Below, piece by piece: positions 1 through 64,000 of a DNA stretch of 64,000 nt. Origin of the DNA: Micromonospora coxensis (GTDB lineage: Bacteria; Actinomycetota; Actinomycetes; Mycobacteriales; Micromonosporaceae); assembly GCF_900090295.1 (NCBI RefSeq), contig NZ_LT607753.1, positions 3,720,001-3,784,000 on the forward strand, in the 5' to 3' direction. The notes below the pieces were generated by a model, which saw nothing but the letters and a program-made list of their open reading frames with translations, had not been told where the DNA came from and made no database searches. Numbering within the stretch: position 1 is the first letter of the stretch; each line of letters opens with the position of its first letter. The position numbers and the translations under genes were made by a program.

Positions 1-930
1 GAGGAACTGCTGATCGCGTACGAGCGGCTGGAGGAGCTGATCGGCCGGTACCCGCTGCGCGGCATCAAGGGTCCGGTCGGTACCGCCGCCGACCAGCTCG
101 ACCTCTTCGACGGTGACGCCGACAAGGTGGCCGAGCTGGAGCGCCGGGTGGCCGAACACCTCGGGTTCAGCCGGGTGTTGGACAGTGTCGGCCAGGTCTA
201 CCCGCGCTCGATCGACTTCGACGTGCTCTCCGCGCTGGCCCAGGTGGCCGCCGCGCCGTCGTCGCTGGCCACCACGATCCGGCTGATGGTCGGGCAGGAG
301 TTGGCCACCGAGGGCTTCAAGCCCGGCCAGGTCGGCTCCAGCGCGATGCCGCACAAGATGAACACCCGCTCGTCGGAGCGGGTGAACGGCTTCGCGGTGA
401 TCATCCGGGGTTACCTGTCGATGGTCGGCGAGCTGGCCGGCGACCAGTGGAACGAGGGGGACGTCTCCTGCTCGGTGGTCCGCCGGGTGGCCCTGCCGGA
501 CGCGTTCTTCGCCGCCGACGGGCTGTTCCAGACCTTCCTCACCGTGCTCGACGAGTTCGGGGCGTACCCGGCGGTGATCGGCCGGGAGCTGGAGCGCTTC
601 CTGCCGTTCCTGGCGACCACCAAGATCCTGGTCGCGGCGGTGCGCCGGGGCGTGGGGCGTGAGGTCGCGCACGAGGTGATCAAGGAGCACGCGGTGGCCG
701 TGGCGTTGGCCATGCGGGAGAAGGGTGCCGCCGAGAACGACCTCTTCGACCGCCTCGCCGCCGACACCCGCCTGGGCCTGTCCCGGGCCGAGATCGACAC
801 CTTGGTCGCCGACCCCACCACGTTCACCGGCGCCGCGCGCTCCCAGGTCGACGCGGTCACCCGACGCATCAGCGCCGTGGTGAAGGCCCACCCCCACGCC
901 GCCACCTACACCCCACCCCCCATCCTCTGA
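1..930 (+). CDS. purB: Adenylosuccinate lyase, 5'-truncated
   Basis: C-terminal 309 codons of adenylosuccinate lyase; the start lies before the window. The enzyme cleaves SAICAR to AICAR and adenylosuccinate to AMP in cytosolic purine synthesis. The fumarase/aspartase-superfamily signature GSSAMPHKMN is encoded at about 331-363; its mobile loop carries the catalytic serine. The frame is open from base 1 to a TGA at 928-930. It heads a run of purine genes (purS, purQ, purL, purF, purM) downstream, but is separated from them by two minus-strand genes. Identification is secure; the start cannot be seen. Confidence 0.96.
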   Translation, partial: EELLIAYERLEELIGRYPLRGIKGPVGTAADQLDLFDGDADKVAELERRVAEHLGFSRVLDSVGQVYPRSIDFDVLSALAQVAAAPSSLATTIRLMVGQELATEGFKPGQVGSSAMPHKMNTRSSERVNGFAVIIRGYLSMVGELAGDQWNEGDVSCSVVRRVALPDAFFAADGLFQTFLTVLDEFGAYPAVIGRELERFLPFLATTKILVAAVRRGVGREVAHEVIKEHAVAVALAMREKGAAENDLFDRLAADTRLGLSRAEIDTLVADPTTFTGAARSQVDAVTRRISAVVKAHPHAATYTPPPIL

Positions 931-971
931 CCGCCCGCCCGCCCGGGGTCGATCCCGGCCACACCGCCGTC

Positions 972-1026
972 GATCATGAAGTTGTTGCCACGACACGCCG
1001 AGGCGTGACGCAACAACTTCATGATC
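972..1026. repeat. Long intergenic palindrome between convergent genes
   Basis: Arms 972-987 and 1011-1026 are a perfect 16-bp inverted repeat beginning GATCATGAAGTTGTTG. A second 6-bp inverted repeat (CACGCC/GGCGTG, 994-999 and 1002-1007) sits in the loop. It lies between purB (+) and the YbjQ gene (-), so it could act as a bidirectional terminator. Its moderate GC and nested form resemble a dispersed palindromic repeat more than a GC-rich terminator. Confidence 0.7.
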
Positions 1027-1056
1027 AACGCGGGCGGGGGTGCGGGTGGGTGGGGG

Positions 1057-1515
1057 TCAGGGGCCGGTGGGGGTTTCGGCGGCGGAGGAGAGGTTGGGGG
1101 CGCTCGCCGGTTCGGCGATGCCGCCGGGGGCCTCGGTGATCGCCGGGTCGTGGGCGGTCTCGGCGGCGATCAGGGGCTGGTCGGGCGGCATGACGTCGGG
1201 GGTCTTGGGGGCCACGATCACCGCCGTGCCGTACGCGCAGATCTCCATCCACATCTCGCCGCAGTCCCGGCTGTCGAAGCGCATGCCCACCACGGCGTTC
1301 GCGCCGAGCCGGCGGGCCTCCTCGCCGAGCCGGGCCACCGAGTCGGTACGCCAGCGGGTGAGGTTGTCCGGCGCCATCGGGTCGTACGCGCCGCCGCGCA
1401 GGTTCTTCACCCCCTCGCGGTAGGGGTTACGGGTCCTGGCCATCGAGGACACCACTTCGCCGAGGATCTGGCGGATCTCGTAGCCGGGCAGTTGATCCGT
1501 CGTCACGACCAGCAC
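1057..1515 (-). CDS. YbjQ/UPF0145-family protein with C-terminal tail
   Basis: About 152 aa from a GTG start at 1515. The family motif runs through residues 1-110: MLVVTTDQLPGYEI at the start, then EEARRLGANAVVG, then a final AYGTAVIV strand. Known YbjQ proteins are about 105 aa and form pentamers; the heavy-metal-binding label is structural and the function is unproven. The last 40 residues (Pro/Ala/Glu-rich) are an extension beyond the fold. The open frame continues upstream to 1620, but homology starts only at the chosen GTG. Single gene, convergent with purB. Confidence 0.85.
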   Translation of the reverse strand: MLVVTTDQLPGYEIRQILGEVVSSMARTRNPYREGVKNLRGGAYDPMAPDNLTRWRTDSVARLGEEARRLGANAVVGMRFDSRDCGEMWMEICAYGTAVIVAPKTPDVMPPDQPLIAAETAHDPAITEAPGGIAEPASAPNLSSAAETPTGP

Positions 1516-1643
1516 GGTTCCGATGCTGTCAGGCGCGGGCCGGCCGATTCGTGAGCCGTGTTCACCTGATCGGATGCTGCAAAACGAGGCGGCGCGGACG
1601 TCCGGCGCCAGGCCGGCCATCCGCGCCGCCAGGGCGCTAACCG

Positions 1644-2327
1644 TCAGACACCGGCCACCGAGGTGATCCAGGCCCGGTTGTACGCGACACTGCCGTAGTT
1701 CTGGATGCTCACGCCGTCGGCGGTGGAGGCGACGCCGACCTGCCGGCCGTTGTAGAACTGCGGGCCGCCGGAGTCACCGCGCCACGCGTTGCCGCTGATC
1801 TCGGTGCTCCGGATCGCCTGGCCGCCGTACGCGTCGGTGACGCTGGTGCTGGTCACCCGGACCGAGGCGGTCTTGAGCTGGCTGGAGGCCGAGCAGCCGC
1901 TGTAGCAGGTCTGGCCCCAGCCGTAGATCGTGTTGGTGGAGTTGATCGGCGGGTTGGCGGTGGCCAGGGTCACGTACGAGGTGCTCACCGGGCTGGACAG
2001 GCGCATCAGGGCCAGGTCGTAGCGGCTGTAGGTGGCGCTGACGGTGCGGGTCACCCCGCCCGACGAGCGGTAGACGCTGCCGATCCGGACGGACATCGAG
2101 CCGTTGATGCAGTGCCGGGCGGTGAGCACCCACTGCGACGAGATGACGCTGCCGGAGCAGGTGAACGAGCCGTTGCTGAACACCGCCGCGGCCCACGGGG
2201 CGGAGGAGACGGTGCTGCCGCCGATGATCGGCTGGGGGCCGGCCGGGGCGGCGGTGGCGCCGGAGGCGGTGGCGAGGACGCCGGCGAGGGCGGTGGTCAG
2301 CACCGCGAGCAGGGGGCGGAGACGCAT
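1644..2327 (-). CDS. Secreted trypsin-like serine protease (S1 family)
   Basis: 227 aa from ATG at 2327, preceded by AGGAG at 2336-2340. A longer in-frame start exists upstream but lacks a ribosome site and would bury the signal peptide. Residues 1-27 are a signal peptide ending near ATAA. The mature enzyme probably begins at IIGG (34-37) after propeptide removal. The catalytic triad is visible: His72 in TARHC, Asp104 in YDLAL and Ser186 in GDSGGP. Cys pairs 57/73 and 141/145 fit disulfides. It should be an extracellular endopeptidase; substrate unknown. The short length is typical of streptogrisin/trypsin-like actinomycete proteases. Confidence 0.93.
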   Translation of the reverse strand: MRLRPLLAVLTTALAGVLATASGATAAPAGPQPIIGGSTVSSAPWAAAVFSNGSFTCSGSVISSQWVLTARHCINGSMSVRIGSVYRSSGGVTRTVSATYSRYDLALMRLSSPVSTSYVTLATANPPINSTNTIYGWGQTCYSGCSASSQLKTASVRVTSTSVTDAYGGQAIRSTEISGNAWRGDSGGPQFYNGRQVGVASTADGVSIQNYGSVAYNRAWITSVAGV

Positions 2328-2791
2328 GTCGGGGACTCCTTGTCGGGGTGGCCCGGGGTCACCGGGCGAGAGCCGGAGCGTCGGCGGGCGAGGGGTGGTC
2401 CGCCGAGGACGCCTCACATGGACGTCTGTCGATGTACGCTAGGGCCCGCGAGTCCCGTTCACAAGAGTGCGATCGAGATTAACCGATGTGACACAGTTGG
2501 TCGACGACATGCTCGTCCCTGTTTGTCGGGAACTGGTCAGCCGGGTGTGACGGAACGGCGACTTCCCTGGTCAGGGCGGTGCGGTGAGCGTGCCGCCGCA
2601 GTGACAGGCAACGAATCGGCATCAGCGGCGCAACGAACGCGCATCAGCCGGCCGCTCGGACGTCCGGTTATGTCGATCACTGCCTGAACTGCCCCCGGCC
2701 GGTGCGTCCGGAGCGGAATCTGCCAGGTACGCTGGCTGCGCTCGCCCGTAGTGGGCCGGCACCCAACTGCGTACACAGTCAGGAGTGCCCA
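2328..2791. other. Intergenic region between protease and purS
   Basis: 464 bases with no convincing gene. Divergent promoters for the protease (-) and purS (+) must lie here. A TACGCT at 2728-2733 is a possible -10 for purS, without a good -35. No riboswitch or purine-box sequence was recognised. Confidence 0.5.
2436..2464 (-). promoter_or_regulatory. Candidate promoter of the secreted protease
   Basis: Read on the minus strand, TTGTGA (2464-2459) and TAGCGT (2441-2436) are separated by 17 bp, a fair match to a vegetative actinomycete promoter. It would leave a leader of roughly 100 nt before the protease ATG at 2327. Pattern match by eye only. Confidence 0.35.
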
Positions 2792-3055
2792 GTGCCTCGC
2801 GTCGTCGTCGACGTCATGCTCAAGCCCGAGATCCTCGATCCTCAGGGCCAGGCCGTCGCAAACGCGCTGCCGCGGCTCGGCGTCAGTGACGTCGCCTCCG
2901 TCCGGATCGGCAGGCGGATCGAGATCGAGTTCACCGGTGAACCGGACCTGGACCGGGCCCGGGAGATCGCCGACAAGCTGCTCGCCAACCCCGTCATCGA
3001 GGACTTCACCGTCCGCGTGGTGGAGGCCGACGAGACCGTGGACGCGCACCCGTGA
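2792..3055 (+). CDS. purS: Phosphoribosylformylglycinamidine synthase subunit PurS
   Basis: 87 aa from a GTG at 2792, with AGGAG at 2781-2785. It matches the small PurS family (about 80-90 aa): [18 protein letters not shown] at the start, followed by [11 protein letters not shown]. PurS bridges PurQ and PurL in the multi-subunit FGAM synthase, helping channel ammonia. Its TGA overlaps the GTG of purQ, so the two are translationally coupled. An upstream in-frame ATG-like extension lacks family homology and was rejected. Confidence 0.95.
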
Positions 3056-3735
3056 CCGCGCGCGTCGGTGTGGTGACCTTCCCCGGCTCGCTGGACGACG
3101 GGGACGCCGCCCGGGCCGTACGGATCGCCGGCGCGGAGCCGGTCCGGCTCTGGCACGGCGACGCGGAGCTGCACGGGGTGGACGCCGTCGTCCTGCCCGG
3201 TGGCTTCTCCTACGGCGACTACCTGCGCTGCGGCGCCATCGCCCGGTTCGCCCCGGTGATGGAGAAGATCGTGGACGCCTCCCGGGGCGGCCTGCCGGTG
3301 CTCGGCATCTGCAACGGCTTCCAGATCCTCTGCGAGGCCCACCTGCTCCCCGGCGCGCTCACCCGCAACCAGCACCTGCACTTCCGCAACCGGGACCAGG
3401 TCCTGCGGGTGGAGTCGGTCGGCACCGCCTGGACCAACGCGTTCCAGGAGGGCCAGGAGATCCTCATCCCGGTCAAGAACGGTGAGGGTTGCTACGTCGC
3501 CGACACCGCGACCCTGGACGAGCTGGAGGGCGAGGGGCGCGTCGTCGCCCGCTACGTCGGCGGCAACCCCAACGGATCGCAGCGCGACATCGCCGCGATC
3601 ACCAACCCCGCCGGCAACGTGGTCGGCATCATGCCCCACCCCGAGCACGCGGTGGAAGCACTCACCGGCCCCTCGCTGGACGGCCTCGGCTTCTTCACCT
3701 CGGTGCTCAAGCACCTGGTGGGGACGCCGGCGTGA
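3052..3735 (+). CDS. purQ: Phosphoribosylformylglycinamidine synthase subunit PurQ
   Basis: 227 aa glutaminase (class I amidotransferase) subunit. The nucleophile is Cys88 in GICNGFQ; the other triad residues are His196 and Glu198 in PHPEH. It releases ammonia from glutamine for PurL. The GTG at 3052 overlaps the purS stop by four bases. About 70 bases separate it from the purL ATG. Normal length and complete motifs. Confidence 0.97.
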
Positions 3736-3805
3736 CCGTGCGCGGCAGGATCATCGGTCGGCTCCACCGCCCGGCGGGCGGCCACGAGCGCAGCGAGGAG
3801 AGGTC

Positions 3806-6604
3806 ATGACCACCCATCCGGACCCGGCCGTGCGGGAGACCCCGGGTACCTTCCCGGCCGTCCCGACGGAGCCGCGTGCGGCCGCCGTGGCGCCGCAGGG
3901 CAGCCCGGTCGACGCGGGCCGTCCGGCCGCCCCGGCGCCCGCCGCCGAGTGGGTCGCCGGCGTGGACACCGTGCCGCGCGCCGCGGGCACCCCGGAGGAA
4001 CTTCAGCCGTACGCCGAGCTGGGCCTCCGTGACGACGAGTACGACCGGATCCGGCACATCCTCGGCCGGCGCCCGACCCAGGCCGAGCTGGCCATGTACT
4101 CGATCATGTGGAGCGAGCACTGCTCCTACAAGTCGAGCAAGGTGCACCTGCGCCAGTTCGGCGAGAAGGCCCCGCCGAGCGACCGGCTGCTGGCCGGCAT
4201 CGGCGAGAACGCCGGCGTGGTCCGGGTCTCCGACGAGCTGGCGGTGACCTTCAAGGTCGAGTCGCACAACCACCCGAGCTTCGTCGAGCCGTACCAGGGC
4301 GCGGCGACCGGCGTCGGCGGCATCGTCCGGGACATCCTCGCCATGGGCGCCCGCCCGGTCGCGGTGATGGACCCGCTGCGCTTCGGCGCGGCCGACCACC
4401 CGGACACCGCCCGGGTGCTGCCCGGCGTCGTCGCCGGCGTCGGCGGGTACGGCAACTGCCTGGGCCTGCCGAACATCGGCGGCGAGGTCGTCTTCGACCC
4501 CTGCTACCAGGGCAACCCGCTGGTCAACGCGCTCTGCCTCGGTGTGCTGCCGGTGGACCGGCTGCAGAAGAAGGACGCCACCGGCCCCGGCAACATCGTG
4601 GTGCTGATGGGTGCCCGGACCGGGCGGGACGGCATCGGCGGCGTGTCGGTGCTGGCCAGCGCCACCTTCGACGAGGGCAGCGAGCAGCGCCGCCCGTCGG
4701 TGCAGGTCGGCGACCCGTTCATGGAGAAGCTGCTGATCGAGGCCTGCCTGGAGCTGTACGACGCCGAGCTGGTCGTCGGCATCCAGGACCTCGGCGGCGC
4801 CGGCCTGACCTGCGCGCTCACCGAGACCGCCGCGTCGGCCGGCACCGGCATGCGGGTGTGGCTGGAGCGGGTGCCGCTGCGCGAGCCCTCGATGGAGCCG
4901 CACGAGATCCTGGCCAGCGAGTCCCAGGAGCGGATGCTGCTGGTCGTCTCGCCGGACAAGCTGGAGGCGGTGCTCAAGACCGCCGAGAAGTGGGGCGTCT
5001 GGGCCACCGCGATCGGTGAGGTCACCGCGCCCTCGCCGGACGGCCAGCCGGGCCGGCTGGTGGTCACCTGGCACGACCAGCTCGTGGTCGACGTCCCGCC
5101 GGGCTCGCTGGTGGACGACGGTCCGGTCTACGCCCGCCCGATGCGCGAGCCGGCCGACCTGATCCTGCTCCAGGCCGACCGGGCCGAGACGCTGCCCCGG
5201 CCGACCGACCCGGAGGCGCTGCGGGAGACCGTGCTCCGGATGATCGCGTCGCCGAACCTGGCCGACAAGACCTGGGTCACCGAGCAGTACGACCGGTACG
5301 TGCTGGGCAACACCGTGCTCGCCCAGCCGGAGGACTCCGGCGTGATCCGGATCGACGAGCGGACCGGCCTCGGGGTCGCCCTCTCCGTCGACGGCAACGG
5401 CCGGTACGCCCGCCTCGACCCGTACAACGGCACGAAGCTGGCGCTCGCCGAGGCGTACCGGAACGTGGCGGTGACCGGCGCGAAGCCGATCGCCGTGACG
5501 AACTGCCTCAACTTCGGCTCCCCCGAGGACCCGGGCGTGATGTGGCAGTTCGCCGAGGCCGTGCGCGGCCTGGCGGACGGCTGCCTGGAGCTGGGCATCC
5601 CGGTGACCGGCGGCAACGTCAGCTTCTACAACCAGACCGGTGCCGCCCCGATCCACCCGACCCCGGTGGTCGGCGTGCTGGGCGTGCTGGACGACGTGGC
5701 CGACCGGGTGCCGATGGGCTTCGTCCCGCGTGCCGGCGGCGACCACGACCAGCTCTTCCTGCTCGGCGACACGCACGTGGAGCTCTCCGGCTCGGAGTGG
5801 GCCTGGGTGACCCACGAGCACCTGGGCGGCATGCCGCCGCAGGTCGACCTGGGCCGCGAGCGGCAGCTCGCCGAGCTGATGGCGGAGGCGGCCCGGGTGG
5901 GTCACCTCAGCTCCGCGCACGACCTCTCCGACGGTGGTCTCGCCCAGAGCCTGGTCGAGTCCTGCCTGCGGCGCGGGGTCGGCGCCCGGATCGCGGTGCC
6001 CGAGCGGTTCGCCGACGGGTCCCTGCCGTTCGTCTTCCTGTTCAGCGAGTCCGCCGGCCGGGTGCTGGTCTCGGTGCCGCGTGGGCACGAGAAGGCGTTC
6101 ACCGCGCTCTGCGCCGAGCGGGGTGTGCCGTGGGAGCTGATCGGTGTCACCGATCCGGCCGGCGGCGCGCTGGAGGTGCACGGCCAGTTCCGGCTCGGCC
6201 TGGACGAGCTGCGCGAGGCGCACACCGCGACCCTGCCGAAGCTCTTCGGTGGCCCTGAGGCGGCGCAGGTCGAGGTCGAGGCGACCCGTACCGGCACCAC
6301 CACCGTGGCCCCGGCGACCGCCGCGCAGCCGGTGGACGTGCCGACCGACGGACCGGCCGAGGCCGCCGACGCTCCGGCGGCCGAGGAGGTCGCGGTGGTG
6401 CCGGCCGCCGAGGGCGTACCGGTGGTGGAGGCCGAGCCGGTGGCCGAGGCCGAGCCGGTGGCCGAGGCCGCCGACCCGGGTGAGCCGGCTGCCGGACCGG
6501 AGTCGACCACGGAGGCCAGCGCCGATGCCACGGCTCCCGACGCTCCGGCGGCGCAGACCGGCTCCGGTGACGACGAGCAGTCCGCCGCGCCCGATAAGCG
6601 CTGA
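3806..6604 (+). CDS. purL: Phosphoribosylformylglycinamidine synthase subunit PurL with N- and C-terminal extensions
   Basis: 932 aa from ATG 3806, preceded by GAGGAGAGG. Small-type PurL (FGAM synthase II) usually has about 740-770 aa. The ATP-dependent synthase core spans about residues 66-816 and includes EHCSYKSSK near 104 and the duplicated AIRS-like halves. Residues 1-60 are Pro/Ala-rich. Residues 817-932 form an acidic Ala/Pro/Glu/Val-rich tail containing repeated VAEAEP units, absent from ordinary PurL. The tail continues in normal high-GC coding style with no frameshift. It works with PurS and PurQ, which are encoded immediately upstream. The next gene probably starts inside its last codons. 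Confidence 0.95.
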
Positions 6605-7364
6605 GGCGTTGGCCGCGGCCGTCTACGCCCAGCCCGGCTCGGGCGCCCGGTTCGACTGGGGCCTGAGCGGGGCGGCGGAGCTGGGCCGCGTCTGCGCGGC
6701 GCTGGTGGTGGTGGACGTGCTCTCGTTCACCACCGCCGTGGAGGTCGCGGTCGGTCGGGGCATGCGGGTGCACCCGTTCCCCTGGGGTGAGCAGGCCGCC
6801 GACTACGCCCGGCGGGTCGGCGCGGTCGCCGCGGTGGGCCGCCGGCAGATGACCCCGGAACACCCGTGGTCGCTCTCCCCGGCGGCGCTGGCCACCGCGC
6901 CGGTCGTCGCCGATCTGGTGCTGCCGTCCCCGAACGGGTCGGCCATCAGCGCCGCCGCGAGCGCCACCGGCCTGCCGGTGGTCGCCGCCTGCCTGCGCAA
7001 CGCCCGCGCCGTCGGGCGATGGCTGCGCCGCCACGGGTACGGCTCGAAGGACGCCCCGGTGGGGGTGGTCGCCTCCGGTGAACGGTGGCCCGACGGCACG
7101 CTCCGCCCCTCGGTGGAGGACCAGCTCGGCGCGGCCAGCGTGCTCGACGCCCTCTCCGGGGTGCCGGGCGGGCTCTCGGTGGAGGCGGCGATGGCGCTCG
7201 CCGCGCTGGCCAGCACCCCGGACGTCCCCGCAGCGGTCCGTGGCTGTGTCTCCGGCCGGGAGCTGATCGAGGGTGGCTTCGCCGCCGACGTGGAGGTTGC
7301 CGTGCAGGTGGACGCCTCCGAGGTGGTCCCGCTGCTGCGCCAGGGCGTCTTCTCCGCCGCCTGA
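6567..7364 (+). CDS. ComB-like 2-phosphosulfolactate phosphatase family protein
   Basis: About 265 aa. The fold is recognised from [20 protein letters not shown] near the N-terminus, [14 protein letters not shown] in the middle and [15 protein letters not shown] toward the C-terminus. ComB hydrolyses 2-phosphosulfolactate in archaeal coenzyme M synthesis. Actinomycetes lack that pathway, so the true substrate is unknown. Two starts are possible: GTG 6567, overlapping purL by 38 bases, and TTG 6609, five bases past the purL stop. The overlap suggests co-transcription with purL. Confidence 0.85.
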
Positions 7365-7385
7365 CCCGCCGTACCCCGAGACGTA

Positions 7386-7418
7386 CGAAGGGCCGCCCGG
7401 ATCCCGGGCGGCCCTTCG
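7386..7418. terminator. Bidirectional hairpin terminator
   Basis: Perfect 15-bp stem (7386-7400 with 7404-7418) and a 3-base ATC loop, GC-rich. It sits in the gap between the convergent ComB-like gene (+) and the Gly/Tyr-rich membrane protein gene (-). Confidence 0.85.
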
Positions 7419-7434
7419 ACGGTGTGTCCTCGGG

Positions 7435-9504
7435 TCAGTCGTCCAGCCAGTCGAGGCGGCGACCGCCCCGGTCCTGCGCCGGGGGCACGTCCGGCCGGGC
7501 CCGGCCCGCGGGGGCCTGGTCGCCGTAGTAGCCGCCGCCCTGCTGCTGGTCGTACCCGGCCGCGTCGTACCCGCCGCCACGCTGCTGCGGGGGCTGCTGG
7601 TCGTACCCGGCCTGCTGCTGGTCGTACCCGCCCTGGTGGCCGGGGTAGCCGCCCTGCTGGTCGTACCCGGCCTGGCCGGGGTAGCCGCCCTGCTGGTCGT
7701 ACCCGCCGCGCTGGTCGTACCCGTTGTCGTAGCCCTGTTGCGGGCCGGCGTCGTAGCCGCCGCCCGGCGCGCCGTACCCGTTGCCGCCCCGGTAGCCGCC
7801 GGTCGGCTCCTGACCGTAGCCCGGCTCGGGCTGGGCGTAGCTCTGCTCCGGCTGGTAGGTGCTGGTCGGGTACGGGTCGGCCGGCGGGGTGTAGTTGCCG
7901 GTGGACTCGCCGGTGTAGCGGCCGGTCGGCTCGTCGTACCGCTCGCCGTAGCCGCCGCCCTGCTCCGGCCCGGCGTAGCCGGGACCGCCAGCCGGGGCGC
8001 CGTAGTCGTTGCCGTAGCCGCCAGCGGCCGGGGCGTTGCCGTAGCCGGCGCCGGAGGCGGGCGCGTTGCCGTAGCCGCCGGCAGCGGCGCCGGCGGCGCC
8101 GTAACCGGGCTCGGTGCCGTAACCGCCGCCCGAGGCGGGGGCGTTGCCGTAGCCGGCGCCGGCGCCGGCGCCGGCGCCGGAGGCGGGGGCGCTGCCGTAG
8201 CCGCCACCGGAGGACGGCGCGTTGCCGTAGCCGCCCGGCTGGCCGTACCCGCCCTGGGCGGGCTCGTCGCCGTAGCCGCTGCCGGCCCAGCCGCCCGCTG
8301 CGGCGCCCGCGCCGTACGGCTGCGGCGGAGCCCCGTACGGGTCCGGCGGGACGTCGTCGACGATCGGGCGGTGCATCATCGTCGGCGCGTCGCTCAGCGA
8401 GGTGCCGCCGACCATCGTCGGGTCCGGCCCGGCGCCGACCCGGTTGACCACGCGGGTCTGGTCGTCGGCCCCGCGCAGCCCGCCCCGGGCGCCCGCGGCC
8501 GCGCCCGCCGCCGCCCCGACCGGGGCGGCGCCGTCGCCGTCCTCGTCGTCGGCGTTCTTGCGACGCATCCAGAGCAGCACGATCGTGCCGACGCCGGCCG
8601 CCACGAGCAGGCCGCCGAGCAGAATGACCAGGAACGAGCCCATCCCGCCGCCGTCGTCGTTCGAGGCGGCCTGGGGCTGAGCCGGGGTGGCCTCGGCGCT
8701 GGTGTCGGTGGCGTCCTCGGTCACCTCCTCGGTCGGCACCGCCTCGACGGAGGTCGACGGGGTGGCGCTCGGGGAGACCTCGACCTTGATCGGCAGGGTG
8801 ATCCGCTGGCCGGTCAGGCTCTGCCCGGCGCTCGCGTTGATCACCTTGGTGTTGACCGCGTCGGTGCCCTTGCTGGCGCCCAGGTCGATCCGGCCGGGGG
8901 CGATGGGCTGCGAGGAGGAGCCGGTGAACCGCCAGTTGCCGCTGCCGTCGCTGGTGGTCTGGTACTGGTGACCCTGGGAGTCGCGCAGCATCACCACGGC
9001 GTTGGGGACGGCGTCGCCGTTGGCGGCCACGACGACCTTGCCGGAGATCGACTTGACGGTCTGGGTCTCCGGCGGCCTGGTGGTGGGGGCCGCCTTGGCC
9101 TTGACGGTCACGGAGAGTGGCGCGGTGGCCGGGTCCGACTGGTCGGGTTGGACCTGCACGGTGGCGGAGTTGTTGCCGTCCGGCGCATTGTCGTTCGCCC
9201 TGAGGGTCAGCAGGACCCGCTTCGGGGTGCCGGGCGGGCCGTTGAAGTTGACCGTCCCGCAGCCGTTGCAGCTCACCCCCGAGGGCAGCCCGGTGACGCC
9301 GACCTGTGCGCTCTTGTCCTCGATGCTGGGGGTGATCGTCACGCTGACGGTGGTGTCGCTACCGGCGTTGATCGTCACCGAGCTGGGCGAGACGTTGACG
9401 TTCGCGGCGAGGGCCGGTGTGGCGGGGACGGTGAGCAGGGCGCCGGTAACCAGCGCTACGACCACACCGGCCCGCTGGCTCCAGGCACGTCGGTGTGTTG
9501 ACAC
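7435..9504 (-). CDS. Membrane protein with extracellular Ig/CnaB-like region and low-complexity Gly/Tyr/Gln cytoplasmic tail
   Basis: About 689 aa. Signal peptide to about residue 35 (cleavage near PALA). Then a beta-rich region with CNGC, followed by a carboxypeptidase-regulatory-like (CnaB-type) segment around 150-240. An acidic Thr/Pro stalk leads to one transmembrane helix near 291-315 followed by MRRK. The remaining 370 residues are predicted cytoplasmic and disordered, with repeats such as GGYGNAPASG and YDQQGGYPG. Composition is prion-like (Gly, Tyr, Gln, Asn, Pro). GTG 9504 is chosen because GGAAGG lies 8 bases upstream; GTG 9510 is the alternative. Function unknown; a surface sensor or scaffold is an inference. 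Confidence 0.85.
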   Translation of the reverse strand: MSTHRRAWSQRAGVVVALVTGALLTVPATPALAANVNVSPSSVTINAGSDTTVSVTITPSIEDKSAQVGVTGLPSGVSCNGCGTVNFNGPPGTPKRVLLTLRANDNAPDGNNSATVQVQPDQSDPATAPLSVTVKAKAAPTTRPPETQTVKSISGKVVVAANGDAVPNAVVMLRDSQGHQYQTTSDGSGNWRFTGSSSQPIAPGRIDLGASKGTDAVNTKVINASAGQSLTGQRITLPIKVEVSPSATPSTSVEAVPTEEVTEDATDTSAEATPAQPQAASNDDGGGMGSFLVILLGGLLVAAGVGTIVLLWMRRKNADDEDGDGAAPVGAAAGAAAGARGGLRGADDQTRVVNRVGAGPDPTMVGGTSLSDAPTMMHRPIVDDVPPDPYGAPPQPYGAGAAAGGWAGSGYGDEPAQGGYGQPGGYGNAPSSGGGYGSAPASGAGAGAGAGYGNAPASGGGYGTEPGYGAAGAAAGGYGNAPASGAGYGNAPAAGGYGNDYGAPAGGPGYAGPEQGGGYGERYDEPTGRYTGESTGNYTPPADPYPTSTYQPEQSYAQPEPGYGQEPTGGYRGGNGYGAPGGGYDAGPQQGYDNGYDQRGGYDQQGGYPGQAGYDQQGGYPGHQGGYDQQQAGYDQQPPQQRGGGYDAAGYDQQQGGGYYGDQAPAGRARPDVPPAQDRGGRRLDWLDD

Positions 9505-9658
9505 GTCCACCGCCTTCCGGTCTGACTTCCCCGGCCGGGTTTGAACCAGGGATCATCACGGTACGAATACGCCGTCGGCAACTATGCCTTGTCTGACCGG
9601 ATCGGCGCGACCCAGGGCCAGCGTCGACGCCGGCGGCATCGAGTCGTATCGTCCCGTC

Positions 9659-10012
9659 GTGTCCTCTCCGCACATTAAGTCCGCCGCGGTCGCGGCGGCG
9701 CTGACGGCGCTCGACGAGGGGCGTGTCCCCGAACGGCCGGTGTACCGGGAGGCGGTCCGTGCCTTGTTGGCCGCCTTGGCGGATCGCGCCCCCGGCCGAT
9801 CGGTGGAGGTGCGTGTCCCACCTTACGGTGCAGTTCAGTGTCTTCCGGGTCCCCGACACACCCGCGGCACCCCGCCGAACGTGGTGGAGATGGATCCGCC
9901 GACCTGGTTGGCGCTGGCCACCGGACGGCTCTCCTGGGCCGACGCGGTCACCGACGGTCGCGTACAGGTGAGTGGAAACCGGGCGGATCTCTCCGCCCAT
10001 CTGCCCCTCTAG
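9659..10012 (+). CDS. Sterol-carrier (SCP2-like) family small protein
   Basis: 117 aa from GTG 9659 (VSSPHIKSAAVAAAL). It matches the small actinobacterial sterol-carrier family protein often encoded beside purF. Conserved features are RVPPYGAVQC, PPNVVEMDPPTWLALATG, and a closing SGNRADLSAHLPL. SCP2 folds bind lipids, but the ligand here is unknown. The frame extends upstream to 9584 without homology, so the internal GTG is preferred. It probably has its own promoter, as purF starts 160 bases further on. Confidence 0.85.
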   Translation: MSSPHIKSAAVAAALTALDEGRVPERPVYREAVRALLAALADRAPGRSVEVRVPPYGAVQCLPGPRHTRGTPPNVVEMDPPTWLALATGRLSWADAVTDGRVQVSGNRADLSAHLPL

Positions 10013-10171
10013 CTGCGACGACCGGCGTGGCCTCGTGACGGTCTGGAGGCAAATCGTGACTATCTGTATCGACTTCGATTCGCGTACACTGTCAGGCGAC
10101 GACAGTGGTCCCGGCCGGTGGCGTGGTCGACACACCCCAGGCCAGTCCAGACCAGCATGAGGGAGCGGCAG

Positions 10172-11713
10172 GTGCCCCGAGGCGACGGCCGGCTGAGCCA
10201 CGACCTTGATCCCCAACGACCCGGCCCCCAGGACGCGTGTGGCGTCTTCGGTGTCTGGGCGCCCGGTGAAGAGGTCGCCAACCTGACCTACTTCGGTCTC
10301 TACGCGCTCCAGCACCGGGGCCAGGAGGCCGCCGGCATCGCGGTGAGCGACGGCTCCGGGGTGGTGGTCTACAAGGACCTGGGCCTGGTGGCCCAGGTGT
10401 TCGACGAGCCCACGCTGGCGAGCCTGCGCGGCCACCTCGCGATCGGCCACACCCGTTACTCGACCACCGGCGCGTCGAACTGGGAGAACGCCCAGCCGAC
10501 CATCCGGTCCACCAGCTCCGGCACGACCATCGCCCTGGCCCACAACGGCAACCTGGTCAACACCGCCGCGCTGGAGAAGGAGGTGGCCGAGCGGGGGCTG
10601 GTCGCCGACGGCGCCACCAACGACACCTCGCTGGTGACCATGCTGCTGGCCAGCCGCCCCGACCTGTCGGTGGAGGGTGCCGCGCTGGAGGTGCTGCCGC
10701 AGCTCAAGGGCGCGTTCAGCTTCGTCTTCATGGACGAGTCGACGCTCTACGCGGCCCGTGACCCGCACGGGGTGCGGCCGCTGGTGCTCGGCCGGCTGGA
10801 GCGCGGCTGGGTGGTCGCCAGCGAGACCGCCGCGCTGGACATCGTGGGCGCGAGCGTGGTCCGCGAGGTCGAGCCGGGCGAGTTGATCGCGATCGACGAG
10901 GACGGCCTGCGGTCCACCCGGTTCGCCGTGCCGGAGCCGAAGGGCTGCCTCTTCGAGTACGTGTACATCGCCCGCCCGGACGCCACCATCGCCGGGCGCA
11001 ACGTGCACGCCGCCCGGGTGCAGATCGGCCGTCAACTGGCCAAGGAGCACCCGGTCGAGGCCGACCTGGTGATCCCGGTGCCGGAGTCGGGCACCCCGGC
11101 CGCGATCGGCTACGCCGAGGCGTCCGGCATCACGTACGGCGCGGGCCTGATGAAGAACCCGTACGTCGGGCGGACCTTCATCCAGCCCTCGCAGACGCTG
11201 CGCCAGCTCGGCATCCGGCTGAAGCTCAACCCGCTGCGGCAGAACGTCCGGGGCAAGCGGCTGGTGGTGGTCGACGACTCGATCGTGCGCGGCAACACCC
11301 AGCGGGCCATCGTGCGGATGCTGCGTGAGGCGGGCGCGCTGGAGGTGCACGTGCGGATCTCCTCCCCGCCGGTCACCTGGCCGTGTTTCTACGGCATCGA
11401 TTTCGCCACCCGGGCCGAGTTGCTGGCCAACGGGTTGGACAACGAGGGCATCCGGCGCTCGATCGGCGCGGACACCCTCGGCTACGTATCGCTCCCCGGT
11501 CTCATCGCCGCGACCGAGCAGCCCAAGACCCGGCTCTGCCGCGCCTGCTTCGACGGGGAGTATCCGATCGAGCTGCCGGCCGGGAACCTGATCGGCAAGC
11601 ACGTGCTCGAAGGAGTGGGACGTCGGGTCGCCCAGGAGGCGCCGGACACCCCGGAGCACACCGCCACACCGCTCGTCGCCACTCCGGGCGGCGCGACCGT
11701 CCACCGCCCGTAG
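10172..11713 (+). CDS. purF: Amidophosphoribosyltransferase
   Basis: 513 aa from GTG 10172, preceded by GAGGGAG. It catalyses the first committed purine step, from PRPP and glutamine to phosphoribosylamine. The nucleophile is Cys23 in DACGVFG, so a 22-residue propeptide must be removed. The PRPP loop VVVDDSIVRGNT is present. The cysteines in KGCLFEY, WPCFYG and CRACFDG match the Fe-S-containing (Bacillus-type) class. An ATG at 10157 is in frame but has no ribosome site. purM follows after 61 bases, probably in the same transcript. Confidence 0.97.
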   Translation: MPRGDGRLSHDLDPQRPGPQDACGVFGVWAPGEEVANLTYFGLYALQHRGQEAAGIAVSDGSGVVVYKDLGLVAQVFDEPTLASLRGHLAIGHTRYSTTGASNWENAQPTIRSTSSGTTIALAHNGNLVNTAALEKEVAERGLVADGATNDTSLVTMLLASRPDLSVEGAALEVLPQLKGAFSFVFMDESTLYAARDPHGVRPLVLGRLERGWVVASETAALDIVGASVVREVEPGELIAIDEDGLRSTRFAVPEPKGCLFEYVYIARPDATIAGRNVHAARVQIGRQLAKEHPVEADLVIPVPESGTPAAIGYAEASGITYGAGLMKNPYVGRTFIQPSQTLRQLGIRLKLNPLRQNVRGKRLVVVDDSIVRGNTQRAIVRMLREAGALEVHVRISSPPVTWPCFYGIDFATRAELLANGLDNEGIRRSIGADTLGYVSLPGLIAATEQPKTRLCRACFDGEYPIELPAGNLIGKHVLEGVGRRVAQEAPDTPEHTATPLVATPGGATVHRP

Positions 11714-11774
11714 CACCACCCGGCGTCCGCGGGGCACCCCCGGTACGACGCCGAGAACCACAAAGGGGAGAACC

Positions 11775-12929
11775 GTGACGCACGTGTCCGAGCGCAGCGG
11801 CGCAGCAAGCAGCCCGACCGGCGCCGGCGACGACCGCCAGCCCTGGACGGCCGGCACCGGCCGTACGACGCGCAGACGCTCGGTCTCGTACGCGGACGCC
11901 GGGGTGTCGATCGAGGCGGGCGACCGCGCGGTCGAGCTGCTCAAGTCCAAGGTGAAGCAGACCCGGCGCCCGGAGGTCATGGGCGACCTGGGCGGCTTCG
12001 CCGGCCTGTTCCGGCTGGACACGAAGAAGTACAAGAACCCGATCCTGGCCTCCTCCACCGACGGTGTGGGCACCAAGCTGGTGATCGCGCAGCAGATGGA
12101 CATCCACGACACGGTCGGCATCGACCTGGTCGCGATGGTCGTCGACGACCTGGTGGCCTGCGGCGCCGAGCCGTTGTTCCTGCTGGACTACATCGCCACC
12201 GGCGAGGTCGTCCCGGACCGGGTGGCCGAGATCGGCGCGGGCATCGCCGACGGCTGCCGGTACGCCGGCTGCGCCCTGCTCGGTGGCGAGACCGCCGAGC
12301 ACCCGGGCGTGCTGCGCCCCGACGAGTACGACATCTCCGCCACCGGTGTCGGCGTGGTGGAGGAGAGCGAGATCCTCAGCCCGGAGCGGGTCGAGGTCGG
12401 TGACGTGGTGATCGCCATGCGCTCGTCCGGCCTGCACTCCAACGGCTACTCGCTGGTGCGGCACGTGCTGCTGGGCGCCGGCCGGATGCGGCTGGACGTG
12501 GTGATCGAGGACTTCGGCCGGCAGCGCACCCTCGGCGAGGAGCTGCTCACCCCGACCAAGATCTACGCGCAGGACTGCCTCAAGCTGATCGCCGAGGCGG
12601 AGGTGCGGTCCATCGCCCACGTCACCGGCGGTGGCATCCCGGGCAACCTGGTGCGGATCCTGCCGGAGCACGTCGACGCGGTGGTCAACCGCTCCACCTG
12701 GAAGCCGCAGCCGATCTTCGACCTGATCCAGTCCAAGGGGCGGATCGAGGACCCGGAGATGGAGTCGACCTTCAACATGGGCGTCGGCATGTTCGCGATC
12801 GTCTCGGCGGAGGACGCCGACCGCGCGCTGGCCACCCTGGCCGGCCGTGGCGTGGACGCCTGGCAGGCCGGCGAGATCATCGAGGGCACCGGCAACGTGC
12901 AGATGATCGGCCAGCACACTCGGGGATGA
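11775..12929 (+). CDS. purM: Phosphoribosylformylglycinamidine cyclo-ligase (AIR synthase)
   Basis: 384 aa from GTG 11775, with GGGGAGA upstream. It converts FGAM to AIR using ATP. Family motifs include SYADAGVSI, the ATP-site ASSTDGVGTKL, LLGGETAEHPG, RSSGLHSNGYSL and VTGGGIPGNL. The first 35 residues are a low-complexity lead-in typical of actinobacterial PurM. It ends the purF-purM unit; its stop codon lies inside a hairpin. Confidence 0.97.
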   Translation: MTHVSERSGAASSPTGAGDDRQPWTAGTGRTTRRRSVSYADAGVSIEAGDRAVELLKSKVKQTRRPEVMGDLGGFAGLFRLDTKKYKNPILASSTDGVGTKLVIAQQMDIHDTVGIDLVAMVVDDLVACGAEPLFLLDYIATGEVVPDRVAEIGAGIADGCRYAGCALLGGETAEHPGVLRPDEYDISATGVGVVEESEILSPERVEVGDVVIAMRSSGLHSNGYSLVRHVLLGAGRMRLDVVIEDFGRQRTLGEELLTPTKIYAQDCLKLIAEAEVRSIAHVTGGGIPGNLVRILPEHVDAVVNRSTWKPQPIFDLIQSKGRIEDPEMESTFNMGVGMFAIVSAEDADRALATLAGRGVDAWQAGEIIEGTGNVQMIGQHTRG

Positions 12930-12949
12930 TCACGCTCCGCTGATCATCC
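12924..12949 (+). terminator. Hairpin overlapping the purM stop codon
   Basis: Arms GGATGATCA (12924-12932) and TGATCATCC (12941-12949) form a perfect 9-bp stem with an 8-base loop; the purM TGA is inside the left arm. It has no T-tract. It would insulate the following RiPP cassette from purM transcription. Confidence 0.55.
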
Positions 12950-12966
12950 GAGCACCTGATCAGGGC

Positions 12967-13011
12967 TTCACCCGAGTAGCCATCGCCGCCTAGCCTGAAG
13001 GGCACTTCAGG
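12967..13011 (+). promoter_or_regulatory. Candidate promoter/operator of the RiPP cassette
   Basis: TTCACC (12967-12972) and TAGCCT (12991-12996) are 18 bp apart and could be a promoter. An inverted repeat CCTGAAG/CTTCAGG (12994-13000, 13005-13011) overlaps the presumed transcription start, as an operator would. Weak pattern evidence only. Confidence 0.3.
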
Positions 13012-13029
13012 CACGGGGGAGGAGGGCCG

Positions 13030-14163
13030 ATGGCTGCTCGGGCACAGCCGGTGACGGGGATGCGCGGCATCGCGGCCGTCCCCTCGTACGTGGTGATGCA
13101 GCCGACGACGCTCTGCAACCTGGACTGCGCCTACTGCTACCTGCCGTTCCGCGCGGCGGACCGGCGGATGCCGGTGGCGGTGGCGGAGGCGGTGGCCGCC
13201 TCGGTCGAGGCGTGGGCGGCGTCGGGGCGGTTCTCGGTGGTGTGGCACGGCGGGGAGCCGCTGGCCGCCGGGCGGGAGCACCTGGCCGCGCTGATGGCCC
13301 CGTTCGGGTCGGGGGTGGAGCACCACGTCCAGACCAACGCCACGCTGATCGACGACGCCTGGTGCGCGTTCTTCGTCGAGCACGGGGTGCGGGTCAGCGT
13401 GAGCGTGGACGGGCCCCGGGAGCGCAACGGCGACCGGGTGACCCGGGGCGGGGCGCCGGCGTACGACCGGATCGTGCGCGGCGTCGAGGCGCTGCGCCGG
13501 CACGGCCTGCCCTTCTCGGCGTTGGCGGTGGTCGGCCGGCCCGGCCCGGGGCTCGCCACCGAGCTGTACGACTACTTCCTCGACCTCGGGTGCGACGTGC
13601 TCGGCGTCAACATCGAGGAGACCGAGGGGGTCAACACCCGGGGCAACGCGCACGACGTGGCGGCGGTGACCGCCTTCTGGGCCGAGCTGGTGGCGGCCTG
13701 GCGTCGGGCGCCGAGGATCCACCTGCGCGAGGTGGAGTGGTCGCTGCGGTACGCCGCGGCGGTGCTCGACGGCACCGCCGACGACCTGCTGCCCCGGCAG
13801 CTGGACCCGATCCCGACGGTCGGTCACGACGGTTCGGTGGTGGTGCTCTCCCCGGAGCTGGCCGGTTTCTCCGATCCCCGGTACGGCGACTTCAGCAGCG
13901 GCAACGTCCTGGTCACCCCGCTGGGCGAGATCCTGGCCGGCGCGGCGGACACCCCGTGGGTCGGCGAGTTCCTGGCCGGGGTCGAGGCGTGCCGGTCGTC
14001 GTGTGCGTACTTCGGCTTCTGCGGCGGCGGCCACGCGGCCAACCGCTACTTCGAGCAGGGCCGGTTCGACGGTACGGAGACCGAGCACTGCCGCAACAGC
14101 AAGATCCGCCTACTGGAGGGAGTGTTGGAGCATGCCCGAGACCACGAGTCACCGGCGGCCTGA
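13030..14163 (+). CDS. amcB: Radical SAM/SPASM peptide maturase, cyclophane-forming (AmcB-like)
   Basis: 377 aa from ATG 13030, with GGAGG just upstream. The radical SAM cluster motif CX3CX2C is Cys29, Cys33 and Cys36 (CNLDCAYC). WHGGEPL, VQTNATLIDD and SVDGPRERN are typical of SPASM peptide maturases. The C-terminal auxiliary-cluster region has Cys321, Cys325, Cys331 and Cys354. The gene directly downstream encodes a short peptide ending in aromatic-X-Asn triplets. That pairing fits the actinobacterial maturases that join aromatic side chains to a residue two positions away (three-residue cyclophanes). Catalysis on this peptide is inferred, not shown. Confidence 0.88.
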   Translation: MAARAQPVTGMRGIAAVPSYVVMQPTTLCNLDCAYCYLPFRAADRRMPVAVAEAVAASVEAWAASGRFSVVWHGGEPLAAGREHLAALMAPFGSGVEHHVQTNATLIDDAWCAFFVEHGVRVSVSVDGPRERNGDRVTRGGAPAYDRIVRGVEALRRHGLPFSALAVVGRPGPGLATELYDYFLDLGCDVLGVNIEETEGVNTRGNAHDVAAVTAFWAELVAAWRRAPRIHLREVEWSLRYAAAVLDGTADDLLPRQLDPIPTVGHDGSVVVLSPELAGFSDPRYGDFSSGNVLVTPLGEILAGAADTPWVGEFLAGVEACRSSCAYFGFCGGGHAANRYFEQGRFDGTETEHCRNSKIRLLEGVLEHARDHESPAA

Positions 14164-14368
14164 GCGCGTCGGGGGTGGCGTCCCGGATCCGGTCGTCGAC
14201 CGGGTGCGTCAGGCGGCCACCGGGTTGACCGCCCTGCTCCGGGAGGCCGAGGCCGCGCGGCGGTCACGGGCGGAGGTGTCGGGCCCGGAGGGCTCCGGCG
14301 CGGTCTGCGCCTGGAACCACTTCGAGAACATCCCGACCTTCTACAACTGGAACAACCGGCCGCGCTGA
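14132..14368 (+). CDS. amcA: RiPP precursor peptide with multiple cyclophane motifs (AmcA-like)
   Basis: 78 aa from ATG 14132, overlapping the maturase end by 32 bases, with TTGGAG upstream. Residues 1-55 form a charged helical leader. Residues 56-78 are the likely core: after GAVCA come W61-N-H, F64-E-N, then IPT, F70-Y-N and W73-N-N, and a final RPR. Three triplets are aromatic-X-Asn and the first is Trp-Asn-His, the layout expected for several three-residue cyclophanes. A cysteine at 59 precedes the core motifs. No protease or exporter gene is adjacent, so removal of the leader must use a distant enzyme. Confidence 0.85.
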   Translation: MPETTSHRRPERVGGGVPDPVVDRVRQAATGLTALLREAEAARRSRAEVSGPEGSGAVCAWNHFENIPTFYNWNNRPR

Positions 14369-14385
14369 AGCGCCGGACACGCCGA

Positions 14386-14439
14386 GATCAGGGACCCTGT
14401 CGGCCAGCCGGATCAACCGGCACGGCGGGGTCCCCGATC
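14386..14439 (+). terminator. Imperfect hairpin after the RiPP precursor gene
   Basis: Arms 14386-14399 and 14426-14439 (GATCAGGGACCCTG and CGGGGTCCCCGATC) pair with one mismatch and one G-T wobble. The hairpin lies 18 bases after the precursor stop. Confidence 0.5.
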
Positions 14440-14473
14440 GTCGGTCGTGTCACCGCTGGGGATGGCACATGCG

Positions 14474-14501
14474 TGAGCACGCGGGAGGCGCCGCGTGCTC
14501 A
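14474..14501. terminator. Strong hairpin between RiPP cassette and DUF3073 gene
   Basis: Perfect 11-bp stem (14474-14484 with 14491-14501) around a GAGGCG loop. It sits 15 bases past the DUF3073 stop on the minus strand, and probably terminates both converging transcripts. Confidence 0.7.
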
Positions 14502-14515
14502 GATGTGACCGGAGG

Positions 14516-14731
14516 TCAGCGGGTCGGAGGAACCCAGGTGTCCGGGTCGTCGTCCGCGTGATCCTCATCATCGTCGTCGACATACTCTTTGTAGTCGTCG
14601 TCGAAGTTGTGCTCAGACTTACCAGCACCCGCCAGTTCGCGCTGCAAGGCGGTGAGGTCGGTGTTCGGGGAGTGGTACTTCAACTCCCGGGCCACCTTCG
14701 TCTGCTTGGCCTTAGCACGGCCGCGCCCCAT
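14516..14731 (-). CDS. DUF3073-family small protein
   Basis: 71 aa from ATG 14731. The basic N-terminus MGRGRAKAKQTKVARELKY, then SPNTDLTALQREL, then an Asp-rich tail ending DPDTWVPPTR match the actinobacterial DUF3073 family, usually encoded next to purM. Function unknown. The charge split (basic head, acidic tail) suggests nucleic-acid or ribosome contact, but this is inference. A longer in-frame extension to 14794 lacks homology. Here the RiPP cassette separates it from purM. Confidence 0.9.
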   Translation of the reverse strand: MGRGRAKAKQTKVARELKYHSPNTDLTALQRELAGAGKSEHNFDDDYKEYVDDDDEDHADDDPDTWVPPTR

Positions 14732-15020
14732 GGCTCGACCCCCTCGCACAGAATGCGGGGCAGCCCGAAGGCGGGCCCCGATGACGTCAGGCATCTCTCG
14801 TGGCTCTTACGGTACATGGGGATGCCACCGTTCGGCACCTCGGGTTACCGTCTGCCGGCCCTGCGCGTCGCAGTCATCCGGACGTCACCGAGTGTACCCG
14901 GTAAGGAGCGACGGCGGTAACCGGTCGTGACACCGGGCAGAAGGCCACGAACCGGCCGAATCCATCGTACCCGCGGGGTGTCCCGGGATGCGGACGGCTC
15001 CGCACCCCGGGACGGCGTCC

Positions 15021-16103
15021 TCAGCGCAGGTGGATCGTGCGCAACCGGCCCACATCGGCCATCCGGCGCTCGGCGAGCCGGTCGGCCGCCACCGCCGGCG
15101 GCACGCCCTCGTCGTCGGCGAGGCGGAGGATCTCCCGGGTGGTGTCGTAGATCTTCGTGGCCCGCAGCTTGGCCCGGTCGAAGTTGAAGCCCTCGATCTC
15201 GTCCGCGACCTGGATCACACCGCCGGCGTTCACCACGTAGTCGGGGGCGTAGAGGATGCCCCGGTCGGCCAGCAGCTTCTCGATGCCCGAGTGGGCGAGC
15301 TGGTTGTTCGCCGCCCCGGCGACCACCTTGGCGCGCAGCGCCGGCACGGTGTCGTCGTTCAGGGCGCCGCCCAGCGCGCACGGGGCGTACACGTCGATGT
15401 CGGCGGCGACCAGCGCCGAGGCGTCGTCGACCAGCTCGACCTGCGGGTGGGTGGTGCGGGCCCACTCCAGGGCCTTCGGGTTGACGTCGGTCGCCACGAC
15501 CTCGGCGCCGTCGTCGAGCAGGTGCTTGGTGAGGTACTTGCCGACCTTGCCCAGGCCGGCCACGCCGACCCGCTTGCCGGCCAGCGTCGGCGCGCCCCAG
15601 ACGTGCTCGGCGGCGGCCCGCATGCCCTGGAACACGCCCCAGGCGGTGAGGATCGAGGAGTCGCCGGCGCCGCCGTGCTCCACGCTGCGGCCGGTGACGT
15701 AGCGCGTCTCCCGGGCGATCACGTCCATGTCGGCGACGTAGGTGCCGACGTCGCAGGCGGTGTAGTAGCGGCCGGCCAGCGACTCGACGAAGCGGCCGTA
15801 CGCGCGCAGCAGCGCCTCGCTCTTGATCTGCTCCGGGTCACCCCAGATGACCGCCTTGCCGCCGCCCAGGTCCAGGCCGGCCAGCGCGTTCTTGTACGCC
15901 ATGCCCCGGGACAGGTCGAGCACGTCGGCCAGCGCGGCCTCCTCGCTGGCGTACGGGTAGAACCGGGTGCCGCCGAGCGCGGGGCCCAGCGCGGTCGAGT
16001 AGATGCCGATGATGGCCTTGAGGCCGGTCTGCTTGTCCTGGCAGAAGACGACCTGTTCGTGTCCGGTCGATCCCGGGTCGTCGGTGCTGGCGAATACGCC
16101 CAT
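15021..16103 (-). CDS. Leucine/valine/phenylalanine dehydrogenase family (Glu/Leu/Phe/Val DH)
   Basis: 360 aa from ATG 16103, with AGGAGT upstream. NAD-dependent oxidative deamination of a branched-chain or aromatic amino acid. Features include GPALGGTRF, the catalytic-lysine region [15 protein letters not shown], the [12 protein letters not shown] dinucleotide-binding loop and [11 protein letters not shown]. The length fits the octameric leucine/valine dehydrogenases. Substrate cannot be fixed by eye. Divergent from the next gene. This order (DUF3073, dehydrogenase, hypothetical, bldC) is familiar in actinomycetes. Confidence 0.93.
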
Positions 16104-16277
16104 GGCTGACTCCTGTGTCGGTGTGCGTCCTTGTGGGACGCGGACCTGGTGGCGCACCGGCGGGATGCTGCCGGTGCTGCTGAGCCTAATATCGGTCGTC
16201 GCCGGACTGTCGTCCACGTCACGCCCGGGCCCGGGCGCCGACGGCGGTCGGGCCCGGATTCGTGGGAGGATCGCGCC

Positions 16278-17117
16278 GTGCCGTCGCTCTTCGCTTCTTA
16301 CCTGCGCGTGTACGAGCCGCTGACCGCCTTCGACCGGGACCGCCAGGCGTACTGGCGGCGCTACGTGCGGGAGGGGCGCGCGGTGGCGCCGCTGGAGGGT
16401 CCCGGACGGCAGCGCACCTCGGTGATCGAGGCGCTCGGCGCGGGCTGGACCCGGCTGCCCGACCTGCCGGACGAGGCGTACGTGCTGGAGGCCGACGACA
16501 CGCTGCTGGTCTGCCCGTGGAACCTGCGGATCCGGGTCGCCGAGGCGGCGCTGAGCGCCCGCGACGGCGTCCCCTCGGTGATCGCCGACGCGTTCGTGCC
16601 GCCGGTGCTGGCCGGTCAGGCCAAGGCGGTGGTGGACGACTGGCGCAGCGGGGCCCGGGTGCTGGAGCACGGCGTGCCCCGGCTGCACGAGCAGACGGCC
16701 ACCTGGGGCGTGCCGCTGCGCTGGTTCGTGCTCTTCGAGCCGTCGGAGCGGGATCTGGTCACCCACCCGGGCCGGCGGGCGCTGCGCTACCGCACCGAGA
16801 TCTCGAAGGCCCGCCGCCGGTCGTCGCGGGCCCTGTCGGTGCTGCGCAAGTCGGTCGGCGAGGCCCCGATCACCGAGGCGGTCGAGGAGGCCGCCCGCTG
16901 GCTGGAGGAGTTCCACCCGCGCTCGGTGGTGGAACTGGACTACGGCGGGCTGGTGCAGCTCCTCTCCGACGAGACACTCACCGCGGACGACTCGACGGAG
17001 CTGGTCGCCACCGGGCTGGCCGGGCTCTCCCGGGGCGAGGCCGAGGAGGCGTCGGCGGCGTACGACCGGCTGGTGGCCCGCTGGCGTGCGGTCCAGCTGC
17101 TGGAGCGGTGCAACTGA
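16278..17117 (+). CDS. Conserved actinobacterial hypothetical protein
   Basis: 279 aa from GTG 16278. I do not recognise a catalytic family. It is soluble and Arg/Leu-rich, with no signal peptide or membrane helix. It begins [19 protein letters not shown] and contains [19 protein letters not shown] and a later segment rich in Arg ([11 protein letters not shown]). It is divergent from the amino-acid dehydrogenase and precedes bldC, so it belongs to the conserved neighbourhood. No cysteine cluster or Walker motif was seen. Confidence 0.85.
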
Positions 17118-17160
17118 GCACGAATCGCCCACGGAGGCGAGCCGTCCTCGTAGTCGGCGC

Positions 17161-17217
17161 ATCACGAACCGTGATCATGAGTCCGAATAAGGTACTTTCT
17201 GACGTGTAAAAGTCAGA
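17161..17217 (+). promoter_or_regulatory. Paired inverted repeats upstream of bldC
   Basis: Two dyads lie in an unusually AT-rich stretch 140-200 bases before bldC. ATCACG-AAC-CGTGAT (17161-17175) is a perfect 6-bp repeat. TCTGAC/GTCAGA (17198-17203 and 17212-17217) flanks GTGTAAAA. They may be operators or promoter elements for the developmental regulator. Confidence 0.4.
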
Positions 17218-17358
17218 TAAATCGGGCATGGTTCATCCGTCCGTCTAGGGACCTTCGGCCGTTCGGCCCATGTCGGACATCGGGGACTAGCCGGACCATG
17301 GGAGACGCGTCGGCCGGCGGGACCCCGGCCGATGTCTATACATGTGGAGGAGTGACCG

Positions 17359-17568
17359 ATGGCATCGCGAACGCACGAACCAGAGCCGCTACTCACACCG
17401 GCCGAGGTGGCGTCGATGTTCCGTGTCGACCCGAAGACGGTGACCCGGTGGGCCAAGGCGGGGAAGCTCAGCGCGATCCGGACTCTGGGTGGCCACCGTC
17501 GGTACCGCGAGTCGGAGGTTCGGGCCCTGCTTCAGGGGCAGATCCCCCAGCAACGCCAGGGAGACTGA
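17359..17568 (+). CDS. bldC: Developmental transcriptional regulator BldC
   Basis: 69 aa from ATG 17359, with GGAGGAG upstream. It is a MerR-like winged helix without a sensor domain: LLTPAEVASMFRVDPKTVT, then WAKAGKLSAIRTLGGHRRYR. BldC binds DNA as head-to-tail oligomers and delays entry into development in Streptomyces. The sequence is close to full conservation with known BldC, and its length is normal. Confidence 0.96.
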   Translation: MASRTHEPEPLLTPAEVASMFRVDPKTVTRWAKAGKLSAIRTLGGHRRYRESEVRALLQGQIPQQRQGD

Positions 17569-17668
17569 CCGACCGGCACCGCACGACAGCTTTCCGGTCT
17601 CAGGGGCGGGCGGACGTCGCGACAGCGACGATCCACCGCCCCTGAGCCGTGTCCGGGGCCCCGCGCCC

Positions 17669-18049
17669 TCACTCCTGGACGCTGACCCGGATCCCGATCG
17701 TGCCCGCCTCGCCCCGGCGCAGCCGGCTGCCGAGCAGGCTCAGCCGGCCGATCAGCCGGTACTTCCGCTTGATCAGGTCACGCACCCGGCGGCTCTCCTC
17801 CGGGCCGCAGAGCACCGCGTGCCCCGGCACCGCCGAGCCGCGCGGCCGGCCGCGCACGTCGCACGGGGCCAGGGTCACCGCGCCGTCGCGCCGGATCCGC
17901 TTCACCTTGCCGGAGTCGGCCGCCGTCCACACCGCGAGCGCGTCACCGTCCCGCACCGCCCAGACCGGCGTCGACACGGCCCGGCCGTCCTTGCGGAACG
18001 TCGTCAGCAGGACGTACTTCTCCGCCGCCAGGCGGTCCAACTCGGTCAC
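17669..18049 (-). CDS. PPOX-class F420/flavin-dependent oxidoreductase
   Basis: 126 aa from GTG 18049. A split-barrel flavin/F420-binding fold: KYVLLTTFRKDGRAVSTPVW, ALAVWTAADSGKVKRIR and VTLAPCDVRGRPRG. Related actinobacterial proteins use F420 (for example, biliverdin reductases) or FMN. The substrate is unknown. Its start lies 54 bases from the divergent methyltransferase gene, which may share its promoter region. Confidence 0.88.
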   Translation of the reverse strand: MTELDRLAAEKYVLLTTFRKDGRAVSTPVWAVRDGDALAVWTAADSGKVKRIRRDGAVTLAPCDVRGRPRGSAVPGHAVLCGPEESRRVRDLIKRKYRLIGRLSLLGSRLRRGEAGTIGIRVSVQE

Positions 18050-18103
18050 GAGGCCCAGGATACGACCGCGACAGCCCGCACCCCGGCGGTTAGCGTGGGC
18101 GGC

Positions 18104-18883
18104 GTGACCGCAGAACCCAGGATCGGCGACGTGTTCGGCGAGATGCTGCGCGACGCGTACGCGGTGCACACCGGGATCGGCCCCCGGCCACTGGCGGGCG
18201 GACGGCTGCCCCGCCCGGTCATCGAGATCATCGAGCGGGACGACGGACTGGTCAACGGCGCCCCCGCCGCCCACTACCTGGACGGCCCCGAGCACTGGCA
18301 GCCGTACGACCACCGGGCCGTGGACCGGGCCCGGGGCGCGACGCTGGACATCGGCACCGGGGGCGGCCGGATCGCGCTGGCGCTCCAGGAGCGGGGCGTA
18401 CCGGTGACCGGGCTGGACACCTCGCTCGGCGCGCTGCGGGTCTGCCGGCACCGGGGCGTACGCGACCTCGTCCCCGGCACCGTCGACGCACACGTCGCCG
18501 ACGGCCGCCGGTACGACACGTTCCTGCTGCTCGGCAACAACCTCGGCCTGATCGAGGGGCGGGAGCGGGCCCCCGTCCTCCTCGCCGCGCTGGCCGCCAT
18601 GGCCCGACCCGGGGCGCAGGTCATCGCGCACGGCACCGACCCGTACGGCACCACCGACCCGCTGCACACCGGCTACCACGAGCGCAACCGGCGGCGCGGC
18701 CGGCTCGGCGGCCAGCTCCGGCTGCGGCTGCGCTACCGGGAGCTGGGCACCGACTGGTTCGACTACCTCGTCTGCTCCGCCACCGAACTCGCGGAGCTGG
18801 TCCACGGCTCGCCGTGGGAACTGGCCGACGTGGACGACCGGGACGCCCCGTACTACCTGGCCACCCTGCGGCTCGCGGGCTGA
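18104..18883 (+). CDS. Class I SAM-dependent methyltransferase
   Basis: 259 aa from GTG 18104; an in-frame GTG at 18095 is the alternative. SAM motif I is TLDIGTGGGRIALALQERG, followed by VTGLDTSLGAL and FLLLGNNLGLIEGRE. This is the fold of small-molecule methyltransferases. The acceptor is unknown. The gene stands alone on the plus strand and ends in a hairpin shared with the next, convergent gene. Confidence 0.9.
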   Translation: MTAEPRIGDVFGEMLRDAYAVHTGIGPRPLAGGRLPRPVIEIIERDDGLVNGAPAAHYLDGPEHWQPYDHRAVDRARGATLDIGTGGGRIALALQERGVPVTGLDTSLGALRVCRHRGVRDLVPGTVDAHVADGRRYDTFLLLGNNLGLIEGRERAPVLLAALAAMARPGAQVIAHGTDPYGTTDPLHTGYHERNRRRGRLGGQLRLRLRYRELGTDWFDYLVCSATELAELVHGSPWELADVDDRDAPYYLATLRLAG

Positions 18884-18887
18884 CCGG

Positions 18888-18909
18888 CCGGCCGGGGCTC
18901 CCCGGCCGG
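18888..18909. terminator. GC hairpin between convergent genes
   Basis: CCGGCCGGGG (18888-18897) and CCCCGGCCGG (18900-18909) form a perfect stem with a very small loop. It follows the methyltransferase stop and abuts the end of the minus-strand Asp-repeat gene. Confidence 0.6.
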
Positions 18910-18911
18910 GC

Positions 18912-19202
18912 TCACACCTGGACGGTCGGGGTGTGCTGCTCGGGCGGCAGCCCGCCGTCACCGTCGACCACCTCGTCCGGGGTGCCGTCCTCGTCGATGT
19001 CGACCATGGTGATGTCCACCTTGCCGTCACCGTCGGTGTCGAACTGGAACAGGTCGGCCTTGCCGTCGCCGTCGGTGTCGACCACCCACACGTCGGTCTT
19101 CCCGTCGTTGTTGGTGTCGGCGCGGAGCAGATCCACGCGGTCGTCGCCGCGCGTCTCCACGGTCTCCGTGCCCTCGGTGCCGTCCACGGGTGCCTGGCTC
19201 AT
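18912..19202 (-). CDS. Small acidic protein with Asp-rich calcium-binding-like repeats
   Basis: 96 aa from ATG 19202, with GAAGGA upstream. The core is four tandem units close to DTDGDGKADL (DTNNDGKTDV, DTDGDGKADL, DTDGDGKVDI, DIDEDGTPDE), each separated by three or four residues. They resemble dockerin/EF-hand calcium loops (DxDxDG). There is no signal peptide or membrane segment, so it should be cytoplasmic, which is unusual for such repeats. Strongly acidic. Function not recognised; calcium binding is inferred from the loops. Confidence 0.82.
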   Translation of the reverse strand: MSQAPVDGTEGTETVETRGDDRVDLLRADTNNDGKTDVWVVDTDGDGKADLFQFDTDGDGKVDITMVDIDEDGTPDEVVDGDGGLPPEQHTPTVQV

Positions 19203-19362
19203 GTCGACTCGTCCTTCCCTTGACGTTGCCGGCCGTCTGTACCCGATCCGGCGATCCCCCACGCATACCGCCGTCACCGGTGCTGCATAGGGTCGCACGC
19301 AGGAGCGCACGGCACGGCGCGGCGGAGACCCCGTGCGTCGCCGCGCGCAGCGAGGGAGCGTC

Positions 19363-20253
19363 ATGAGTGGTCGTTTTGTCGTCGTCGGGGCCGGCACGAT
19401 GGGCCTCGGGATCGCGTACGTCGCCGCCGGTGCCGGCTACGCCGTTGAACTCGTCGAGGTCGACCGGGACCGGGCGGAGGCCGCCGCCGCACGCCTCGGC
19501 GAGCTGTGGGACCGGGCCGTGGCACGCGGGAAGCTCGACGCCGGGCAGGCCGCCGCGAACCGGGACCGGCTGACCCTGCGGGCGGCGCCGGCGGAGGTCG
19601 CGCCGGAGCCCGACGTGGTCGTCGAGGCGGTGCCGGAGCGGGTGGACCTCAAGCGCGCCGTGCTGGCCGAGGCCGAGGCCCTGCGCCCGGCGCTGCTGGG
19701 CAGCAACACCTCCAGCATCCCGATCGCCGAGCTGGCCGAGGGGCTGGCCCGGCCGGAGCGCTTCCTCGGGCTGCACTTCTTCAACCCGGTCTGGGCGATG
19801 GCCCTGCTGGAGGTCGTGGTCGGCCCGGCCACCGCCGTGGCCACCACGGACGCGGCCGTCGCGCTCGCCGGCCGGCTGGGCAAGGACCCCGTCGTGGTAC
19901 GCGACATGCCCGGCTTCGCCACCTCCCGGCTCGGGGTCACCCTCGGCCTGGAGGCGATCCGGATGGTCGCCGACGGGGTGGCCGCCCCCGCCGACATCGA
20001 CAAGGCGATGGTGCTCGGCTACCGGCACCCGGTCGGCCCGCTGGAACTCACCGACCTGGTCGGGCTCGACGTCCGGCTCGACATCGCGCGCACCCTGCAG
20101 GCCGCGTACGGGGACCGGTTCGCCCCGCCGCCGCTGCTGGTCGAGATGGTGGCCGCCGGGAAGCTGGGCAAGAAGTCCGGCCAGGGCTTCTACACCTGGG
20201 TGGACGGCCGCCGGGCCGCCGGGCCGGCTGCCGGGGAAGGGGCGCGGGCATGA
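19363..20253 (+). CDS. 3-hydroxyacyl-CoA dehydrogenase family protein
   Basis: 296 aa from ATG 19363, with GAGGGAG upstream. NAD-binding VVVGAGTMGLGIAYVAAGAG at the N-terminus, then NTSSIPIAELA, the catalytic-His segment LGLHFFNP, and VVVRDMPGFATSRL. The C-terminal domain ends GKKSGQGFYTW. It oxidises 3-hydroxyacyl-CoA to 3-ketoacyl-CoA, like 3-hydroxybutyryl-CoA dehydrogenases. The ATG of the enoyl-CoA hydratase gene overlaps its stop, so the two form an operon for consecutive beta-oxidation-type steps. Confidence 0.94.
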   Translation: MSGRFVVVGAGTMGLGIAYVAAGAGYAVELVEVDRDRAEAAAARLGELWDRAVARGKLDAGQAAANRDRLTLRAAPAEVAPEPDVVVEAVPERVDLKRAVLAEAEALRPALLGSNTSSIPIAELAEGLARPERFLGLHFFNPVWAMALLEVVVGPATAVATTDAAVALAGRLGKDPVVVRDMPGFATSRLGVTLGLEAIRMVADGVAAPADIDKAMVLGYRHPVGPLELTDLVGLDVRLDIARTLQAAYGDRFAPPPLLVEMVAAGKLGKKSGQGFYTWVDGRRAAGPAAGEGARA

Positions 20254-20993
20254 GCGGGCTGCGGATCGAGGAACTGCCCGACCGGCTGGTGGTGACGCTG
20301 GACCGGCCGGAGAAACGCAACGCCATCGACGCCGACCTGATCGCCGAGCTGCACGCGGTCTGCGCCGAACTGGAGGCCCGCCCCCGGCTGCTGCTGCTCA
20401 CCGGCGGGGCGGAGGGCATCTTCGCCGGCGGTGCGGACATCGGCCAGCTCCGGGAGCGGGGGCGACTGGACGCCCTCGCCGCGATCAACCAGGCCGCCTT
20501 CGCCCGGATCCGGGCGCTGCCCATGCCGAGCGTGGCCGCCGTGGACGGGCCGGCGCTGGGCGGCGGCGCCGAGCTGGCGTACGCGTGCGATCTGCGGGTC
20601 TGCACGGCGCGGGCGGTCTTCGGCCAGCCGGAGGTGCGGTTGGGCATCCTGGCCGGCGCGGGCGCCACCCACCGGCTGCCGGCCCTCGTCGGCGAGGCCC
20701 GGGCCAAGGAGCTGCTCTTCACCGGCCGCCGGGTGGACGCCGAGGAGGCGCTGCGGATCGGCCTGGTGAACCGGGTGGTGGCCGAGCCGGCGGAGCTGCT
20801 GCCCACCGCGCACGAGCTGATCGACGAGATGGCGAAGGGCTCGGCGCTGGCGCTGCGGCTGACCAAGCTGGCCGTGGACGCGCCGCCGGCCGCGCACCCG
20901 CACCTCGACCTGGTCAGTCAGGCGGTGCTCTTCGAGGACGAGGAGAAGCGGCGGCGGATGACCGAGTTCCTGGAGCGGCGGCGCTCCCGCTGA
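20250..20993 (+). CDS. Enoyl-CoA hydratase/isomerase family protein
   Basis: 247 aa; its ATG overlaps the previous stop (ATGA). Crotonase fold: VTLDRPEKRNAID, oxyanion-hole FAGGADIGQL, and AVDGPALGGGAELAYACD. The residue pair at the usual Glu positions is partly kept (FGQPEVRLGILAG). It probably hydrates or isomerises the enoyl-CoA that feeds the upstream dehydrogenase. Chain length and pathway are not evident. Confidence 0.93.
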   Translation: MSGLRIEELPDRLVVTLDRPEKRNAIDADLIAELHAVCAELEARPRLLLLTGGAEGIFAGGADIGQLRERGRLDALAAINQAAFARIRALPMPSVAAVDGPALGGGAELAYACDLRVCTARAVFGQPEVRLGILAGAGATHRLPALVGEARAKELLFTGRRVDAEEALRIGLVNRVVAEPAELLPTAHELIDEMAKGSALALRLTKLAVDAPPAAHPHLDLVSQAVLFEDEEKRRRMTEFLERRRSR

Positions 20994-21007
20994 CCCCCGT
21001 ACGCCGC

Positions 21008-21039
21008 GACGGCCGCACCGGATGCCCGGTGCGGCCGTC
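21008..21039. terminator. Bidirectional hairpin terminator
   Basis: Perfect 14-bp stem (21008-21021 with 21026-21039) and a 4-base ATGC loop, in the 60-base gap between the convergent enoyl-CoA hydratase and binding-protein genes. Confidence 0.85.
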
Positions 21040-21053
21040 GTCGTCGGTGGTGC

Positions 21054-22406
21054 TCAGTGCCGGATCGGCACGCCCGCCTCGTCCAGCGCCGTGATCAGCC
21101 CGGCGGACTCGGCGAAGCCGATGACCAGCACCGCCTCCGGGCCGTACGTCTTGATCTCCTTGGCCATGCCGCTGAAGTCCACCGGGGCGGCCTGGGCGTC
21201 CTCCGGCGGCTCGTAGGTCAGCAGCTTCACCCGGTCGGCGCCGATGCCGGCCCGCTCCAGCTCGGCCCGGACGGTCTCCTGGAGGCCCTCGCCGTAGGAG
21301 TCCTTGCGGGCCACCACGACGATCCGGTCCGGGCCGTCGCGCAGCATGACGTCGGCCAGGGCGCGGCCCTGGAGGCTGTCCGGCGGGGCGGTACGGAAGT
21401 ACAGGCCCTTGTCGTCGGCCTTGCTCAGCCCGGAGTCGGTGTTCGAGGGCGAGAAGAGGATCCGGCCGGCCGCCACCACGTCCGGCAGCACGGCGGCGGA
21501 GATGCCGGAACCGCCGGCGCCGATGATGACGTGCACCTTGTCGCGGATGTGCGAGGCGACGGTGGCCTTGGCGACCGCCACGCTGGTGCCGTCGTCGCCG
21601 TCGATCCAGACCATCGGCTCACCGAGCACGCCACCCGCGGCGTTGATCTCCCGGACCGCCAGGGCGGCGCCGGCCGCCAGCGGCGGGTTGGCCAGGGCCA
21701 GGTCACCGGTCTTCGGCAGCAGCCCGCCGAGGATCAGCGGGGAGCCGTCGCTGCGGTCGGTGCGGCCACCCTGCTGCTTCTTCGGCTTCGGCGGGAGCTT
21801 GGTGCTCGCCCCGGACTCGTCACCGGCGCCGACGAACTCGGTCTTCGCGTCGTTGATCTTCTGGTCGTCGAAGTGCATCGTCGCGTAGCTCGCGGTGGCC
21901 GGCTCGCCGTTGTCGGTGAAGCCGGCCCGCGACAGCGAGGGGCCGCGGTACTCGATGTCCTGCCCGGCGCGGGCCAGCGCCAGGCAGGCCTTCGTCTCCG
22001 TGCAGCGCTGGCCGTTGGTGGTCACCCCGACGATCTGCCGGGCGATGGCCGCCGGGTCGGTGCTCCCGGCGAGCTGCGCCGCCAACGCGCTGATCACCAC
22101 CGCGTCGTACGCCTCGGCGGCGTAGAGGTAGTCCTTCAGGTCGGGGTCGACCGCGAGCAGTCGCTCCTTGAAGTCCTCGGTCAACGGCGTGAGCGGGGTG
22201 GTGCCCTTCATGCCGTCGACCAGATTGCCCCGATCCTTCAACTCCCCCGGGAAGGAGTTCAGCATGTTGCCGTCGGTGCCGTAGAGGCGCACCTGTGGGG
22301 CTGCCGAGTCCTCGGGCTTGTCGGTGGTCCCGCATGCGCTGGTGGCGAGCAGGAACGCCGCACCCGCCGCCAGGATGGCAGCGCGCGGGCCGCGTGTTGC
22401 GAGCAT
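21054..22406 (-). CDS. ABC-type substrate-binding lipoprotein with circularly permuted lobes
   Basis: 450 aa from ATG 22406. Signal peptide with Cys25 (ATSAC) suggests a lipoprotein. It belongs to the branched-chain amino-acid/amide (LivK-like) type I binding proteins, but the order is swapped. Residues 37-195 match the normal second lobe: VRLYGTDGNML, DGMKGTTP, YAAEAYDAVVISALAAQ, TTNGQRC, then a MHFDDQ end. A Lys/Pro/Gln linker (about 196-223) follows. Residues 224-450 match the normal first lobe: LGGLLPKTGDLA, AVREINAAGGVLGEP, SPSNTDSGL, FRTAPPDSLQG, ending at the interlobe crossover ALDEAGVPIRH. Both lobes look complete. No permease or ATPase gene is near. Confidence 0.9.
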   Translation of the reverse strand: MLATRGPRAAILAAGAAFLLATSACGTTDKPEDSAAPQVRLYGTDGNMLNSFPGELKDRGNLVDGMKGTTPLTPLTEDFKERLLAVDPDLKDYLYAAEAYDAVVISALAAQLAGSTDPAAIARQIVGVTTNGQRCTETKACLALARAGQDIEYRGPSLSRAGFTDNGEPATASYATMHFDDQKINDAKTEFVGAGDESGASTKLPPKPKKQQGGRTDRSDGSPLILGGLLPKTGDLALANPPLAAGAALAVREINAAGGVLGEPMVWIDGDDGTSVAVAKATVASHIRDKVHVIIGAGGSGISAAVLPDVVAAGRILFSPSNTDSGLSKADDKGLYFRTAPPDSLQGRALADVMLRDGPDRIVVVARKDSYGEGLQETVRAELERAGIGADRVKLLTYEPPEDAQAAPVDFSGMAKEIKTYGPEAVLVIGFAESAGLITALDEAGVPIRH

Positions 22407-22571
22407 CGTCGTCCTTCCTCCGGGGAGGTTCGCTGCGCACCATAGCGTGCCGACGCCGCTGGTGGGAGCGTGGAGTCCACCCCCGTCGGTGGCCCGACAG
22501 CCGCCCGTACGCTGCGTCACCGCAGGGAGATTCCGGGTCACCGCTTGACCCCCGGTCCTACCGTTGCCCAG

Positions 22572-22961
22572 GTGACCGACCTGCCGCAACAGACGTTCGA
22601 CGACGCGACCGCCGTGCTCCGTTCGGCCCTGGCCGGCGACGGTGACGCGGTGGTGGGAACCTTCGACGCGGTGGTCGACCGGTCGGGGCTCGAAGGGGCG
22701 TACGGGGTGGCCTGGTGCCTCGCCGCCACCATGGTCGGGGACCCGCCGCCCTCCGGGACCGCCGCGCTGGACTTCCCCGGCATCGACGAGGCCCGGTACG
22801 ACGCCCGCTGGGTGGCCCGCTTCGTCAGCGCGTACGCCAACCACGACGCGGACACCGGGGAGGCCCTCTTCGGGGCGGCCGCCGCCGACGGCCTGCTGCC
22901 CGAGTGCCTGCTCACCCTCGCCGGCTCGACCGTGGCCACCCTGCGCAGTCGGGCCCGCTGA
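22572..22961 (+). CDS. Small hypothetical protein, Asp/Ala-rich
   Basis: 129 aa from GTG 22572 (VTDLPQQTFDDATAVLRSAL). No family recognised. It is a soluble, acidic, mostly helical protein with no signal peptide. AWCLAATMVGDPP and WVARFVSAYANHDADTGEALF are its most distinctive parts. The gene is divergent from the binding-protein gene and convergent with a secreted-protein gene, with a hairpin after its stop. Confidence 0.75.
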   Translation: MTDLPQQTFDDATAVLRSALAGDGDAVVGTFDAVVDRSGLEGAYGVAWCLAATMVGDPPPSGTAALDFPGIDEARYDARWVARFVSAYANHDADTGEALFGAAAADGLLPECLLTLAGSTVATLRSRAR

Positions 22962-22968
22962 CGGCGGT

Positions 22969-22996
22969 GGGGCGCCCGGCCGGAGCCGGGCACCCC
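22969..22996. terminator. Hairpin between convergent genes
   Basis: GGGG-C-GCCCGGC (22969-22980) pairs with GCCGGGC-A-CCCC (22985-22996) around a CGGA loop, giving an 11-bp stem with one internal mismatch. It lies between the small hypothetical gene and the secreted-protein gene. Confidence 0.7.
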
Positions 22997-23004
22997 GTGG
23001 TCGC

Positions 23005-23418
23005 TCAGTACGCGTGGTACGCGACCAGCGGCTCGTACTCGTAGCGCAGGGTCTCGAAGCGGACCTGGAACCGGACGCCGTCACGGACGTTCGTCGCCAC
23101 CGTGATGAAGTCGGACCTCGACGGCAGGTACGTCCGGTAGTTGCACTTGTCCGTCTTGTCGATGAAGATCACGCACGCCTCGACGCCGAACTCGCTGGCG
23201 TTGCGCACGTTGATGTCCCGGCACCGGGTGCTGGTGCGGTACGGCCCGGCGTCACCACCCCAACCGGCGGTCTGGAAGTACGAGCGGACCGCCCCGCCGT
23301 AGCAGGTGGCGTACGACCCGAACAGGTTCGTCTCGGGGGCGGCGTGGGCGGGGGAGCCGAGGGCGAGCAGGGACAGCGCCGCCGTGAGTGCCGTCAGGCG
23401 GGCGACCGGGGATGCCAT
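23005..23418 (-). CDS. Small secreted protein, unknown function
   Basis: 137 aa from ATG 23418. Signal peptide of about 26 residues ending SPAHA. The mature part (about 111 aa) has four cysteines (CYGG, STRCRDI, EACVIF, DKCNYR), which could form two disulfides, and many Tyr/Phe/Arg residues. It resembles small actinomycete exported proteins of unknown role. The GTG/ATG region has a GGAGG at about 23426-23430 on the coding strand, supporting this start. Confidence 0.82.
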   Translation of the reverse strand: MASPVARLTALTAALSLLALGSPAHAAPETNLFGSYATCYGGAVRSYFQTAGWGGDAGPYRTSTRCRDINVRNASEFGVEACVIFIDKTDKCNYRTYLPSRSDFITVATNVRDGVRFQVRFETLRYEYEPLVAYHAY

Positions 23419-23539
23419 GCGGATGCCTCCAGGGGGGTGAAGGTGGACCCTGTGTTGCGGACAGGGTGCTGAGCGTGGTGATCGTACCGGTCGATCCGTC
23501 CGAGGTGGACCGTCTGGTCCGATGTGATAGCTCTGGTGC

Positions 23540-24247
23540 ATGTCCGAGGCGATGCTCAGCAAGGTGCGCAAGCTGCTGGCCAAGGCCGAGGACCCGGCCT
23601 GCACGCCCGCCGAGTCCGCCGCCTTCACCGCCAAGGCCACCGAGCTGATCGCGCGGTACGGCGTCGACCGGGCGCTGCTGGCCGTCCGCGACCCGACCAC
23701 CGACCCGGTCGGCGACCGGGTGGTCGACGTCGTCGCCCCGTACGCCCGCGACAAGGCGGGACTGCTCGCCGCGGTGGCCGACCCGCTGCGCTGCCGCTGC
23801 GTGCGCCGGCGGCAGGGCGACGGCTTCGCCGTGCACCTGTTCGGCTTCGCCAGCGACCTGGAGCGGGTCGACCTGCTCTTCACCTCGCTGCTGGTGCAGG
23901 CCGCGCACGGGTTGGCCGGCACCCCCGTGCCGGCCGGTGAGCACCCGGCCGCCTTCCGCCGGTCCTGGCTGGCCGGCTTCGCCCGGGTGGTCTCCCAGCG
24001 GCTGCGCGCGGCCGAGGCGGGCGCGGCGGCCGAGCAGGGCGGCCGGTCCGTCGCGCTGGTCCTCGCGGACCGCTCCGACCGGGTGGCCCGACGGGTCGAC
24101 GAGGTCTACCCGAGGCTGAGGACGGCACCCCCGCGCCGGCTCGTCGGTGGCGGCTTCGGCTCCGGGGCCGAGGCGGGCCGCCGGGCCGACCTCGGCGGAC
24201 GCGACGTGGTCGACGGGACGGCGGGCAGCCGCCCCATCACCCGCTGA
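23540..24247 (+). CDS. DUF2786-domain protein
   Basis: 235 aa from ATG 23540. The DUF2786 signature is at the N-terminus: MLSKVRKLLAKAEDP, then TPAESAAFTAKATELIARYG. The rest is a helical, Arg-rich region containing WLAGFARVVSQRLRAAE and a Gly-rich tail. Function of the domain is unknown; some members are phage-associated, but nothing phage-like is nearby. Single-gene unit divergent from the secreted-protein gene. Confidence 0.88.
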   Translation: MSEAMLSKVRKLLAKAEDPACTPAESAAFTAKATELIARYGVDRALLAVRDPTTDPVGDRVVDVVAPYARDKAGLLAAVADPLRCRCVRRRQGDGFAVHLFGFASDLERVDLLFTSLLVQAAHGLAGTPVPAGEHPAAFRRSWLAGFARVVSQRLRAAEAGAAAEQGGRSVALVLADRSDRVARRVDEVYPRLRTAPPRRLVGGGFGSGAEAGRRADLGGRDVVDGTAGSRPITR

Positions 24248-24359
24248 CGCCCACCGCCCTGCCGTCGTCCCTGCTCCCGTGGTCGGGGTCGCGGGTGACA
24301 GACGCGACCCGCCCGGGTGACTCGGACGGAGACGCGACCGGGTTGTGCCCAGCCCGCCG

Positions 24360-24872
24360 TCAGCCGTCGGCGGCGTGGCGGGTGACCGTGGCCAGGAAGC
24401 GGCTGAGCAGCTCGTGCCAGCCGGCGGTGAGCGCCTGCCGGTAGCCTTCGGCAGCCTCGCCGTGCCGGTCGAAGTGCCGGTGCTCCACCTCGACCCGGGT
24501 GTCGCCGGAGGCGTCGGGCAGGAAGAGCACCTCGACCTCGCTGGCCCGCGCCGGATCCGGCACCGGCACCCGGTCCGGGCCGATCTGCCAGGTGAAGACC
24601 AGCCGCTTCGGCGGGTCCCAGGTGAGCACCCGGCCCCAGTCGCTGCGGAAGCCGTACGGGCCGATCTCGTAGAGCATCCCGCCCGCCCGTGGCTCCATGC
24701 CCAGTTCGGCCAGCGCCGCCGGGCCGGACCACGTGTACTCGCGTACCCACCACTCGGTCAGCGCCCCGGTGAACACCGCGAACGCCAGGTCGGCGGTGAC
24801 TGGGGCGAGGAGGGTGCTGCGGAGCGCGTACCGCTCGACGTCCTGATGGACCTCCGCCATCTCCTGTCCCAT
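24360..24872 (-). CDS. SRPBCC (START/AHSA1-like) family protein
   Basis: 170 aa from ATG 24872; ATG 24860 is possible, but its AGGAG abuts the start. The helix-grip pattern is clear: FAVFTGALTEWWVREYTW, GRVLTWDPPKRLVFTWQIG and a C-terminal helix ending AGWHELLSRFLATV. AHSA1-like domains bind small hydrophobic ligands or Hsp90. The ligand is unknown. Single minus-strand gene. Confidence 0.87.
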   Translation of the reverse strand: MGQEMAEVHQDVERYALRSTLLAPVTADLAFAVFTGALTEWWVREYTWSGPAALAELGMEPRAGGMLYEIGPYGFRSDWGRVLTWDPPKRLVFTWQIGPDRVPVPDPARASEVEVLFLPDASGDTRVEVEHRHFDRHGEAAEGYRQALTAGWHELLSRFLATVTRHAADG

Positions 24873-25159
24873 AGGCCCGGACCATACCGGCTCATGCCTC
24901 GGTGTGCAGCTTCGTGTGCTGCCCGCTTCCGGACAGTGGAACGGAACGGCAAGTGCCTTCGTCGGCCGGCCCCGCAGACCGGGGTGACCCGACCCCGTCG
25001 CGCCGACAGGGCGGTGTTCCCCGGCGCCGGACACCGCCCTGCCGGCACCATGGCGTACGCCTCATCGAGCTCGGCCGGCGGTCTCACGGATGGCGGTCGG
25101 CTATCGGGGTAACCGCGGCTGACGTGGTCCACGGCCGGGCCGCGGGTGGGGAGCGGACG

Positions 25160-26227
25160 ATGAGCCAGGCGCGGGAGCCGGAGCGGACCGACGGCGGTCA
25201 CGAGGCCGAGCCGGACGTGCTGCTCGACATCCCGGAGGTGTCGGTCGACTCGCTGCGGCTGGCGGTCGACCGGCTCGACGCGGACGTGTCGTTGCGTGCC
25301 CGGCTGGCCAATCTGCTCCAGATCGACGCCGGGGTCCGGGTACGCCTGGAGGGGGTGGAACTGGATCTCGAGGGGGTCAGCGCCGAGGCGTTGCTGAAGG
25401 TCCGGCTGGAGAAGCTGGTGGAGATTCTGGACCGGGCGCTCACCACGCTCGACCGGAACCCGGAGATCATCCAGGCGCTGGCCCGTACCGCGAACGTCTC
25501 CCTCGACGACGTCGAGCGGAGGGCCGAGCGGCGGGGGGCCGCTGCCGCTCCCGTCGTCGACGAGGCCGGCCAGCAGGTCGGCGCGATCGGCGCGGTGGCC
25601 GACCGGACCCTGCGCGAGGCCGCCCGCGCCGCCGGGCCTGCCGGCCCCGCCGCACCCGTCACGGAGAGGTCGGCGCGGCCCGCCGGGACGGCCACCGGGC
25701 CGACGGCGACCGGGACCGGGCCGGCGGGGAACGCCACCGGACCGGCCCGCGAACCCGCGATGCCGGTCGAGCCGCCCGGGCGGCCTGCCGGGCCGGCGGG
25801 GACGCCTGCCGAGCCCGCCGCCGGGAAGCCTGCCCAGCCGGCCGGCAAGGCAGCCGAGCCGGTCGGGAGAGCAGCCGGGCCGGCCGGGGAGACGGAGCGG
25901 CCCACCGGCCCCCGCCCGGAGTCCCCGGCGGGGCCGTCGCCGGTGGGCTCCCCACCGGAACCTCCGCTGGAGCCACCGCCGACCAGCCGCCCGCCCCGTC
26001 CGGGCGCCGAGGTCCCGGCGGGCGGCCCGCCACCGGCGCCCACCGGGCCCCGACCCGCCGACCGGGGTACGACCGCCGGTGACCGTGAGCGCCGGGGCGC
26101 CTCGCCGGCCGCCCAGTTCGCCGGACAGGCGGGCGAGACGCTGCGCCAGGCCGGCCGCAGCGTGTGGGAGGCGATCCAGGGCGGCATGGCCCAACGACGC
26201 CAGGGCCAGCAGCGGCCCGACCGCTGA
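25160..26227 (+). CDS. Hypothetical protein with conserved N-terminal helical domain and Pro/Ala/Gly tail
   Basis: 355 aa from ATG 25160. Residues about 25-120 form a conserved helical region: DVSLRARLANLLQIDAG, VELDLEGVSAEALLKVR, and RALTTLDRNPEIIQAL, which I associate with actinobacterial proteins of unknown role. Residues 150-310 are disordered, made of GPAGTPAEP-like runs. The last 40 residues (AQFAGQAGETLRQAGRSVW) look amphipathic. No signal peptide or membrane helix. Possibly a scaffold; that is inference. Confidence 0.75.
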   Translation: MSQAREPERTDGGHEAEPDVLLDIPEVSVDSLRLAVDRLDADVSLRARLANLLQIDAGVRVRLEGVELDLEGVSAEALLKVRLEKLVEILDRALTTLDRNPEIIQALARTANVSLDDVERRAERRGAAAAPVVDEAGQQVGAIGAVADRTLREAARAAGPAGPAAPVTERSARPAGTATGPTATGTGPAGNATGPAREPAMPVEPPGRPAGPAGTPAEPAAGKPAQPAGKAAEPVGRAAGPAGETERPTGPRPESPAGPSPVGSPPEPPLEPPPTSRPPRPGAEVPAGGPPPAPTGPRPADRGTTAGDRERRGASPAAQFAGQAGETLRQAGRSVWEAIQGGMAQRRQGQQRPDR

Positions 26228-26339
26228 CCGGCCCGGCCGGTGCGGGAGTGTCGCGGCCGGTCAGAACGGACCGGCGTCAGGTCGGCAGGCGACCCGAACG
26301 CTGACCGGTTCGGCCCGGCGCGCTGTGCTGCGCGAGCGT

Positions 26340-27122
26340 TCAGTGCGGCCTGCGCCACCAGGCCGTACGGGCCAGCACGGGCAGCGCCGCGAGCGGGGCG
26401 AGGGTGACCGCCAGGGCTACCCCGCTGGTGAGGTCCCGGGGTGCCCAGAGCAGGTTGTCGCCGATCCCGGCCGTGTGCGCGGTGAGGGACAGGGCCACGA
26501 AGAGGGCGACCGCTCCGATCACGGTGACCAGCCGGTGCCACCCGGTACCCACCGCCGTGACGGGGGTGCGTCCTGCCGGCAGCGCCTCGGTACCGGCCCG
26601 GTGCGGCGGCCTCGCCCCCGCCCGGTGTGCCGCCCCGGCGTCCACCTGGGGTGACGGTGCCGCCCCGGCCTCCGCCCGGTCCGGCAGCGCGTCGGTGAGC
26701 CGCCGCTGCACGGCGGTCAGCCCTCGGACGGCCCACGCGACGACCGGCACGACCAGCGCGAGGGTCAGCCCGGCGTGGGTGGCCCAGGCGCCGGCGAGGG
26801 TGGGGCCACCCCACGACTCCGCGTACCCGCCGTCGGTCGGCCCGGAGCCCACGAGCTGTTCCCGCCACGGGTACGCCAACACGTTGATCAGCACCAGAAA
26901 GGCCAGGACGGCGGTCAGGGCCGACGAGGCGAGCGCGACCGGCAGCGCCACCAGCGCCGTGACCAGGTTGCCGGGCCGTCCCCCGCGGACGGCTCGGACC
27001 GCGGCCCCGAGCGCCCGGGGCACGGCGAGGACGGAGGACCAGAAGGCACGGCGGGACGCCGGGCCATACGCCCTCCGCCACGGTTCGCCGAGCAGACCGG
27101 GGAACTTCCCATCTGTTGTCAT
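26340..27122 (-). CDS. Multi-pass membrane protein, possible sensor-domain relative
   Basis: 260 aa with four hydrophobic segments (roughly residues 53-85, 113-135, 195-215 and 228-250). A Pro/Ala/Arg-rich loop lies between the second and third. The pattern ALPVALASSALTAVLAF, then LTLALVVPVVAWAVRGLTAVQ, resembles the membrane sensor domain found in front of some actinobacterial histidine kinases. No kinase part is present. No partner gene is adjacent. Family assignment is tentative. Confidence 0.7.
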   Translation of the reverse strand: MTTDGKFPGLLGEPWRRAYGPASRRAFWSSVLAVPRALGAAVRAVRGGRPGNLVTALVALPVALASSALTAVLAFLVLINVLAYPWREQLVGSGPTDGGYAESWGGPTLAGAWATHAGLTLALVVPVVAWAVRGLTAVQRRLTDALPDRAEAGAAPSPQVDAGAAHRAGARPPHRAGTEALPAGRTPVTAVGTGWHRLVTVIGAVALFVALSLTAHTAGIGDNLLWAPRDLTSGVALAVTLAPLAALPVLARTAWWRRPH

Positions 27123-27232
27123 GCGCCCAGTCTCGGCTGCGGGTGGGTCCGCTCACCATCGGGAGCCTCCCGGCCCGGTCCCCTAGGGGCGGACGCCCCG
27201 GTGCCCTTGACACTCGTCTCGATGATGGCCGC

Positions 27233-27373
27233 ATGAGCTTGATCGACGACGACCCGGTGCTGGCCGTGCTCCGCCTGGTGCTCGTGGCCGTCAGCGGGTT
27301 CGCGGTCGTGTTCGGCGTCCGCGTCGCCGTGTCGCGGCAGTTTCGCCGACCTGGGTGCGCCTCGCCCGCCTGA
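27233..27373 (+). CDS. Small single-helix membrane protein (doubtful)
   Basis: 46 aa from ATG 27233: MSLIDDDPVLAVLRL, then a hydrophobic helix and a basic end. There is no clear ribosome site. Its last 19 bases overlap the next frame, which carries a second hydrophobic helix. The two frames together read like one short two-helix membrane protein split by a +1 shift, or two overlapping small genes. Low confidence. Confidence 0.35.
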   Translation: MSLIDDDPVLAVLRLVLVAVSGFAVVFGVRVAVSRQFRRPGCASPA

Positions 27374-27558
27374 CGCCGAGGCAGCGATCCCGACCCGTCC
27401 GCGCCGGAGGCGGCGCCGCGCTCATCGGGGCGAGCCAGCTGGTCCAGCAGGTGCCGTTCGTCGTCCCCATGCCCTACCCGGCGAAGGTCACCTTGTTCGT
27501 GGTGGCGCTGCTCCTTCTCGCCGCCGCGCCGGCCTGGTACGTCCTACGGCGCGACTGA
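27355..27558 (+). CDS. Small membrane protein (doubtful, possibly part of the preceding gene)
   Basis: 67 aa from GTG 27355. Basic N-terminus (RLARLTPRQRSRPVR) followed by a moderately hydrophobic stretch and a C-terminal helix (VTLFVVALLLLAAAPAWYV). No ribosome site is visible. The frame is +1 to the preceding small frame, which ends inside it. See the note there. Confidence 0.4.
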   Translation: MRLARLTPRQRSRPVRAGGGAALIGASQLVQQVPFVVPMPYPAKVTLFVVALLLLAAAPAWYVLRRD

Positions 27559-27635
27559 CTGTCCGGATCCATCGCGGGGACGACAGTCGGGTGCCAGGGC
27601 TCCCGCCGAACGGGCTCGGCTCAGGGTGGGACGCA

Positions 27636-27671
27636 GAAACGCCGACCTGCGTTTCCGCTGGTCGGCGTTTC
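27636..27671 (-). terminator. Hairpin downstream of the tRNA cluster
   Basis: Arms GAAACGCCGACC (27636-27647) and GGTCGGCGTTTC (27660-27671) form a perfect 12-bp stem with a 12-base loop. It is placed 23 bases past the 3' end of the tRNA-Phe gene, so it probably ends the Glu-Asp-Phe transcript. Confidence 0.75.
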
Positions 27672-27693
27672 AGTAGCCCGGCGAAAGGCTATG

Positions 27694-27767
27694 TGGCCAG
27701 GGGCGGGGTCGAACCGCCGACCTTCCGATTTTCAGTCGGACGCTCGTACCAACTGAGCTACCTGGCC
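27694..27767 (-). tRNA. tRNA-Phe (GAA)
   Basis: On the minus strand the acceptor arms GGCCAGG/CCTGGCC pair fully. The anticodon loop CTGAAAA gives anticodon GAA. The T-arm has GTTCGA. The discriminator is A and CCA is not encoded. Last gene of a three-tRNA array. Confidence 0.95.
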
Positions 27768-27872
27768 GTGGTGCTCGGCTCATGCTACCCGGAAGGCGGG
27801 GTCTCCGCCGAACAGGTCACACGCTCCGATACGCAGAACGCCGCGCAATGGTTCACGCGGCGTCGGCGCTGG

Positions 27873-27946
27873 CGGTCCTGACGGGACTTGAACCCGCGAC
27901 CTCCGCCTTGACAGGGCGGCGAGCACTCCAACTGCTCCACAGGACC
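27873..27946 (-). tRNA. tRNA-Asp (GTC)
   Basis: Acceptor arms GGTCCTG/CAGGACC pair. The anticodon loop CTGTCAA gives GTC. The T-loop is GTTCAAG and the discriminator is G, as expected for tRNA-Asp. Middle gene of the array; CCA not encoded. Confidence 0.95.
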
Positions 27947-27979
27947 TAGCTGATGTTGCATCCGGCCGAAGCCGGACCG

Positions 27980-28052
27980 TGCCCCCAACGGGATTCGAAC
28001 CCGTGCTACCGCCTTGAAAGGGCGGCGTCCTGGGCCGCTAGACGATGAGGGC
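27980..28052 (-). tRNA. tRNA-Glu (TTC)
   Basis: Acceptor arms GCCCTCA/TGGGGGC pair with one G-T. The anticodon loop CTTTCAA gives TTC. The T-loop is GTTCGAA and the discriminator is A. First gene of the Glu-Asp-Phe array common in actinomycetes. Confidence 0.95.
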
Positions 28053-28207
28053 GGCCCCGCCATCATTGCACACTCGCAACTTCAAGCGGACTTGCTCCCA
28101 TCCGGCCCCGCCGGAGGCATGAGAAGCATATGCCATGCCCGGGCGGACGACCAAACCGGTATGGCCAGGGGCACAGCGCTCCGCAAAACCGCAGCTCAGA
28201 GAGGCTG

Positions 28208-28999
28208 TCAGCGGGGTGGAGCGATGCCGAAGCGCCGTTTCAGGTCGGCGATCAGGTGTCCGCAGGCGGCCAGGGTGCGGCTCCGGTCGCCCCCACCGTC
28301 GTGCATCAGGACGATCGCGCCGGGGCGTACGCCGGCCTGGATCCGCTTGGTCAGCACCGGGGCGGTGGGCTTGGCCCAGTCCTGCGGGTCCACGCTCCAG
28401 TGCAGCGAGCGCATGCCGAGCTGACGGGCCACCGTCACCACCTCCGGCGTCCACCGGCCGCCGGGCTGCCGGAAGAAGGGCACCTTGGCGCCCGGGACGG
28501 CCGCCCGGATCGCCTGGTTGGTGCGGGTCAGGTCGGCCCGGATCTCGGCCACCGGCCGGCGGCCGAGGTCGAAGTCGTGCCGCCAACTGTGGTTGCAGAG
28601 CTGGTGGCCCTCCCGGACGATCCGCGCCACCAGCTGCGGGTGCTTGCGGACCTGGGTGCCGACCACGCAGAACGTCGCCTTCACCCGGGCCGCCCTCAGC
28701 TGGTCGAGGACCTTCGGCGTCCAGGTCGGGTCCGGGCCGTCGTCGAAGGTCAGCGCCACCGCCCGTACGCCGGTGGCGCGCCGCAGGCCGGCGGGGAGCG
28801 TCTTGGGCGTCGGCCGCAACCGGGGTTTCGGCCTGGTGGTGGGTCGCGCCGCGGGCGACGGGGTTCCGGCGGCGGACGGGTCCGTCGAGACCGCCGGGGC
28901 GGGCGCCGAGACCTGCCGGCTGTTCCGCTGCTGCTCGCCACATCCGACGAGGAGCAGGACCAGGGCCAGGGCGACCGCCAGGACGGGGCGTGGACGCAT
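28208..28999 (-). CDS. Polysaccharide deacetylase lipoprotein (NodB homology, CE4)
   Basis: 263 aa from ATG 28999, with GGAG five bases upstream; GTG 29005 overlaps that site. Lipobox LLVGC with Cys20. A Pro/Ala/Thr-rich linker leads to the NodB domain from about residue 78. The metal-binding motif TFDDGPD has Asp86/Asp87, and HSWRHD has His137 and His141. RQPGGRW and VLMHDGGGDRS complete the active site. It probably deacetylates peptidoglycan or another surface glycan outside the membrane. Confidence 0.93.
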   Translation of the reverse strand: MRPRPVLAVALALVLLLVGCGEQQRNSRQVSAPAPAVSTDPSAAGTPSPAARPTTRPKPRLRPTPKTLPAGLRRATGVRAVALTFDDGPDPTWTPKVLDQLRAARVKATFCVVGTQVRKHPQLVARIVREGHQLCNHSWRHDFDLGRRPVAEIRADLTRTNQAIRAAVPGAKVPFFRQPGGRWTPEVVTVARQLGMRSLHWSVDPQDWAKPTAPVLTKRIQAGVRPGAIVLMHDGGGDRSRTLAACGHLIADLKRRFGIAPPR

Positions 29000-29072
29000 C
29001 GTCACTCCGAGGGGATCGGGTACGCGGACCGCCCCGACGGTAACGGACGAAACGTGAATCCGGCAGGGCCGG

Positions 29073-30008
29073 TCAGTCCCCCGTCGACTGGTCCAGCGAG
29101 TCCCGGACGGCCAGCGCCAGCGAGACCGCCTCGGCCAGGTCGACCGGGCGGACCACCCCGGCGGGCAGCGTGTCGGCCCGCCAGCCCGGCCCGGCCGCCA
29201 GCACCAGCAGCGGCCGGCGGGGCACCCCGAGCAGGGCGCTGAGCTGCCCCGGGTCGGCGGTCGCCCGGGTGTGCGACCAGATCACCACGGCCGCCGGTCC
29301 GGTCCGGTTCACCGCCTCGGTCAACGCCGCCACCGGCACCCTCGCCCCGAGCATCCGGTACGCGACCCCGGCCTCGGCCAGCGCGGCGGCCAGCGCCTCC
29401 AGCGGAAGGCTGTGCTGCTCCTCGTCGGCGCAGGAGAGCAGGATCCGGGGTGGGCCGGTGGCCGTGCCGGCGCGGGCGACGGCGGCGAACGCCTCCGAGA
29501 CGCAGCGGGAGACCAGATGCTCCACCTCGATCAGCCCGGCGGTGGCGGCGTGCCGCTCGCCGATGCCGGCCAGCACCGGGCGGAGCAGCCCCTCCCAGGT
29601 GGCGATCACACCGTCGCGGGCCAGCGAGTGCGCGATCGTCTCGCTGATCGCCACCGAGTCCAGCCGCATGGCGGCCCGGGCCATGCCCCGGGCGACCGGC
29701 CCGGCCCGGCCGACCGGGATGGTCTGCCCGCCGCCGTCCCGGACGCCCCTCATCCGCAGTTCGGCGCCGGGGCTGACGGCCGGGCCCTGCTTCGCCCAGC
29801 GGGCCGCCTCGGCCGGGGCCACCCCCTCGGCGGTGAGCTTGCGCATGATCTCCAGGCGCGCCAGGTCGGCCGGCGTGTAGCGCCGGTGGTGACCCGGGAC
29901 GTGGTGACTGGGACCGAGGCCGTAGCGCTGGTGCCAGGTACGCAGCGTGGTGACCGCCACGCCCAACCGGCGTGCGACGGCCCCCGCGCTCAGCGCCTCA
30001 TCGGCCAC
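29073..30008 (-). CDS. MerR-type regulator with B12-binding domain (LitR/CarH-like)
   Basis: 311 aa from ATG 30008. Residues 1-75 are a MerR helix-turn-helix (GAVARRLGVAVTTLRTWHQR, GHHRRYTPADLARLE). The rest is a helical plus Rossmann cobalamin-binding unit. CarH proteins use Wx9EH and ExH to bind adenosylcobalamin and sense light. Here ExH is kept (E197-Q-H199), but the Trp position is His153 (H153-x9-E163-H164). It sits at the end of the crtE-crtI-idi operon and overlaps idi by 11 bases. Repression of carotenoid genes in the dark is the likely role; light sensing is uncertain because of the Trp change. Confidence 0.9.
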   Translation of the reverse strand: MADEALSAGAVARRLGVAVTTLRTWHQRYGLGPSHHVPGHHRRYTPADLARLEIMRKLTAEGVAPAEAARWAKQGPAVSPGAELRMRGVRDGGGQTIPVGRAGPVARGMARAAMRLDSVAISETIAHSLARDGVIATWEGLLRPVLAGIGERHAATAGLIEVEHLVSRCVSEAFAAVARAGTATGPPRILLSCADEEQHSLPLEALAAALAEAGVAYRMLGARVPVAALTEAVNRTGPAAVVIWSHTRATADPGQLSALLGVPRRPLLVLAAGPGWRADTLPAGVVRPVDLAEAVSLALAVRDSLDQSTGD

Positions 30009-30603
30009 CCGACCGCTCCGGAGCGTCGTCCGCCGGTACGCCGGAGGGGATCGTCAGGCCGGCCGGGTCGCCGGAGTGCAGCAGCCGGCTCACCACCCCG
30101 CCGAGCCAGGGCGCGTACGCGCGGGGGTCGGCCTCGATCTCGGTCATCAACCGGACCGGGTCGACCCAGCGCAGCTCGTCGACCTCGTCCGGGTCCGGCC
30201 GCAGGGTGACGTCGGCCGGTACGTCGGCGCGCAGCACGTGGTCGTACTCGAACTCGACCCGGCCGGTGACCGGGTCCTCGGCGTAGTAGAGGTAGACCCC
30301 CACCTCGGTCAGCGACACCGGCTCGGCGCCCAGCTCCTCGCCCAGCCGCCGGTTGGCGGCCTCGGCCAGCGACTGGCGGGGGCCGGGGTGGCCGCAGCAC
30401 GAGTTGGCCCAGCGTTGCGGGAACCGGGTCTTCACCGCGGCCCGTCGCTGGAGCAGCACCCGTCCCTGCGGGTCGACCAGCAGCACCGAGAAGGCGCGGT
30501 GCAGCCGTCCCGGCGCCTGGTGCGCGGCGGCGACCGTGGCCTCGCCGAGCACGTGGCCGGTGTCGTCGACCAGCTCGACCAGGTGCCCTTCCCGGGACTT
30601 CAC
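29998..30603 (-). CDS. idi: Isopentenyl-diphosphate delta-isomerase, type I
   Basis: 201 aa from GTG 30603. A Nudix-fold isomerase interconverting IPP and DMAPP. Catalytic Cys is in NSCCGHPG; Glu ligands are in RRLGEELG and EVDELRWVD; HRAFSVLLVD is the usual beginning. A run of GGAGGAG lies 15-20 bases upstream, further than ideal. It feeds the GGPP synthase in the same minus-strand operon. Confidence 0.93.
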   Translation of the reverse strand: MKSREGHLVELVDDTGHVLGEATVAAAHQAPGRLHRAFSVLLVDPQGRVLLQRRAAVKTRFPQRWANSCCGHPGPRQSLAEAANRRLGEELGAEPVSLTEVGVYLYYAEDPVTGRVEFEYDHVLRADVPADVTLRPDPDEVDELRWVDPVRLMTEIEADPRAYAPWLGGVVSRLLHSGDPAGLTIPSGVPADDAPERSGGR

Positions 30604-30646
30604 CGCCGTGACCCCCCACTCCTCCTGGTCACCGCACCGCGAGTGG

Positions 30647-32128
30647 TCACCGGCCGGCCCCCGTGACCCGGTTGGCGGCGAGCTTGCCGGAGATGAGCAC
30701 CATCGGCACGCCGACCCCCGGCTGGGTGCCGGAGCCGGTGAACACCACGTTGGACAGACTCCGGTGCAGGTTCGACGGGCGGAACGGGCCGGTCTGGAAG
30801 AGGCTGTGCGCGGCGGCGAACGGCGTACCGGCGGCCATGCCCTGCTCCTCCCACTCGGCGGGGGTGATCGTACGCAGCACCTCGATGCCGTCGCCGAACC
30901 CCACGTACCCGCGCTCCTCAAGTGTCCCGACCAGCTGGTCGGCGTAGCGGCGGCCGAGGTCGCCCCGCCAGTCGAACGGCGCCCGCTCCAGGTTGGGCAC
31001 CGGGGCGAGCACGTAGTAGGTGTGTCGCCCGGCCGGGGCGACCGAGGGGTCGGTCCGGCTCGGGTTGGTGACCAGCAGCGACGGGTCGCTCATCAGCTCG
31101 CCGCGCCGGATCACCTCGTCGAAGGTGCCCTTCCAGGACCGTCCGAAGTGGATGTTGTGGTGGGCGATCTTGCCATACCCCTGGGTCGACCCGACGTGCA
31201 GGACCACGCAGGACGGCGAGTAGGTGAGCTTGCGCTGCCGGCCCTCGGGCAGCAGGTCGCGGTAGGCGACGGGCAGGTCCGGGTTGAGCACGACGACGTC
31301 GGCCGGGATCAGCTCGCCGTCGGCGGTCACCACGCCGGTGGCCCGGCCGTGGGCGGTCTCCACCCGGGTCACCGTGGTGCCGTACCGGAACTGCACGCCG
31401 TGCTTCTCGGCGGCGCCGGCCATGCCGCGGGAGACCGCGTGGATGCCGCCGCGCGGGAAGTAGACCCCGGCCACCGAGTCGAGGTACGCGATGACGCTGT
31501 AGATGGCCAGCGCGTCGTGCGGCGCGAGGCCGGCGTACATCGCCTGGAAGGAGAAGATGCGCTGGGTGCGGGGGTCGCGGAAGAACTGGTTGATCTTCGT
31601 CTGGAGTCGCCGGAACGCGCCGTGGGTCAGCAGCTTCACCAGGTTGGCGGTGAGCAGGTCGGTCGGCGCGTCCAGGTTCCGGTCGATGAAGTCGGCCCGC
31701 TCCCAGTGCCAGAGGTTGCGCGCGTAGTCGACGAAGCGCAGGTAGCCGTCGGCCTCGCGGGGGCCGCAGACCTTCGCGATCTCGGCCGCCATCCGGGTGG
31801 TGTCGGTGATGACGTCCAGCGTCGAGCCGTCCGGGTAGTAGGCCCGGTACGCCGGGTCGAGCGGGGTCAGGTCGAGCCAGTCGTCCAGCTCCTCGCCGAC
31901 CGCGCCCAGCGCCTCGGCGATCAGGTCCGGCATGGTGAGCACGGTGGGTCCGGTGTCGAACTCGTACCCGTCGACGCTCAGCCGCCCGGCCCGGCCGCCG
32001 GGCACCGGCTCGCGCTCCACCACGGTCACCTGCCGGCCGCTGCCGGCCAGGTGCAGCGCGCACGCCAGCCCACCGAGGCCCGCGCCGACGACCACCACCC
32101 GGTCCGTACGTCCGTTCACGGTCCGCAC
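30647..32128 (-). CDS. crtI: Phytoene desaturase
   Basis: 493 aa from GTG 32128, with GGAGGTGG upstream. FAD motif VVVVGAGLGGLACALHLAGS, followed by VPGGRAGRL. C-terminal signature VFTGSGTQPGVGVPMVLIS. CrtI desaturates phytoene, typically to lycopene, at the membrane. About 45 bases separate it from idi downstream and 28 from crtE upstream, so they are co-transcribed. No lycopene cyclase gene is in the window. Confidence 0.95.
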   Translation of the reverse strand: MRTVNGRTDRVVVVGAGLGGLACALHLAGSGRQVTVVEREPVPGGRAGRLSVDGYEFDTGPTVLTMPDLIAEALGAVGEELDDWLDLTPLDPAYRAYYPDGSTLDVITDTTRMAAEIAKVCGPREADGYLRFVDYARNLWHWERADFIDRNLDAPTDLLTANLVKLLTHGAFRRLQTKINQFFRDPRTQRIFSFQAMYAGLAPHDALAIYSVIAYLDSVAGVYFPRGGIHAVSRGMAGAAEKHGVQFRYGTTVTRVETAHGRATGVVTADGELIPADVVVLNPDLPVAYRDLLPEGRQRKLTYSPSCVVLHVGSTQGYGKIAHHNIHFGRSWKGTFDEVIRRGELMSDPSLLVTNPSRTDPSVAPAGRHTYYVLAPVPNLERAPFDWRGDLGRRYADQLVGTLEERGYVGFGDGIEVLRTITPAEWEEQGMAAGTPFAAAHSLFQTGPFRPSNLHRSLSNVVFTGSGTQPGVGVPMVLISGKLAANRVTGAGR

Positions 32129-32156
32129 GTGACCACCTCCCTCACGAAGTTGCCCA

Positions 32157-33311
32157 TCATGCCCGCCGCTTGGTGGCGGCGGTGGCGAGTCCGGTCAGCG
32201 CGGTGCGCGCCGTCTCGTCGATCGACGCGGTGTCGAGCGCGGTCAGCGCCTCGGCCACCCGGTCGGAGATCATCCGTTCGACCCGGGTGACCGCGCCGGT
32301 GTCGGCGACCACCTCGGCCAGCCGGGCCACCTCACGGGCCCCGGTCGCCGTGCCGGCGCGGTCCAGCGCCCGCCGCTGTCCCGGGCTGGCGAGCTGCCGG
32401 GCCAGCATCAGCAGCGCGGTCGGCTTGCCGGTACGCAGGTCGTCGCCGGCCGGCTTGCCGGTGGTCGCCGGGTCGCCGTAGACGCCGAGCAGGTCGTCGC
32501 AGAGTTGGAACGCCTCGCCCACGGCCAGGCCGTAGCGGGTGTAGGCGGCGATCAGCGGCGCGTCGGCCTCGACCCCGGCCAGGCACGCGCCGAAGAGCAG
32601 CGGTCGCTGGACGGTGTAGCTGGCGGTCTTGTAGCGGGCCACCCGCAGCGCCCGGTCCACCGACCAGTTCGCCGCGTCGTTCTCGCCGAGCACGTCGAGG
32701 TACTGCCCGGCGACCGTCTCGATCCGCATCCGGTCGTAGCAGCGGCGTACCTCGAACAGCCGGGCCGCCGGCAGGGTGGCGTGACTGAGCAGCCGGTCCG
32801 CCCAGACCATGCAGAGGTCGCCGATGAGCACGGCCACCGCCTCGCCGAACCGGTCCGGGTCGCCGGAGTGCCCGGCGGCGCGGTGCCGCGCGGCGGCGGC
32901 CCGGTGCGCGGTGGGCAGGCCGCGCCGGGTGTCGGAGGCGTCCATCACGTCGTCGTGCACCAGGGCGAAGGTGTGCAGCAGTTCCAGCGCGGCGAACGCG
33001 GGCAGCACCGTGGGCAGCGGCTCGCCGCCGCCCACCACCCCCCGCCAGCCCCAGTACGCGAAGGTCGGGCGGACCCGCTTGCCGCCGGCCAGCACGCAGT
33101 CGCGTGCCGTTGCGGCGAAGCCACCCATCGCTGCGTCGATCTCGGTGAGCGAGTCGACCTCGGCGGCGAGGAACGCCGCCAGCGTCTCGTCGACCCCCTT
33201 GATCAGGTCCTTGGTGAACGCGGCCAGTACGCCGCGGACCGGATCGTCCGTCGCTCCCGGCTGTGCCGGCGCGACGCGGAGCGCGTTACCCGCAACTGCG
33301 TCGTTGGCCAT
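32157..33311 (-). CDS. crtE: Polyprenyl (geranylgeranyl) diphosphate synthase
   Basis: 384 aa from ATG 33311. First Asp-rich motif LVHDDVMDASDTRR (DDxxD), second CDDLLGVYGDP (DDxxG, normal in actinobacterial enzymes). GGKRVRPTFAYWG and KTASYTVQRPLL line the IPP site. It makes the C20 diphosphate used by crtB. It is the first gene of the minus-strand operon and faces crtB across a 65-base divergent promoter. Confidence 0.94.
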   Translation of the reverse strand: MANDAVAGNALRVAPAQPGATDDPVRGVLAAFTKDLIKGVDETLAAFLAAEVDSLTEIDAAMGGFAATARDCVLAGGKRVRPTFAYWGWRGVVGGGEPLPTVLPAFAALELLHTFALVHDDVMDASDTRRGLPTAHRAAAARHRAAGHSGDPDRFGEAVAVLIGDLCMVWADRLLSHATLPAARLFEVRRCYDRMRIETVAGQYLDVLGENDAANWSVDRALRVARYKTASYTVQRPLLFGACLAGVEADAPLIAAYTRYGLAVGEAFQLCDDLLGVYGDPATTGKPAGDDLRTGKPTALLMLARQLASPGQRRALDRAGTATGAREVARLAEVVADTGAVTRVERMISDRVAEALTALDTASIDETARTALTGLATAATKRRA

Positions 33312-33376
33312 GTGGGGGAGCGTACCCTAGGGTTACGAGTTGCGTCGATTGCTGCGTCGAATTTCGAGGAGGGCCG
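33312..33376. promoter_or_regulatory. Divergent crtE/crtB promoter region with repeats
   Basis: It holds the palindrome ACCCTAGGGT (33324-33333) and a direct repeat TGCGTCGA at 33341-33348 and 33353-33360, a 12-bp period. CarH-type regulators bind direct repeats of about 11 bp, so these are candidate operators for the neighbouring MerR-B12 regulator. The consensus for this species is unknown. Confidence 0.45.
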
Positions 33377-34294
33377 GTGGACACCGATCTCACCGCGGCC
33401 TATGCCCGCTGTCAGGAGCTGCACAAACGGCACGGGCGCACCTACTATCTCGCCACCCGGCTGCTCCCCGCTTGGAAACGGCGGCATGTGCACGCCTTGT
33501 ACGGATTCACGCGCTACGCCGACGAGATCGTCGACCGCACCGAGGACCTCCCGCCGGCCGAGCGTGCGGCCCGGCTCGACGAGTGGTCGTCCCGCTTCGT
33601 CGCCGGCCTGCACGGCGAACCGGTCGACGACCCGCTGCTCCCCGCCGTGCTGCACACCATCGCCGTCTTCGACCTGGACCGGGACGACTTCGCGTCGTTC
33701 CTGCGCAGCATGGCGATGGACCTGACCGTCATGTCGTACCCGACCTACGACGACCTGCTCGACTACATGGAGGGTTCGGCGGCGGTGATCGGCACCATGA
33801 TGCTGCCGATCCTCGGCAGCTCCGACCCGGCCGCCGCCCGCGAGCCGGCCCGCCAGCTCGGCTTCGCCTTCCAGCTCACCAACTTCATCCGCGACGTCTC
33901 CGAGGACCTCGACCGGGGTCGCACCTACCTGCCCGACGAGGACCTGGCGAAGTTCGACGTGACCCGCGAGGACCTGCTCGCGGCGAAGGCGCAGGGTCGC
34001 ACCACCGGCAAGATCCGCGAGCTGATCGAGTACGAGGTGAGCCGCGCCCAGGCCCACTACGCGGCCGCCGCGCCCGGGATCGGACTGCTCAGCCCCGCCT
34101 CGCAGGCGTGCATGCGCACCGCGTACGCGCTCTACGGCGGCATCCTCGACGCCGTCGCCGCGCAGGACTACGACGTCTTCGTCCGCCGGGCGCTGGTGCC
34201 CCAGCGCCGCCGGATGGCGGTGGCCGCCCGCGCCCTGCTCACCCCGTCCGGCAGCCCGGTCGCCCTGCCCGGACCGGCGCCGGTGCGCCGATGA
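33377..34294 (+). CDS. crtB: Phytoene synthase
   Basis: 305 aa from GTG 33377, with GAGGAGGG upstream. Squalene/phytoene synthase fold. First Asp motif is YADEIVD, the second is NFIRDVSEDLDRGRTYLP. YYLATRLLPAWKRRHVHALY is also family-typical. It condenses two GGPP to phytoene. Its stop overlaps the photolyase ATG. Confidence 0.95.
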   Translation: MDTDLTAAYARCQELHKRHGRTYYLATRLLPAWKRRHVHALYGFTRYADEIVDRTEDLPPAERAARLDEWSSRFVAGLHGEPVDDPLLPAVLHTIAVFDLDRDDFASFLRSMAMDLTVMSYPTYDDLLDYMEGSAAVIGTMMLPILGSSDPAAAREPARQLGFAFQLTNFIRDVSEDLDRGRTYLPDEDLAKFDVTREDLLAAKAQGRTTGKIRELIEYEVSRAQAHYAAAAPGIGLLSPASQACMRTAYALYGGILDAVAAQDYDVFVRRALVPQRRRMAVAARALLTPSGSPVALPGPAPVRR

Positions 34295-35613
34295 GTCGAC
34301 GTACGGCGGTCGTGCTCTTCACCCGCGACCTGCGGGTGCACGACCACCCGGCGCTGGCGACGGCCTGCGCCGCGTTCGACCGGGTGGTTCCGCTGTACGT
34401 CCTCGACCCGGCGCTGGCCGACCGCTCACCCAACCGCACCCGGTTCCTGCACCAGAGCCTCGCCGGGCTGCGCGAGGCGTTGCGCGAGCGCGGCGGGGAC
34501 CTGGTGGTCCGCCGGGGCGACCCGGTCGCCGAGACGATCCGGCTGGCCCGGGAGGTGGACGCCGAGGGCGTCGGCCTCTCCGCCGACGTCAGCCGGTACG
34601 CCCACCGCCGGGAGCGCCGGCTGCGCGAGGAGTGCGACCGGCACCGGCTGTTCCTGCGGCTCTTCCCCGGCGTCACCGTCGTCGAGCCCGGGGCGCTGCG
34701 ACCGGCCGGCGGCGACCACTACCGGGTGTTCAGCCCGTACCACCGCAGTTGGCTGGCGGCGCGGTGGCGGGAGGAACTGGCCGCCCCGAAGCGGGTCGAA
34801 CTGCCCGACGGCGTCCGGGTCGGCCGGCTGCCCGCCCTGCCGGCGGGCGAGTCGCCGCAGGCGGCGGAGGGCGGTGAGGGCCCGGGTCGACGCCGGCTCG
34901 ACCGGTGGCTGGCCACCCTCGACCGGTACGACGACATCCACGACGACATGGCCGGCGACGAGACCTCCCGGCTCAGCCCCTACCTGCGCTTCGGCTGCCT
35001 GTCACCCCTGGCGGTGGCGAACCGGGCCGGTGACCGGAACGGCCCCTTCGTCCGCCAGCTCTGCTGGCGCGACTTCTACTACCAGGTCACCGCCGCCTTC
35101 CCGGAGATCTCGACGAAGGCGTACCGGCGCGGGGCGACCGAGGACTGGCGGTACGACGCCGAGGCCATGGCCGCGTGGACCGAGGGGCGGACCGGGATGC
35201 CGATCGTCGACGCCGGGATGCGGCAGCTACGGGCACAGGGCTGGATGCACAACCGGGCCCGCCTGATCACCGCCGGGTACCTGACCAAGGTGCTCGGGCT
35301 GGACTGGCGGCCCGGCGTCGAGGTCTTCTCCCGCTGGCTGCTGGACGGGGACGTCGCGAACAACTCCGGCAACTGGCAGTGGGTCGCCGGCACCGGCAAC
35401 GACAGCCGGCCCTACCGCAGCCTCAACCCGGTCCGGCAGGCCGAGCGGTACGACCCCGACGGCCGGTACGTGCGCAGGTGGGTGCCCGAGCTGGCGTCGG
35501 TGCCGGGCAAGGCGGTGCACCAGCCGTGGCGGCTGCCGGACGAACTGCGGCGGACGCTGGACTACCCACCGCCGCTGGAGGTGCCCGGAGCAGACCCGGT
35601 CTGGCTCCGCTGA
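34291..35613 (+). CDS. phr: Deoxyribodipyrimidine photolyase
   Basis: 440 aa; ATG 34291 overlaps the crtB stop. N-terminal antenna domain (VVLFTRDLRVHDHPAL). FAD domain with TSRLSPYLRFGCLSP, WMHNRARLITAGYL and NNSGNWQWVAGTG. It repairs UV pyrimidine dimers using blue light. Coupling to crtB makes sense if both are induced by light. Confidence 0.96.
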   Translation: MSRRTAVVLFTRDLRVHDHPALATACAAFDRVVPLYVLDPALADRSPNRTRFLHQSLAGLREALRERGGDLVVRRGDPVAETIRLAREVDAEGVGLSADVSRYAHRRERRLREECDRHRLFLRLFPGVTVVEPGALRPAGGDHYRVFSPYHRSWLAARWREELAAPKRVELPDGVRVGRLPALPAGESPQAAEGGEGPGRRRLDRWLATLDRYDDIHDDMAGDETSRLSPYLRFGCLSPLAVANRAGDRNGPFVRQLCWRDFYYQVTAAFPEISTKAYRRGATEDWRYDAEAMAAWTEGRTGMPIVDAGMRQLRAQGWMHNRARLITAGYLTKVLGLDWRPGVEVFSRWLLDGDVANNSGNWQWVAGTGNDSRPYRSLNPVRQAERYDPDGRYVRRWVPELASVPGKAVHQPWRLPDELRRTLDYPPPLEVPGADPVWLR

Positions 35614-35614
35614 A

Positions 35615-36490
35615 CTACTTCTCCCATACGGTGACCTTGACGATCAACCCGCCGTCGCCGACCGAGTTCACCGCCTGCGCCCAGCCGGGACGCCCCTCGG
35701 AGGTGGTGAAGCAGAACTGCTGGTTGCCGCCCCCGACGTAGTGGTGCGCGAAGCTCTGCCGGTCGTCCTCCCGGTAGGTGCGGCAACGGGCGTCGGCACC
35801 TTGCTCCGGGCCCTGGTTGCTGTCGTCGTACAGCGCGCTGTGCCGGACGCTGGAGTAGAGGATGTAACCCCAGTCCAGGTAGAGGTCGACGACGGCGTCC
35901 TGGCTGGCCCTGCGCTCGGCCCGCCGGCCGTCCAGGTCGACGCCGGTCTTCTTGTCGAGCTGCACCACGTCGCTGAAGACGATCGGCCTGGCGGCTGCGG
36001 CGGACGGGGCGCCGGACGTCTCGGAGCTGCCGGCGGCCGGAGCGGACGCCGAAGCGCCGGACGAGGGCCCGCCGGTCTGCGGGGCGGTGGACGCCGCGAC
36101 CCCAACCGGCGGACGGCCCGGGTGCCGGGAGACGGCGAGCAGCCCGCCGACCGCGCCCAGGACCAGCAGCACGACGAGGCTGACAAGCACCGCCCGCCAG
36201 TTCCGCTTCCGCACCTGGTACACCGTCACGCCGACGAGGACGAGAGCGCCCAGCCCGATCCAGAACAGCCACAGCGAATCGGTGCGGAGCAGCTGGACCA
36301 TGGTCATCAGCCCCGTCACAGCCGAGATCACGTTGGTGGCCACGCTGGACCGGTCCCCCAGCAGACCAGGGGCGGCGGGATCGCGCGGACGGGTCGACCG
36401 GCCGTCCGGGCCGGCGGCGGGCGCTTCGTTCTCCACGAATGAGGAAGCGTACGGACGGTAGGTGCGCCGCGACACCGCCGACGCGCCCAC
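35615..36490 (-). CDS. Membrane-anchored protein with extracytoplasmic domain
   Basis: 291 aa from GTG 36490; no good ribosome site. Two membrane helices (about residues 64-85 and 96-118), then an Ala/Ser/Pro-rich linker and a C-terminal region of about 120 residues with Cys pairs (ARCRTY, QQFCFTT). LDWGYILYSSVRHSALY is distinctive. I do not recognise a family. The gene ends one base after the photolyase stop, so the two converge tightly. Confidence 0.75.
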   Translation of the reverse strand: MGASAVSRRTYRPYASSFVENEAPAAGPDGRSTRPRDPAAPGLLGDRSSVATNVISAVTGLMTMVQLLRTDSLWLFWIGLGALVLVGVTVYQVRKRNWRAVLVSLVVLLVLGAVGGLLAVSRHPGRPPVGVAASTAPQTGGPSSGASASAPAAGSSETSGAPSAAAARPIVFSDVVQLDKKTGVDLDGRRAERRASQDAVVDLYLDWGYILYSSVRHSALYDDSNQGPEQGADARCRTYREDDRQSFAHHYVGGGNQQFCFTTSEGRPGWAQAVNSVGDGGLIVKVTVWEK

Positions 36491-36640
36491 CGGCCGGTCC
36501 GCTATCCGTCACCGCCCGGGACGGACACCGGCCTGTCCGCGCGGTACGACGTCGACGCGGTCGGCAGCGGAACGGCGATGGCGTCCAGGCGTTCCCGGCC
36601 GGGCGGGTGGCCTCGCCCGTCCCGGCCGGGAGTCCCGTCG

Positions 36641-37726
36641 TCAGAGGCAGGAGTGCAGGACCTCCACCAGTTCCTCCACCCGGTCGTGGTCGGCGAGCCG
36701 GCTCGTCGCGTACGCGAAGACGTAGCCGCGCACCGGGTCGGCCCAGGCGCTGCTGCCACCGATCCCGCCCATCCCCCAGCTCCCGTCCTCCTCCCGCTGC
36801 ATGCCGAGGGTCCAGCAGGTCCGGCGGTCAAGCAGCAGGTCAGGGCCGTCGTACTGGGTCCGGGTCGCCTCCGCGACCAGGTCGGCGCCGATCAGGCGGA
36901 CCCCGTCGAGCGTGCCGCCGGCGAGCAGGCCGGCGTAGAGCCGGGCCAACCCGGACGCGGTGGCGTGCAGGTTGACCGCGGGCACCTGCGCGCCCCGCCA
37001 CAGCGGGCTGTTCACCACCGCGAGGTCCATGCCACCGGCGGGGTTGCCCAATGCGCGGGCCCGCAAAGACCCCGGCTCGCCGAGCATCCGCACCGGCCAC
37101 TCCGGATCGCCGTACGACAGGTCGGCGCAGCGGCGCTGGTCGGCCGCGTCCAGCCCGAAGCCCAGGTCGAGCCGCCACGGGCCGGCGATCTCCTCGGCCA
37201 GGAACCGCCCCACCGTCCGCCCGTCCACCCGGCGGACCAGCTCGCCCACCAGGTGCCCGTACGTCCAGGCGTGCTCGCCCGCGACGGAGCCCGGGTCCCA
37301 CTCCGGTTCGGCGGCGGCCAGGTCGGCGCAGAGCAGCGTCCAGTCGGCGACCGCCTCCGCGGGCCGGGGCACCGGGAAGGCCGGCAGCCCGGCGGTGTGG
37401 CTGAGCACCTGCCGCACGGTGGCGGGCGTACGGAACTCCGGCCAGTACGCCGCGACCGGTGCGTCCAGCTCCACCCGTCCCCGGTCGACCAGCACGAGCA
37501 GGCAGAGCGCCGCCACCGGCTTGCCGACGGAGTAGACGTCGACCAGCGTGTCGGGCCGCCACGGATCGCCCGAACGTGCCGCGGGCCCGACCGCCGCGCG
37601 GACGCCGCCGACCAGGTCGACGACTGGACGGCCGTCGTACCAGACGGCCAGGCCGGCGCCCGTCTCCCGGCCGGCGGAGAACAGGTCGTGGAAGCAGTCC
37701 CGGACCGGGGCGAAGCGTGCGTGCAT
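36641..37726 (-). CDS. Serine hydrolase of the beta-lactamase/esterase class C family
   Basis: 361 aa from ATG 37726. Class C-like fold with SVGK (Ser66, Lys69) as SxxK and TYGHL (Tyr156) as the second motif. LSHTAGLPAF and a terminal GSSAWADP segment are usual in EstB/D-aminopeptidase-like esterases. There is no signal peptide, so an intracellular esterase is more likely than a true beta-lactamase. Single minus-strand gene. Confidence 0.9.
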   Translation of the reverse strand: MHARFAPVRDCFHDLFSAGRETGAGLAVWYDGRPVVDLVGGVRAAVGPAARSGDPWRPDTLVDVYSVGKPVAALCLLVLVDRGRVELDAPVAAYWPEFRTPATVRQVLSHTAGLPAFPVPRPAEAVADWTLLCADLAAAEPEWDPGSVAGEHAWTYGHLVGELVRRVDGRTVGRFLAEEIAGPWRLDLGFGLDAADQRRCADLSYGDPEWPVRMLGEPGSLRARALGNPAGGMDLAVVNSPLWRGAQVPAVNLHATASGLARLYAGLLAGGTLDGVRLIGADLVAEATRTQYDGPDLLLDRRTCWTLGMQREEDGSWGMGGIGGSSAWADPVRGYVFAYATSRLADHDRVEELVEVLHSCL

Positions 37727-37817
37727 CGGGTCACCGTAGGCCGCGCGGAGGTTACCGGCGCGGGAATTCCGGCGCGCGGCGCTGGCCGACGTCCCCGCGC
37801 GGGAGGATGCTGGCCAG

Positions 37818-39302
37818 ATGGCGGAGCCGGAGATCGTGGACGTGGTGGTGGTCGGACTCGGCGTCGGCGGCGAGGAGGTGGCCGGGCGGCTCGCCGAGGC
37901 CGGCCTCACCGTGGTCGGCGTCGAACGGAACCTGGTCGGTGGGGAGTGTCCCTACTGGGGGTGCATCCCCAGCAAGATGATGATCCGGGCGGCGAACGCG
38001 CTGGCCGAGGCGCGGCGCGTCGACCAGTTGGCCGGCACGGCGGAGGTCCGGCCGGACTGGGCGCCGGTCGCCAGGCGGATCCGCGAGGAGGCCACCGACA
38101 CCTGGGACGACCGGGTCGCGGTGGAGCGGTTCACCGGCAAGGGCGGCCGGTTCCTGCGCGGCAGCGCCCGGCTCGACGGCCCCGACCGGGTGGTCGTCGG
38201 CGACCGGGTCCTCCAGGCCCGGTACGGCATCGTCGTCGGCACCGGCACCAGTCCGTCCGTCCCGCCGATCGACGGGCTGGCCGACACCCCGTACTGGACG
38301 AACCACCAGGCGATCGAGGTCGAGGAACTGCCCTCGTCGCTGCTGGTGCTCGGTGGCGGCGCGATCGGGCTGGAGCTGGCGCAGGTCTTCGCCCGGTTCG
38401 GCGTCCGGGTGACCGTCGTCGAGGCGGCGGACCGGGTGCTCGCCATCGACGAGCCGGAGGCGTCGGAGATCGCGGCGGCGGCGCTGCGCGCCGACGGGGT
38501 CCGGATCCACACCGGGGTGCAGGCCGAGCGGGTCAGCCACGACGGCGCGGCGTTCACCGTGCACGCGGGCGACGAGGCGTACACCGCCGAGCGGCTGCTG
38601 GTGGTCACCGGCCGCAAGGCCCACCTGGAGGAGTTGGGGCTGGACAGCGTCGGCGTCGACTGCGCGCAGCGCTACCTGCCGGTCGACGACCGGATGCACG
38701 CCGCCGACGGGGTGTGGGCCGTCGGCGACATCACCGGCGAGGGGGCGTTCACCCACGTCGCCATGTACCAGGCGTCGATCGTGGTGGCCGACCTGCTCGA
38801 CCACGTCCGTCGGGCCCGGGGCGGCCCGGACGCCAGCGGCACCGCCAGCGTGGTCGGCGGCGCGATGGGCGCGAGCAGCGCCGTCGGCGGTACCGCGGGC
38901 GCGTCCGGGCCGGGCGGCGCGGCCGGCATGGTCCCGCGCGCCGACTACCGGGCCCTGCCCCGGGTCACCTTCACCGACCCGGAGGTCGGCGCGGTCGGCC
39001 TCACCGAGCGGCAGGCCCGGGAGCGCGGGATCAACGTGCAGGTCGGCTTCGCCCCGCTCCCGTCGTCGGCCCGGGGCTGGATCCACAAGGCCGGCAACGA
39101 GGGCTTCGTCAAGCTGGTCGCCGACGCCGACCAAGGCGTGCTGATCGGCGCGACGTCGGTCGGCCCGGCCGGCGGTGAGGTGCTGTCGGGGCTGGTCGTG
39201 GCGGTGCACGCCGCCGTGCCGCTCAGCCGGCTCCGGCACATGATCTACGCGTACCCGACGTTCCACCGGGCGATCGAGGACGCGCTGCGCGACCTGAGCT
39301 GA
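37818..39302 (+). CDS. Pyridine nucleotide-disulfide oxidoreductase (mercuric/lipoamide type)
   Basis: 494 aa from ATG 37818. FAD motif VVGLGVGGEEVAGRLAEAG; redox-active disulfide GGECPYWGCIPSK (Cys44, Cys49); NAD motif LGGGAIGLELAQVFA; AVGDITG. The C-terminal His-Glu pair of lipoamide dehydrogenase is not obvious (YAYPTFHRAIED). About 35 Gly/Ala/Ser-rich residues (near 339-370) are inserted before the dimerisation domain. Probably a NAD(P)H oxidoreductase of unknown acceptor. No organomercurial genes nearby. Confidence 0.9.
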   Translation: MAEPEIVDVVVVGLGVGGEEVAGRLAEAGLTVVGVERNLVGGECPYWGCIPSKMMIRAANALAEARRVDQLAGTAEVRPDWAPVARRIREEATDTWDDRVAVERFTGKGGRFLRGSARLDGPDRVVVGDRVLQARYGIVVGTGTSPSVPPIDGLADTPYWTNHQAIEVEELPSSLLVLGGGAIGLELAQVFARFGVRVTVVEAADRVLAIDEPEASEIAAAALRADGVRIHTGVQAERVSHDGAAFTVHAGDEAYTAERLLVVTGRKAHLEELGLDSVGVDCAQRYLPVDDRMHAADGVWAVGDITGEGAFTHVAMYQASIVVADLLDHVRRARGGPDASGTASVVGGAMGASSAVGGTAGASGPGGAAGMVPRADYRALPRVTFTDPEVGAVGLTERQARERGINVQVGFAPLPSSARGWIHKAGNEGFVKLVADADQGVLIGATSVGPAGGEVLSGLVVAVHAAVPLSRLRHMIYAYPTFHRAIEDALRDLS

Positions 39303-39309
39303 CGCGGGC

Positions 39310-40071
39310 TCACCGGCCGTGCCGGCCGGCGCCGGCCGCGAAGCGGGCCGCGCCGGCCACGGCGTCCGTGGCGAGCGAGTCCAGGCCGTAGGCCAGCTCG
39401 GTGGCCATCGCCTCCGGCTCGGACAGACCCGCGCCGGCCAGCACCGAGGCGCGGTCGTTGCGCAGGCACGCCTGCGGGTGGCGGGCGATGTCGGCGGCCA
39501 GCCGCTCGGCCGCCGTCCGCGACTCACCCGGCGGGACCACCCGGTTGACCAGACCCATCGCGTACGCCTCGTCGGCGCCGACCGGGCGGCCGGTGAGGAT
39601 CAGGTCCATCGCGCGGCTCTCCCCGATCAGCCTGGGCAGCCGCACCGTCCCGCCGTCGACGAGCGGTACGCCCCACCGCCGGCAGAAGACCCCGAGCACC
39701 GCGTCCGACTCGGCGACCCGCAGGTCGCACCAGAGCGCCAGCTCCAGCCCGCCGGCCACGGCGTACCCGGAGATCGCGGCGACGACCGGCTTGGACAGCG
39801 ACATCCGGGTCGGACCCATCGGGCCGTCGCCGTCCGGCTCGACCCGGTTGCCGCGCGGCGTGCCGATCGCCTTGAGGTCGGCCCCCGAGCAGAACGTGCC
39901 GCCCGCGCCCCAGAGCACCGCGACCCGGGCGTCCGGGTCGGCCTCGAAGGCGCGGAACGCGTCGGCGAGGGCCCGCGCGGTCGGCCCGTCGACGGCGTTG
40001 CGGGACGCCGCCCGATCCAGGATCACCGTGGTCACCGGTCCGTCGTGCGCCACGTGTACGGCCATCGGCAC
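39310..40071 (-). CDS. Crotonase (enoyl-CoA hydratase) family protein
   Basis: 253 aa from GTG 40071, with GGAGGG six bases upstream; ATG 40065 is also in frame. Crotonase fold with oxyanion residues in FCSGADLKAIG and ISGYAVAGGLELALWCDL, plus VDGGTVRLPRLIG. The active-site Glu positions are partly replaced, so it may be a hydratase of altered specificity. Convergent with the oxidoreductase, seven bases from its stop. Confidence 0.92.
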   Translation of the reverse strand: MPMAVHVAHDGPVTTVILDRAASRNAVDGPTARALADAFRAFEADPDARVAVLWGAGGTFCSGADLKAIGTPRGNRVEPDGDGPMGPTRMSLSKPVVAAISGYAVAGGLELALWCDLRVAESDAVLGVFCRRWGVPLVDGGTVRLPRLIGESRAMDLILTGRPVGADEAYAMGLVNRVVPPGESRTAAERLAADIARHPQACLRNDRASVLAGAGLSEPEAMATELAYGLDSLATDAVAGAARFAAGAGRHGR

Positions 40072-40123
40072 AGCATGCCCTCCGGTGGCGCCGGCCCGCC
40101 AGGGGCAGGCCGGCGCCCGATGG

Positions 40124-40597
40124 TCAGTTGCCGCAGGCGGCGTCGACCGCCTTCAGGGTCGGGTCCAGGTCCGGGGCCTCCACCTTGGTGGCGTCCGGGC
40201 CGGTGAGCCGCTTCTTGACCGCGCCGGCCAGGTTCTCCAGGGCGGTGCGCACCTGCGGGTCGGCCGCCTTGGGCGCCTCGACGCGCAGCCCCTCGGCGAT
40301 GGCGGTGTAGTTCGCGCGGACCTTCTCGCCCGCCTCCTTGGCGCTGACCGGCTTGTCGATGGCCGCGATGGCGTCGTCCGCCATCGCGACGAAGTGCTTC
40401 TTGACCAGGGCGAGGCTGGCGTCGCAGACCTGCTTGCTGTTGGCGGCGACGTCGACCGTCGGGCTGGGCGCGGTGGACGCCGACGGCGCGGCGGCCGGCG
40501 TGGCCGACTTCTCCTCGCTCTGGCAGCCCGCCGCGAGGCCGGCGGCGACGACCAGGGTCAGGGCGGTACGGACGATTCGGGCAGGCGTACGCGTCAT
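40124..40597 (-). CDS. Small lipoprotein, unknown function
   Basis: 157 aa from ATG 40597. Signal peptide with lipobox LAAGC at residues 21-25. An Ala/Pro/Thr linker is followed by a helical domain (about 100 aa) with two Cys residues (KQVCDAS and DAACGN) that could form a disulfide. This resembles actinomycete cell-wall lipoproteins of unknown role. Single gene. Confidence 0.85.
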   Translation of the reverse strand: MTRTPARIVRTALTLVVAAGLAAGCQSEEKSATPAAAPSASTAPSPTVDVAANSKQVCDASLALVKKHFVAMADDAIAAIDKPVSAKEAGEKVRANYTAIAEGLRVEAPKAADPQVRTALENLAGAVKKRLTGPDATKVEAPDLDPTLKAVDAACGN

Positions 40598-40733
40598 GGT
40601 GTTTCCCCCGTGGGTGCTGGCCTCGACGGTCGGCTCGACCGGGTCACAGGCCGGAGTCCGACACTGTAGACGGCGACCGGGCCGGCGCGCCTGCCGGTTC
40701 CACCCGTCCGGCCGCTAGCATCGCCGACGGCAC

Positions 40734-40917
40734 GATCATGCGAGGTGCCCCGCGGCTGCGGGGAGAATCTGGGAAGCCGGTGCGAATCCGGCACGGGCCC
40801 GCCGCGGTGACCGGGGAGCCACCGTCCACGCGCGAGCAGCGCAGCCACTGGCCGTACGGCTGGGAAGGCGGACGGCCAGGCGTCGATCCGGGAGTCCGAA
40901 GACCGGCCTCGCGTCGA
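40734..40917 (+). promoter_or_regulatory. Cobalamin (AdoCbl) riboswitch upstream of bluB
   Basis: It contains the B12-box region GCCGGTGCGAATCCGGCACG (about 40779-40798) followed by GGTGACCGGGGAG, then GCCACTGG, GGGAAGGCGG and GGAGTCCGAAGACCGG. These follow the order of the cobalamin riboswitch core. Closing stem P1 is GCGAGG (40740-40745) with CCTCGC (40907-40912). A hairpin CCCACC-TGCC-GGTGGG (40921-40936) between aptamer and ribosome site is the likely expression platform. Confidence 0.9.
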
Positions 40918-40958
40918 CCGCCCACCTGCCGGTGGGCCGAGCGCAGCGGGAGCCTGCC

Positions 40959-41579
40959 ATGGACCTCTACACCGCCATCCACCGCCGTCGGGACGTCCGC
41001 GCCGAGTTCACCGGCGCGCCGGTGCCGGACGACACCCTGCACCGGGTCCTCGACGCGGCGCACGCCGCGCCCAGCGTCGGCTACTCGCAGCCGTGGGACT
41101 TCGTCCTGGTCCGGGACGCCGGGATCCGTCGCCGCTTCCACGAGCACGTGCAGGTGGAGCGGGACACCTTCGCCGCCACCCTGGACGGCGAGGCGGCCGC
41201 CCGGTTCGCCCGTATCAAGATCGACGGGGTGTTGGAGTCGACCCTGTCGATCGTGGTCACCTACGACCCGTCCCGGGGCGGCCCCGCCGTGCTCGGCCGG
41301 CACGCCATCGCCGACGCCGGCCTCTACTCGGTCTGCCTGGCGATCCAGAACCTCTGGCTCGCCGCCACCGCCGAAGGACTCGGCGTCGGCTGGGTCTCCT
41401 TCTACCGGGAGCCGTTCCTGGCCGACCTGCTGGGCGTCCCGGCGGGGATCCGCCCGGTCGCCTGGCTCTGTGTCGGGCCGGTGACCCACCTGGAGTCCGT
41501 CCCCGACCTGGCCCGGCACGGGTGGCGGCAGAAGCGCCCGCTGGCCGAGGCGCTGCACAGCGACCGCTGGGGTGGCTGA
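40959..41579 (+). CDS. bluB: 5,6-dimethylbenzimidazole synthase BluB
   Basis: 206 aa from ATG 40959, with GGGAG seven bases upstream. Nitroreductase fold: YTAIHRRRDVRAEFTGAPVP, HAAPSVGYSQPWDFVLVRD, and DAGLYSVCLAIQNLWLAA. BluB fragments reduced FMN with oxygen to make the lower ligand of B12. The cobalamin riboswitch upstream supports this function. No other cobalamin gene is adjacent. Confidence 0.94.
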   Translation: MDLYTAIHRRRDVRAEFTGAPVPDDTLHRVLDAAHAAPSVGYSQPWDFVLVRDAGIRRRFHEHVQVERDTFAATLDGEAAARFARIKIDGVLESTLSIVVTYDPSRGGPAVLGRHAIADAGLYSVCLAIQNLWLAATAEGLGVGWVSFYREPFLADLLGVPAGIRPVAWLCVGPVTHLESVPDLARHGWRQKRPLAEALHSDRWGG

Positions 41580-41598
41580 GCCCAGCGGCGGCCATCCG

Positions 41599-42684
41599 TC
41601 ACCCGACGTCGACAACTCGTCCGGCGCGGGTGACGGTGGTCAGCCCCAGCCACGTCGCCAGCGCCTCCAGCTCCGCGTCGACGGCCGCGCTGACCTCACC
41701 GTCGAAGGGGACGTCCTCGTGGACGGCGTGCACCCGCAGCACGCCCGCCTTCCGGTCGGCGGTGGCGTCCACCTTGCCGACCATCCGGTCGTGGTGCAGC
41801 ACGGGCAGCGCGAAGTAGCCCCAGCGCCGCTTGGCCTTCGGCACGTACATCTCCAGGACGTACTCGAAGTCGAACAGCTCCCACAGCCGTTTCCGGTCGT
41901 GGACCAGCCGGTCGAAGGGGGACAGCAGCGCGGTGCGCCCGGCGAACGGCTGGTCCAGCGCCGCCGGGTCGACCCGCCAACCACCCGGGGTGCCCTCGAC
42001 CTCGGCCGGCTCACCGGCCTCCCCGACCACCGACGCCCGGGCGATGCCCAGCGAGCGCAGCCGTCGCTCGTCGCGGATCCGCCGGGCCTCGTCCGCCGGC
42101 ACGACCTCGGTGTCCGCCGGATAGACCCGCTCGGCCAGGTCCCACCGCCGCTGACGGCCGATCCGGCCGGCGATGGCGACCTCGCCCCGGGCGGCGAGGA
42201 ACTCCAGCATCTGGGTGACGTTGCGGTTGTTCGTCCAGCCGGTCGACGGCCACGGCACCACACTGCGGTCCGGCACCTCGCGGGACAGCAGCGGGCCGGA
42301 GTCGCGCAGCAGGTCGAGCACGTACCGGCGGAAGGAGTCGTTCGCGGTCAGCCAGGCGAGCGCGCGGCTGCCCTCCGGCGGCCAGGCCGCCATGTCGGCC
42401 AGGTGCAGCCCGAGATCCGTCATCGGCCGGACGTAGGCGTTGTGCTCGTACAGGGTGCGGTCCCGCTCCACCGCCTGCTGCAGGTGCGCCGGCCGGTACC
42501 CGGCGCCGAGCCGGCACCAGGCGACGAGGTCGGCGCTGGGCGCCACGGCCGCCGTCGGATCGAGCTGGAGGAAGGTGAGCTGCTCGACCGTCGGCAGCAG
42601 ATCCGAGGACCGGTTGGCGTCGAGCAGTTGCGCGCGTACCGCGACGCGTCGGGCCTCGGCGCGGGAGATCCGGTGGGGACGCAT
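41599..42684 (-). CDS. Winged-helix DNA glycosylase, YcaQ/AlkZ-like
   Basis: 361 aa from ATG 42684. It belongs to the HTH_42 (YcaQ/AlkZ) family of DNA glycosylases acting on alkylated or cross-linked DNA. The catalytic-type motif QLD (Gln40-Leu-Asp42) fits the QxD form of YcaQ rather than the QxQ form of AlkZ. WGYFALPVLHHDRMVGKVDATADRKAGVL is also family-typical (quoted in part). Convergent with bluB, standing alone. Confidence 0.9.
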   Translation of the reverse strand: MRPHRISRAEARRVAVRAQLLDANRSSDLLPTVEQLTFLQLDPTAAVAPSADLVAWCRLGAGYRPAHLQQAVERDRTLYEHNAYVRPMTDLGLHLADMAAWPPEGSRALAWLTANDSFRRYVLDLLRDSGPLLSREVPDRSVVPWPSTGWTNNRNVTQMLEFLAARGEVAIAGRIGRQRRWDLAERVYPADTEVVPADEARRIRDERRLRSLGIARASVVGEAGEPAEVEGTPGGWRVDPAALDQPFAGRTALLSPFDRLVHDRKRLWELFDFEYVLEMYVPKAKRRWGYFALPVLHHDRMVGKVDATADRKAGVLRVHAVHEDVPFDGEVSAAVDAELEALATWLGLTTVTRAGRVVDVG

Positions 42685-42783
42685 CCCGGGAGGTTAGCCC
42701 AGGCGTCCTCCGTGCGGGGGATCGTGCCGCCCGCCCGGTTTGCGACCGCACCTGCCGGGAAGTCGGAGAAGGTGCGAGCGCTG

Positions 42784-43623
42784 ATGACGAAGATCGAGCA
42801 GAACGCGAAGCTGGACCGGATCGGTGACCGGCTGCAACGCGCGGTGCAGGGGACCCTGCGCCCGCAGCGGGTCCGCGACCTGCTGCACGGCGTCTGGCTG
42901 GGCCACCCGCTGCACCCGGCGATGGTGCAGGTGCCGGTGGGCGCCTGGATCAGCGCCGCCTTGGTGGACCTGCTGCCCGGGCAGCGCCGGGCGGCGACCA
43001 CACTGGTCGCCCTCGGCACGGTGGGCGCGGTGCCCGCCGCCGTCGCCGGGCTGAACGACTGGGCTGCCCTCGCCCGGGACCAGCGCCGGGTCGGCCTGGT
43101 GCACGCCGCCGCCAACTCCGTCGGACTGGCGCTCTACGCCGGTTCGCTGGCCGCCCGGCTCAGTGGCCGGCACGGGACGGGCCGGGCGCTGGCGTACCTG
43201 GGGTTGAGCGCGGCGAGCGCCGGGGCGTACATCGGCGGGCACCTGGCGTACAAGCAGGGTGCGCAGGTCAGCCAGAGCATCTCCGAGCTGCACCGGATGA
43301 GCGACGAGTGGAAGGCGGTCGCCGACCTGGCCACCCTGCCGCAGCGCCGGCTCGTCACCCGCGAGGTGGACGACGTCTCGGTGATTCTCTACCGGCACGG
43401 CGACGAGGTCACCGTGATGCTGGAACGCTGCCCGCACCAGAGTGGCCCGCTCGGCGAGGGCGAGGTGCAGGAGATCGACGGGCACGACTGCGTGGTCTGC
43501 CCGTGGCACGGCTCGGCGTTCCGCCTCAACGGCGGCGAGGTCGTGCACGGGCCGTCCCCCAACGACCAGCAGCTCCTGCCCACCCGGGTGGTCGACGGCG
43601 TGCTGCAGACCAAGCTGCCCTGA
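42784..43623 (+). CDS. DUF2231 membrane protein with Rieske [2Fe-2S] domain
   Basis: 279 aa from ATG 42784 (GTG 42772 in frame upstream). Residues 30-165 are the DUF2231 part, with four membrane helices and HGVWLGHPLHPAMVQVPVG. Residues 175-279 are a Rieske domain: Cys216-Pro-His218 and Cys239-Pro-Trp-His242. It should pass electrons at the cytoplasmic membrane; donor and acceptor are unknown. Confidence 0.93.
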   Translation: MTKIEQNAKLDRIGDRLQRAVQGTLRPQRVRDLLHGVWLGHPLHPAMVQVPVGAWISAALVDLLPGQRRAATTLVALGTVGAVPAAVAGLNDWAALARDQRRVGLVHAAANSVGLALYAGSLAARLSGRHGTGRALAYLGLSAASAGAYIGGHLAYKQGAQVSQSISELHRMSDEWKAVADLATLPQRRLVTREVDDVSVILYRHGDEVTVMLERCPHQSGPLGEGEVQEIDGHDCVVCPWHGSAFRLNGGEVVHGPSPNDQQLLPTRVVDGVLQTKLP

Positions 43624-43671
43624 CCCGGGTCGGTCCCGGCGGTGCCGCGCGGGTGACCCACCCGCTCCTGG

Positions 43672-44796
43672 TCAGTCCCGGCGGTGCCGCCCGGTGACCA
43701 GCGCGCGGGCAGCGGCGGCGGTGGCCCGGGCCGGGCGGCGGCGCAGCCCCAGGACCGCGCCGATCTGCGCGCCGACGATGCTCGCCACGGCGAGCACCGC
43801 CGAGACGGCCAGCGGCCGGTTGATGCCGTCGTCGGCGGTGGCCCGGGACGCCCCGGCGGCCAGCGCCGGCGGCACCCCCACCGGCTCGTCCCGCTGCGGC
43901 GCCGGCTGCTGCGGCACCGGCTGCTCCGGCGATCGCGGGTCGACCCGCTCGTCCGGGGTGGCCCGGGTGTCCGGCCCCGGCGCGCCGGGCGTGGCCGTCC
44001 CCGGTGACTCCTGCGGGGTGGCCGCGGGCGGGCGCGGCGACGGCTTGCGGGGCGGGGACGCCACCAGGCGGCCGGTCGCGTGCTGCCGGGCGCCACTGTC
44101 GGTGGCCTGCGCCGGCAACTTGATCAACTGGCCGGGGCGGATCCGGTCCGGGTCGGCCAGCCGGTTGAGCCGGGCCACCTCCCGGTAGCGGTCGAAGTCG
44201 TCCAGGTAGCGCTCGGCCACCTCACCCAGGTAGTCGCCCCTGGCGACCTGGTAGACGGGTGGGGTCGCCGGCGTACGGGTGGCCTCGGACCCGCTGCCCT
44301 CCGGCACCGCGCCCGCCGTCGTCGCCGTCGGCGCGGCCAGCACAACCGTGGTGGCGGCCGGCGGCGCGGCTGCGACCGTCGCCGGGTACGCCACGGTCGT
44401 CGCCGCGCTGGCCGCCGGGGCCGCCGCGACGATCAGCGCGACCGATCCGACCAGGGCCGCCGCCGCCCGCTGCTGCCGGCTCATCCCGGGCAGCCGGGGC
44501 GCGGGTCGCCGTGCCGCCTGCGCCCCCAGCTCCACCAGGACGGAGAAGGTGAACGTCGCCCAGCCGAACCAGCCGAGGACCGCCAGCGCCCGCAGGAAGA
44601 GCCGGCCGTCGTCGCGACTGGTCAGCGCGGTGCCCACCTCGGCGAGGGTGGGCAGGTGGTCGGGGAGCGGGTTGCCGGCGAAGGCGAGCAGCGCCACCGG
44701 TGCGCCCGCCAGCAGCGCGATCAGCACGACCAGCGAGCCGAAGCCGGTGAGCAGCTGCCCGGCCCGCCGGGCGGCGGAACCACGGGGTGCGGTCAT
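43672..44796 (-). CDS. LysM-domain membrane protein at the end of the tad operon
   Basis: 374 aa from ATG 44796. Hydrophobic segments near 14-40, 70-90, 112-130 and 330-350. A LysM-like module (VYQVARGDYLGEVAERYL, RLADPDRIRPGQLIKLP) lies at about 183-230, then a long Pro-rich stretch. LysM binds peptidoglycan. It starts 14 bases after the TadG-like gene, so it is probably the last gene of the pilus operon, and may anchor the apparatus in the cell wall. Confidence 0.85.
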   Translation of the reverse strand: MTAPRGSAARRAGQLLTGFGSLVVLIALLAGAPVALLAFAGNPLPDHLPTLAEVGTALTSRDDGRLFLRALAVLGWFGWATFTFSVLVELGAQAARRPAPRLPGMSRQQRAAAALVGSVALIVAAAPAASAATTVAYPATVAAAPPAATTVVLAAPTATTAGAVPEGSGSEATRTPATPPVYQVARGDYLGEVAERYLDDFDRYREVARLNRLADPDRIRPGQLIKLPAQATDSGARQHATGRLVASPPRKPSPRPPAATPQESPGTATPGAPGPDTRATPDERVDPRSPEQPVPQQPAPQRDEPVGVPPALAAGASRATADDGINRPLAVSAVLAVASIVGAQIGAVLGLRRRPARATAAAARALVTGRHRRD

Positions 44797-44810
44797 GGCG
44801 GCCTTCCTTC

Positions 44811-45242
44811 CTACGGTGCCTCGGTGAGGGCGCGCGCGGTGGCCTCGCCCGAGACGGTGACGGTGCTGTCCATGCCGAACAGGCCGAGCATGTGCCGGCG
44901 GTAGGTGACGGTGACCCGGACCTGGATCTGCTTCTCGCCGCCGACCACCGGGAAGGTGACCCGGTAGCGGGTCACGCCGGCCGCCGCGAGGTAGTCGCGG
45001 ACGGCGGCCCGGGCGTCGGCCTCGTCGATCTCCTTCGGGCCGCCCTCGATCGCCCGGGCCCGGTCGACGGCCTGGCCGCCGCTGCGGGCCGCCTCGGCGG
45101 CGAGGTTGTCGGCGCGTTGCAGGGACCGGAGCTGACCGGCGCCGTCGTACGCGACCCCGATGATCGCCAGCACGCCGGTCATGGTGACGGCGAGGAACAG
45201 GCTGACCCGTCCCTCGTCCCGCCGCAGCCCGCGCGCCCTCAT
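44811..45242 (-). CDS. TadG-like pseudopilin/anchor protein
   Basis: 143 aa from ATG 45242, overlapping the upstream stop by four bases. DEGRVSLFLAVTMTGVLAIIGVAYDGA is one N-terminal membrane helix after a Gly (quoted in part by residues 9-35). The rest is a small extracytoplasmic domain. It resembles TadG/pilus-assembly proteins of actinobacteria. It lacks the Glu at +5 from the presumed cleavage site. Confidence 0.85.
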   Translation of the reverse strand: MRARGLRRDEGRVSLFLAVTMTGVLAIIGVAYDGAGQLRSLQRADNLAAEAARSGGQAVDRARAIEGGPKEIDEADARAAVRDYLAAAGVTRYRVTFPVVGGEKQIQVRVTVTYRRHMLGLFGMDSTVTVSGEATARALTEAP

Positions 45243-45715
45243 CCCCGGCTCCGGTAGCGGTCCAGCGGCGAGGTGAAGGTCGCCGAGGCGGTGGTGCGCA
45301 GCGGCACGCCGGGCAGGCCGGGGGCCCGCAGGTCGGCGTGGGAGACCACGCAGGTGATCGCGACCGTCACGCTCGCCGGCTCCCCGACCGGGCTGCGGTA
45401 CGCCGCGTCGAAGCCGGCCGGCCGGCCGCGTACCGAACCGCTGAAGGTGATCCTCGGGGCGCCCTCGCAGTTGAGGCGTCGCCAGTCGAGCTGGCGGCGG
45501 ACGGCGTTCCGGGCGGCGGCGCGGGCGGTGGCGGCGTCCCGGGAGATCGAGGCGGCCCGGGCGGCGTCGTGCGCGGCCGACTCGACCGCCTCGTCGGCGA
45601 CCGCCGTCCGCCCGGTCACCCCGGCCAGCACCATCAGCATGATGAACGCCGGGGCCAGCACGGCCACCTCCACCGACACCGAGCCCCGGGCACGGCCGTC
45701 CACCGGGGCGCTCAC
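45239..45715 (-). CDS. tadE: TadE-family pseudopilin (second copy)
   Basis: 158 aa from GTG 45715. N-terminal RARGSVSVEVAVLAPAFIML fits a prepilin-peptidase site after Gly with Glu at +5. The hydrophobic helix is followed by about 120 extracellular residues with Cys pairs (NCEGAP, ITCVVS). TadE/TadF pseudopilins are needed for pilus assembly. Four-base overlaps with both neighbours indicate coupling. Confidence 0.87.
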   Translation of the reverse strand: MSAPVDGRARGSVSVEVAVLAPAFIMLMVLAGVTGRTAVADEAVESAAHDAARAASISRDAATARAAARNAVRRQLDWRRLNCEGAPRITFSGSVRGRPAGFDAAYRSPVGEPASVTVAITCVVSHADLRAPGLPGVPLRTTASATFTSPLDRYRSRG

Positions 45716-46242
45716 GGGGTGGTCCAGCGCTCGACGGTGCCGTGCGCGGTCTGCCGTACCCCGAAGCTGACGCCCGGGACGACCGACAGGGACCGGCCGG
45801 TGACCGTGCAGGTGACCTCGGTGGCACCGGTGAGGCAGGTCGGTTTCGCGCCGACCAGCCAGTCGCCGGCGCTGCCGAGGAACCGGGCGGCGCGGGCCTC
45901 GCCCGCGCCCGCCGGGGCGTGCAGCGTCCGCTGGGCGTTGACCCCGCTCTGCGCCGCGTGCAGCGCGGTGGAGCGGGCCACGAACCAGACCGCCACCTGG
46001 ACGGAGGCGAAGAGCAGCACCAGCACCGCGGGCATCACGACGGCCAGCTCGACGGGGTTCGCGCCCCGGTCCGTACTGGCGGCGGTGAGGCGGCGTCGGA
46101 CGGCCCGGACGGCGGCGCGCAGGCCGGCCCGGACGGCGGCGCGCGGACCGGGCCGGCCGGGGACGCGGGAGGGCGTGCCGGGGGACCGGACGGCGGCGGC
46201 CGTCCGGTCCCGGGACGCGACGGCGGGACGGATGCGGATCAC
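45712..46242 (-). CDS. tadE: TadE-family pseudopilin (first copy)
   Basis: 176 aa from GTG 46242, which overlaps the pilin stop as GTGA. The basic N-terminal stretch is unusually long (about 50 residues, many Arg). Then DRGANPVELAVVMPAVLVLL marks the prepilin cleavage site (after Gly, Glu at +5) and helix. Two Cys are in the C-terminal half (TCLTGATEVTCT). The long leader might instead be partly untranslated. Confidence 0.83.
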   Translation of the reverse strand: MIRIRPAVASRDRTAAAVRSPGTPSRVPGRPGPRAAVRAGLRAAVRAVRRRLTAASTDRGANPVELAVVMPAVLVLLFASVQVAVWFVARSTALHAAQSGVNAQRTLHAPAGAGEARAARFLGSAGDWLVGAKPTCLTGATEVTCTVTGRSLSVVPGVSFGVRQTAHGTVERWTTP

Positions 46243-46430
46243 CTGGTCGGGATGCCGTCCATCCACGCCTTGGCCTTGGTCGCGACCAGGGCGGTGACGG
46301 TGATGCCGGCCGCGACCAGCCCGGCGATGATCACCGCGGTCGGCACCGGGCTGTCGCCCCGGTCGGCCTCGCGGCGCAGCTCGGACAGGCGGGCCACCGT
46401 GGCGACGTAGAGGAAGGTGAGCAGTTGCAT
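46239..46430 (-). CDS. Small Flp-pilin-like protein
   Basis: 63 aa from ATG 46430, with GGAG upstream. One membrane helix (VPTAVIIAGLVAAGITVTAL) lies after READRGDSP. Position, size and helix fit a Flp-type major pilin. However, the residue at +5 after the presumed Gly cleavage site is not Glu. It lies between tadC and the TadE genes. Confidence 0.82.
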   Translation of the reverse strand: MQLLTFLYVATVARLSELRREADRGDSPVPTAVIIAGLVAAGITVTALVATKAKAWMDGIPTR

Positions 46431-46456
46431 CGGGGTGCTCCTTGTCGGGGAGGGGA

Positions 46457-47317
46457 CTACAGGCGGGCCACGAAGGGGTAGAGGATGAAACCGAGCAGGA
46501 CGAAGACCAGCAGCGAGCCGGGGATGTCGAGGCGGCTGGTGACCCCCTCGGCCCGGGCCAGGTTGTCGGTGCGGATCTGGTCCCGCAGCGAGTCCGCGCG
46601 GCTGCGCAGGGTCTCGTGCACCTGCGCGCCCTCGCTGCCGGAGTTGCGCATGATCGCCCCGACGTCGCCCAGCTCCGGGATGCCGATCCGCTCGGCCAGC
46701 TCCTGGAGCTCGTCCCACGGGGAGTGCATCTGCATCTGCGCGATCCGCAGCGACTCCTGGATCCGGTCGAAGACCCAGCCGTCGCAGACCGCCGCCGCGC
46801 GTTCCAGCGACTGCACCGGGCCGTGCGCCGCCGAGAGCTGCAACGCCACCAGGTCCAGGTAGGTGCAGACCGCCTGGCGGAACTCGTCGCGGGCGGCGTC
46901 CGCCTTCGCCAGCACCGCCCGGTGGGCGAGCAGCGCACAGACCATCGCCATCCCGATGCTGCCCAGCACCGGTACGGCCACCGGCAGGTGGACCCCGCCG
47001 AGGAAGAGCACCGCGCCGAGCACGGTCGGGATGGCCAGCCCGACCAGTCCGGAGAGGAGCACGGAGAGGGCGTACTGCTCGGGGGTCTGGTCGATCAGGG
47101 CGAGCTGCCGGTGCGGCGGGCTGAGCCAGCGGGAGAAGCCGCCCAGCCAGTCCGGCCCGCGCGTCGGGGCGACGGTGCCGGGCGGCTGGTGCAGCCGGCG
47201 CAGCGCGGGACCGAGCGCCGGGGACGCCGGCAGCGCCTCGCGGACCAGCAGGAACAGGCCCAGCCCCACCCCCGCGCCGCCGAGCACGGCGATCGCGAGC
47301 TGCCAGTTGAGCATCAT
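46457..47317 (-). CDS. tadC: TadC-like type II secretion F-domain membrane protein
   Basis: 286 aa from ATG 47317, overlapping tadB by four bases. T2SS-F domain: FRQAVCTYLDLVALQLSAAHG, WDELQELAERIGIPEL, with helices near 8-27, 83-130 and at the C-terminus. It forms the inner-membrane platform with TadB and is driven by TadA. Confidence 0.9.
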   Translation of the reverse strand: MMLNWQLAIAVLGGAGVGLGLFLLVREALPASPALGPALRRLHQPPGTVAPTRGPDWLGGFSRWLSPPHRQLALIDQTPEQYALSVLLSGLVGLAIPTVLGAVLFLGGVHLPVAVPVLGSIGMAMVCALLAHRAVLAKADAARDEFRQAVCTYLDLVALQLSAAHGPVQSLERAAAVCDGWVFDRIQESLRIAQMQMHSPWDELQELAERIGIPELGDVGAIMRNSGSEGAQVHETLRSRADSLRDQIRTDNLARAEGVTSRLDIPGSLLVFVLLGFILYPFVARL

Positions 47318-48213
47318 GCGACCGCCTCCTGAAGATCCGGGGCGGGCAGGAAGCGGGCCGGCGGCGGGGGCTGGCTCATCGACCGCACCCAGACCAGCAG
47401 CCCGACGAACGCCGCGCTGAGCACCGCCATCACGAGCTGGCCGAGGACGCTGCCGTACGGGCGGACGTAGTCGATGTTCAGCAGCCCGTACGCGAGCACG
47501 ACCAGGGTCATGCCGGTGAGGAAGCGGACCGCGAACCGGGGCTGGGTGCGCTTGGCCTCCACCTCGCGCCGGGTGGCCACCTCGGCGGCGGCGGCCGAGG
47601 CGATCGAGCCGAGCACGTCGCCGAGGCGCTCACCCCGGTCGGTGAGGTGCAGGATCAGCGCGGCCACCACCTGATCGCAGACCGGGTCGCCGATCTCGTC
47701 GGCGAAGGCGAGCAGGGCGGCGCGGGCCGTCCAGCCGGCCTGGAGGCGGGCGGCGAGCAGCCGCACCTCCTCCTGGATCTCCTCCGGGACGGTGGCGATG
47801 GTGCCGATGATGGCCTGCTGGAGGCCCTGCCCGGTGGCGGAGACGTCCTTGAGCCGGCGGGTCCACTCGCCGACCGCCTCGATCCGGGCGATGGTCCGCT
47901 GCTCGGCCTTGCCGACGGCGAAGAGCCAGGGCACACCGGGCACCGCCACCGCCACGATCAGCCCCACCACCGGCAACCCGCTGAGCAGGAACGCGACCGC
48001 CCCGGCGACCAGCGCCACGGCGAGCCGGGCCTGGTGGATCCGGCGTTCCCGCCGGCCGGCGCCGGAGCCGACCCAGATCCGGCGCAGGCCCCGCCCGGCG
48101 GCCGGCCGGGGTCGGACGGGCTTGCGGGTGCCGACCACCGCGACCACGGCCAGGACCAGCCCGGCCACGCAGGCCGCCCCGGAGACGACCGCGATCAGCT
48201 CGATCTCGCTCAT
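47314..48213 (-). CDS. tadB: TadB-like type II secretion F-domain membrane protein
   Basis: 299 aa from ATG 48213, 55 bases after tadA. Helices near 5-28, 64-100, 235-255 and 263-282. The F domain contains ARIEAVGEWTRRLKDVSATG and GDPVCDQVVAALILHLTDRG. Pairs with TadC as the assembly platform. Confidence 0.9.
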   Translation of the reverse strand: MSEIELIAVVSGAACVAGLVLAVVAVVGTRKPVRPRPAAGRGLRRIWVGSGAGRRERRIHQARLAVALVAGAVAFLLSGLPVVGLIVAVAVPGVPWLFAVGKAEQRTIARIEAVGEWTRRLKDVSATGQGLQQAIIGTIATVPEEIQEEVRLLAARLQAGWTARAALLAFADEIGDPVCDQVVAALILHLTDRGERLGDVLGSIASAAAAEVATRREVEAKRTQPRFAVRFLTGMTLVVLAYGLLNIDYVRPYGSVLGQLVMAVLSAAFVGLLVWVRSMSQPPPPARFLPAPDLQEAVA

Positions 48214-48268
48214 CGGAGTGTCTCCGTTCGCGACTGCGGGGCTCGCAACCCCGGCTCACTCCTCGCGC

Positions 48269-49801
48269 TCACCGGCGCACCGCCGGGCCGAGGCGGCTGT
48301 GCCGGGGACGACGCCAGGCGCCGGCGCCGGCCTCGATGAACCGGGTCAGCAGCCGGGCGTCGTAGCCGACCCGCAGCAGCTGGTCGCGGATACGTTCGGG
48401 CAGGTGGCGGGGGACCGCCCGGCCGTCCGGGCCGGGGCCGAAGACCGACGTGGTGATGATCCGGTTGCCCTCGCCGACCCCGATCACCTCCTCCACGTGG
48501 GAGACGAAGCGGTGCTTGCGGCCACCGATCGCGGTCTCGTCCTCGACGGTCACGTAGACGATCAGGTCGAGGGCGTTGCCGGCCATCCGGCGGGCCTGGT
48601 CGACCGTCATCTCCCGGCCGTGGGCCAGCGCCAGCTCGATGATCCGCTCGCTCACCCCGGCCGGGGTACGGGCGTGGATGGTGCACATCGACCCGCGGCT
48701 GGTGGTCATCGCCTGGAGCATCGGCACGATCTCCCGGGACCGCACCTCGCCGACGATGATCCGCAGCACGCCCATCCGCAGCGACACCGGGATCAGGTCG
48801 GCGATGCTCACCTCGCCGGCGGGTCGGCCGTCCAGGCCGCGCTCGCCGTGCCCCTCCCGGGACTCGAAGCTCATCACCGCCCGGTGCTTGTGCCCGCGCC
48901 GGGCGGGCAGCAGCTCCCGGCTCTCCTCCAGCAGCACGTACGGCTCGTCCGGCGGGATCTCGTCCATCAGCGCCCGGATGACGGTGGTCTTCCCCGCCCC
49001 GGCCAGCCCGGCGACCATGATGTTCAGCCCGGCCCGCATGGACGCGCGGAGGAAGTCGCGCAGCAGCGGGTCGATCATCTCGTCCAGGTCGGGACGGGTG
49101 CCGCAGATGTCCTCCAGGCTCACGTCCAGCGTGTTGTGCTTGCGGATCACCGCGTACGGGCGGTGGCTGACCAGGAAGACCGCCGCGAGCCGGCTGCCGT
49201 CGGGCAGTTGCAGGTCCAGCGTCGGCTTCGAGGTGGACAGCGACCGTTCGGTGGCCCCGGCCCGGCGGGCCGCCGCCTGGAGGATCTCCACCAGCTCCTC
49301 GTCGCTGTCGGCGATCGGCTCGGCCCAGTCGACGCCACCGCCGTGCCGGGTGATCCGCACCTGGTCGCAGCCGAGGATGTGCACCTCCTCGATGGAGTCG
49401 TCGACCAGCAGCGTCTGGAGCCGTCCCAGGCCGACCAGTTCGGCGGTCACCTGGTCGAGCAGGGTCCGCTCCTCGTCGGCGGTGAGCGGGGTGCCGGCCC
49501 GGCGTACCGAGTCGGCGTAGCCGGAGACGACGGCGACCGCGAGCCGGGCCCGTTCGACCTCCTCCTCGTTGGCGTCGAAGTCCCGGCCACGCTGCCACTG
49601 GGTGAGCCGCTCGCTGAGTTCCCGCCGCAGCTCGCGGACCACGGCGAAGTCCACCCTGGGCCGGGGCGGCGGCGCCGGGGCGGGCGCGGCGACCGGCGGC
49701 GCGTGGTGGTGGCGTCCGTTCGCCGGGGGCAGCGGCGGCATCGTCGAGGTCGCGCCCGGCTGCGGGCGACGCGGGTCGTGGTGGACCGGCTCAAACCGCA
49801 T
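48269..49801 (-). CDS. tadA: TadA/CpaF family pilus-assembly ATPase
   Basis: 510 aa from ATG 49801. A Pro-rich N-terminus and N-domain are followed by the VirB11/PilT-type ATPase core: Walker A GLAGAGKTTVIRAL, Asp box EESRELLP, Walker-B-like LRIIVGEVRSREIVPMLQAM, and MCTIHARTPAGVSERI. It powers pilus polymerisation. Eleven bases overlap with the tadZ-like gene. Confidence 0.94.
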   Translation of the reverse strand: MRFEPVHHDPRRPQPGATSTMPPLPPANGRHHHAPPVAAPAPAPPPRPRVDFAVVRELRRELSERLTQWQRGRDFDANEEEVERARLAVAVVSGYADSVRRAGTPLTADEERTLLDQVTAELVGLGRLQTLLVDDSIEEVHILGCDQVRITRHGGGVDWAEPIADSDEELVEILQAAARRAGATERSLSTSKPTLDLQLPDGSRLAAVFLVSHRPYAVIRKHNTLDVSLEDICGTRPDLDEMIDPLLRDFLRASMRAGLNIMVAGLAGAGKTTVIRALMDEIPPDEPYVLLEESRELLPARRGHKHRAVMSFESREGHGERGLDGRPAGEVSIADLIPVSLRMGVLRIIVGEVRSREIVPMLQAMTTSRGSMCTIHARTPAGVSERIIELALAHGREMTVDQARRMAGNALDLIVYVTVEDETAIGGRKHRFVSHVEEVIGVGEGNRIITTSVFGPGPDGRAVPRHLPERIRDQLLRVGYDARLLTRFIEAGAGAWRRPRHSRLGPAVRR

Positions 49802-50591
49802 CGGGGACCTCCTGCGTCGCCGGCCAGGCCAGTCGGGCCCGGCGGCGGTCCAGCAGCGCCCGGACCGGCGTCTCCAGCCCGGCGGCCGCGCGCATCAGCG
49901 GCCGTCCGGCACGGACGGTGCCGCCGAGGCTGAGCACCTGCGCGGTACGCCGGTCCTCCGGCAACCGGCCGATCACCGGCACCCGCAGCGCCTTGCTGAT
50001 CTCGCCTTTGCCGTGGCCGTCGCCGACCACCAGCAGCCGCAGCGTGCCCGGCGGCACCCGGTGCTCGGTGAAGTCCCGCTCGATCGCCCGGATCATCGAC
50101 CGGGTGGCCGACAGGTCGGGCAGTTGTGCCCGGGTGACCAGCAGCACCACCGTGGCGGCGCGCAGGATCGGCCACGGTGGACCGGCCACCTGGAGCCGGC
50201 CGCAGTCGGCGATCACGTCGTACGGCGGTTGGCCCTTCTCCAGGTCGCCGAAGAAGTCCGCGAAGCGCTGCCAGAGCGGGGTGACGCTGCCGGCCTGGGC
50301 CGGGTCGACGACGCCGGGCAGCAGCAGCCGTTCCCGTTTCGGGGCGTCCAGGTCGACCAGTTGGGACCAGAACGCCGACTCCAGGTTGCCGTCGCGCAGT
50401 TCGCCGACGGCCAGTTCGCCGATGCCCCGGGGCCCGTCGAGTGCGCCGCCGAGGTAGCCGGCGAGGACCGTCCCGCCGGCCGGGTCGCACTCGGCGAGCA
50501 CCAGCCGTCGGTGCCAGCTCAGGGTGCAGGCCAGCGCGGACGTGGTGACGCCGGGCGAGCCCTTCGCCGAGACCAGCGCGATGATCGCCAT
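49791..50591 (-). CDS. TadZ/CpaE-like P-loop ATPase
   Basis: 266 aa from ATG 50591. MinD/ParA-like start MAIIALVSAKGSPGVTTSAL; the usual Lys of GKTT is Val. The Asp-box ECDPAGG is present. CpaE/TadZ proteins place the pilus machinery at the pole. The unusual P-loop is common in actinobacterial relatives and does not by itself mean loss of function. Two bases separate it from the SAF-domain gene. Confidence 0.87.
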   Translation of the reverse strand: MAIIALVSAKGSPGVTTSALACTLSWHRRLVLAECDPAGGTVLAGYLGGALDGPRGIGELAVGELRDGNLESAFWSQLVDLDAPKRERLLLPGVVDPAQAGSVTPLWQRFADFFGDLEKGQPPYDVIADCGRLQVAGPPWPILRAATVVLLVTRAQLPDLSATRSMIRAIERDFTEHRVPPGTLRLLVVGDGHGKGEISKALRVPVIGRLPEDRRTAQVLSLGGTVRAGRPLMRAAAGLETPVRALLDRRRARLAWPATQEVPDAV

Positions 50592-50593
50592 GC

Positions 50594-51241
50594 TCAGGCC
50601 GCCTCGACCAGCACCAGGGCGATCCGCTCCTGCGCGGCCAGCACCACCACCGCCGGCACGTCCCGGGTCGGCAGCGCCACGTAGACCACCACGTCCTCGT
50701 TCTCCGGGGTGGCCGTGTCGATCACGGTGCCGGTGAACCGGGTGCCCGGCGCCTGGCTGTCGTCGTCGGCGGGGGTGCTGACCAGCAGCACCTTGTCGCC
50801 GGGGTGCAACTTGCGGGCGGGCACCTGGCTGGGCTTGAGCCCGAGCGCGATCTGCTGCTGGCCCGGGCCGAGCAGGGGAGCGTCGGTGAGCTGCTCCATG
50901 GTCAGCAGGGTGCCGGGGGTCAGCCCCACCGCCGCCCGCTTGCCGACCACCTCGTCGAGTTGCTTCGCCGGCACCGGGGACAGCCCGGCCCCACCGGAGA
51001 CCTGCACGCTGACCAGGTCGTCGGCGCTGAGCGTCCGGCCGACCTCGACCGGGCGGGCGACCGCCAGGTAGCTGCCGGTGGCGCGTACCGAGGTGACCGC
51101 GAACGCCGCGCCGAGGCCGCCGAGCGCGATCAGCAGCACCGCCAGCCCGAGCAGGCCGGGGCGGGTCCGGCGTTGCCGGACCACCTTGGGCGGGGCGACC
51201 GGCGCGTCGACCGGGGTGCCGTTGCGGGTGACCAGGCTCAT
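50594..51241 (-). CDS. RcpC/CpaB-like SAF-domain pilus protein
   Basis: 215 aa from ATG 51241. One N-terminal membrane helix (LGLAVLLIALGGLGAAFAV), then an SAF domain: VARPVEVGRTLSADDLVSV and GKRAAVGLTPGTLLTMEQL. RcpC/CpaB anchors the pilus secretin in Gram-negatives. In this monoderm it probably links to the wall. Four-base overlap with the next gene. Confidence 0.87.
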   Translation of the reverse strand: MSLVTRNGTPVDAPVAPPKVVRQRRTRPGLLGLAVLLIALGGLGAAFAVTSVRATGSYLAVARPVEVGRTLSADDLVSVQVSGGAGLSPVPAKQLDEVVGKRAAVGLTPGTLLTMEQLTDAPLLGPGQQQIALGLKPSQVPARKLHPGDKVLLVSTPADDDSQAPGTRFTGTVIDTATPENEDVVVYVALPTRDVPAVVVLAAQERIALVLVEAA

Positions 51242-52188
51242 CGGGTAACCACCTGAAGCTCGTCGATCTCGATCGGAATGGTGCCGCTGGTCCGGGTCTG
51301 CGGGATGACGCCGCTCTCGCCGCCCCCGCTCCAGGTCACCGTCCAGTACGTGGTGGCGCTGACCCGGTACGTGCCGGCCTTCGGGTAGCCGGAGTCGTAG
51401 CCGCAGTCGGGCGAGGTCTTCCCGGCGCGCTTGCCCTTCGCGTCGTACTCGGTGCCCTCGTCGGCGCAGGTGACCTTGACGCCGTTGCCCATGTTCCAGA
51501 CGATCCGGTCGAACCGGGCGACGAGTTCCACCCGCAGGCCCCGGTCCTCCTCGGATTCGGTGATCGTCGGCCCGAAGTAGTTCCGGCCCTCGCTGGCCCA
51601 CATCCAGACCGGCAGGCCGACCAGGCCGGGGCCGGTGCTGCGGCGGGGCGCCACCGCGATCCGGGGCGGCAGCATGGAGATCCGGGCCAGCGCCCGGCGG
51701 GCCAGTTCCTCCGGGTCGGGCGGGCTGCCGAAGCCGGGCGGCGGGGCGTCGCGCAGCACCACCGTCTGGGTGCCCAGGTCGCCGCCGTTGCAGGTCTGCA
51801 CGTACCACTGCTGGCCCGCGGGAGCCTCGGGCTGCGGCTCGGCCAGCTTGTAGTAGCAGCCGTCGCCGTTGTTGAACCAGCCGAGGAACTCGTTGTAGCA
51901 GGGCAGCGGCTTGCCGTTCCACTGGCACTTCGGGGCGGTGCCGCCACCTCCGCCGGTGCTGCCGCCGTCTCCGCCGTCACCCGGGTCGCCCGGATCACCC
52001 GGGTCGTCGTCCCAGATGGTGCAGTCGTTCTGGCCGGGCGGGCACTCCGGCCCCGGGCCCTCGGCGGCGGCCGGCAGCGGCGCGAGGACGGCCACCAGCA
52101 GCGCCAGCAGCGTGCCGGCGAGCAGCCGGCGGGGCGTCCCGGCCCCGGTCGCCGGAGCCGGGACGCGCCCTCCTCCCCAGGTCAGCAC
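51238..52188 (-). CDS. Secreted protein of the tad operon
   Basis: 316 aa from GTG 52188, overlapping the previous stop by seven bases. Signal peptide ending APLPAAA near residue 37. A Gly/Asp-rich low-complexity stretch precedes a Cys-rich domain (CQWNGKPLPCYNEFLGW, GDGCYY), and a domain with several Trp follows (WTVTWSGGGESG). Likely exported and part of the pilus assembly or surface layer; no known family recognised. Confidence 0.82.
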   Translation of the reverse strand: MLTWGGGRVPAPATGAGTPRRLLAGTLLALLVAVLAPLPAAAEGPGPECPPGQNDCTIWDDDPGDPGDPGDGGDGGSTGGGGGTAPKCQWNGKPLPCYNEFLGWFNNGDGCYYKLAEPQPEAPAGQQWYVQTCNGGDLGTQTVVLRDAPPPGFGSPPDPEELARRALARISMLPPRIAVAPRRSTGPGLVGLPVWMWASEGRNYFGPTITESEEDRGLRVELVARFDRIVWNMGNGVKVTCADEGTEYDAKGKRAGKTSPDCGYDSGYPKAGTYRVSATTYWTVTWSGGGESGVIPQTRTSGTIPIEIDELQVVTR

Positions 52189-52745
52189 GGCTGGTCCTCG
52201 TGCGCGGCGCCGGTGCTGATCAGCCACCGGCCGTCCGGGTAGCGGGTCGCGGTCGCGGTGGCCAGGTGCCGTCCACCGCCGGAGCCGGGCACCACCCGCT
52301 TGTCCTTGGCGTAGATCAGGCGGTACGCGGTGGCGTCGAGGCAGTCCTGGATCTCCACGGTCGGCGGGACGGTGTCCAGGCTGACCGAGGTCACCGTGGG
52401 ATCCGAGCGCAGCGTCCCGGTGCGTACCGCGCCGTGCCGGCGGGCCTGGTCGAGGGTCACCCGGACCCGGGTGAGCAGCGGGTCGGCCAGGAACCGGGCG
52501 AGCGCGGGATGACGCGGGTCGCTGGCCCGGCTCGCCTCCCGGGACGCGTCCAGGTATCCGGCGTACGCCTTCAGCGCCGCCTGTCCGGCGGCCCGTTCGT
52601 CCGCGCTCGACTGCCGTGGGTCGGTGGCCTTGCGGGCGGGTGGCCCGGCGGCCGTTCCCGACCCGTCGCCGCAGCCGGCGGCTGCTCCGGCCACCGCGGC
52701 GATGACCAGGCAGGTTGTCCAGCGGCGGGGATGCCGTGTGCGCAT
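52182..52745 (-). CDS. Lipoprotein, first gene of the tad operon
   Basis: 187 aa from ATG 52745, with GAGGAGGG upstream. Lipobox GAAAGC gives Cys25. The rest is a helical/beta domain: AALKAYAGYLDASREASRAS, TVTSVSLDTVPPTVEIQDCL. No enzyme motif. It heads the twelve-gene operon. Confidence 0.82.
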   Translation of the reverse strand: MRTRHPRRWTTCLVIAAVAGAAAGCGDGSGTAAGPPARKATDPRQSSADERAAGQAALKAYAGYLDASREASRASDPRHPALARFLADPLLTRVRVTLDQARRHGAVRTGTLRSDPTVTSVSLDTVPPTVEIQDCLDATAYRLIYAKDKRVVPGSGGGRHLATATATRYPDGRWLISTGAAHEDQPC

Positions 52746-53011
52746 CGCCGTGCCCTCCTCGGTGCCGCCCGACGGCCGGATCCCGGCGGCGTCCGGGCAT
52801 GCGGCAGCGCGCCCGGAGGTTGCCGTCCGGACCTGCGTTCAGTGCTGCCGCATTTACCTGTGTGGATCTGTAGTGAAACGTGCGGCCGGTTACCCGGCGC
52901 CTGTCGACGGGGGTTGCGTCCTACCCAAGGGGCGAGCATAGGCTGACGTCCGCCGATGCAACAGAGGCAATTCAATCGAACACGGTGAGTGATGATCGGA
53001 GGTGGCCGGGG

Positions 53012-53989
53012 GTGGACGACGGCGAGCACGGCACGCCCGGACGGCTGGCGCTCCCCGATCGGGGGTCGGCGGCCGACGGACGGGCGGGCGACGGCGTCGA
53101 TCGTGTCGTACCGGCCACGGATATGGCACCTGTCGATGCGTATGGTCCGATCCGTCCCCCGGCCGCCGATCCCACCACCGGCGATTCCCCACCGTCCGGC
53201 ACGCCGGCTCCCGGGCACCTGTCGCACATTTCGACGACACCGGATCGTCACCCGGAACCGACGGCTGAATCACTCTCCGTACGGGGCCTGGCCGCCCTGG
53301 CCCTGGCCCCGCCACTGCGGCTCGCGGTCGCCCGGCACGCCGTACCCCCGGGGTCGCCGGCCCGGACCGGGTGCGACGGCTGCGGCGCCTCGCTCCGCCT
53401 GGGTGGGCCCGGGTCCGGCCCGGCGGCCCGCTGTCCGCGCTGTCGGACCCGGATCGGGGCGCCGGCCGGCAGCGTGGAGGCCGGCCTGGCCGCCGCCCTG
53501 GCCGTGCTGGTGCTGCTCGACGCGCCGCTCGCCGAGCGCGCGGCCGTCGCGTGGTGGTTGGTCTGGGCGATTCCGCTGGTCCTGATCGACCTGGCCGTCC
53601 GCCGACTGCCCGACCGGTTCACCGCACCGGCCGCGGCGGGAGTGGTCGCGCTGCTCGCGGTGGCCGCGTCGACCGGGGCGGGATTCGAGCCGTGGCTGCG
53701 GGCGGTGGCGGCCGGCGTCGGGCTCGGGCTCGCGTTCGCCGCCACCACGCTGCTGCTCGGCCGGCGCGGCTTCGGCCTCGGCGACGCCAAGCTGGCGGTC
53801 GGCGTCGGCGCTCTGCTCGGCTGGTACGGCTGGCCGGTGCTGCTGGCCGGGGTGGTGCTGACGTTCGCGTTCTCGGCGGTGACCAGCCTCGGGCTGCTGC
53901 TCGCCAGGAAGGTGACCTGGTCGACCCACCTGCCCTTCGGCCCGTTCCTGGTCCTGGGCACCTGCGCCGCCCTCCTCCTCACCCCCTGA
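53012..53989 (+). CDS. Prepilin peptidase (A24) with N-terminal disordered and Cys4 regions
   Basis: About 325 aa from GTG 53012, with GGAGG nine bases upstream (GTG 52985 also in frame). The first 100 residues are disordered (Pro/Gly/Asp-rich). A Cys4 zinc-like knuckle follows (CDGCGASLR, ARCPRC). Then A24 aspartate protease membrane helices: WAIPLVLIDLAVRRLPD and FGLGDAKLAVGVGALLGW (GxGD-type). It processes the Tad prepilins and is divergent from the operon. Confidence 0.87.
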   Translation: MDDGEHGTPGRLALPDRGSAADGRAGDGVDRVVPATDMAPVDAYGPIRPPAADPTTGDSPPSGTPAPGHLSHISTTPDRHPEPTAESLSVRGLAALALAPPLRLAVARHAVPPGSPARTGCDGCGASLRLGGPGSGPAARCPRCRTRIGAPAGSVEAGLAAALAVLVLLDAPLAERAAVAWWLVWAIPLVLIDLAVRRLPDRFTAPAAAGVVALLAVAASTGAGFEPWLRAVAAGVGLGLAFAATTLLLGRRGFGLGDAKLAVGVGALLGWYGWPVLLAGVVLTFAFSAVTSLGLLLARKVTWSTHLPFGPFLVLGTCAALLLTP

Positions 53990-54125
53990 CCACCCACCAC
54001 CCACCCGCACGCACCCGCCGTGTGGGGCGGGCCGCGGGCCGCGGGCCCGGGAACTCGGGCCGATGTGCCCACCCCCAGCGCTTCACGCGGCCCCGCGGCA
54101 CCCAACCCCTGGCGCCCACCCGTGT

Positions 54126-54182
54126 TGATCAAGAGGTTTGCGTCCCTGGAGAGCGCTGTCCCGTGCCCAAACTTCTTGATCA
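54126..54182. repeat. Long intergenic palindrome between convergent genes
   Basis: Arms TGATCAAGAGGTTTG (54126-54140) and CAAACTTCTTGATCA (54168-54182) pair over 15 bp with one G-T wobble, around a 27-base loop. It lies between the peptidase (+) and PAP2 (-) genes. The right arm equals the general form seen in dispersed Micromonosporaceae repeats; this is from memory and unverified. Confidence 0.65.
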
Positions 54183-54244
54183 GCAACCGGGCCAGGGCTG
54201 GGCCGGATCGGGGCGGGGGCGGGGTGGGGGTACGGGCGGGGCGG

Positions 54245-54865
54245 TCAGCGGCGGTGGGCGGTGACGGGGAGTCGGGTGGTGCGGTCGGTGCGGCGATTCA
54301 GCAGGTCGGCGGTGGGGCGGGCGGCCAGGAGTGTGACGGTGAGCGTCGCCGCCGCGCCGAGGAGCAGCCCGGCGGCGACGTCGTGCGGGTAGTGCACGCC
54401 GACGAAGACCCGGGAGAGCGCGGCGAGCAGCGCCAGCGGTGCGGCGAGCAGCCCGAGCCGGCGGGAGCAGAGCAGCGTGGCCACGGCCAGCGCGCCGGCG
54501 ATGGTGGCGTGGTTGCTCGGGAAGGACCAGTCACCGGCCGGCGGGCACTGCGCGGCCACGATCCGGACGGCGTCGCGGCAGGGCCGGTCCTGGTCGAAGA
54601 CGGTCTTCAGCCCTTCGCTGCACCCGTAGGCGAGGACCACGGCGACCGGCGCGACCAGGGCGACGGCCCGTTCCGCCGGGCCGCCCCGGAGCAGCCGGGG
54701 CGCGGCGGCGAGCAGGAACAGCGCGCCGAGCAGCAGGATCGCACCCTCGGTGAAGTGCGCCGCGAACCACTGGACGGGTGTCGGGCTGTCGGACGCCACG
54801 TCGACGACGTCGCGGTACCACTCTACGCTGATGTCGGGAACGTCCGTCGTGCCGGTGTGATTCAT
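54245..54865 (-). CDS. PAP2-family phosphatase
   Basis: 206 aa from ATG 54865. Six hydrophobic segments. The catalytic PAP2 motifs are all present: TVFDQDRPC (KxxxxxxRP-like), SFPSNHATIAGA (PSGH-type) and SRVFVGVHYPHDVAAG (SRxxxxxHxxxD). It probably dephosphorylates undecaprenyl-diphosphate or another lipid phosphate at the membrane. Confidence 0.9.
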   Translation of the reverse strand: MNHTGTTDVPDISVEWYRDVVDVASDSPTPVQWFAAHFTEGAILLLGALFLLAAAPRLLRGGPAERAVALVAPVAVVLAYGCSEGLKTVFDQDRPCRDAVRIVAAQCPPAGDWSFPSNHATIAGALAVATLLCSRRLGLLAAPLALLAALSRVFVGVHYPHDVAAGLLLGAAATLTVTLLAARPTADLLNRRTDRTTRLPVTAHRR

Positions 54866-55033
54866 GTGTCACCTCGCCAAATGTTCATACCCCGTTCACC
54901 AGGGCCAAACGCTACGAATCACGGAGACCGGGCACATCGTGCGATGGTGAGGGTTTGCCCCTGACCTTCGTCTCAGCCAACTCACAGCCCGGGGCCGATT
55001 CGGCCCCCGCCGCGAGGGGGTAACGGGAGTGCC

Positions 55034-57388
55034 GTGCGCGACGACGAGAGCTGGCGGATCCGCCGTACCGACGCCGACCTGGACCGACTCGGCGAGACGG
55101 AGTCGCTCCTCGCGCTGGGCAACGGCTGGATCGGCTGGCGCGGCACCCTCGACGAGGGCGAGCCGGTCGAGATGCCCGGCAGCTACCTCAACGGCTTCCA
55201 CGAGCGGCGCGAGCTGACCTATCCCGAGGACGGGTACGCCTTCCCGCAGCACAGCGACACCGTGGTCAGCGCGCCCAACGCCGCCCTGGTCAAGCTCTGG
55301 GTGGCCGGCGAACCGCTGGACCTGCGCACCGGCACCCTGCGTACCCACGAACAGGTGCTGGACCTACGGGCCGGCGTGGTGGAACGACGGACCGAGTGGA
55401 TCTCGCCGGGCGGGCACGGGGTACGCGTGCGCAGCACCCGGCTGGTCTCGCTGCCCCGGCACGCGGTCGCCGCCGTCCGGTACGAGGTGGAACCGCTCGG
55501 CGACGACCCGGTGCCGCTCCGGGTCTGCTCGGACGTGCAGGCCAACGAGCGGGTGCCGGAACGCGGCGACGACCCGCGCGCCGCCACGGTCGTCCACGAC
55601 CCGTTGACCGCCGAGGCCCGCCGCTCCGACGGCTGCTCCGGGGTGCTGGTCCACCGCACCGGGCGCAGCGCCCAGCGGGTCGCCGTCGCGGTGACCCACG
55701 AGACGGAGCCGCCGGACGGTTTCACCACCTCCGACGACTGCACCCCGGACCGGCTGCGGCTGACCGTCGAGGGCCGGCTGCGTCCCGGCGACCGGCTGCG
55801 GATCACCAAGTTCGCCGCGTACGAGTGCGCGCCGGTCGACGGGACCCCGCCGGACGCGCTGGCCGACCTGGTCGCCGCCGAGGCCGCCGACGCGAGGGAG
55901 CACGGCTTCGACGCCCTCCTCGCCGACCAGCGGGCCGCCCTCGACGCGCTCTGGACGACCGCCGACGTGGAACTCGACGGCGACCCGGAACTCCAGCAGG
56001 CCGTCCGGTTCGCCGTGTTCCACCTGCTCCAGGCCGGCCGGCCCGACGGTGACCGGACCATCCCGGCGAAGGGCCTCACCGGCAACGGCTACGACGGCCA
56101 CGTCCTGTGGGACACCGAGAGCTACGTGCTGCCGGTGCTGACGTACCTGGCGCCGGAGGTCACCCGCTCGGCGCTGCGCTGGCGGCACGCCCACCTGCCC
56201 GAGGCCCGGGAACGCGCCGCCGAGCTGCGGCTGCCCGGGGCCACCTTCCCGTGGCGGACCATCGCCGGCCGGGAGTGCTCCGGCTACTGGCCCGCCGGCA
56301 CCGCCGCCCTGCACGTCAACGCCGACATCGCCGACGCCGTGCTGCGCTACGTCGCGGCCACCGGCGACGAGGAGTTCGTCGGCGAGGCGGGGCTGGAGCT
56401 GCTGGTGGAGACCGCGCGGCTCTGGCACGGCTTCGGGCACTGGTCGGACGACGGCGCCTTTCACGTCACCGGCGTCACCGGCCCCGACGAGTACGCCGCC
56501 CTGGTCGACGACAACCTCTTCACGAACCTGATGGTCCGGCGCAACCTGCGCGGCGCCGCCGACGCCGCCGAGCGGCACCCGGTACGCGCCGCCGAGTTGG
56601 GTGTCGAGGCCGCCGAGATCGCCGGCTGGCGGGCCGCCGCCGACGCGGTCGCCGTCCCGTACGACCGCAAGCGCGGCGTGCACCAGCAGGCGGCCGGCTT
56701 CACCGAGCAGCCCGAGTGGGACTTCGCCGCGCTGACCGACGACGACTACCCGCTGCTGCTGCACTTCCCCTACCTGGAGCTGTACCGCAAGCAGGTGGTC
56801 AAGCAGGCCGACCTGGTGCTGGCCATGCAGCGCTGCCCGGGCGAGTTCACCGCCGAGGAGAAGGCCCGCAACTTCGCCTACTACGAGGCCCGTACCGTCC
56901 GCGACTCGTCGCTCTCCGCCGGCTCGCAGGCGGTGCTCGCCGCCGAGGTCGGGCACCTGGACCTGGCGTACGACCTGTTCGCCGAGGCGGCCCTGCACGA
57001 CCTGGCCGACCTGGGCGACAAGACCACCGACGGGCTGCACCTGGCCGCCCTCGCCGGCGCCTGGACCGCGGTGGTGGAGGGCTTCGGCGGGCTGCGCGAC
57101 GACCGGGGCGACCTGTCGTTCGCGCCCCGGCTGCCGGCCCGGATCCGCCGGCTCGCATTCAGCCTGCGCTGGCGCGGGCAGCGGCTGCGGGTCACCCTCA
57201 CCCGCGACGAGGCCCGCTACGAGCTGCCCGACGACCCGGACGGCACCGTGGAGCTGCGCCATTCCGGTGAGCCGGTACGCGTCACCGGCGCCGCCCCGGT
57301 CACCCTGCCCATGCCCCCGGTCCCCGATCCCGGCCCCGAGCCCCCGTCACCCCCCGGCCGCCGCCCCCACCCCCGCAGCACCCCCTGA
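55034..57388 (+). CDS. Glycoside hydrolase family 65 protein (disaccharide phosphorylase-like)
   Basis: 784 aa from GTG 55034, with GGGAG upstream. GH65 enzymes cleave or phosphorolyse maltose, trehalose or kojibiose. N-terminal beta-sandwich begins ESLLALGNGWIGWRGTLDEG. The catalytic acid is Glu486 in GVTGPDEYAAL, and KQVVKQADLVLAMQ is a GH65 C-terminal motif. The Pro-rich end (about 25 residues) is an unusual tail. Exact substrate is not decidable. Confidence 0.93.
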   Translation: MRDDESWRIRRTDADLDRLGETESLLALGNGWIGWRGTLDEGEPVEMPGSYLNGFHERRELTYPEDGYAFPQHSDTVVSAPNAALVKLWVAGEPLDLRTGTLRTHEQVLDLRAGVVERRTEWISPGGHGVRVRSTRLVSLPRHAVAAVRYEVEPLGDDPVPLRVCSDVQANERVPERGDDPRAATVVHDPLTAEARRSDGCSGVLVHRTGRSAQRVAVAVTHETEPPDGFTTSDDCTPDRLRLTVEGRLRPGDRLRITKFAAYECAPVDGTPPDALADLVAAEAADAREHGFDALLADQRAALDALWTTADVELDGDPELQQAVRFAVFHLLQAGRPDGDRTIPAKGLTGNGYDGHVLWDTESYVLPVLTYLAPEVTRSALRWRHAHLPEARERAAELRLPGATFPWRTIAGRECSGYWPAGTAALHVNADIADAVLRYVAATGDEEFVGEAGLELLVETARLWHGFGHWSDDGAFHVTGVTGPDEYAALVDDNLFTNLMVRRNLRGAADAAERHPVRAAELGVEAAEIAGWRAAADAVAVPYDRKRGVHQQAAGFTEQPEWDFAALTDDDYPLLLHFPYLELYRKQVVKQADLVLAMQRCPGEFTAEEKARNFAYYEARTVRDSSLSAGSQAVLAAEVGHLDLAYDLFAEAALHDLADLGDKTTDGLHLAALAGAWTAVVEGFGGLRDDRGDLSFAPRLPARIRRLAFSLRWRGQRLRVTLTRDEARYELPDDPDGTVELRHSGEPVRVTGAAPVTLPMPPVPDPGPEPPSPPGRRPHPRSTP

Positions 57389-57458
57389 CCCCCCCACCCC
57401 GTCACCCACCCCCCCACCCCCACAGCGCCGCCGCCGCGCGCCCGCGCCCTCCGCTGCG

Positions 57459-57520
57459 CGCACTTTCAGAGAAGGCGTGGCTATTCGCGAAGGAATACGC
57501 ACTCTTTCTCTGAAAGTGCG
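57459..57520. repeat. Nested intergenic palindrome
   Basis: Arms CGCACTTTCAGAGAA (57459-57473) and TTCTCTGAAAGTGCG (57506-57520) are a perfect 15-bp inverted repeat. TATTC/GAATA (57482-57486, 57493-57497) is nested inside. It is less GC-rich than its surroundings. It follows the GH65 gene and precedes the GNAT gene, so it may end transcription or be a dispersed repeat. Confidence 0.7.
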
Positions 57521-57580
57521 ACGGCTGGGGGCACGACGTCGGCGCGATCTTGGACGGGGGGTGGTGGGTAGGGTGGGTGG

Positions 57581-58066
57581 GTGAGGGGGTTGGAGCGGCT
57601 CGGTGCAGGTCACGCGGACGCGGTGTTGCGGTTCGAGCGGGAGAACCGGGCGTGGTTCGCGCGTACGGTGCCGGACCGGGGCGACGACTACTTCACCGGC
57701 TTCGCGGCCCGGCACGCGGCGCTCCTCGCCGAGCAGGCCACCGGCGGGTGCCACTTCCACGTCCTGGTCGACGACGACGGCGAGGTGCTCGGCCGGTTCA
57801 ACCTGGTCGACGTCGCCGACGGCAGCGCCGAGCTGGGCTACCGGGTCGCCGAGCGGGCCGCCGGGCGCGGCCTCGCCACCGCCGGCGTACGGCAGGTCTG
57901 CGACCTGGCCCGGGACGAGTACGGCCTGACCCGGCTCACCGCCGAGACCACGCGCGACAACCCGGGCTCACTGGCCGTGCTGCGCCGTGCCGGCTTCACC
58001 CCGGTCGGCGAGGTGCTGCTCGACGGGCGGCCGGGGCTGCGCCACGTCAGGGAGCTGACCGGCTGA
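57581..58066 (+). CDS. GNAT-family N-acetyltransferase
   Basis: 161 aa from GTG 57581. RimJ/RimL-type fold: VLRFERENRAWFARTVP, LGYRVAERAAGRGLATAGV (acetyl-CoA loop RGLATAG), TTRDNPGSLAVLRRAGF. It acetylates an amine; RimJ-like substrates are N-termini, but the target here is unknown. Its last 20 bases overlap the convergent zinc-ribbon gene. Confidence 0.9.
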   Translation: MRGLERLGAGHADAVLRFERENRAWFARTVPDRGDDYFTGFAARHAALLAEQATGGCHFHVLVDDDGEVLGRFNLVDVADGSAELGYRVAERAAGRGLATAGVRQVCDLARDEYGLTRLTAETTRDNPGSLAVLRRAGFTPVGEVLLDGRPGLRHVRELTG

Positions 58067-58517
58067 CCCCGCCGTCCATCCGCTCCAGGACGGCCTCCAG
58101 CGCCTCGAAGGCGTACGCCCAGTTGTGGCACTTGAAGCTGCGCAGGCCCTCGATCGGGGTGTGGCAGTCCACGCAGTGCACCCCGGCGATGGAGTCCGGC
58201 ACCTCGGTGTTGACGTACTTGCGCTCGCCGAGGATGACCGTGGCGACCATCGCCCGGTCGTGTACGCCCTTCAGCGCCGAGGAGACGATGTCCAACCAGG
58301 TCTGCCGCCGGCCGCACTTGGGGCAGTCCGGCTCGTCCCCGCTCACCCACAGCGGGGCGCCGATGCTGCGCGCCGGCATGCCGAGCAGCTTCTCGATCCG
58401 GCGTACGTCGTGCTCCGGGGTGACCCAGCGGTGCCGGCCGGGCAGTGAGGCGGGCGAGTCGTACACGGCGCGGAACAGCACCGGGTCGACCTCGACGGTC
58501 TCCCGTGGACGGCTCAT
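58047..58517 (-). CDS. Hypothetical protein with CxxC zinc-ribbon motifs
   Basis: 156 aa from ATG 58517. CPKCGRRQT and CVDCHTPIEG could bind a zinc ion; one further Cys (FKCHNW) follows. GRHRWVTPEHDVRRIEKLLG at the N-terminus. No known enzyme family recognised. It overlaps the convergent GNAT gene by 20 bases, so their transcripts would be antisense. Confidence 0.75.
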   Translation of the reverse strand: MSRPRETVEVDPVLFRAVYDSPASLPGRHRWVTPEHDVRRIEKLLGMPARSIGAPLWVSGDEPDCPKCGRRQTWLDIVSSALKGVHDRAMVATVILGERKYVNTEVPDSIAGVHCVDCHTPIEGLRSFKCHNWAYAFEALEAVLERMDGGVSRSAP

Positions 58518-58661
58518 CGCGTACCTCCTCCTCGGCGGTCGGTGCCCTCGTCGTACCGCCGGAGCGCCCGGCGCGCAGCCGGATCACCGACACGACGGGT
58601 CAGCGTAACGTCGCTGCGGGTGCTAGACATGCAGGCGCGACCGACAGGGAGGGGAGTGCCG

Positions 58662-59444
58662 GTGACCGCGCCGACCGATGCGGAGCACGCGCCGAACGTG
58701 GCCCGGATGTACGACTACTTCCTGGGCGGCTGCCACAACTTCGCGGCCGACCGGGCCGCCGCCGAGAAGATCCTGGAGATCTTCCCGGACACCGGCATCG
58801 CCGCCCAGGCCAACCGCCACTTCCTGCGCCGGGCCGTGCGCCACGCCGCCGAGCAGGGGATCCGCCAGTTCCTCGACATCGGCGCGGGGCTGCCCACCCA
58901 GGGCAACGTGCACGAGATCGTCCGCCAGGTCGCACCCGACTCGCGGGTGGTCTACGTCGACCACGACCCGGTCGCCGTCGCGTACGCCAAGCGGCTGCTG
59001 CCGACCGACGACCGCACCGTCGTCGTCCGCGCCGACCTGCGCCGCCCCGACGAGCTGCTGGCCCACCCCGACGTGCGGGCCGCCGTCGACCTCGGCCGGC
59101 CGGTGGCGGTGCTGCTGGTCGCGGTGCTGCACTTCGTCACCGACGCCGAGGACCCGTACGCCGCGGTCGCCCGGCTGCGCGACGCCACCGTCCCCGGCAG
59201 CCAACTGGTGCTCTCCCACCTCACCATGGACGGCGCGCCGCCGCTGCCGGCGCAGCAGGGGCAGGCCGTCTACCGGCGCAGCAGTGCCCCGCTGGTGCCC
59301 CGCACCCACGCCGACGTGCTGCGCTTCCTCGACGGGTACGACCTGGTCGAGCCGGGCCTGGTCCCGGTGGCGGAGTGGCGGCCGGACGGCGAGCCGCAGG
59401 AGCGCATCTCGCACGGCTACGGCGGGGTCGGCGTCCGCCGCTGA
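58662..59444 (+). CDS. DUF574 (SAM-dependent methyltransferase) protein
   Basis: About 260 aa from GTG 58662, with GGGAGGGGAG upstream; ATG 58629 is an alternative. DUF574 signature: ARMYDYFLGG, FLDIGAGLPTQGNVHE, VVYVDHDPVAVAYAKRLL. The length is typical (about 260-270 aa). These methyltransferases are numerous in actinomycetes and mostly uncharacterised. Confidence 0.9.
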   Translation: MTAPTDAEHAPNVARMYDYFLGGCHNFAADRAAAEKILEIFPDTGIAAQANRHFLRRAVRHAAEQGIRQFLDIGAGLPTQGNVHEIVRQVAPDSRVVYVDHDPVAVAYAKRLLPTDDRTVVVRADLRRPDELLAHPDVRAAVDLGRPVAVLLVAVLHFVTDAEDPYAAVARLRDATVPGSQLVLSHLTMDGAPPLPAQQGQAVYRRSSAPLVPRTHADVLRFLDGYDLVEPGLVPVAEWRPDGEPQERISHGYGGVGVRR

Positions 59445-59634
59445 TCCGGCGGGCCGGAAAACCTCCCCTTTTCGACACCTGCCCGGACGCGCGGCGAGCT
59501 GGTGTGATTCGTGTCGGGCGTCGTCGGCCTCGTCCTCCGGCCTCGTCGCCCTGGCGTGCCCGCAGCTGCACGCTGTCACCGTCGTCGGGCCCCGATCGAC
59601 CAGGGGCGCGACGCGCAGGAGGAAACAGGGGGGT

Positions 59635-59673
59635 GTGCCCTCCGGGCCGCGTGGGGCGCGACCCGGAGGGCAC
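59635..59673. terminator. Hairpin before the FHA gene end
   Basis: Perfect 12-bp stem (59635-59646 GTGCCCTCCGGG with 59662-59673 CCCGGAGGGCAC) with a 15-base loop, eight bases past the stop of the FHA gene on the minus strand. It probably ends the kinase-FHA transcript. Confidence 0.7.
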
Positions 59674-59680
59674 GCGCACG

Positions 59681-60262
59681 TCAGGCCCCGGTCGCACCCC
59701 GGCGGACCGCCTCGCCGGCCAGCCGGGACCGCCGCCGCTCGTCGTTGCTGACCAGCCCGAACTTGTCGTACAGGTTGGTCAGGTGCTTCTTCACCGCGCT
59801 CTCGCTGACCCCGAGCGCGGTGGCCAGCGCCCGGACCGTCGGCGGCTCCGGGAAGGCGGTCCCACCGGAGACGTACGGGCGGCAGAGCACCTCGATCAGC
59901 TCCTGCTCGCGCCGGGTCAGCGTCGGGGCCGGCGGCGGTGGCTCCACCCCGACCGTGCGGGTGCCGGTGAGCTGGGGCGCGTGGAACACCAGCCGGGCCG
60001 GGCCGATCTCCACCCGGTCGCCGTGCCGCAACAGCCGCGCCTCGCGCACCGGCAGGCCGTTGACCGTGGTGCCGTTGGTGCTGCCCAGGTCACGGATGGT
60101 CCAGCCGGACGGGAAGCGTTCCACGAGCGCGTGCAGCCGGGAGACCAGCTTGCTGTCGACGGTCACCTCGTTGCCGGGGGCCCGGCCGATGGTCAGCGCG
60201 TCGGCGGTCAGCGGCACCAGCCGGACGCCGCCCACCCCGTGGACCTCGAAGTAGCCCCCCAT
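59681..60262 (-). CDS. FHA-domain protein with C-terminal HTH
   Basis: 193 aa from ATG 60262, sharing its first base with the kinase stop (TGATG). Residues 20-95 are an FHA domain: IGRAPGNEVTVDSKLVSRLH, LGSTNGTTVNG. FHA domains bind phosphothreonine. The C-terminal part (110-180) is helix-turn-helix: LTRREQELIEVLC and VRALATALGVSESAVKKHLT. Tight coupling to the kinase suggests that it reads the kinase output and binds DNA; inferred. Confidence 0.88.
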   Translation of the reverse strand: MGGYFEVHGVGGVRLVPLTADALTIGRAPGNEVTVDSKLVSRLHALVERFPSGWTIRDLGSTNGTTVNGLPVREARLLRHGDRVEIGPARLVFHAPQLTGTRTVGVEPPPPAPTLTRREQELIEVLCRPYVSGGTAFPEPPTVRALATALGVSESAVKKHLTNLYDKFGLVSNDERRRSRLAGEAVRRGATGA

Positions 60263-62067
60263 CACCGGTCGCAGTACGGCTCGGTGGTGGCCGAGGTGGC
60301 CGCCTTCGTCCGGTCGGCGGTCACCGTCGCCGACGCGGTGGTGCAGCCGCCCGCCGACCGGTGCGGCTCGGTCCACAGCTCGTACGGCTGCCCGACCGCG
60401 CGCTGGCGGAGCACCGGCCGGTCGGCCCGCACCGCCAGGTCGACCGTCCAGGTGCCGCCGTCGACGGCGACGTTGTCCCGGTACTGCTTCCACACCCAGA
60501 CGTACGCCATGGTCGCCCGGCAGCTCGGCGACCAGTACTGCTTGACCGAGATCGCCTTCAGGCCGCCCGCGTGCCCGTAGGCGGACGCGCCGACCTGGTA
60601 GGCGTCGGCGTAGCAGGGGCCGGGCGGGGCGTCGTCCCGACTGGCCCGGCGCGGCTGGGCGACGCCGGTGAGGGTCGTCGACACCGGCCGGCCGGCAGCG
60701 GTCAGCTCCAGCGACGCCCGGATCGGGCCGGCGGACCGCGGGACGGCGACCAGCCGCACCTCGCAGCGGCCACCCGGCCCCACCGGTCCGGGGCTGCATC
60801 CGTCGCGGACGATCCGCAGGTCCGCCCGGGACGGCCCGCTCAGCGTCACCCCGGTCACCCGGACCGGCCGGTCGTCGCGGTTGCGCACCGACACCACCTG
60901 CTCGTCGGACTCGGCGTAGAGCTCCAGCTCGCCGAGGGCCAGGGTGACCGGCAACTGCACCGGGGCGGGCGTCGGCACGGCCTGGGAGTAGCCGGTGGCG
61001 AGCACCGCCGCCAGCGCGGTGAGCAGCCCGAACGCGCGCAGCAGCGCGCGCGGGCGTACCCGGGGCGGCCGGCGCTCGACGGTGGCCGACAGCGCCAGGG
61101 CGGCGTGGCGGCGGTCGGTCAGCGACAGCGACGCGGCGGCGCCGCCCGGCTCGTCCGCCGCCGGCCCGGCGGCGTCGCCCCCGCCGAGGACGAACGGGGT
61201 GACCGGCACCCCGGCCGCCGCCTGCGCCGCACGCAGCTCGTCGGCGAACTCGGCGGCCGTCGCGGGCCGCCGCGCCGGGTCCTTGGCCATCGCCCGCTCC
61301 AGCGCCGCGCACACCCCCTCGGGTACGCCGTCCGCGCGCAGGTCCGGCACCGGATCGACGGCGACGCGGCGCAGCAGCGACTCCAGCGACTCGCCGGCGG
61401 CGGGAGCGAAGGCGGGCGTGCCGTGGATCCAGTGCAGCACCGTCGAGGCGAGCGCGTAGACGTCCGCGGCGACCGAGGCCGGCGCGCCGCGCAGCACCTC
61501 CGGCGCGGCGTGCAGCACGCTGGCGGTGATCCTGCCCCGGGGGTCGGTGCGGTCCGCCGAACAGGGGCGGGCCTGCCCGAAGTCGGCCAGCTTCGGCTCG
61601 CCGTACCCGGAGATCAGGATGTTCTCGGGTTTCACGTCGCGGTGCAGCACACCGGCCCGGTGCGCGGTCTCCAGCGCGCCGGCCACGCTGATCCCACCGG
61701 CGACGGCCTCCCGCCAGTCGCCGGCCGCCCCGCCGCGCAGCCGGTCACCGAGCGAGCCACCCTCCTCGTACGCCATGAGCAGGTACGGATTGCCGGCGGC
61801 GGTGCGACCGGCCTGGTGCAGGGTGACGATGTGCGGATGGCCGGAGAGCCGACCCAGCGTCCGCAGTTCCCGCTCGAAGCGGGTGCGGGACGGGCCGTGC
61901 CAGTCGGCGGCGAGCACCTTGACCGCCACCCAGCGGGAGAAGGTCGGCTGCCAGGCCCGGTAGACGACGCCGAAGCCGCCCCGCCCGACCTCGACGGCAT
62001 CGGTGCAGCCGTCCACCCCGAGTACGGGGTGCGGGCTCTGCTCGACCGACTGCTCGCTGTGGACCAT
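60262..62067 (-). CDS. Membrane Ser/Thr protein kinase with extracellular sensor
   Basis: 601 aa from ATG 62067. Kinase domain: GRGGFGVVYRAW, Lys50 in VAVKVL, Asp144 in HRDVKPENILI, and Asp162 in DFGQ. It ends near 285. A membrane helix is at about 343-360, and the extracellular part has Ig-like and C-terminal Cys-rich segments (CEVRLVAVP, PGPCYADAY, WSPSCRAT). A PknB-like receptor kinase; ligand unknown. It starts the operon and overlaps the FHA gene. Confidence 0.92.
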   Translation of the reverse strand: MVHSEQSVEQSPHPVLGVDGCTDAVEVGRGGFGVVYRAWQPTFSRWVAVKVLAADWHGPSRTRFERELRTLGRLSGHPHIVTLHQAGRTAAGNPYLLMAYEEGGSLGDRLRGGAAGDWREAVAGGISVAGALETAHRAGVLHRDVKPENILISGYGEPKLADFGQARPCSADRTDPRGRITASVLHAAPEVLRGAPASVAADVYALASTVLHWIHGTPAFAPAAGESLESLLRRVAVDPVPDLRADGVPEGVCAALERAMAKDPARRPATAAEFADELRAAQAAAGVPVTPFVLGGGDAAGPAADEPGGAAASLSLTDRRHAALALSATVERRPPRVRPRALLRAFGLLTALAAVLATGYSQAVPTPAPVQLPVTLALGELELYAESDEQVVSVRNRDDRPVRVTGVTLSGPSRADLRIVRDGCSPGPVGPGGRCEVRLVAVPRSAGPIRASLELTAAGRPVSTTLTGVAQPRRASRDDAPPGPCYADAYQVGASAYGHAGGLKAISVKQYWSPSCRATMAYVWVWKQYRDNVAVDGGTWTVDLAVRADRPVLRQRAVGQPYELWTEPHRSAGGCTTASATVTADRTKAATSATTEPYCDR

Positions 62068-62121
62068 CGCCGCTGAATGCTACCGATGGCCCGCGACATC
62101 GCCGTCAGCCGTTCGTGCCCC

Positions 62122-62153
62122 GTGCGGGGGCGCCCTCCGGGGCGCCCCCGCAC
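62122..62153 (-). terminator. GC-rich hairpin
   Basis: 14-bp stem (62122-62135 with 62140-62153) and a 4-base loop, between the kinase gene start and the end of the minus-strand secreted-protein gene. Confidence 0.75.
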
Positions 62154-62159
62154 CGACCG

Positions 62160-62585
62160 TCAGTGGTCGTTGTAGAAGCGGTAGCCCCCGCACTCCGACT
62201 CGTGGCCGTCCCTGATCCGGCAGAAGAGGAAGCCGATGTACCTGTTCTCGGGCAGGTTGTAGACACCGCCGTCGCTGGCCCGACGGGTGGCGCAGTTGCC
62301 CTCCCCGCCCCGGGTGAAGGTGTACAGGGTCGGCCCCTTCGGACCGTCGAGCTTGACCCACATCTTCACCGCGTGGCCGTCTTCGTCCGTGTCGCAGATC
62401 TTGACGATGTCGCCGTGCTCGGTGAAGGTCGCCTCACCGCTGTAGTCGAAGAAGCCGCCGCCGACCGCGTCGCCGGTGTTCATCTCGTGGTACGAGTCCG
62501 ACGCCATGGCCGGGCTGGGCAGGGCGACGGTGAGCGCGGTGACCGCCGCGGCCACGCCGAGCGCCTTGCGCATCGTGAATTTCAT
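62160..62585 (-). CDS. Small secreted protein, unknown function
   Basis: 141 aa from ATG 62585, with AAAGGAAC upstream. Signal peptide ending PAMA near residue 28. The mature part (about 113 aa) has four Cys (KICDTDE, GNCATRR, LFCRIRD, ESECGGY), likely disulfide-linked. Beta-rich, no enzyme motif. The codon pattern is normal. It may be an extracellular binding or structural protein. Confidence 0.85.
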   Translation of the reverse strand: MKFTMRKALGVAAAVTALTVALPSPAMASDSYHEMNTGDAVGGGFFDYSGEATFTEHGDIVKICDTDEDGHAVKMWVKLDGPKGPTLYTFTRGGEGNCATRRASDGGVYNLPENRYIGFLFCRIRDGHESECGGYRFYNDH

Positions 62586-63021
62586 GACTCTGGTGTTCCT
62601 TTCGGGGTTGTTGCACGGATGCCGTGTCCCGGTGGTGCCTGCCGGACACCGGGGCGGACCCGTTCGTGGAGCCGGGATCAGCAGACCCTGCTGGTCGACC
62701 CGTCCGCCCGGTCGCGGCGGCCGGTGACGTGCGCGTGCGACGACGCCGTGTCGCCGGTGCGCCTCACCCTTCGGGGCGGGTGGTGTCGTCCGGCCGGCGC
62801 GCTCCGCGGTCGTTGCCACTGACGACGTGGACGCTGAGGTCCCGGTCGGAGTGGGTGGCGGTGAGGGGACGGCAGACGATCGTCATGTCAGCCCCTGCTC
62901 CCTCCGGTGGTCGGTCACCGATGAGCCAACCAGTGCCGGACGGCGGCCGACAGGTGACGAAGCGGGGACGCTTTCCTCCCCCGTGGTCGTCGCCGTCCGG
63001 CCGCCCGCCCTTGCTCCCGGG
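62586..63021. other. Intergenic region between two exported-protein genes
   Basis: 436 bases with no convincing gene. A 40-codon frame at 62764-62886 (-), MTIVCRPLTATHSDRDLSV at its start, has GGAG eleven bases upstream; too weak to call. The promoter of the small secreted protein must lie here. Confidence 0.4.
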
Positions 63022-64000
63022 TCAGGCCGAGTTGCCCTGGACCACCACGTTGTTGCGCTGGACACCGCTCCGGTCGAGCTGCGGAGCGTTGCGGTCGTTG
63101 CCGAAGAGCTGGTTCCAGGAGATCTCCAGGTCGTTCAGCACGGAGTTGCTGTTGGCGTAGATGGAGATGCCGCTGTGGTTGCTGACCCGGTTGTCGAGGA
63201 TCTTCACGCCGGTCAACGTGTTCATCTCGATGCCGTGGGCGTCGCCGTTGACGCAGACCCCGCACGATGAGTCGGTGACGACGTTCTTGTAGAGGGTGAG
63301 CCAGCTCGCGCCCGGCGCGATGACGATCTGCCCGCCGTCGCAGATCCGGCCGCCGCAGGAGTAGATGCCGGCCCGGTGGTTGCGCTCGAAGTAGTTGTTC
63401 GCCACGCCGTTGTCCCAGTGACCACCGGCCCCGCTCACCTGGAGCCAGAGCGCGTTGACGCGGATGTCGCGGAAGGTGTTCCACTCGACGCGGACGTAGC
63501 GGTTGTGCCGCACCGGCTCGTCGTAGCCCAGGTGCAGGCCCATCTCACCGGCGTTCTCGATGGTCGAGCCCCACCAGTTCAGGTGCCAGGTGCCGAGCAC
63601 CACCGCCGCGTCGGCGCGCACGTTGCGGATGTGCACCCGGTCGAAGGTGATGTGTTGGGTGCTGCCGTTCTCACCGAACACGAAGACGGGCGCGCCGCAC
63701 CCGTCGGTGCAGCGGAAGGACTCGCTGCCGTCGAACGAGCCGGACAGGCGCAGGTTCTCCACCACGACGTGCTGGGAGTGGTGGATGCTGACGATCGAGG
63801 TGCTCTGCCGGCCCTGGTAGTGGAAGCCCACCCCGTCACCCGCGCCGGAGATCCGCTTGCCGGAGACGCCGCTGATCGCGTAGCCGCCGGTGTGGCCGTC
63901 GGGTACCTGGATCATCGAGGTGATCACGATCTGGTCGTAGGCGTTGGCGTTCATGCCGGCCACGCACTGACCGTAGGTGCCGAGGTCACCGGCATGGCAG
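63022..64000 (-). CDS. Right-handed beta-helix protein, 5'-truncated
   Basis: At least 326 codons; the frame is open to the window edge, so the true N-terminus is outside. The repeated rungs rich in Asn, Val and Gly (HHSQHVVVENLRLSGSF, NHSGISIYANSNSVLNDLEI) are characteristic of a parallel beta-helix, as in pectate lyases and surface glycan-binding proteins. Cys are present (RCTDGCGAP, CGGRICDGG). The specific family is uncertain; probably secreted. Confidence 0.85.
   Translation of the reverse strand, partial: CHAGDLGTYGQCVAGMNANAYDQIVITSMIQVPDGHTGGYAISGVSGKRISGAGDGVGFHYQGRQSTSIVSIHHSQHVVVENLRLSGSFDGSESFRCTDGCGAPVFVFGENGSTQHITFDRVHIRNVRADAAVVLGTWHLNWWGSTIENAGEMGLHLGYDEPVRHNRYVRVEWNTFRDIRVNALWLQVSGAGGHWDNGVANNYFERNHRAGIYSCGGRICDGGQIVIAPGASWLTLYKNVVTDSSCGVCVNGDAHGIEMNTLTGVKILDNRVSNHSGISIYANSNSVLNDLEISWNQLFGNDRNAPQLDRSGVQRNNVVVQGNSA

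Follow-up and report, generated by a model that had tools for sequence, protein, structure and literature searches.

A putative AmcB/AmcA triceptide cassette with a frozen precursor core at the purM–DUF3073 junction in Micromonosporaceae

The gene pair lying between purM and a DUF3073 gene in Micromonospora coxensis is read here, with slightly better than even confidence, as a triceptide cassette composed of the maturase AmcB and a type 3a AmcA precursor, the C-terminal peptide of which would work in or on the producing cell, fulfilling a conserved physiological job rather than serving as a variable antibiotic. The family itself is already known; the interest lies in the combination of a frozen core with a conserved position. 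The cores of RiPPs often vary while their leaders are kept. Type 3a AmcA is the reverse of this usual arrangement, with the core kept and the leader drifting, and by pN/pS the AmcA core is more constrained than the adjacent purine enzyme PurM. Should the physiological role prove true, the product would be a rare example of a radical-SAM peptide within the core biology of a major antibiotic-producing family. That role is directly testable because amcB and amcA are only two genes, are single-copy in the genomes searched, occupy a conserved position and are naturally absent from basal relatives.

The family name, the family-wide conservation of position and the frozen core all go beyond the first-pass annotation of this DNA. 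A literature search, mostly at the level of listings and with the likely source paper for the family outside its reach, found no mention of either the purM–DUF3073 position or the frozen core, and priority for these two observations is uncertain.

Gene content and family membership

The window, by which we mean the whole analysed stretch of 64,000 nucleotides, is part of a single-contig genome of 6.77 Mb. The upstream neighbour of the cassette, purM (phosphoribosylformylglycinamidine cyclo-ligase; 11775..12929, + strand), scores 445.9 bits against TIGR00878, for which the cut-off is 236.35. It is followed on the same strand by amcB (13030..14163), encoding a radical SAM/SPASM-like cyclophane-forming peptide maturase of 377 amino acids (NF041718, 522.7 bits, cut-off 425), and by type 3a amcA (14132..14368), encoding a precursor peptide of 78 amino acids (NF041722, 118.8 bits, cut-off 65). 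The DUF3073 gene downstream is convergent (14516..14794, − strand; PF11273, 85.4 bits, cut-off 25). The two reading frames and their overlap of 32 nt, described in the first-pass annotation, are present, the overlap falling at 14132-14163.

Two sets of loci were used for comparison. The first comprises the best 80 of 228 confirmed relatives and leans to close relatives; the second comprises 47 other loci in which purM lies beside a purM-type amcB in the fetched stretches. The sets overlap, sharing for example Micromonospora halophytica and Micromonospora sp. KC606. The overlap between the genes is exactly 32 nt in 38/47 of the second set, amcA is called as starting within amcB in all 47, and in the window a GGAG-like ribosome site is present inside amcB, ahead of amcA. 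Translation of AmcB and AmcA is probably coupled.

Judged by its profile matches, the pair is a member of an already named family (NF041718 with NF041722). The original suggestion of a cyclophane RiPP cassette is thus supported by matches to curated AmcB/AmcA cyclophane families, from which the chemistry would follow. Chance can be excluded because both proteins exceed the curated NCBIfam cut-offs and because the four-gene order purM+, amcB+, amcA+, DUF3073− recurs in 80/80 loci (best 80 of 228 relatives). With the AMC triceptides as a class the pair shares gene adjacency and C-terminal aromatic-X-Asn motifs, and there is no tested difference between them. A 2022 paper in ACS Chem Biol by Phan and Morinaka, the likely source of the family, reportedly describes AMC. 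Among the loci of the best 80 of 228 relatives, the nearest AmcB is that of Micromonospora halophytica, at 96% identity.

The cysteines previously picked out in the maturase, Cys29/33/36 (CX3CX2C) and Cys321/325/331/354, are all present and do not vary across two alignments, one of 10 relatives and one of 20. A full SPASM domain has seven cysteines, and the four in the C-terminal part of AmcB suggest, as a guess, that it probably carries one auxiliary cluster. By sequence profile, the closest proteins of solved structure are the anaerobic sulfatase maturases of PDB entries 4k37 and 4k36 (E 2e-28); these enzymes act on sulfatases, and AmcB differs in having only four C-terminal cysteines. The next-best family for the maturase is GrrM/OscB (TIGR04261), to which it scores 232.5 bits, short of the cut-off of 310. 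OscB likewise makes Phe/Trp-X-Asn rings and links Phe C4 or Trp C7 to the Asn beta-carbon (PMC11002830); the ring motifs of AmcA match the chemistry as set out there.

Fourteen other genes of the window, a subset of its gene content, were scanned by profile as neighbours. They include purine genes, DUF3073, a Glu/Leu/Trp-type dehydrogenase and a MerR-like regulator of BldC-like type. The earlier statement that no transporter or protease is encoded nearby holds for the directly adjacent genes: no exporter, protease or immunity gene was found directly beside amcBA among those 14. It does not extend further out, since a trypsin-family serine protease gene (1644-2417, − strand; PF00089, 97.5 bits) lies about 10.6 kb upstream of the cassette and a gene with a periplasmic-binding-protein domain (21054-23084) about 6.7 kb downstream. 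The protease gene is located in the purine gene region, and nothing here ties it to AMC.

The AmcA core and its proposed role

The frozen core is the 22-residue stretch AVCAWNHFENIPTFYNWNNRPR forming residues 57-78 of AmcA (14300..14365, + strand). It contains three candidate ring motifs of aromatic-X-Asn type, F64-E-N66, F70-Y-N72 and W73-N-N75, with W61-N-H63 as a possible fourth. The core is identical in 80/80 loci (best 80 of 228 relatives), one of these having an extra C-terminal Gln, and in 45/47 of the other loci; of the two exceptions, one carries an additional Ser ahead of the final Arg and the other (G023) has a divergent core.

Constraint was assessed quantitatively through pN/pS in 45 genomes. 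The leader gave 0.60 and the 12 codons just before the core 0.98, against 0.005 for the core, a figure describing a group of genomes that was itself assembled by identity of the core. Its small non-synonymous count is due to paths between Arg codons; no residue differs. For comparison, PurM yields 0.20 in the same 45 genomes, and AmcB 0.28 in 30 of the 45, the start-motif pattern having missed 15. Among close relatives, the core is under strong purifying selection at the protein level, with the leader drifting.

The frozen core is common to Micromonospora, Salinispora, Actinoplanes/Paractinoplanes and Plantactinospora, and the identical core recurs in genera fetched later (for example g15, g20, g22, g24, g25, g31 and g44). 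A Tyr71Phe variant is found in genera g16, g17, g19 and g42. Genus g21 has a type 3b core, WRPFEDAFPTFYQFTNRPR, scoring 104 bits to NF041723; 3b-like cores are present in g3, g5, g9, g27, g38, g39 and g43; the core of g23 is of a third type. Aligned by hand, the divergent cores of deeper genera retain the final three aromatic-X-X triads. Given these other cores, only part of the clade shows the freezing, and this weighs against a universal role. A search for AmcA_3a found one match in each positive genome, 41/61 genomes being positive and 36 of these over the cut-off.

In the mechanism that we propose, AmcB would bind the AmcA leader and, using SAM-derived radicals, would couple the aromatic rings of F64, F70 and W73, each to the beta-carbon of the Asn located two positions further along. 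In this chemistry a hydrogen is abstracted from that beta-carbon by the 5'-deoxyadenosyl radical. FEN, FYN and WNN would give three small cyclophane rings, with a loss of 2 Da each and 6 Da in total, and a fourth might form at W61-H63; three rings are favoured over four by the absence of the W61 triad from g9 and g39. The codons immediately preceding the core are unconstrained, and this speaks against a leader protease with sequence specificity on that side; the observation is compatible with trimming as far as the first ring or with a leader that is never removed. The cross-linked C-terminal peptide would most likely have a conserved cofactor-, regulator- or signal-like role in crown Micromonosporaceae. 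We infer the cross-links and their number, the binding and removal of the leader and the housekeeping role.

That nearly every close relative examined has an identical core points to a basic cell function and not a weapon. A more specific proposal, somewhat on the doubtful side, is that the type-3a peptide serves as a housekeeping RiPP not previously recognised as such. It would be an intracellular peptide of 22 residues with three cross-links, or the C-terminal tail of a small protein, and would have held a single exact sequence over much of the crown Micromonosporaceae radiation because, like a cofactor or small regulator, it binds a conserved essential partner. Consistent with such a role, the core is under strong purifying selection in the 45 same-core genomes and the gene is single-copy in the 41/61 positive ones; against it, a conserved target or receptor outside the cell could also freeze the core. 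Cofactor RiPPs such as PQQ and mycofactocin offer a comparison, being tied to lineages, single-copy and nearly invariant in their cores. amcBA shares with them the nearly invariant core (in close relatives), the single copy (in genomes searched) and the tie to a lineage but differs in that the neighbours scanned include no dedicated peptidase, further maturation enzyme, product-using enzyme or dependent dehydrogenase directly beside it.

It is unlikely, in our estimation, that the cassette makes an ordinary natural-product RiPP, namely a peptide secreted for antimicrobial or competitive purposes, with export and trimming left to the general machinery of the host. Darobactin, the product of another radical SAM maturase, is described as active against Gram-negative bacteria (PMC9055067), and the protease and solute-binding-domain genes some 10.6 and 6.7 kb distant could serve such a peptide. 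Nevertheless, the core is frozen across several genera, amcA is single-copy in each positive genome searched, and the neighbours scanned include no directly adjacent exporter or immunity gene. Furthermore, neither the plasmid nor the phage collection yielded a close relative of AmcB: the eight plasmid records that matched do not exceed 36% identity and are annotated as GrrM/OscB or sulfatase-maturase-like, and the phage matches listed (10 of 14) all lie at or below 31.2%, none of them covering 80% of the query.

Improbable to a similar degree is a secreted, pheromone-like signal peptide held in sequence by a conserved receptor. Such a signal would account both for the freezing of all 22 residues and for the drift of the leader, but neither a receptor gene nor an exporter gene was seen beside amcBA among the neighbours scanned. 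In addition, signal systems often diversify between species, whereas this core is common to the four named groups of genera from Micromonospora to Plantactinospora. That the C-terminal stretch, lying at a coding end ahead of a convergent gene, is kept for a nucleic-acid reason (an overlapping element or RNA structure) and not as a peptide is very hard to credit, being contradicted by free synonymous variation: the 45 genomes with the identical core use 41 distinct DNA versions of it, with pS at 0.33 compared with 0.31 in PurM and no amino-acid change.

The junction and the descent of the pair

The four-gene order was also seen throughout the set of 47 loci, a set chosen in advance to have purM on the same stretch as a purM-type amcB. 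A broader comparison of coordinates covered 136 genomes with an AMC match, 117 of which also have a DUF3073 match, among the matches listed; in 115/117 of these, a convergent DUF3073 match lies no more than 3 kb from amcB, with a median gap of 409 nt. For the two exceptions, G193 and G219, the matches listed showed a type-1 copy alone, and both genomes proved syntenic on fetching (L194, L202).

True rearrangements occur in a few genera. An inverted purF-purM is seen in g16 and g17, where amcBA lies with DUF3073; in g9 and g39 the pair stays with purM, and DUF3073 lies at least 2.7 kb away. Neither purM nor DUF3073 is thus an obligatory neighbour. Dependence on purM transcription is unlikely, given the inversion in g16 and g17 that leaves amcBA beside DUF3073.

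In 9/13 genomes examined from outside the family, no more than 0.8 kb separates the end of the purM match from a convergent DUF3073 match, so that adjacency of the two genes looks ancestral; in the remaining four something lies between them. This bears out the earlier view that the cassette sits between genes that are usually neighbours, and the carriers form one clade. Comparison of the junction across Micromonosporaceae, as had been proposed, further indicates that the insertion is old, is common to the family crown and is not peculiar to this genome. Two loci of g40 that do not have amcB (L155, L157) hold in this junction a protein of 171 amino acids which by eye resembles a GNAT acetyltransferase, showing that the junction accepts other insertions.

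In a sample of 250 Micromonosporaceae genomes, NF041718 is over the cut-off in 208. These do not represent the purM-locus type alone, because some pass through a second, type-1 AmcB (40-44% identity); G041 carries only this type-1 AmcB, as far as its assembly shows. Passes are far scarcer in the wider samples: 25/200 genomes at the level of the order (24 in Micromonosporaceae, plus G771), 6/246 in the class (three from the genus of the window) and 2/396 in the phylum (both from that genus). Among the 42 family genomes with no pass, 38 come from genera g4, g7, g11, g12, g13, g14, g26, g35 and g40; the other four (G043, G059, G063, G089) are from carrier genera or are poor assemblies, and G043 and G063 do hold pieces of amcBA at contig ends. 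Absence of the pair from at least 38 of the 250 sampled genomes, and apparently from G041, implies that its function is not needed family-wide.

In a tree of PurM, all 52 carriers fall into a single clade (support 0.876, parent node 1.0), which contains 0/15 non-carriers. The history is most simply reconstructed as one insertion or gain followed by retention. Distances between AmcB proteins are correlated with those between the corresponding PurM proteins (r 0.879, n=47; reached in 0/1000 permutations), which fits descent without transfer. A recent insertion or mobile cassette was rejected on the basis of the tree, which fits a single gain, and of this correlation.

Upstream elements and a second type of AmcB

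A candidate promoter, TTCACC - 18 nt - TAGCCT, precedes amcB (12967..12996, + strand) and was recognised by consensus match and conservation. CCTAGCCT occurs upstream of amcB in 80/80 loci (best 80 of 228 relatives), and CCTA[AG]CCT or CATAGCCT in 43/47 of the other loci, the strict pattern being missing in four. A wider promoter pattern was sought in 14 loci, consisting of these four and loci from rearranged or deeper genera, and was present in one (G044); on inspection, TTAGCCT could be seen in G119 and G184 and CCTAGTCT in G021. In g16, g17, g19 and g42, amcB starts about 10-110 nt behind another gene, with no promoter-like site there. A universal promoter for amcB is ruled out by the pattern misses in rearranged and deeper genera. 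At five loci of these last four genera (L311, L321, L338, L316, L315), amcB lies just behind a gene with an RRLDWLDD-like ending; the window gene at 7435-9510 also ends in this way, and in g16 and g17 such an ending goes with the inverted purF-purM.

An inverted repeat, GCCTGAAG-GGCA-CTTCAGGC (12993..13012, + strand), overlaps both the -10-like site and the position at which transcription is expected to begin. A stem of at least 6 bp is present at the equivalent place in 38/80 loci (best 80 of 228 relatives), compared with 2.4 expected after shuffling. The repeats at L203-L282 have a common stem with a loop of varying length. Some Actinoplanes-type loci have a different stem in the same position (ACGTGA..TCACGT), and this substitution hints at an RNA hairpin and not a DNA operator.

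AMC type 1, in which the AmcA_1 precursor (NF041721) carries FDN/WDN motifs, belongs to the same AmcB family as the purM-locus pair. Some genomes with the purM-locus pair also carry it, as do other actinobacterial families; it lies at other loci and has a different core, and its AmcB, 40-44% identical to that of the purM locus, forms a separate clade (21 tips, support 0.974). Second AmcB genes were seen at L183-L193 and L195-L198 (genomes G239, G223, G211, G219, G221, G177, G229, G156, G123, G131, G193, G068, G215, G171 and G168) and at L125, L127, L129, L130, L138 and L139; wherever the precursor was read, it was a type-1 FDN/WDN peptide. At L185, the one such locus scanned, there are an XRE-type regulator, a pentapeptide-repeat protein and, about 4 kb on, a phage-type integrase, the last a hint that the type-1 locus may be mobile. 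A final variation is seen at L170 (G968), where the FDN/WDN motif occurs at the C-terminus of the maturase frame itself, a maturase-precursor fusion.
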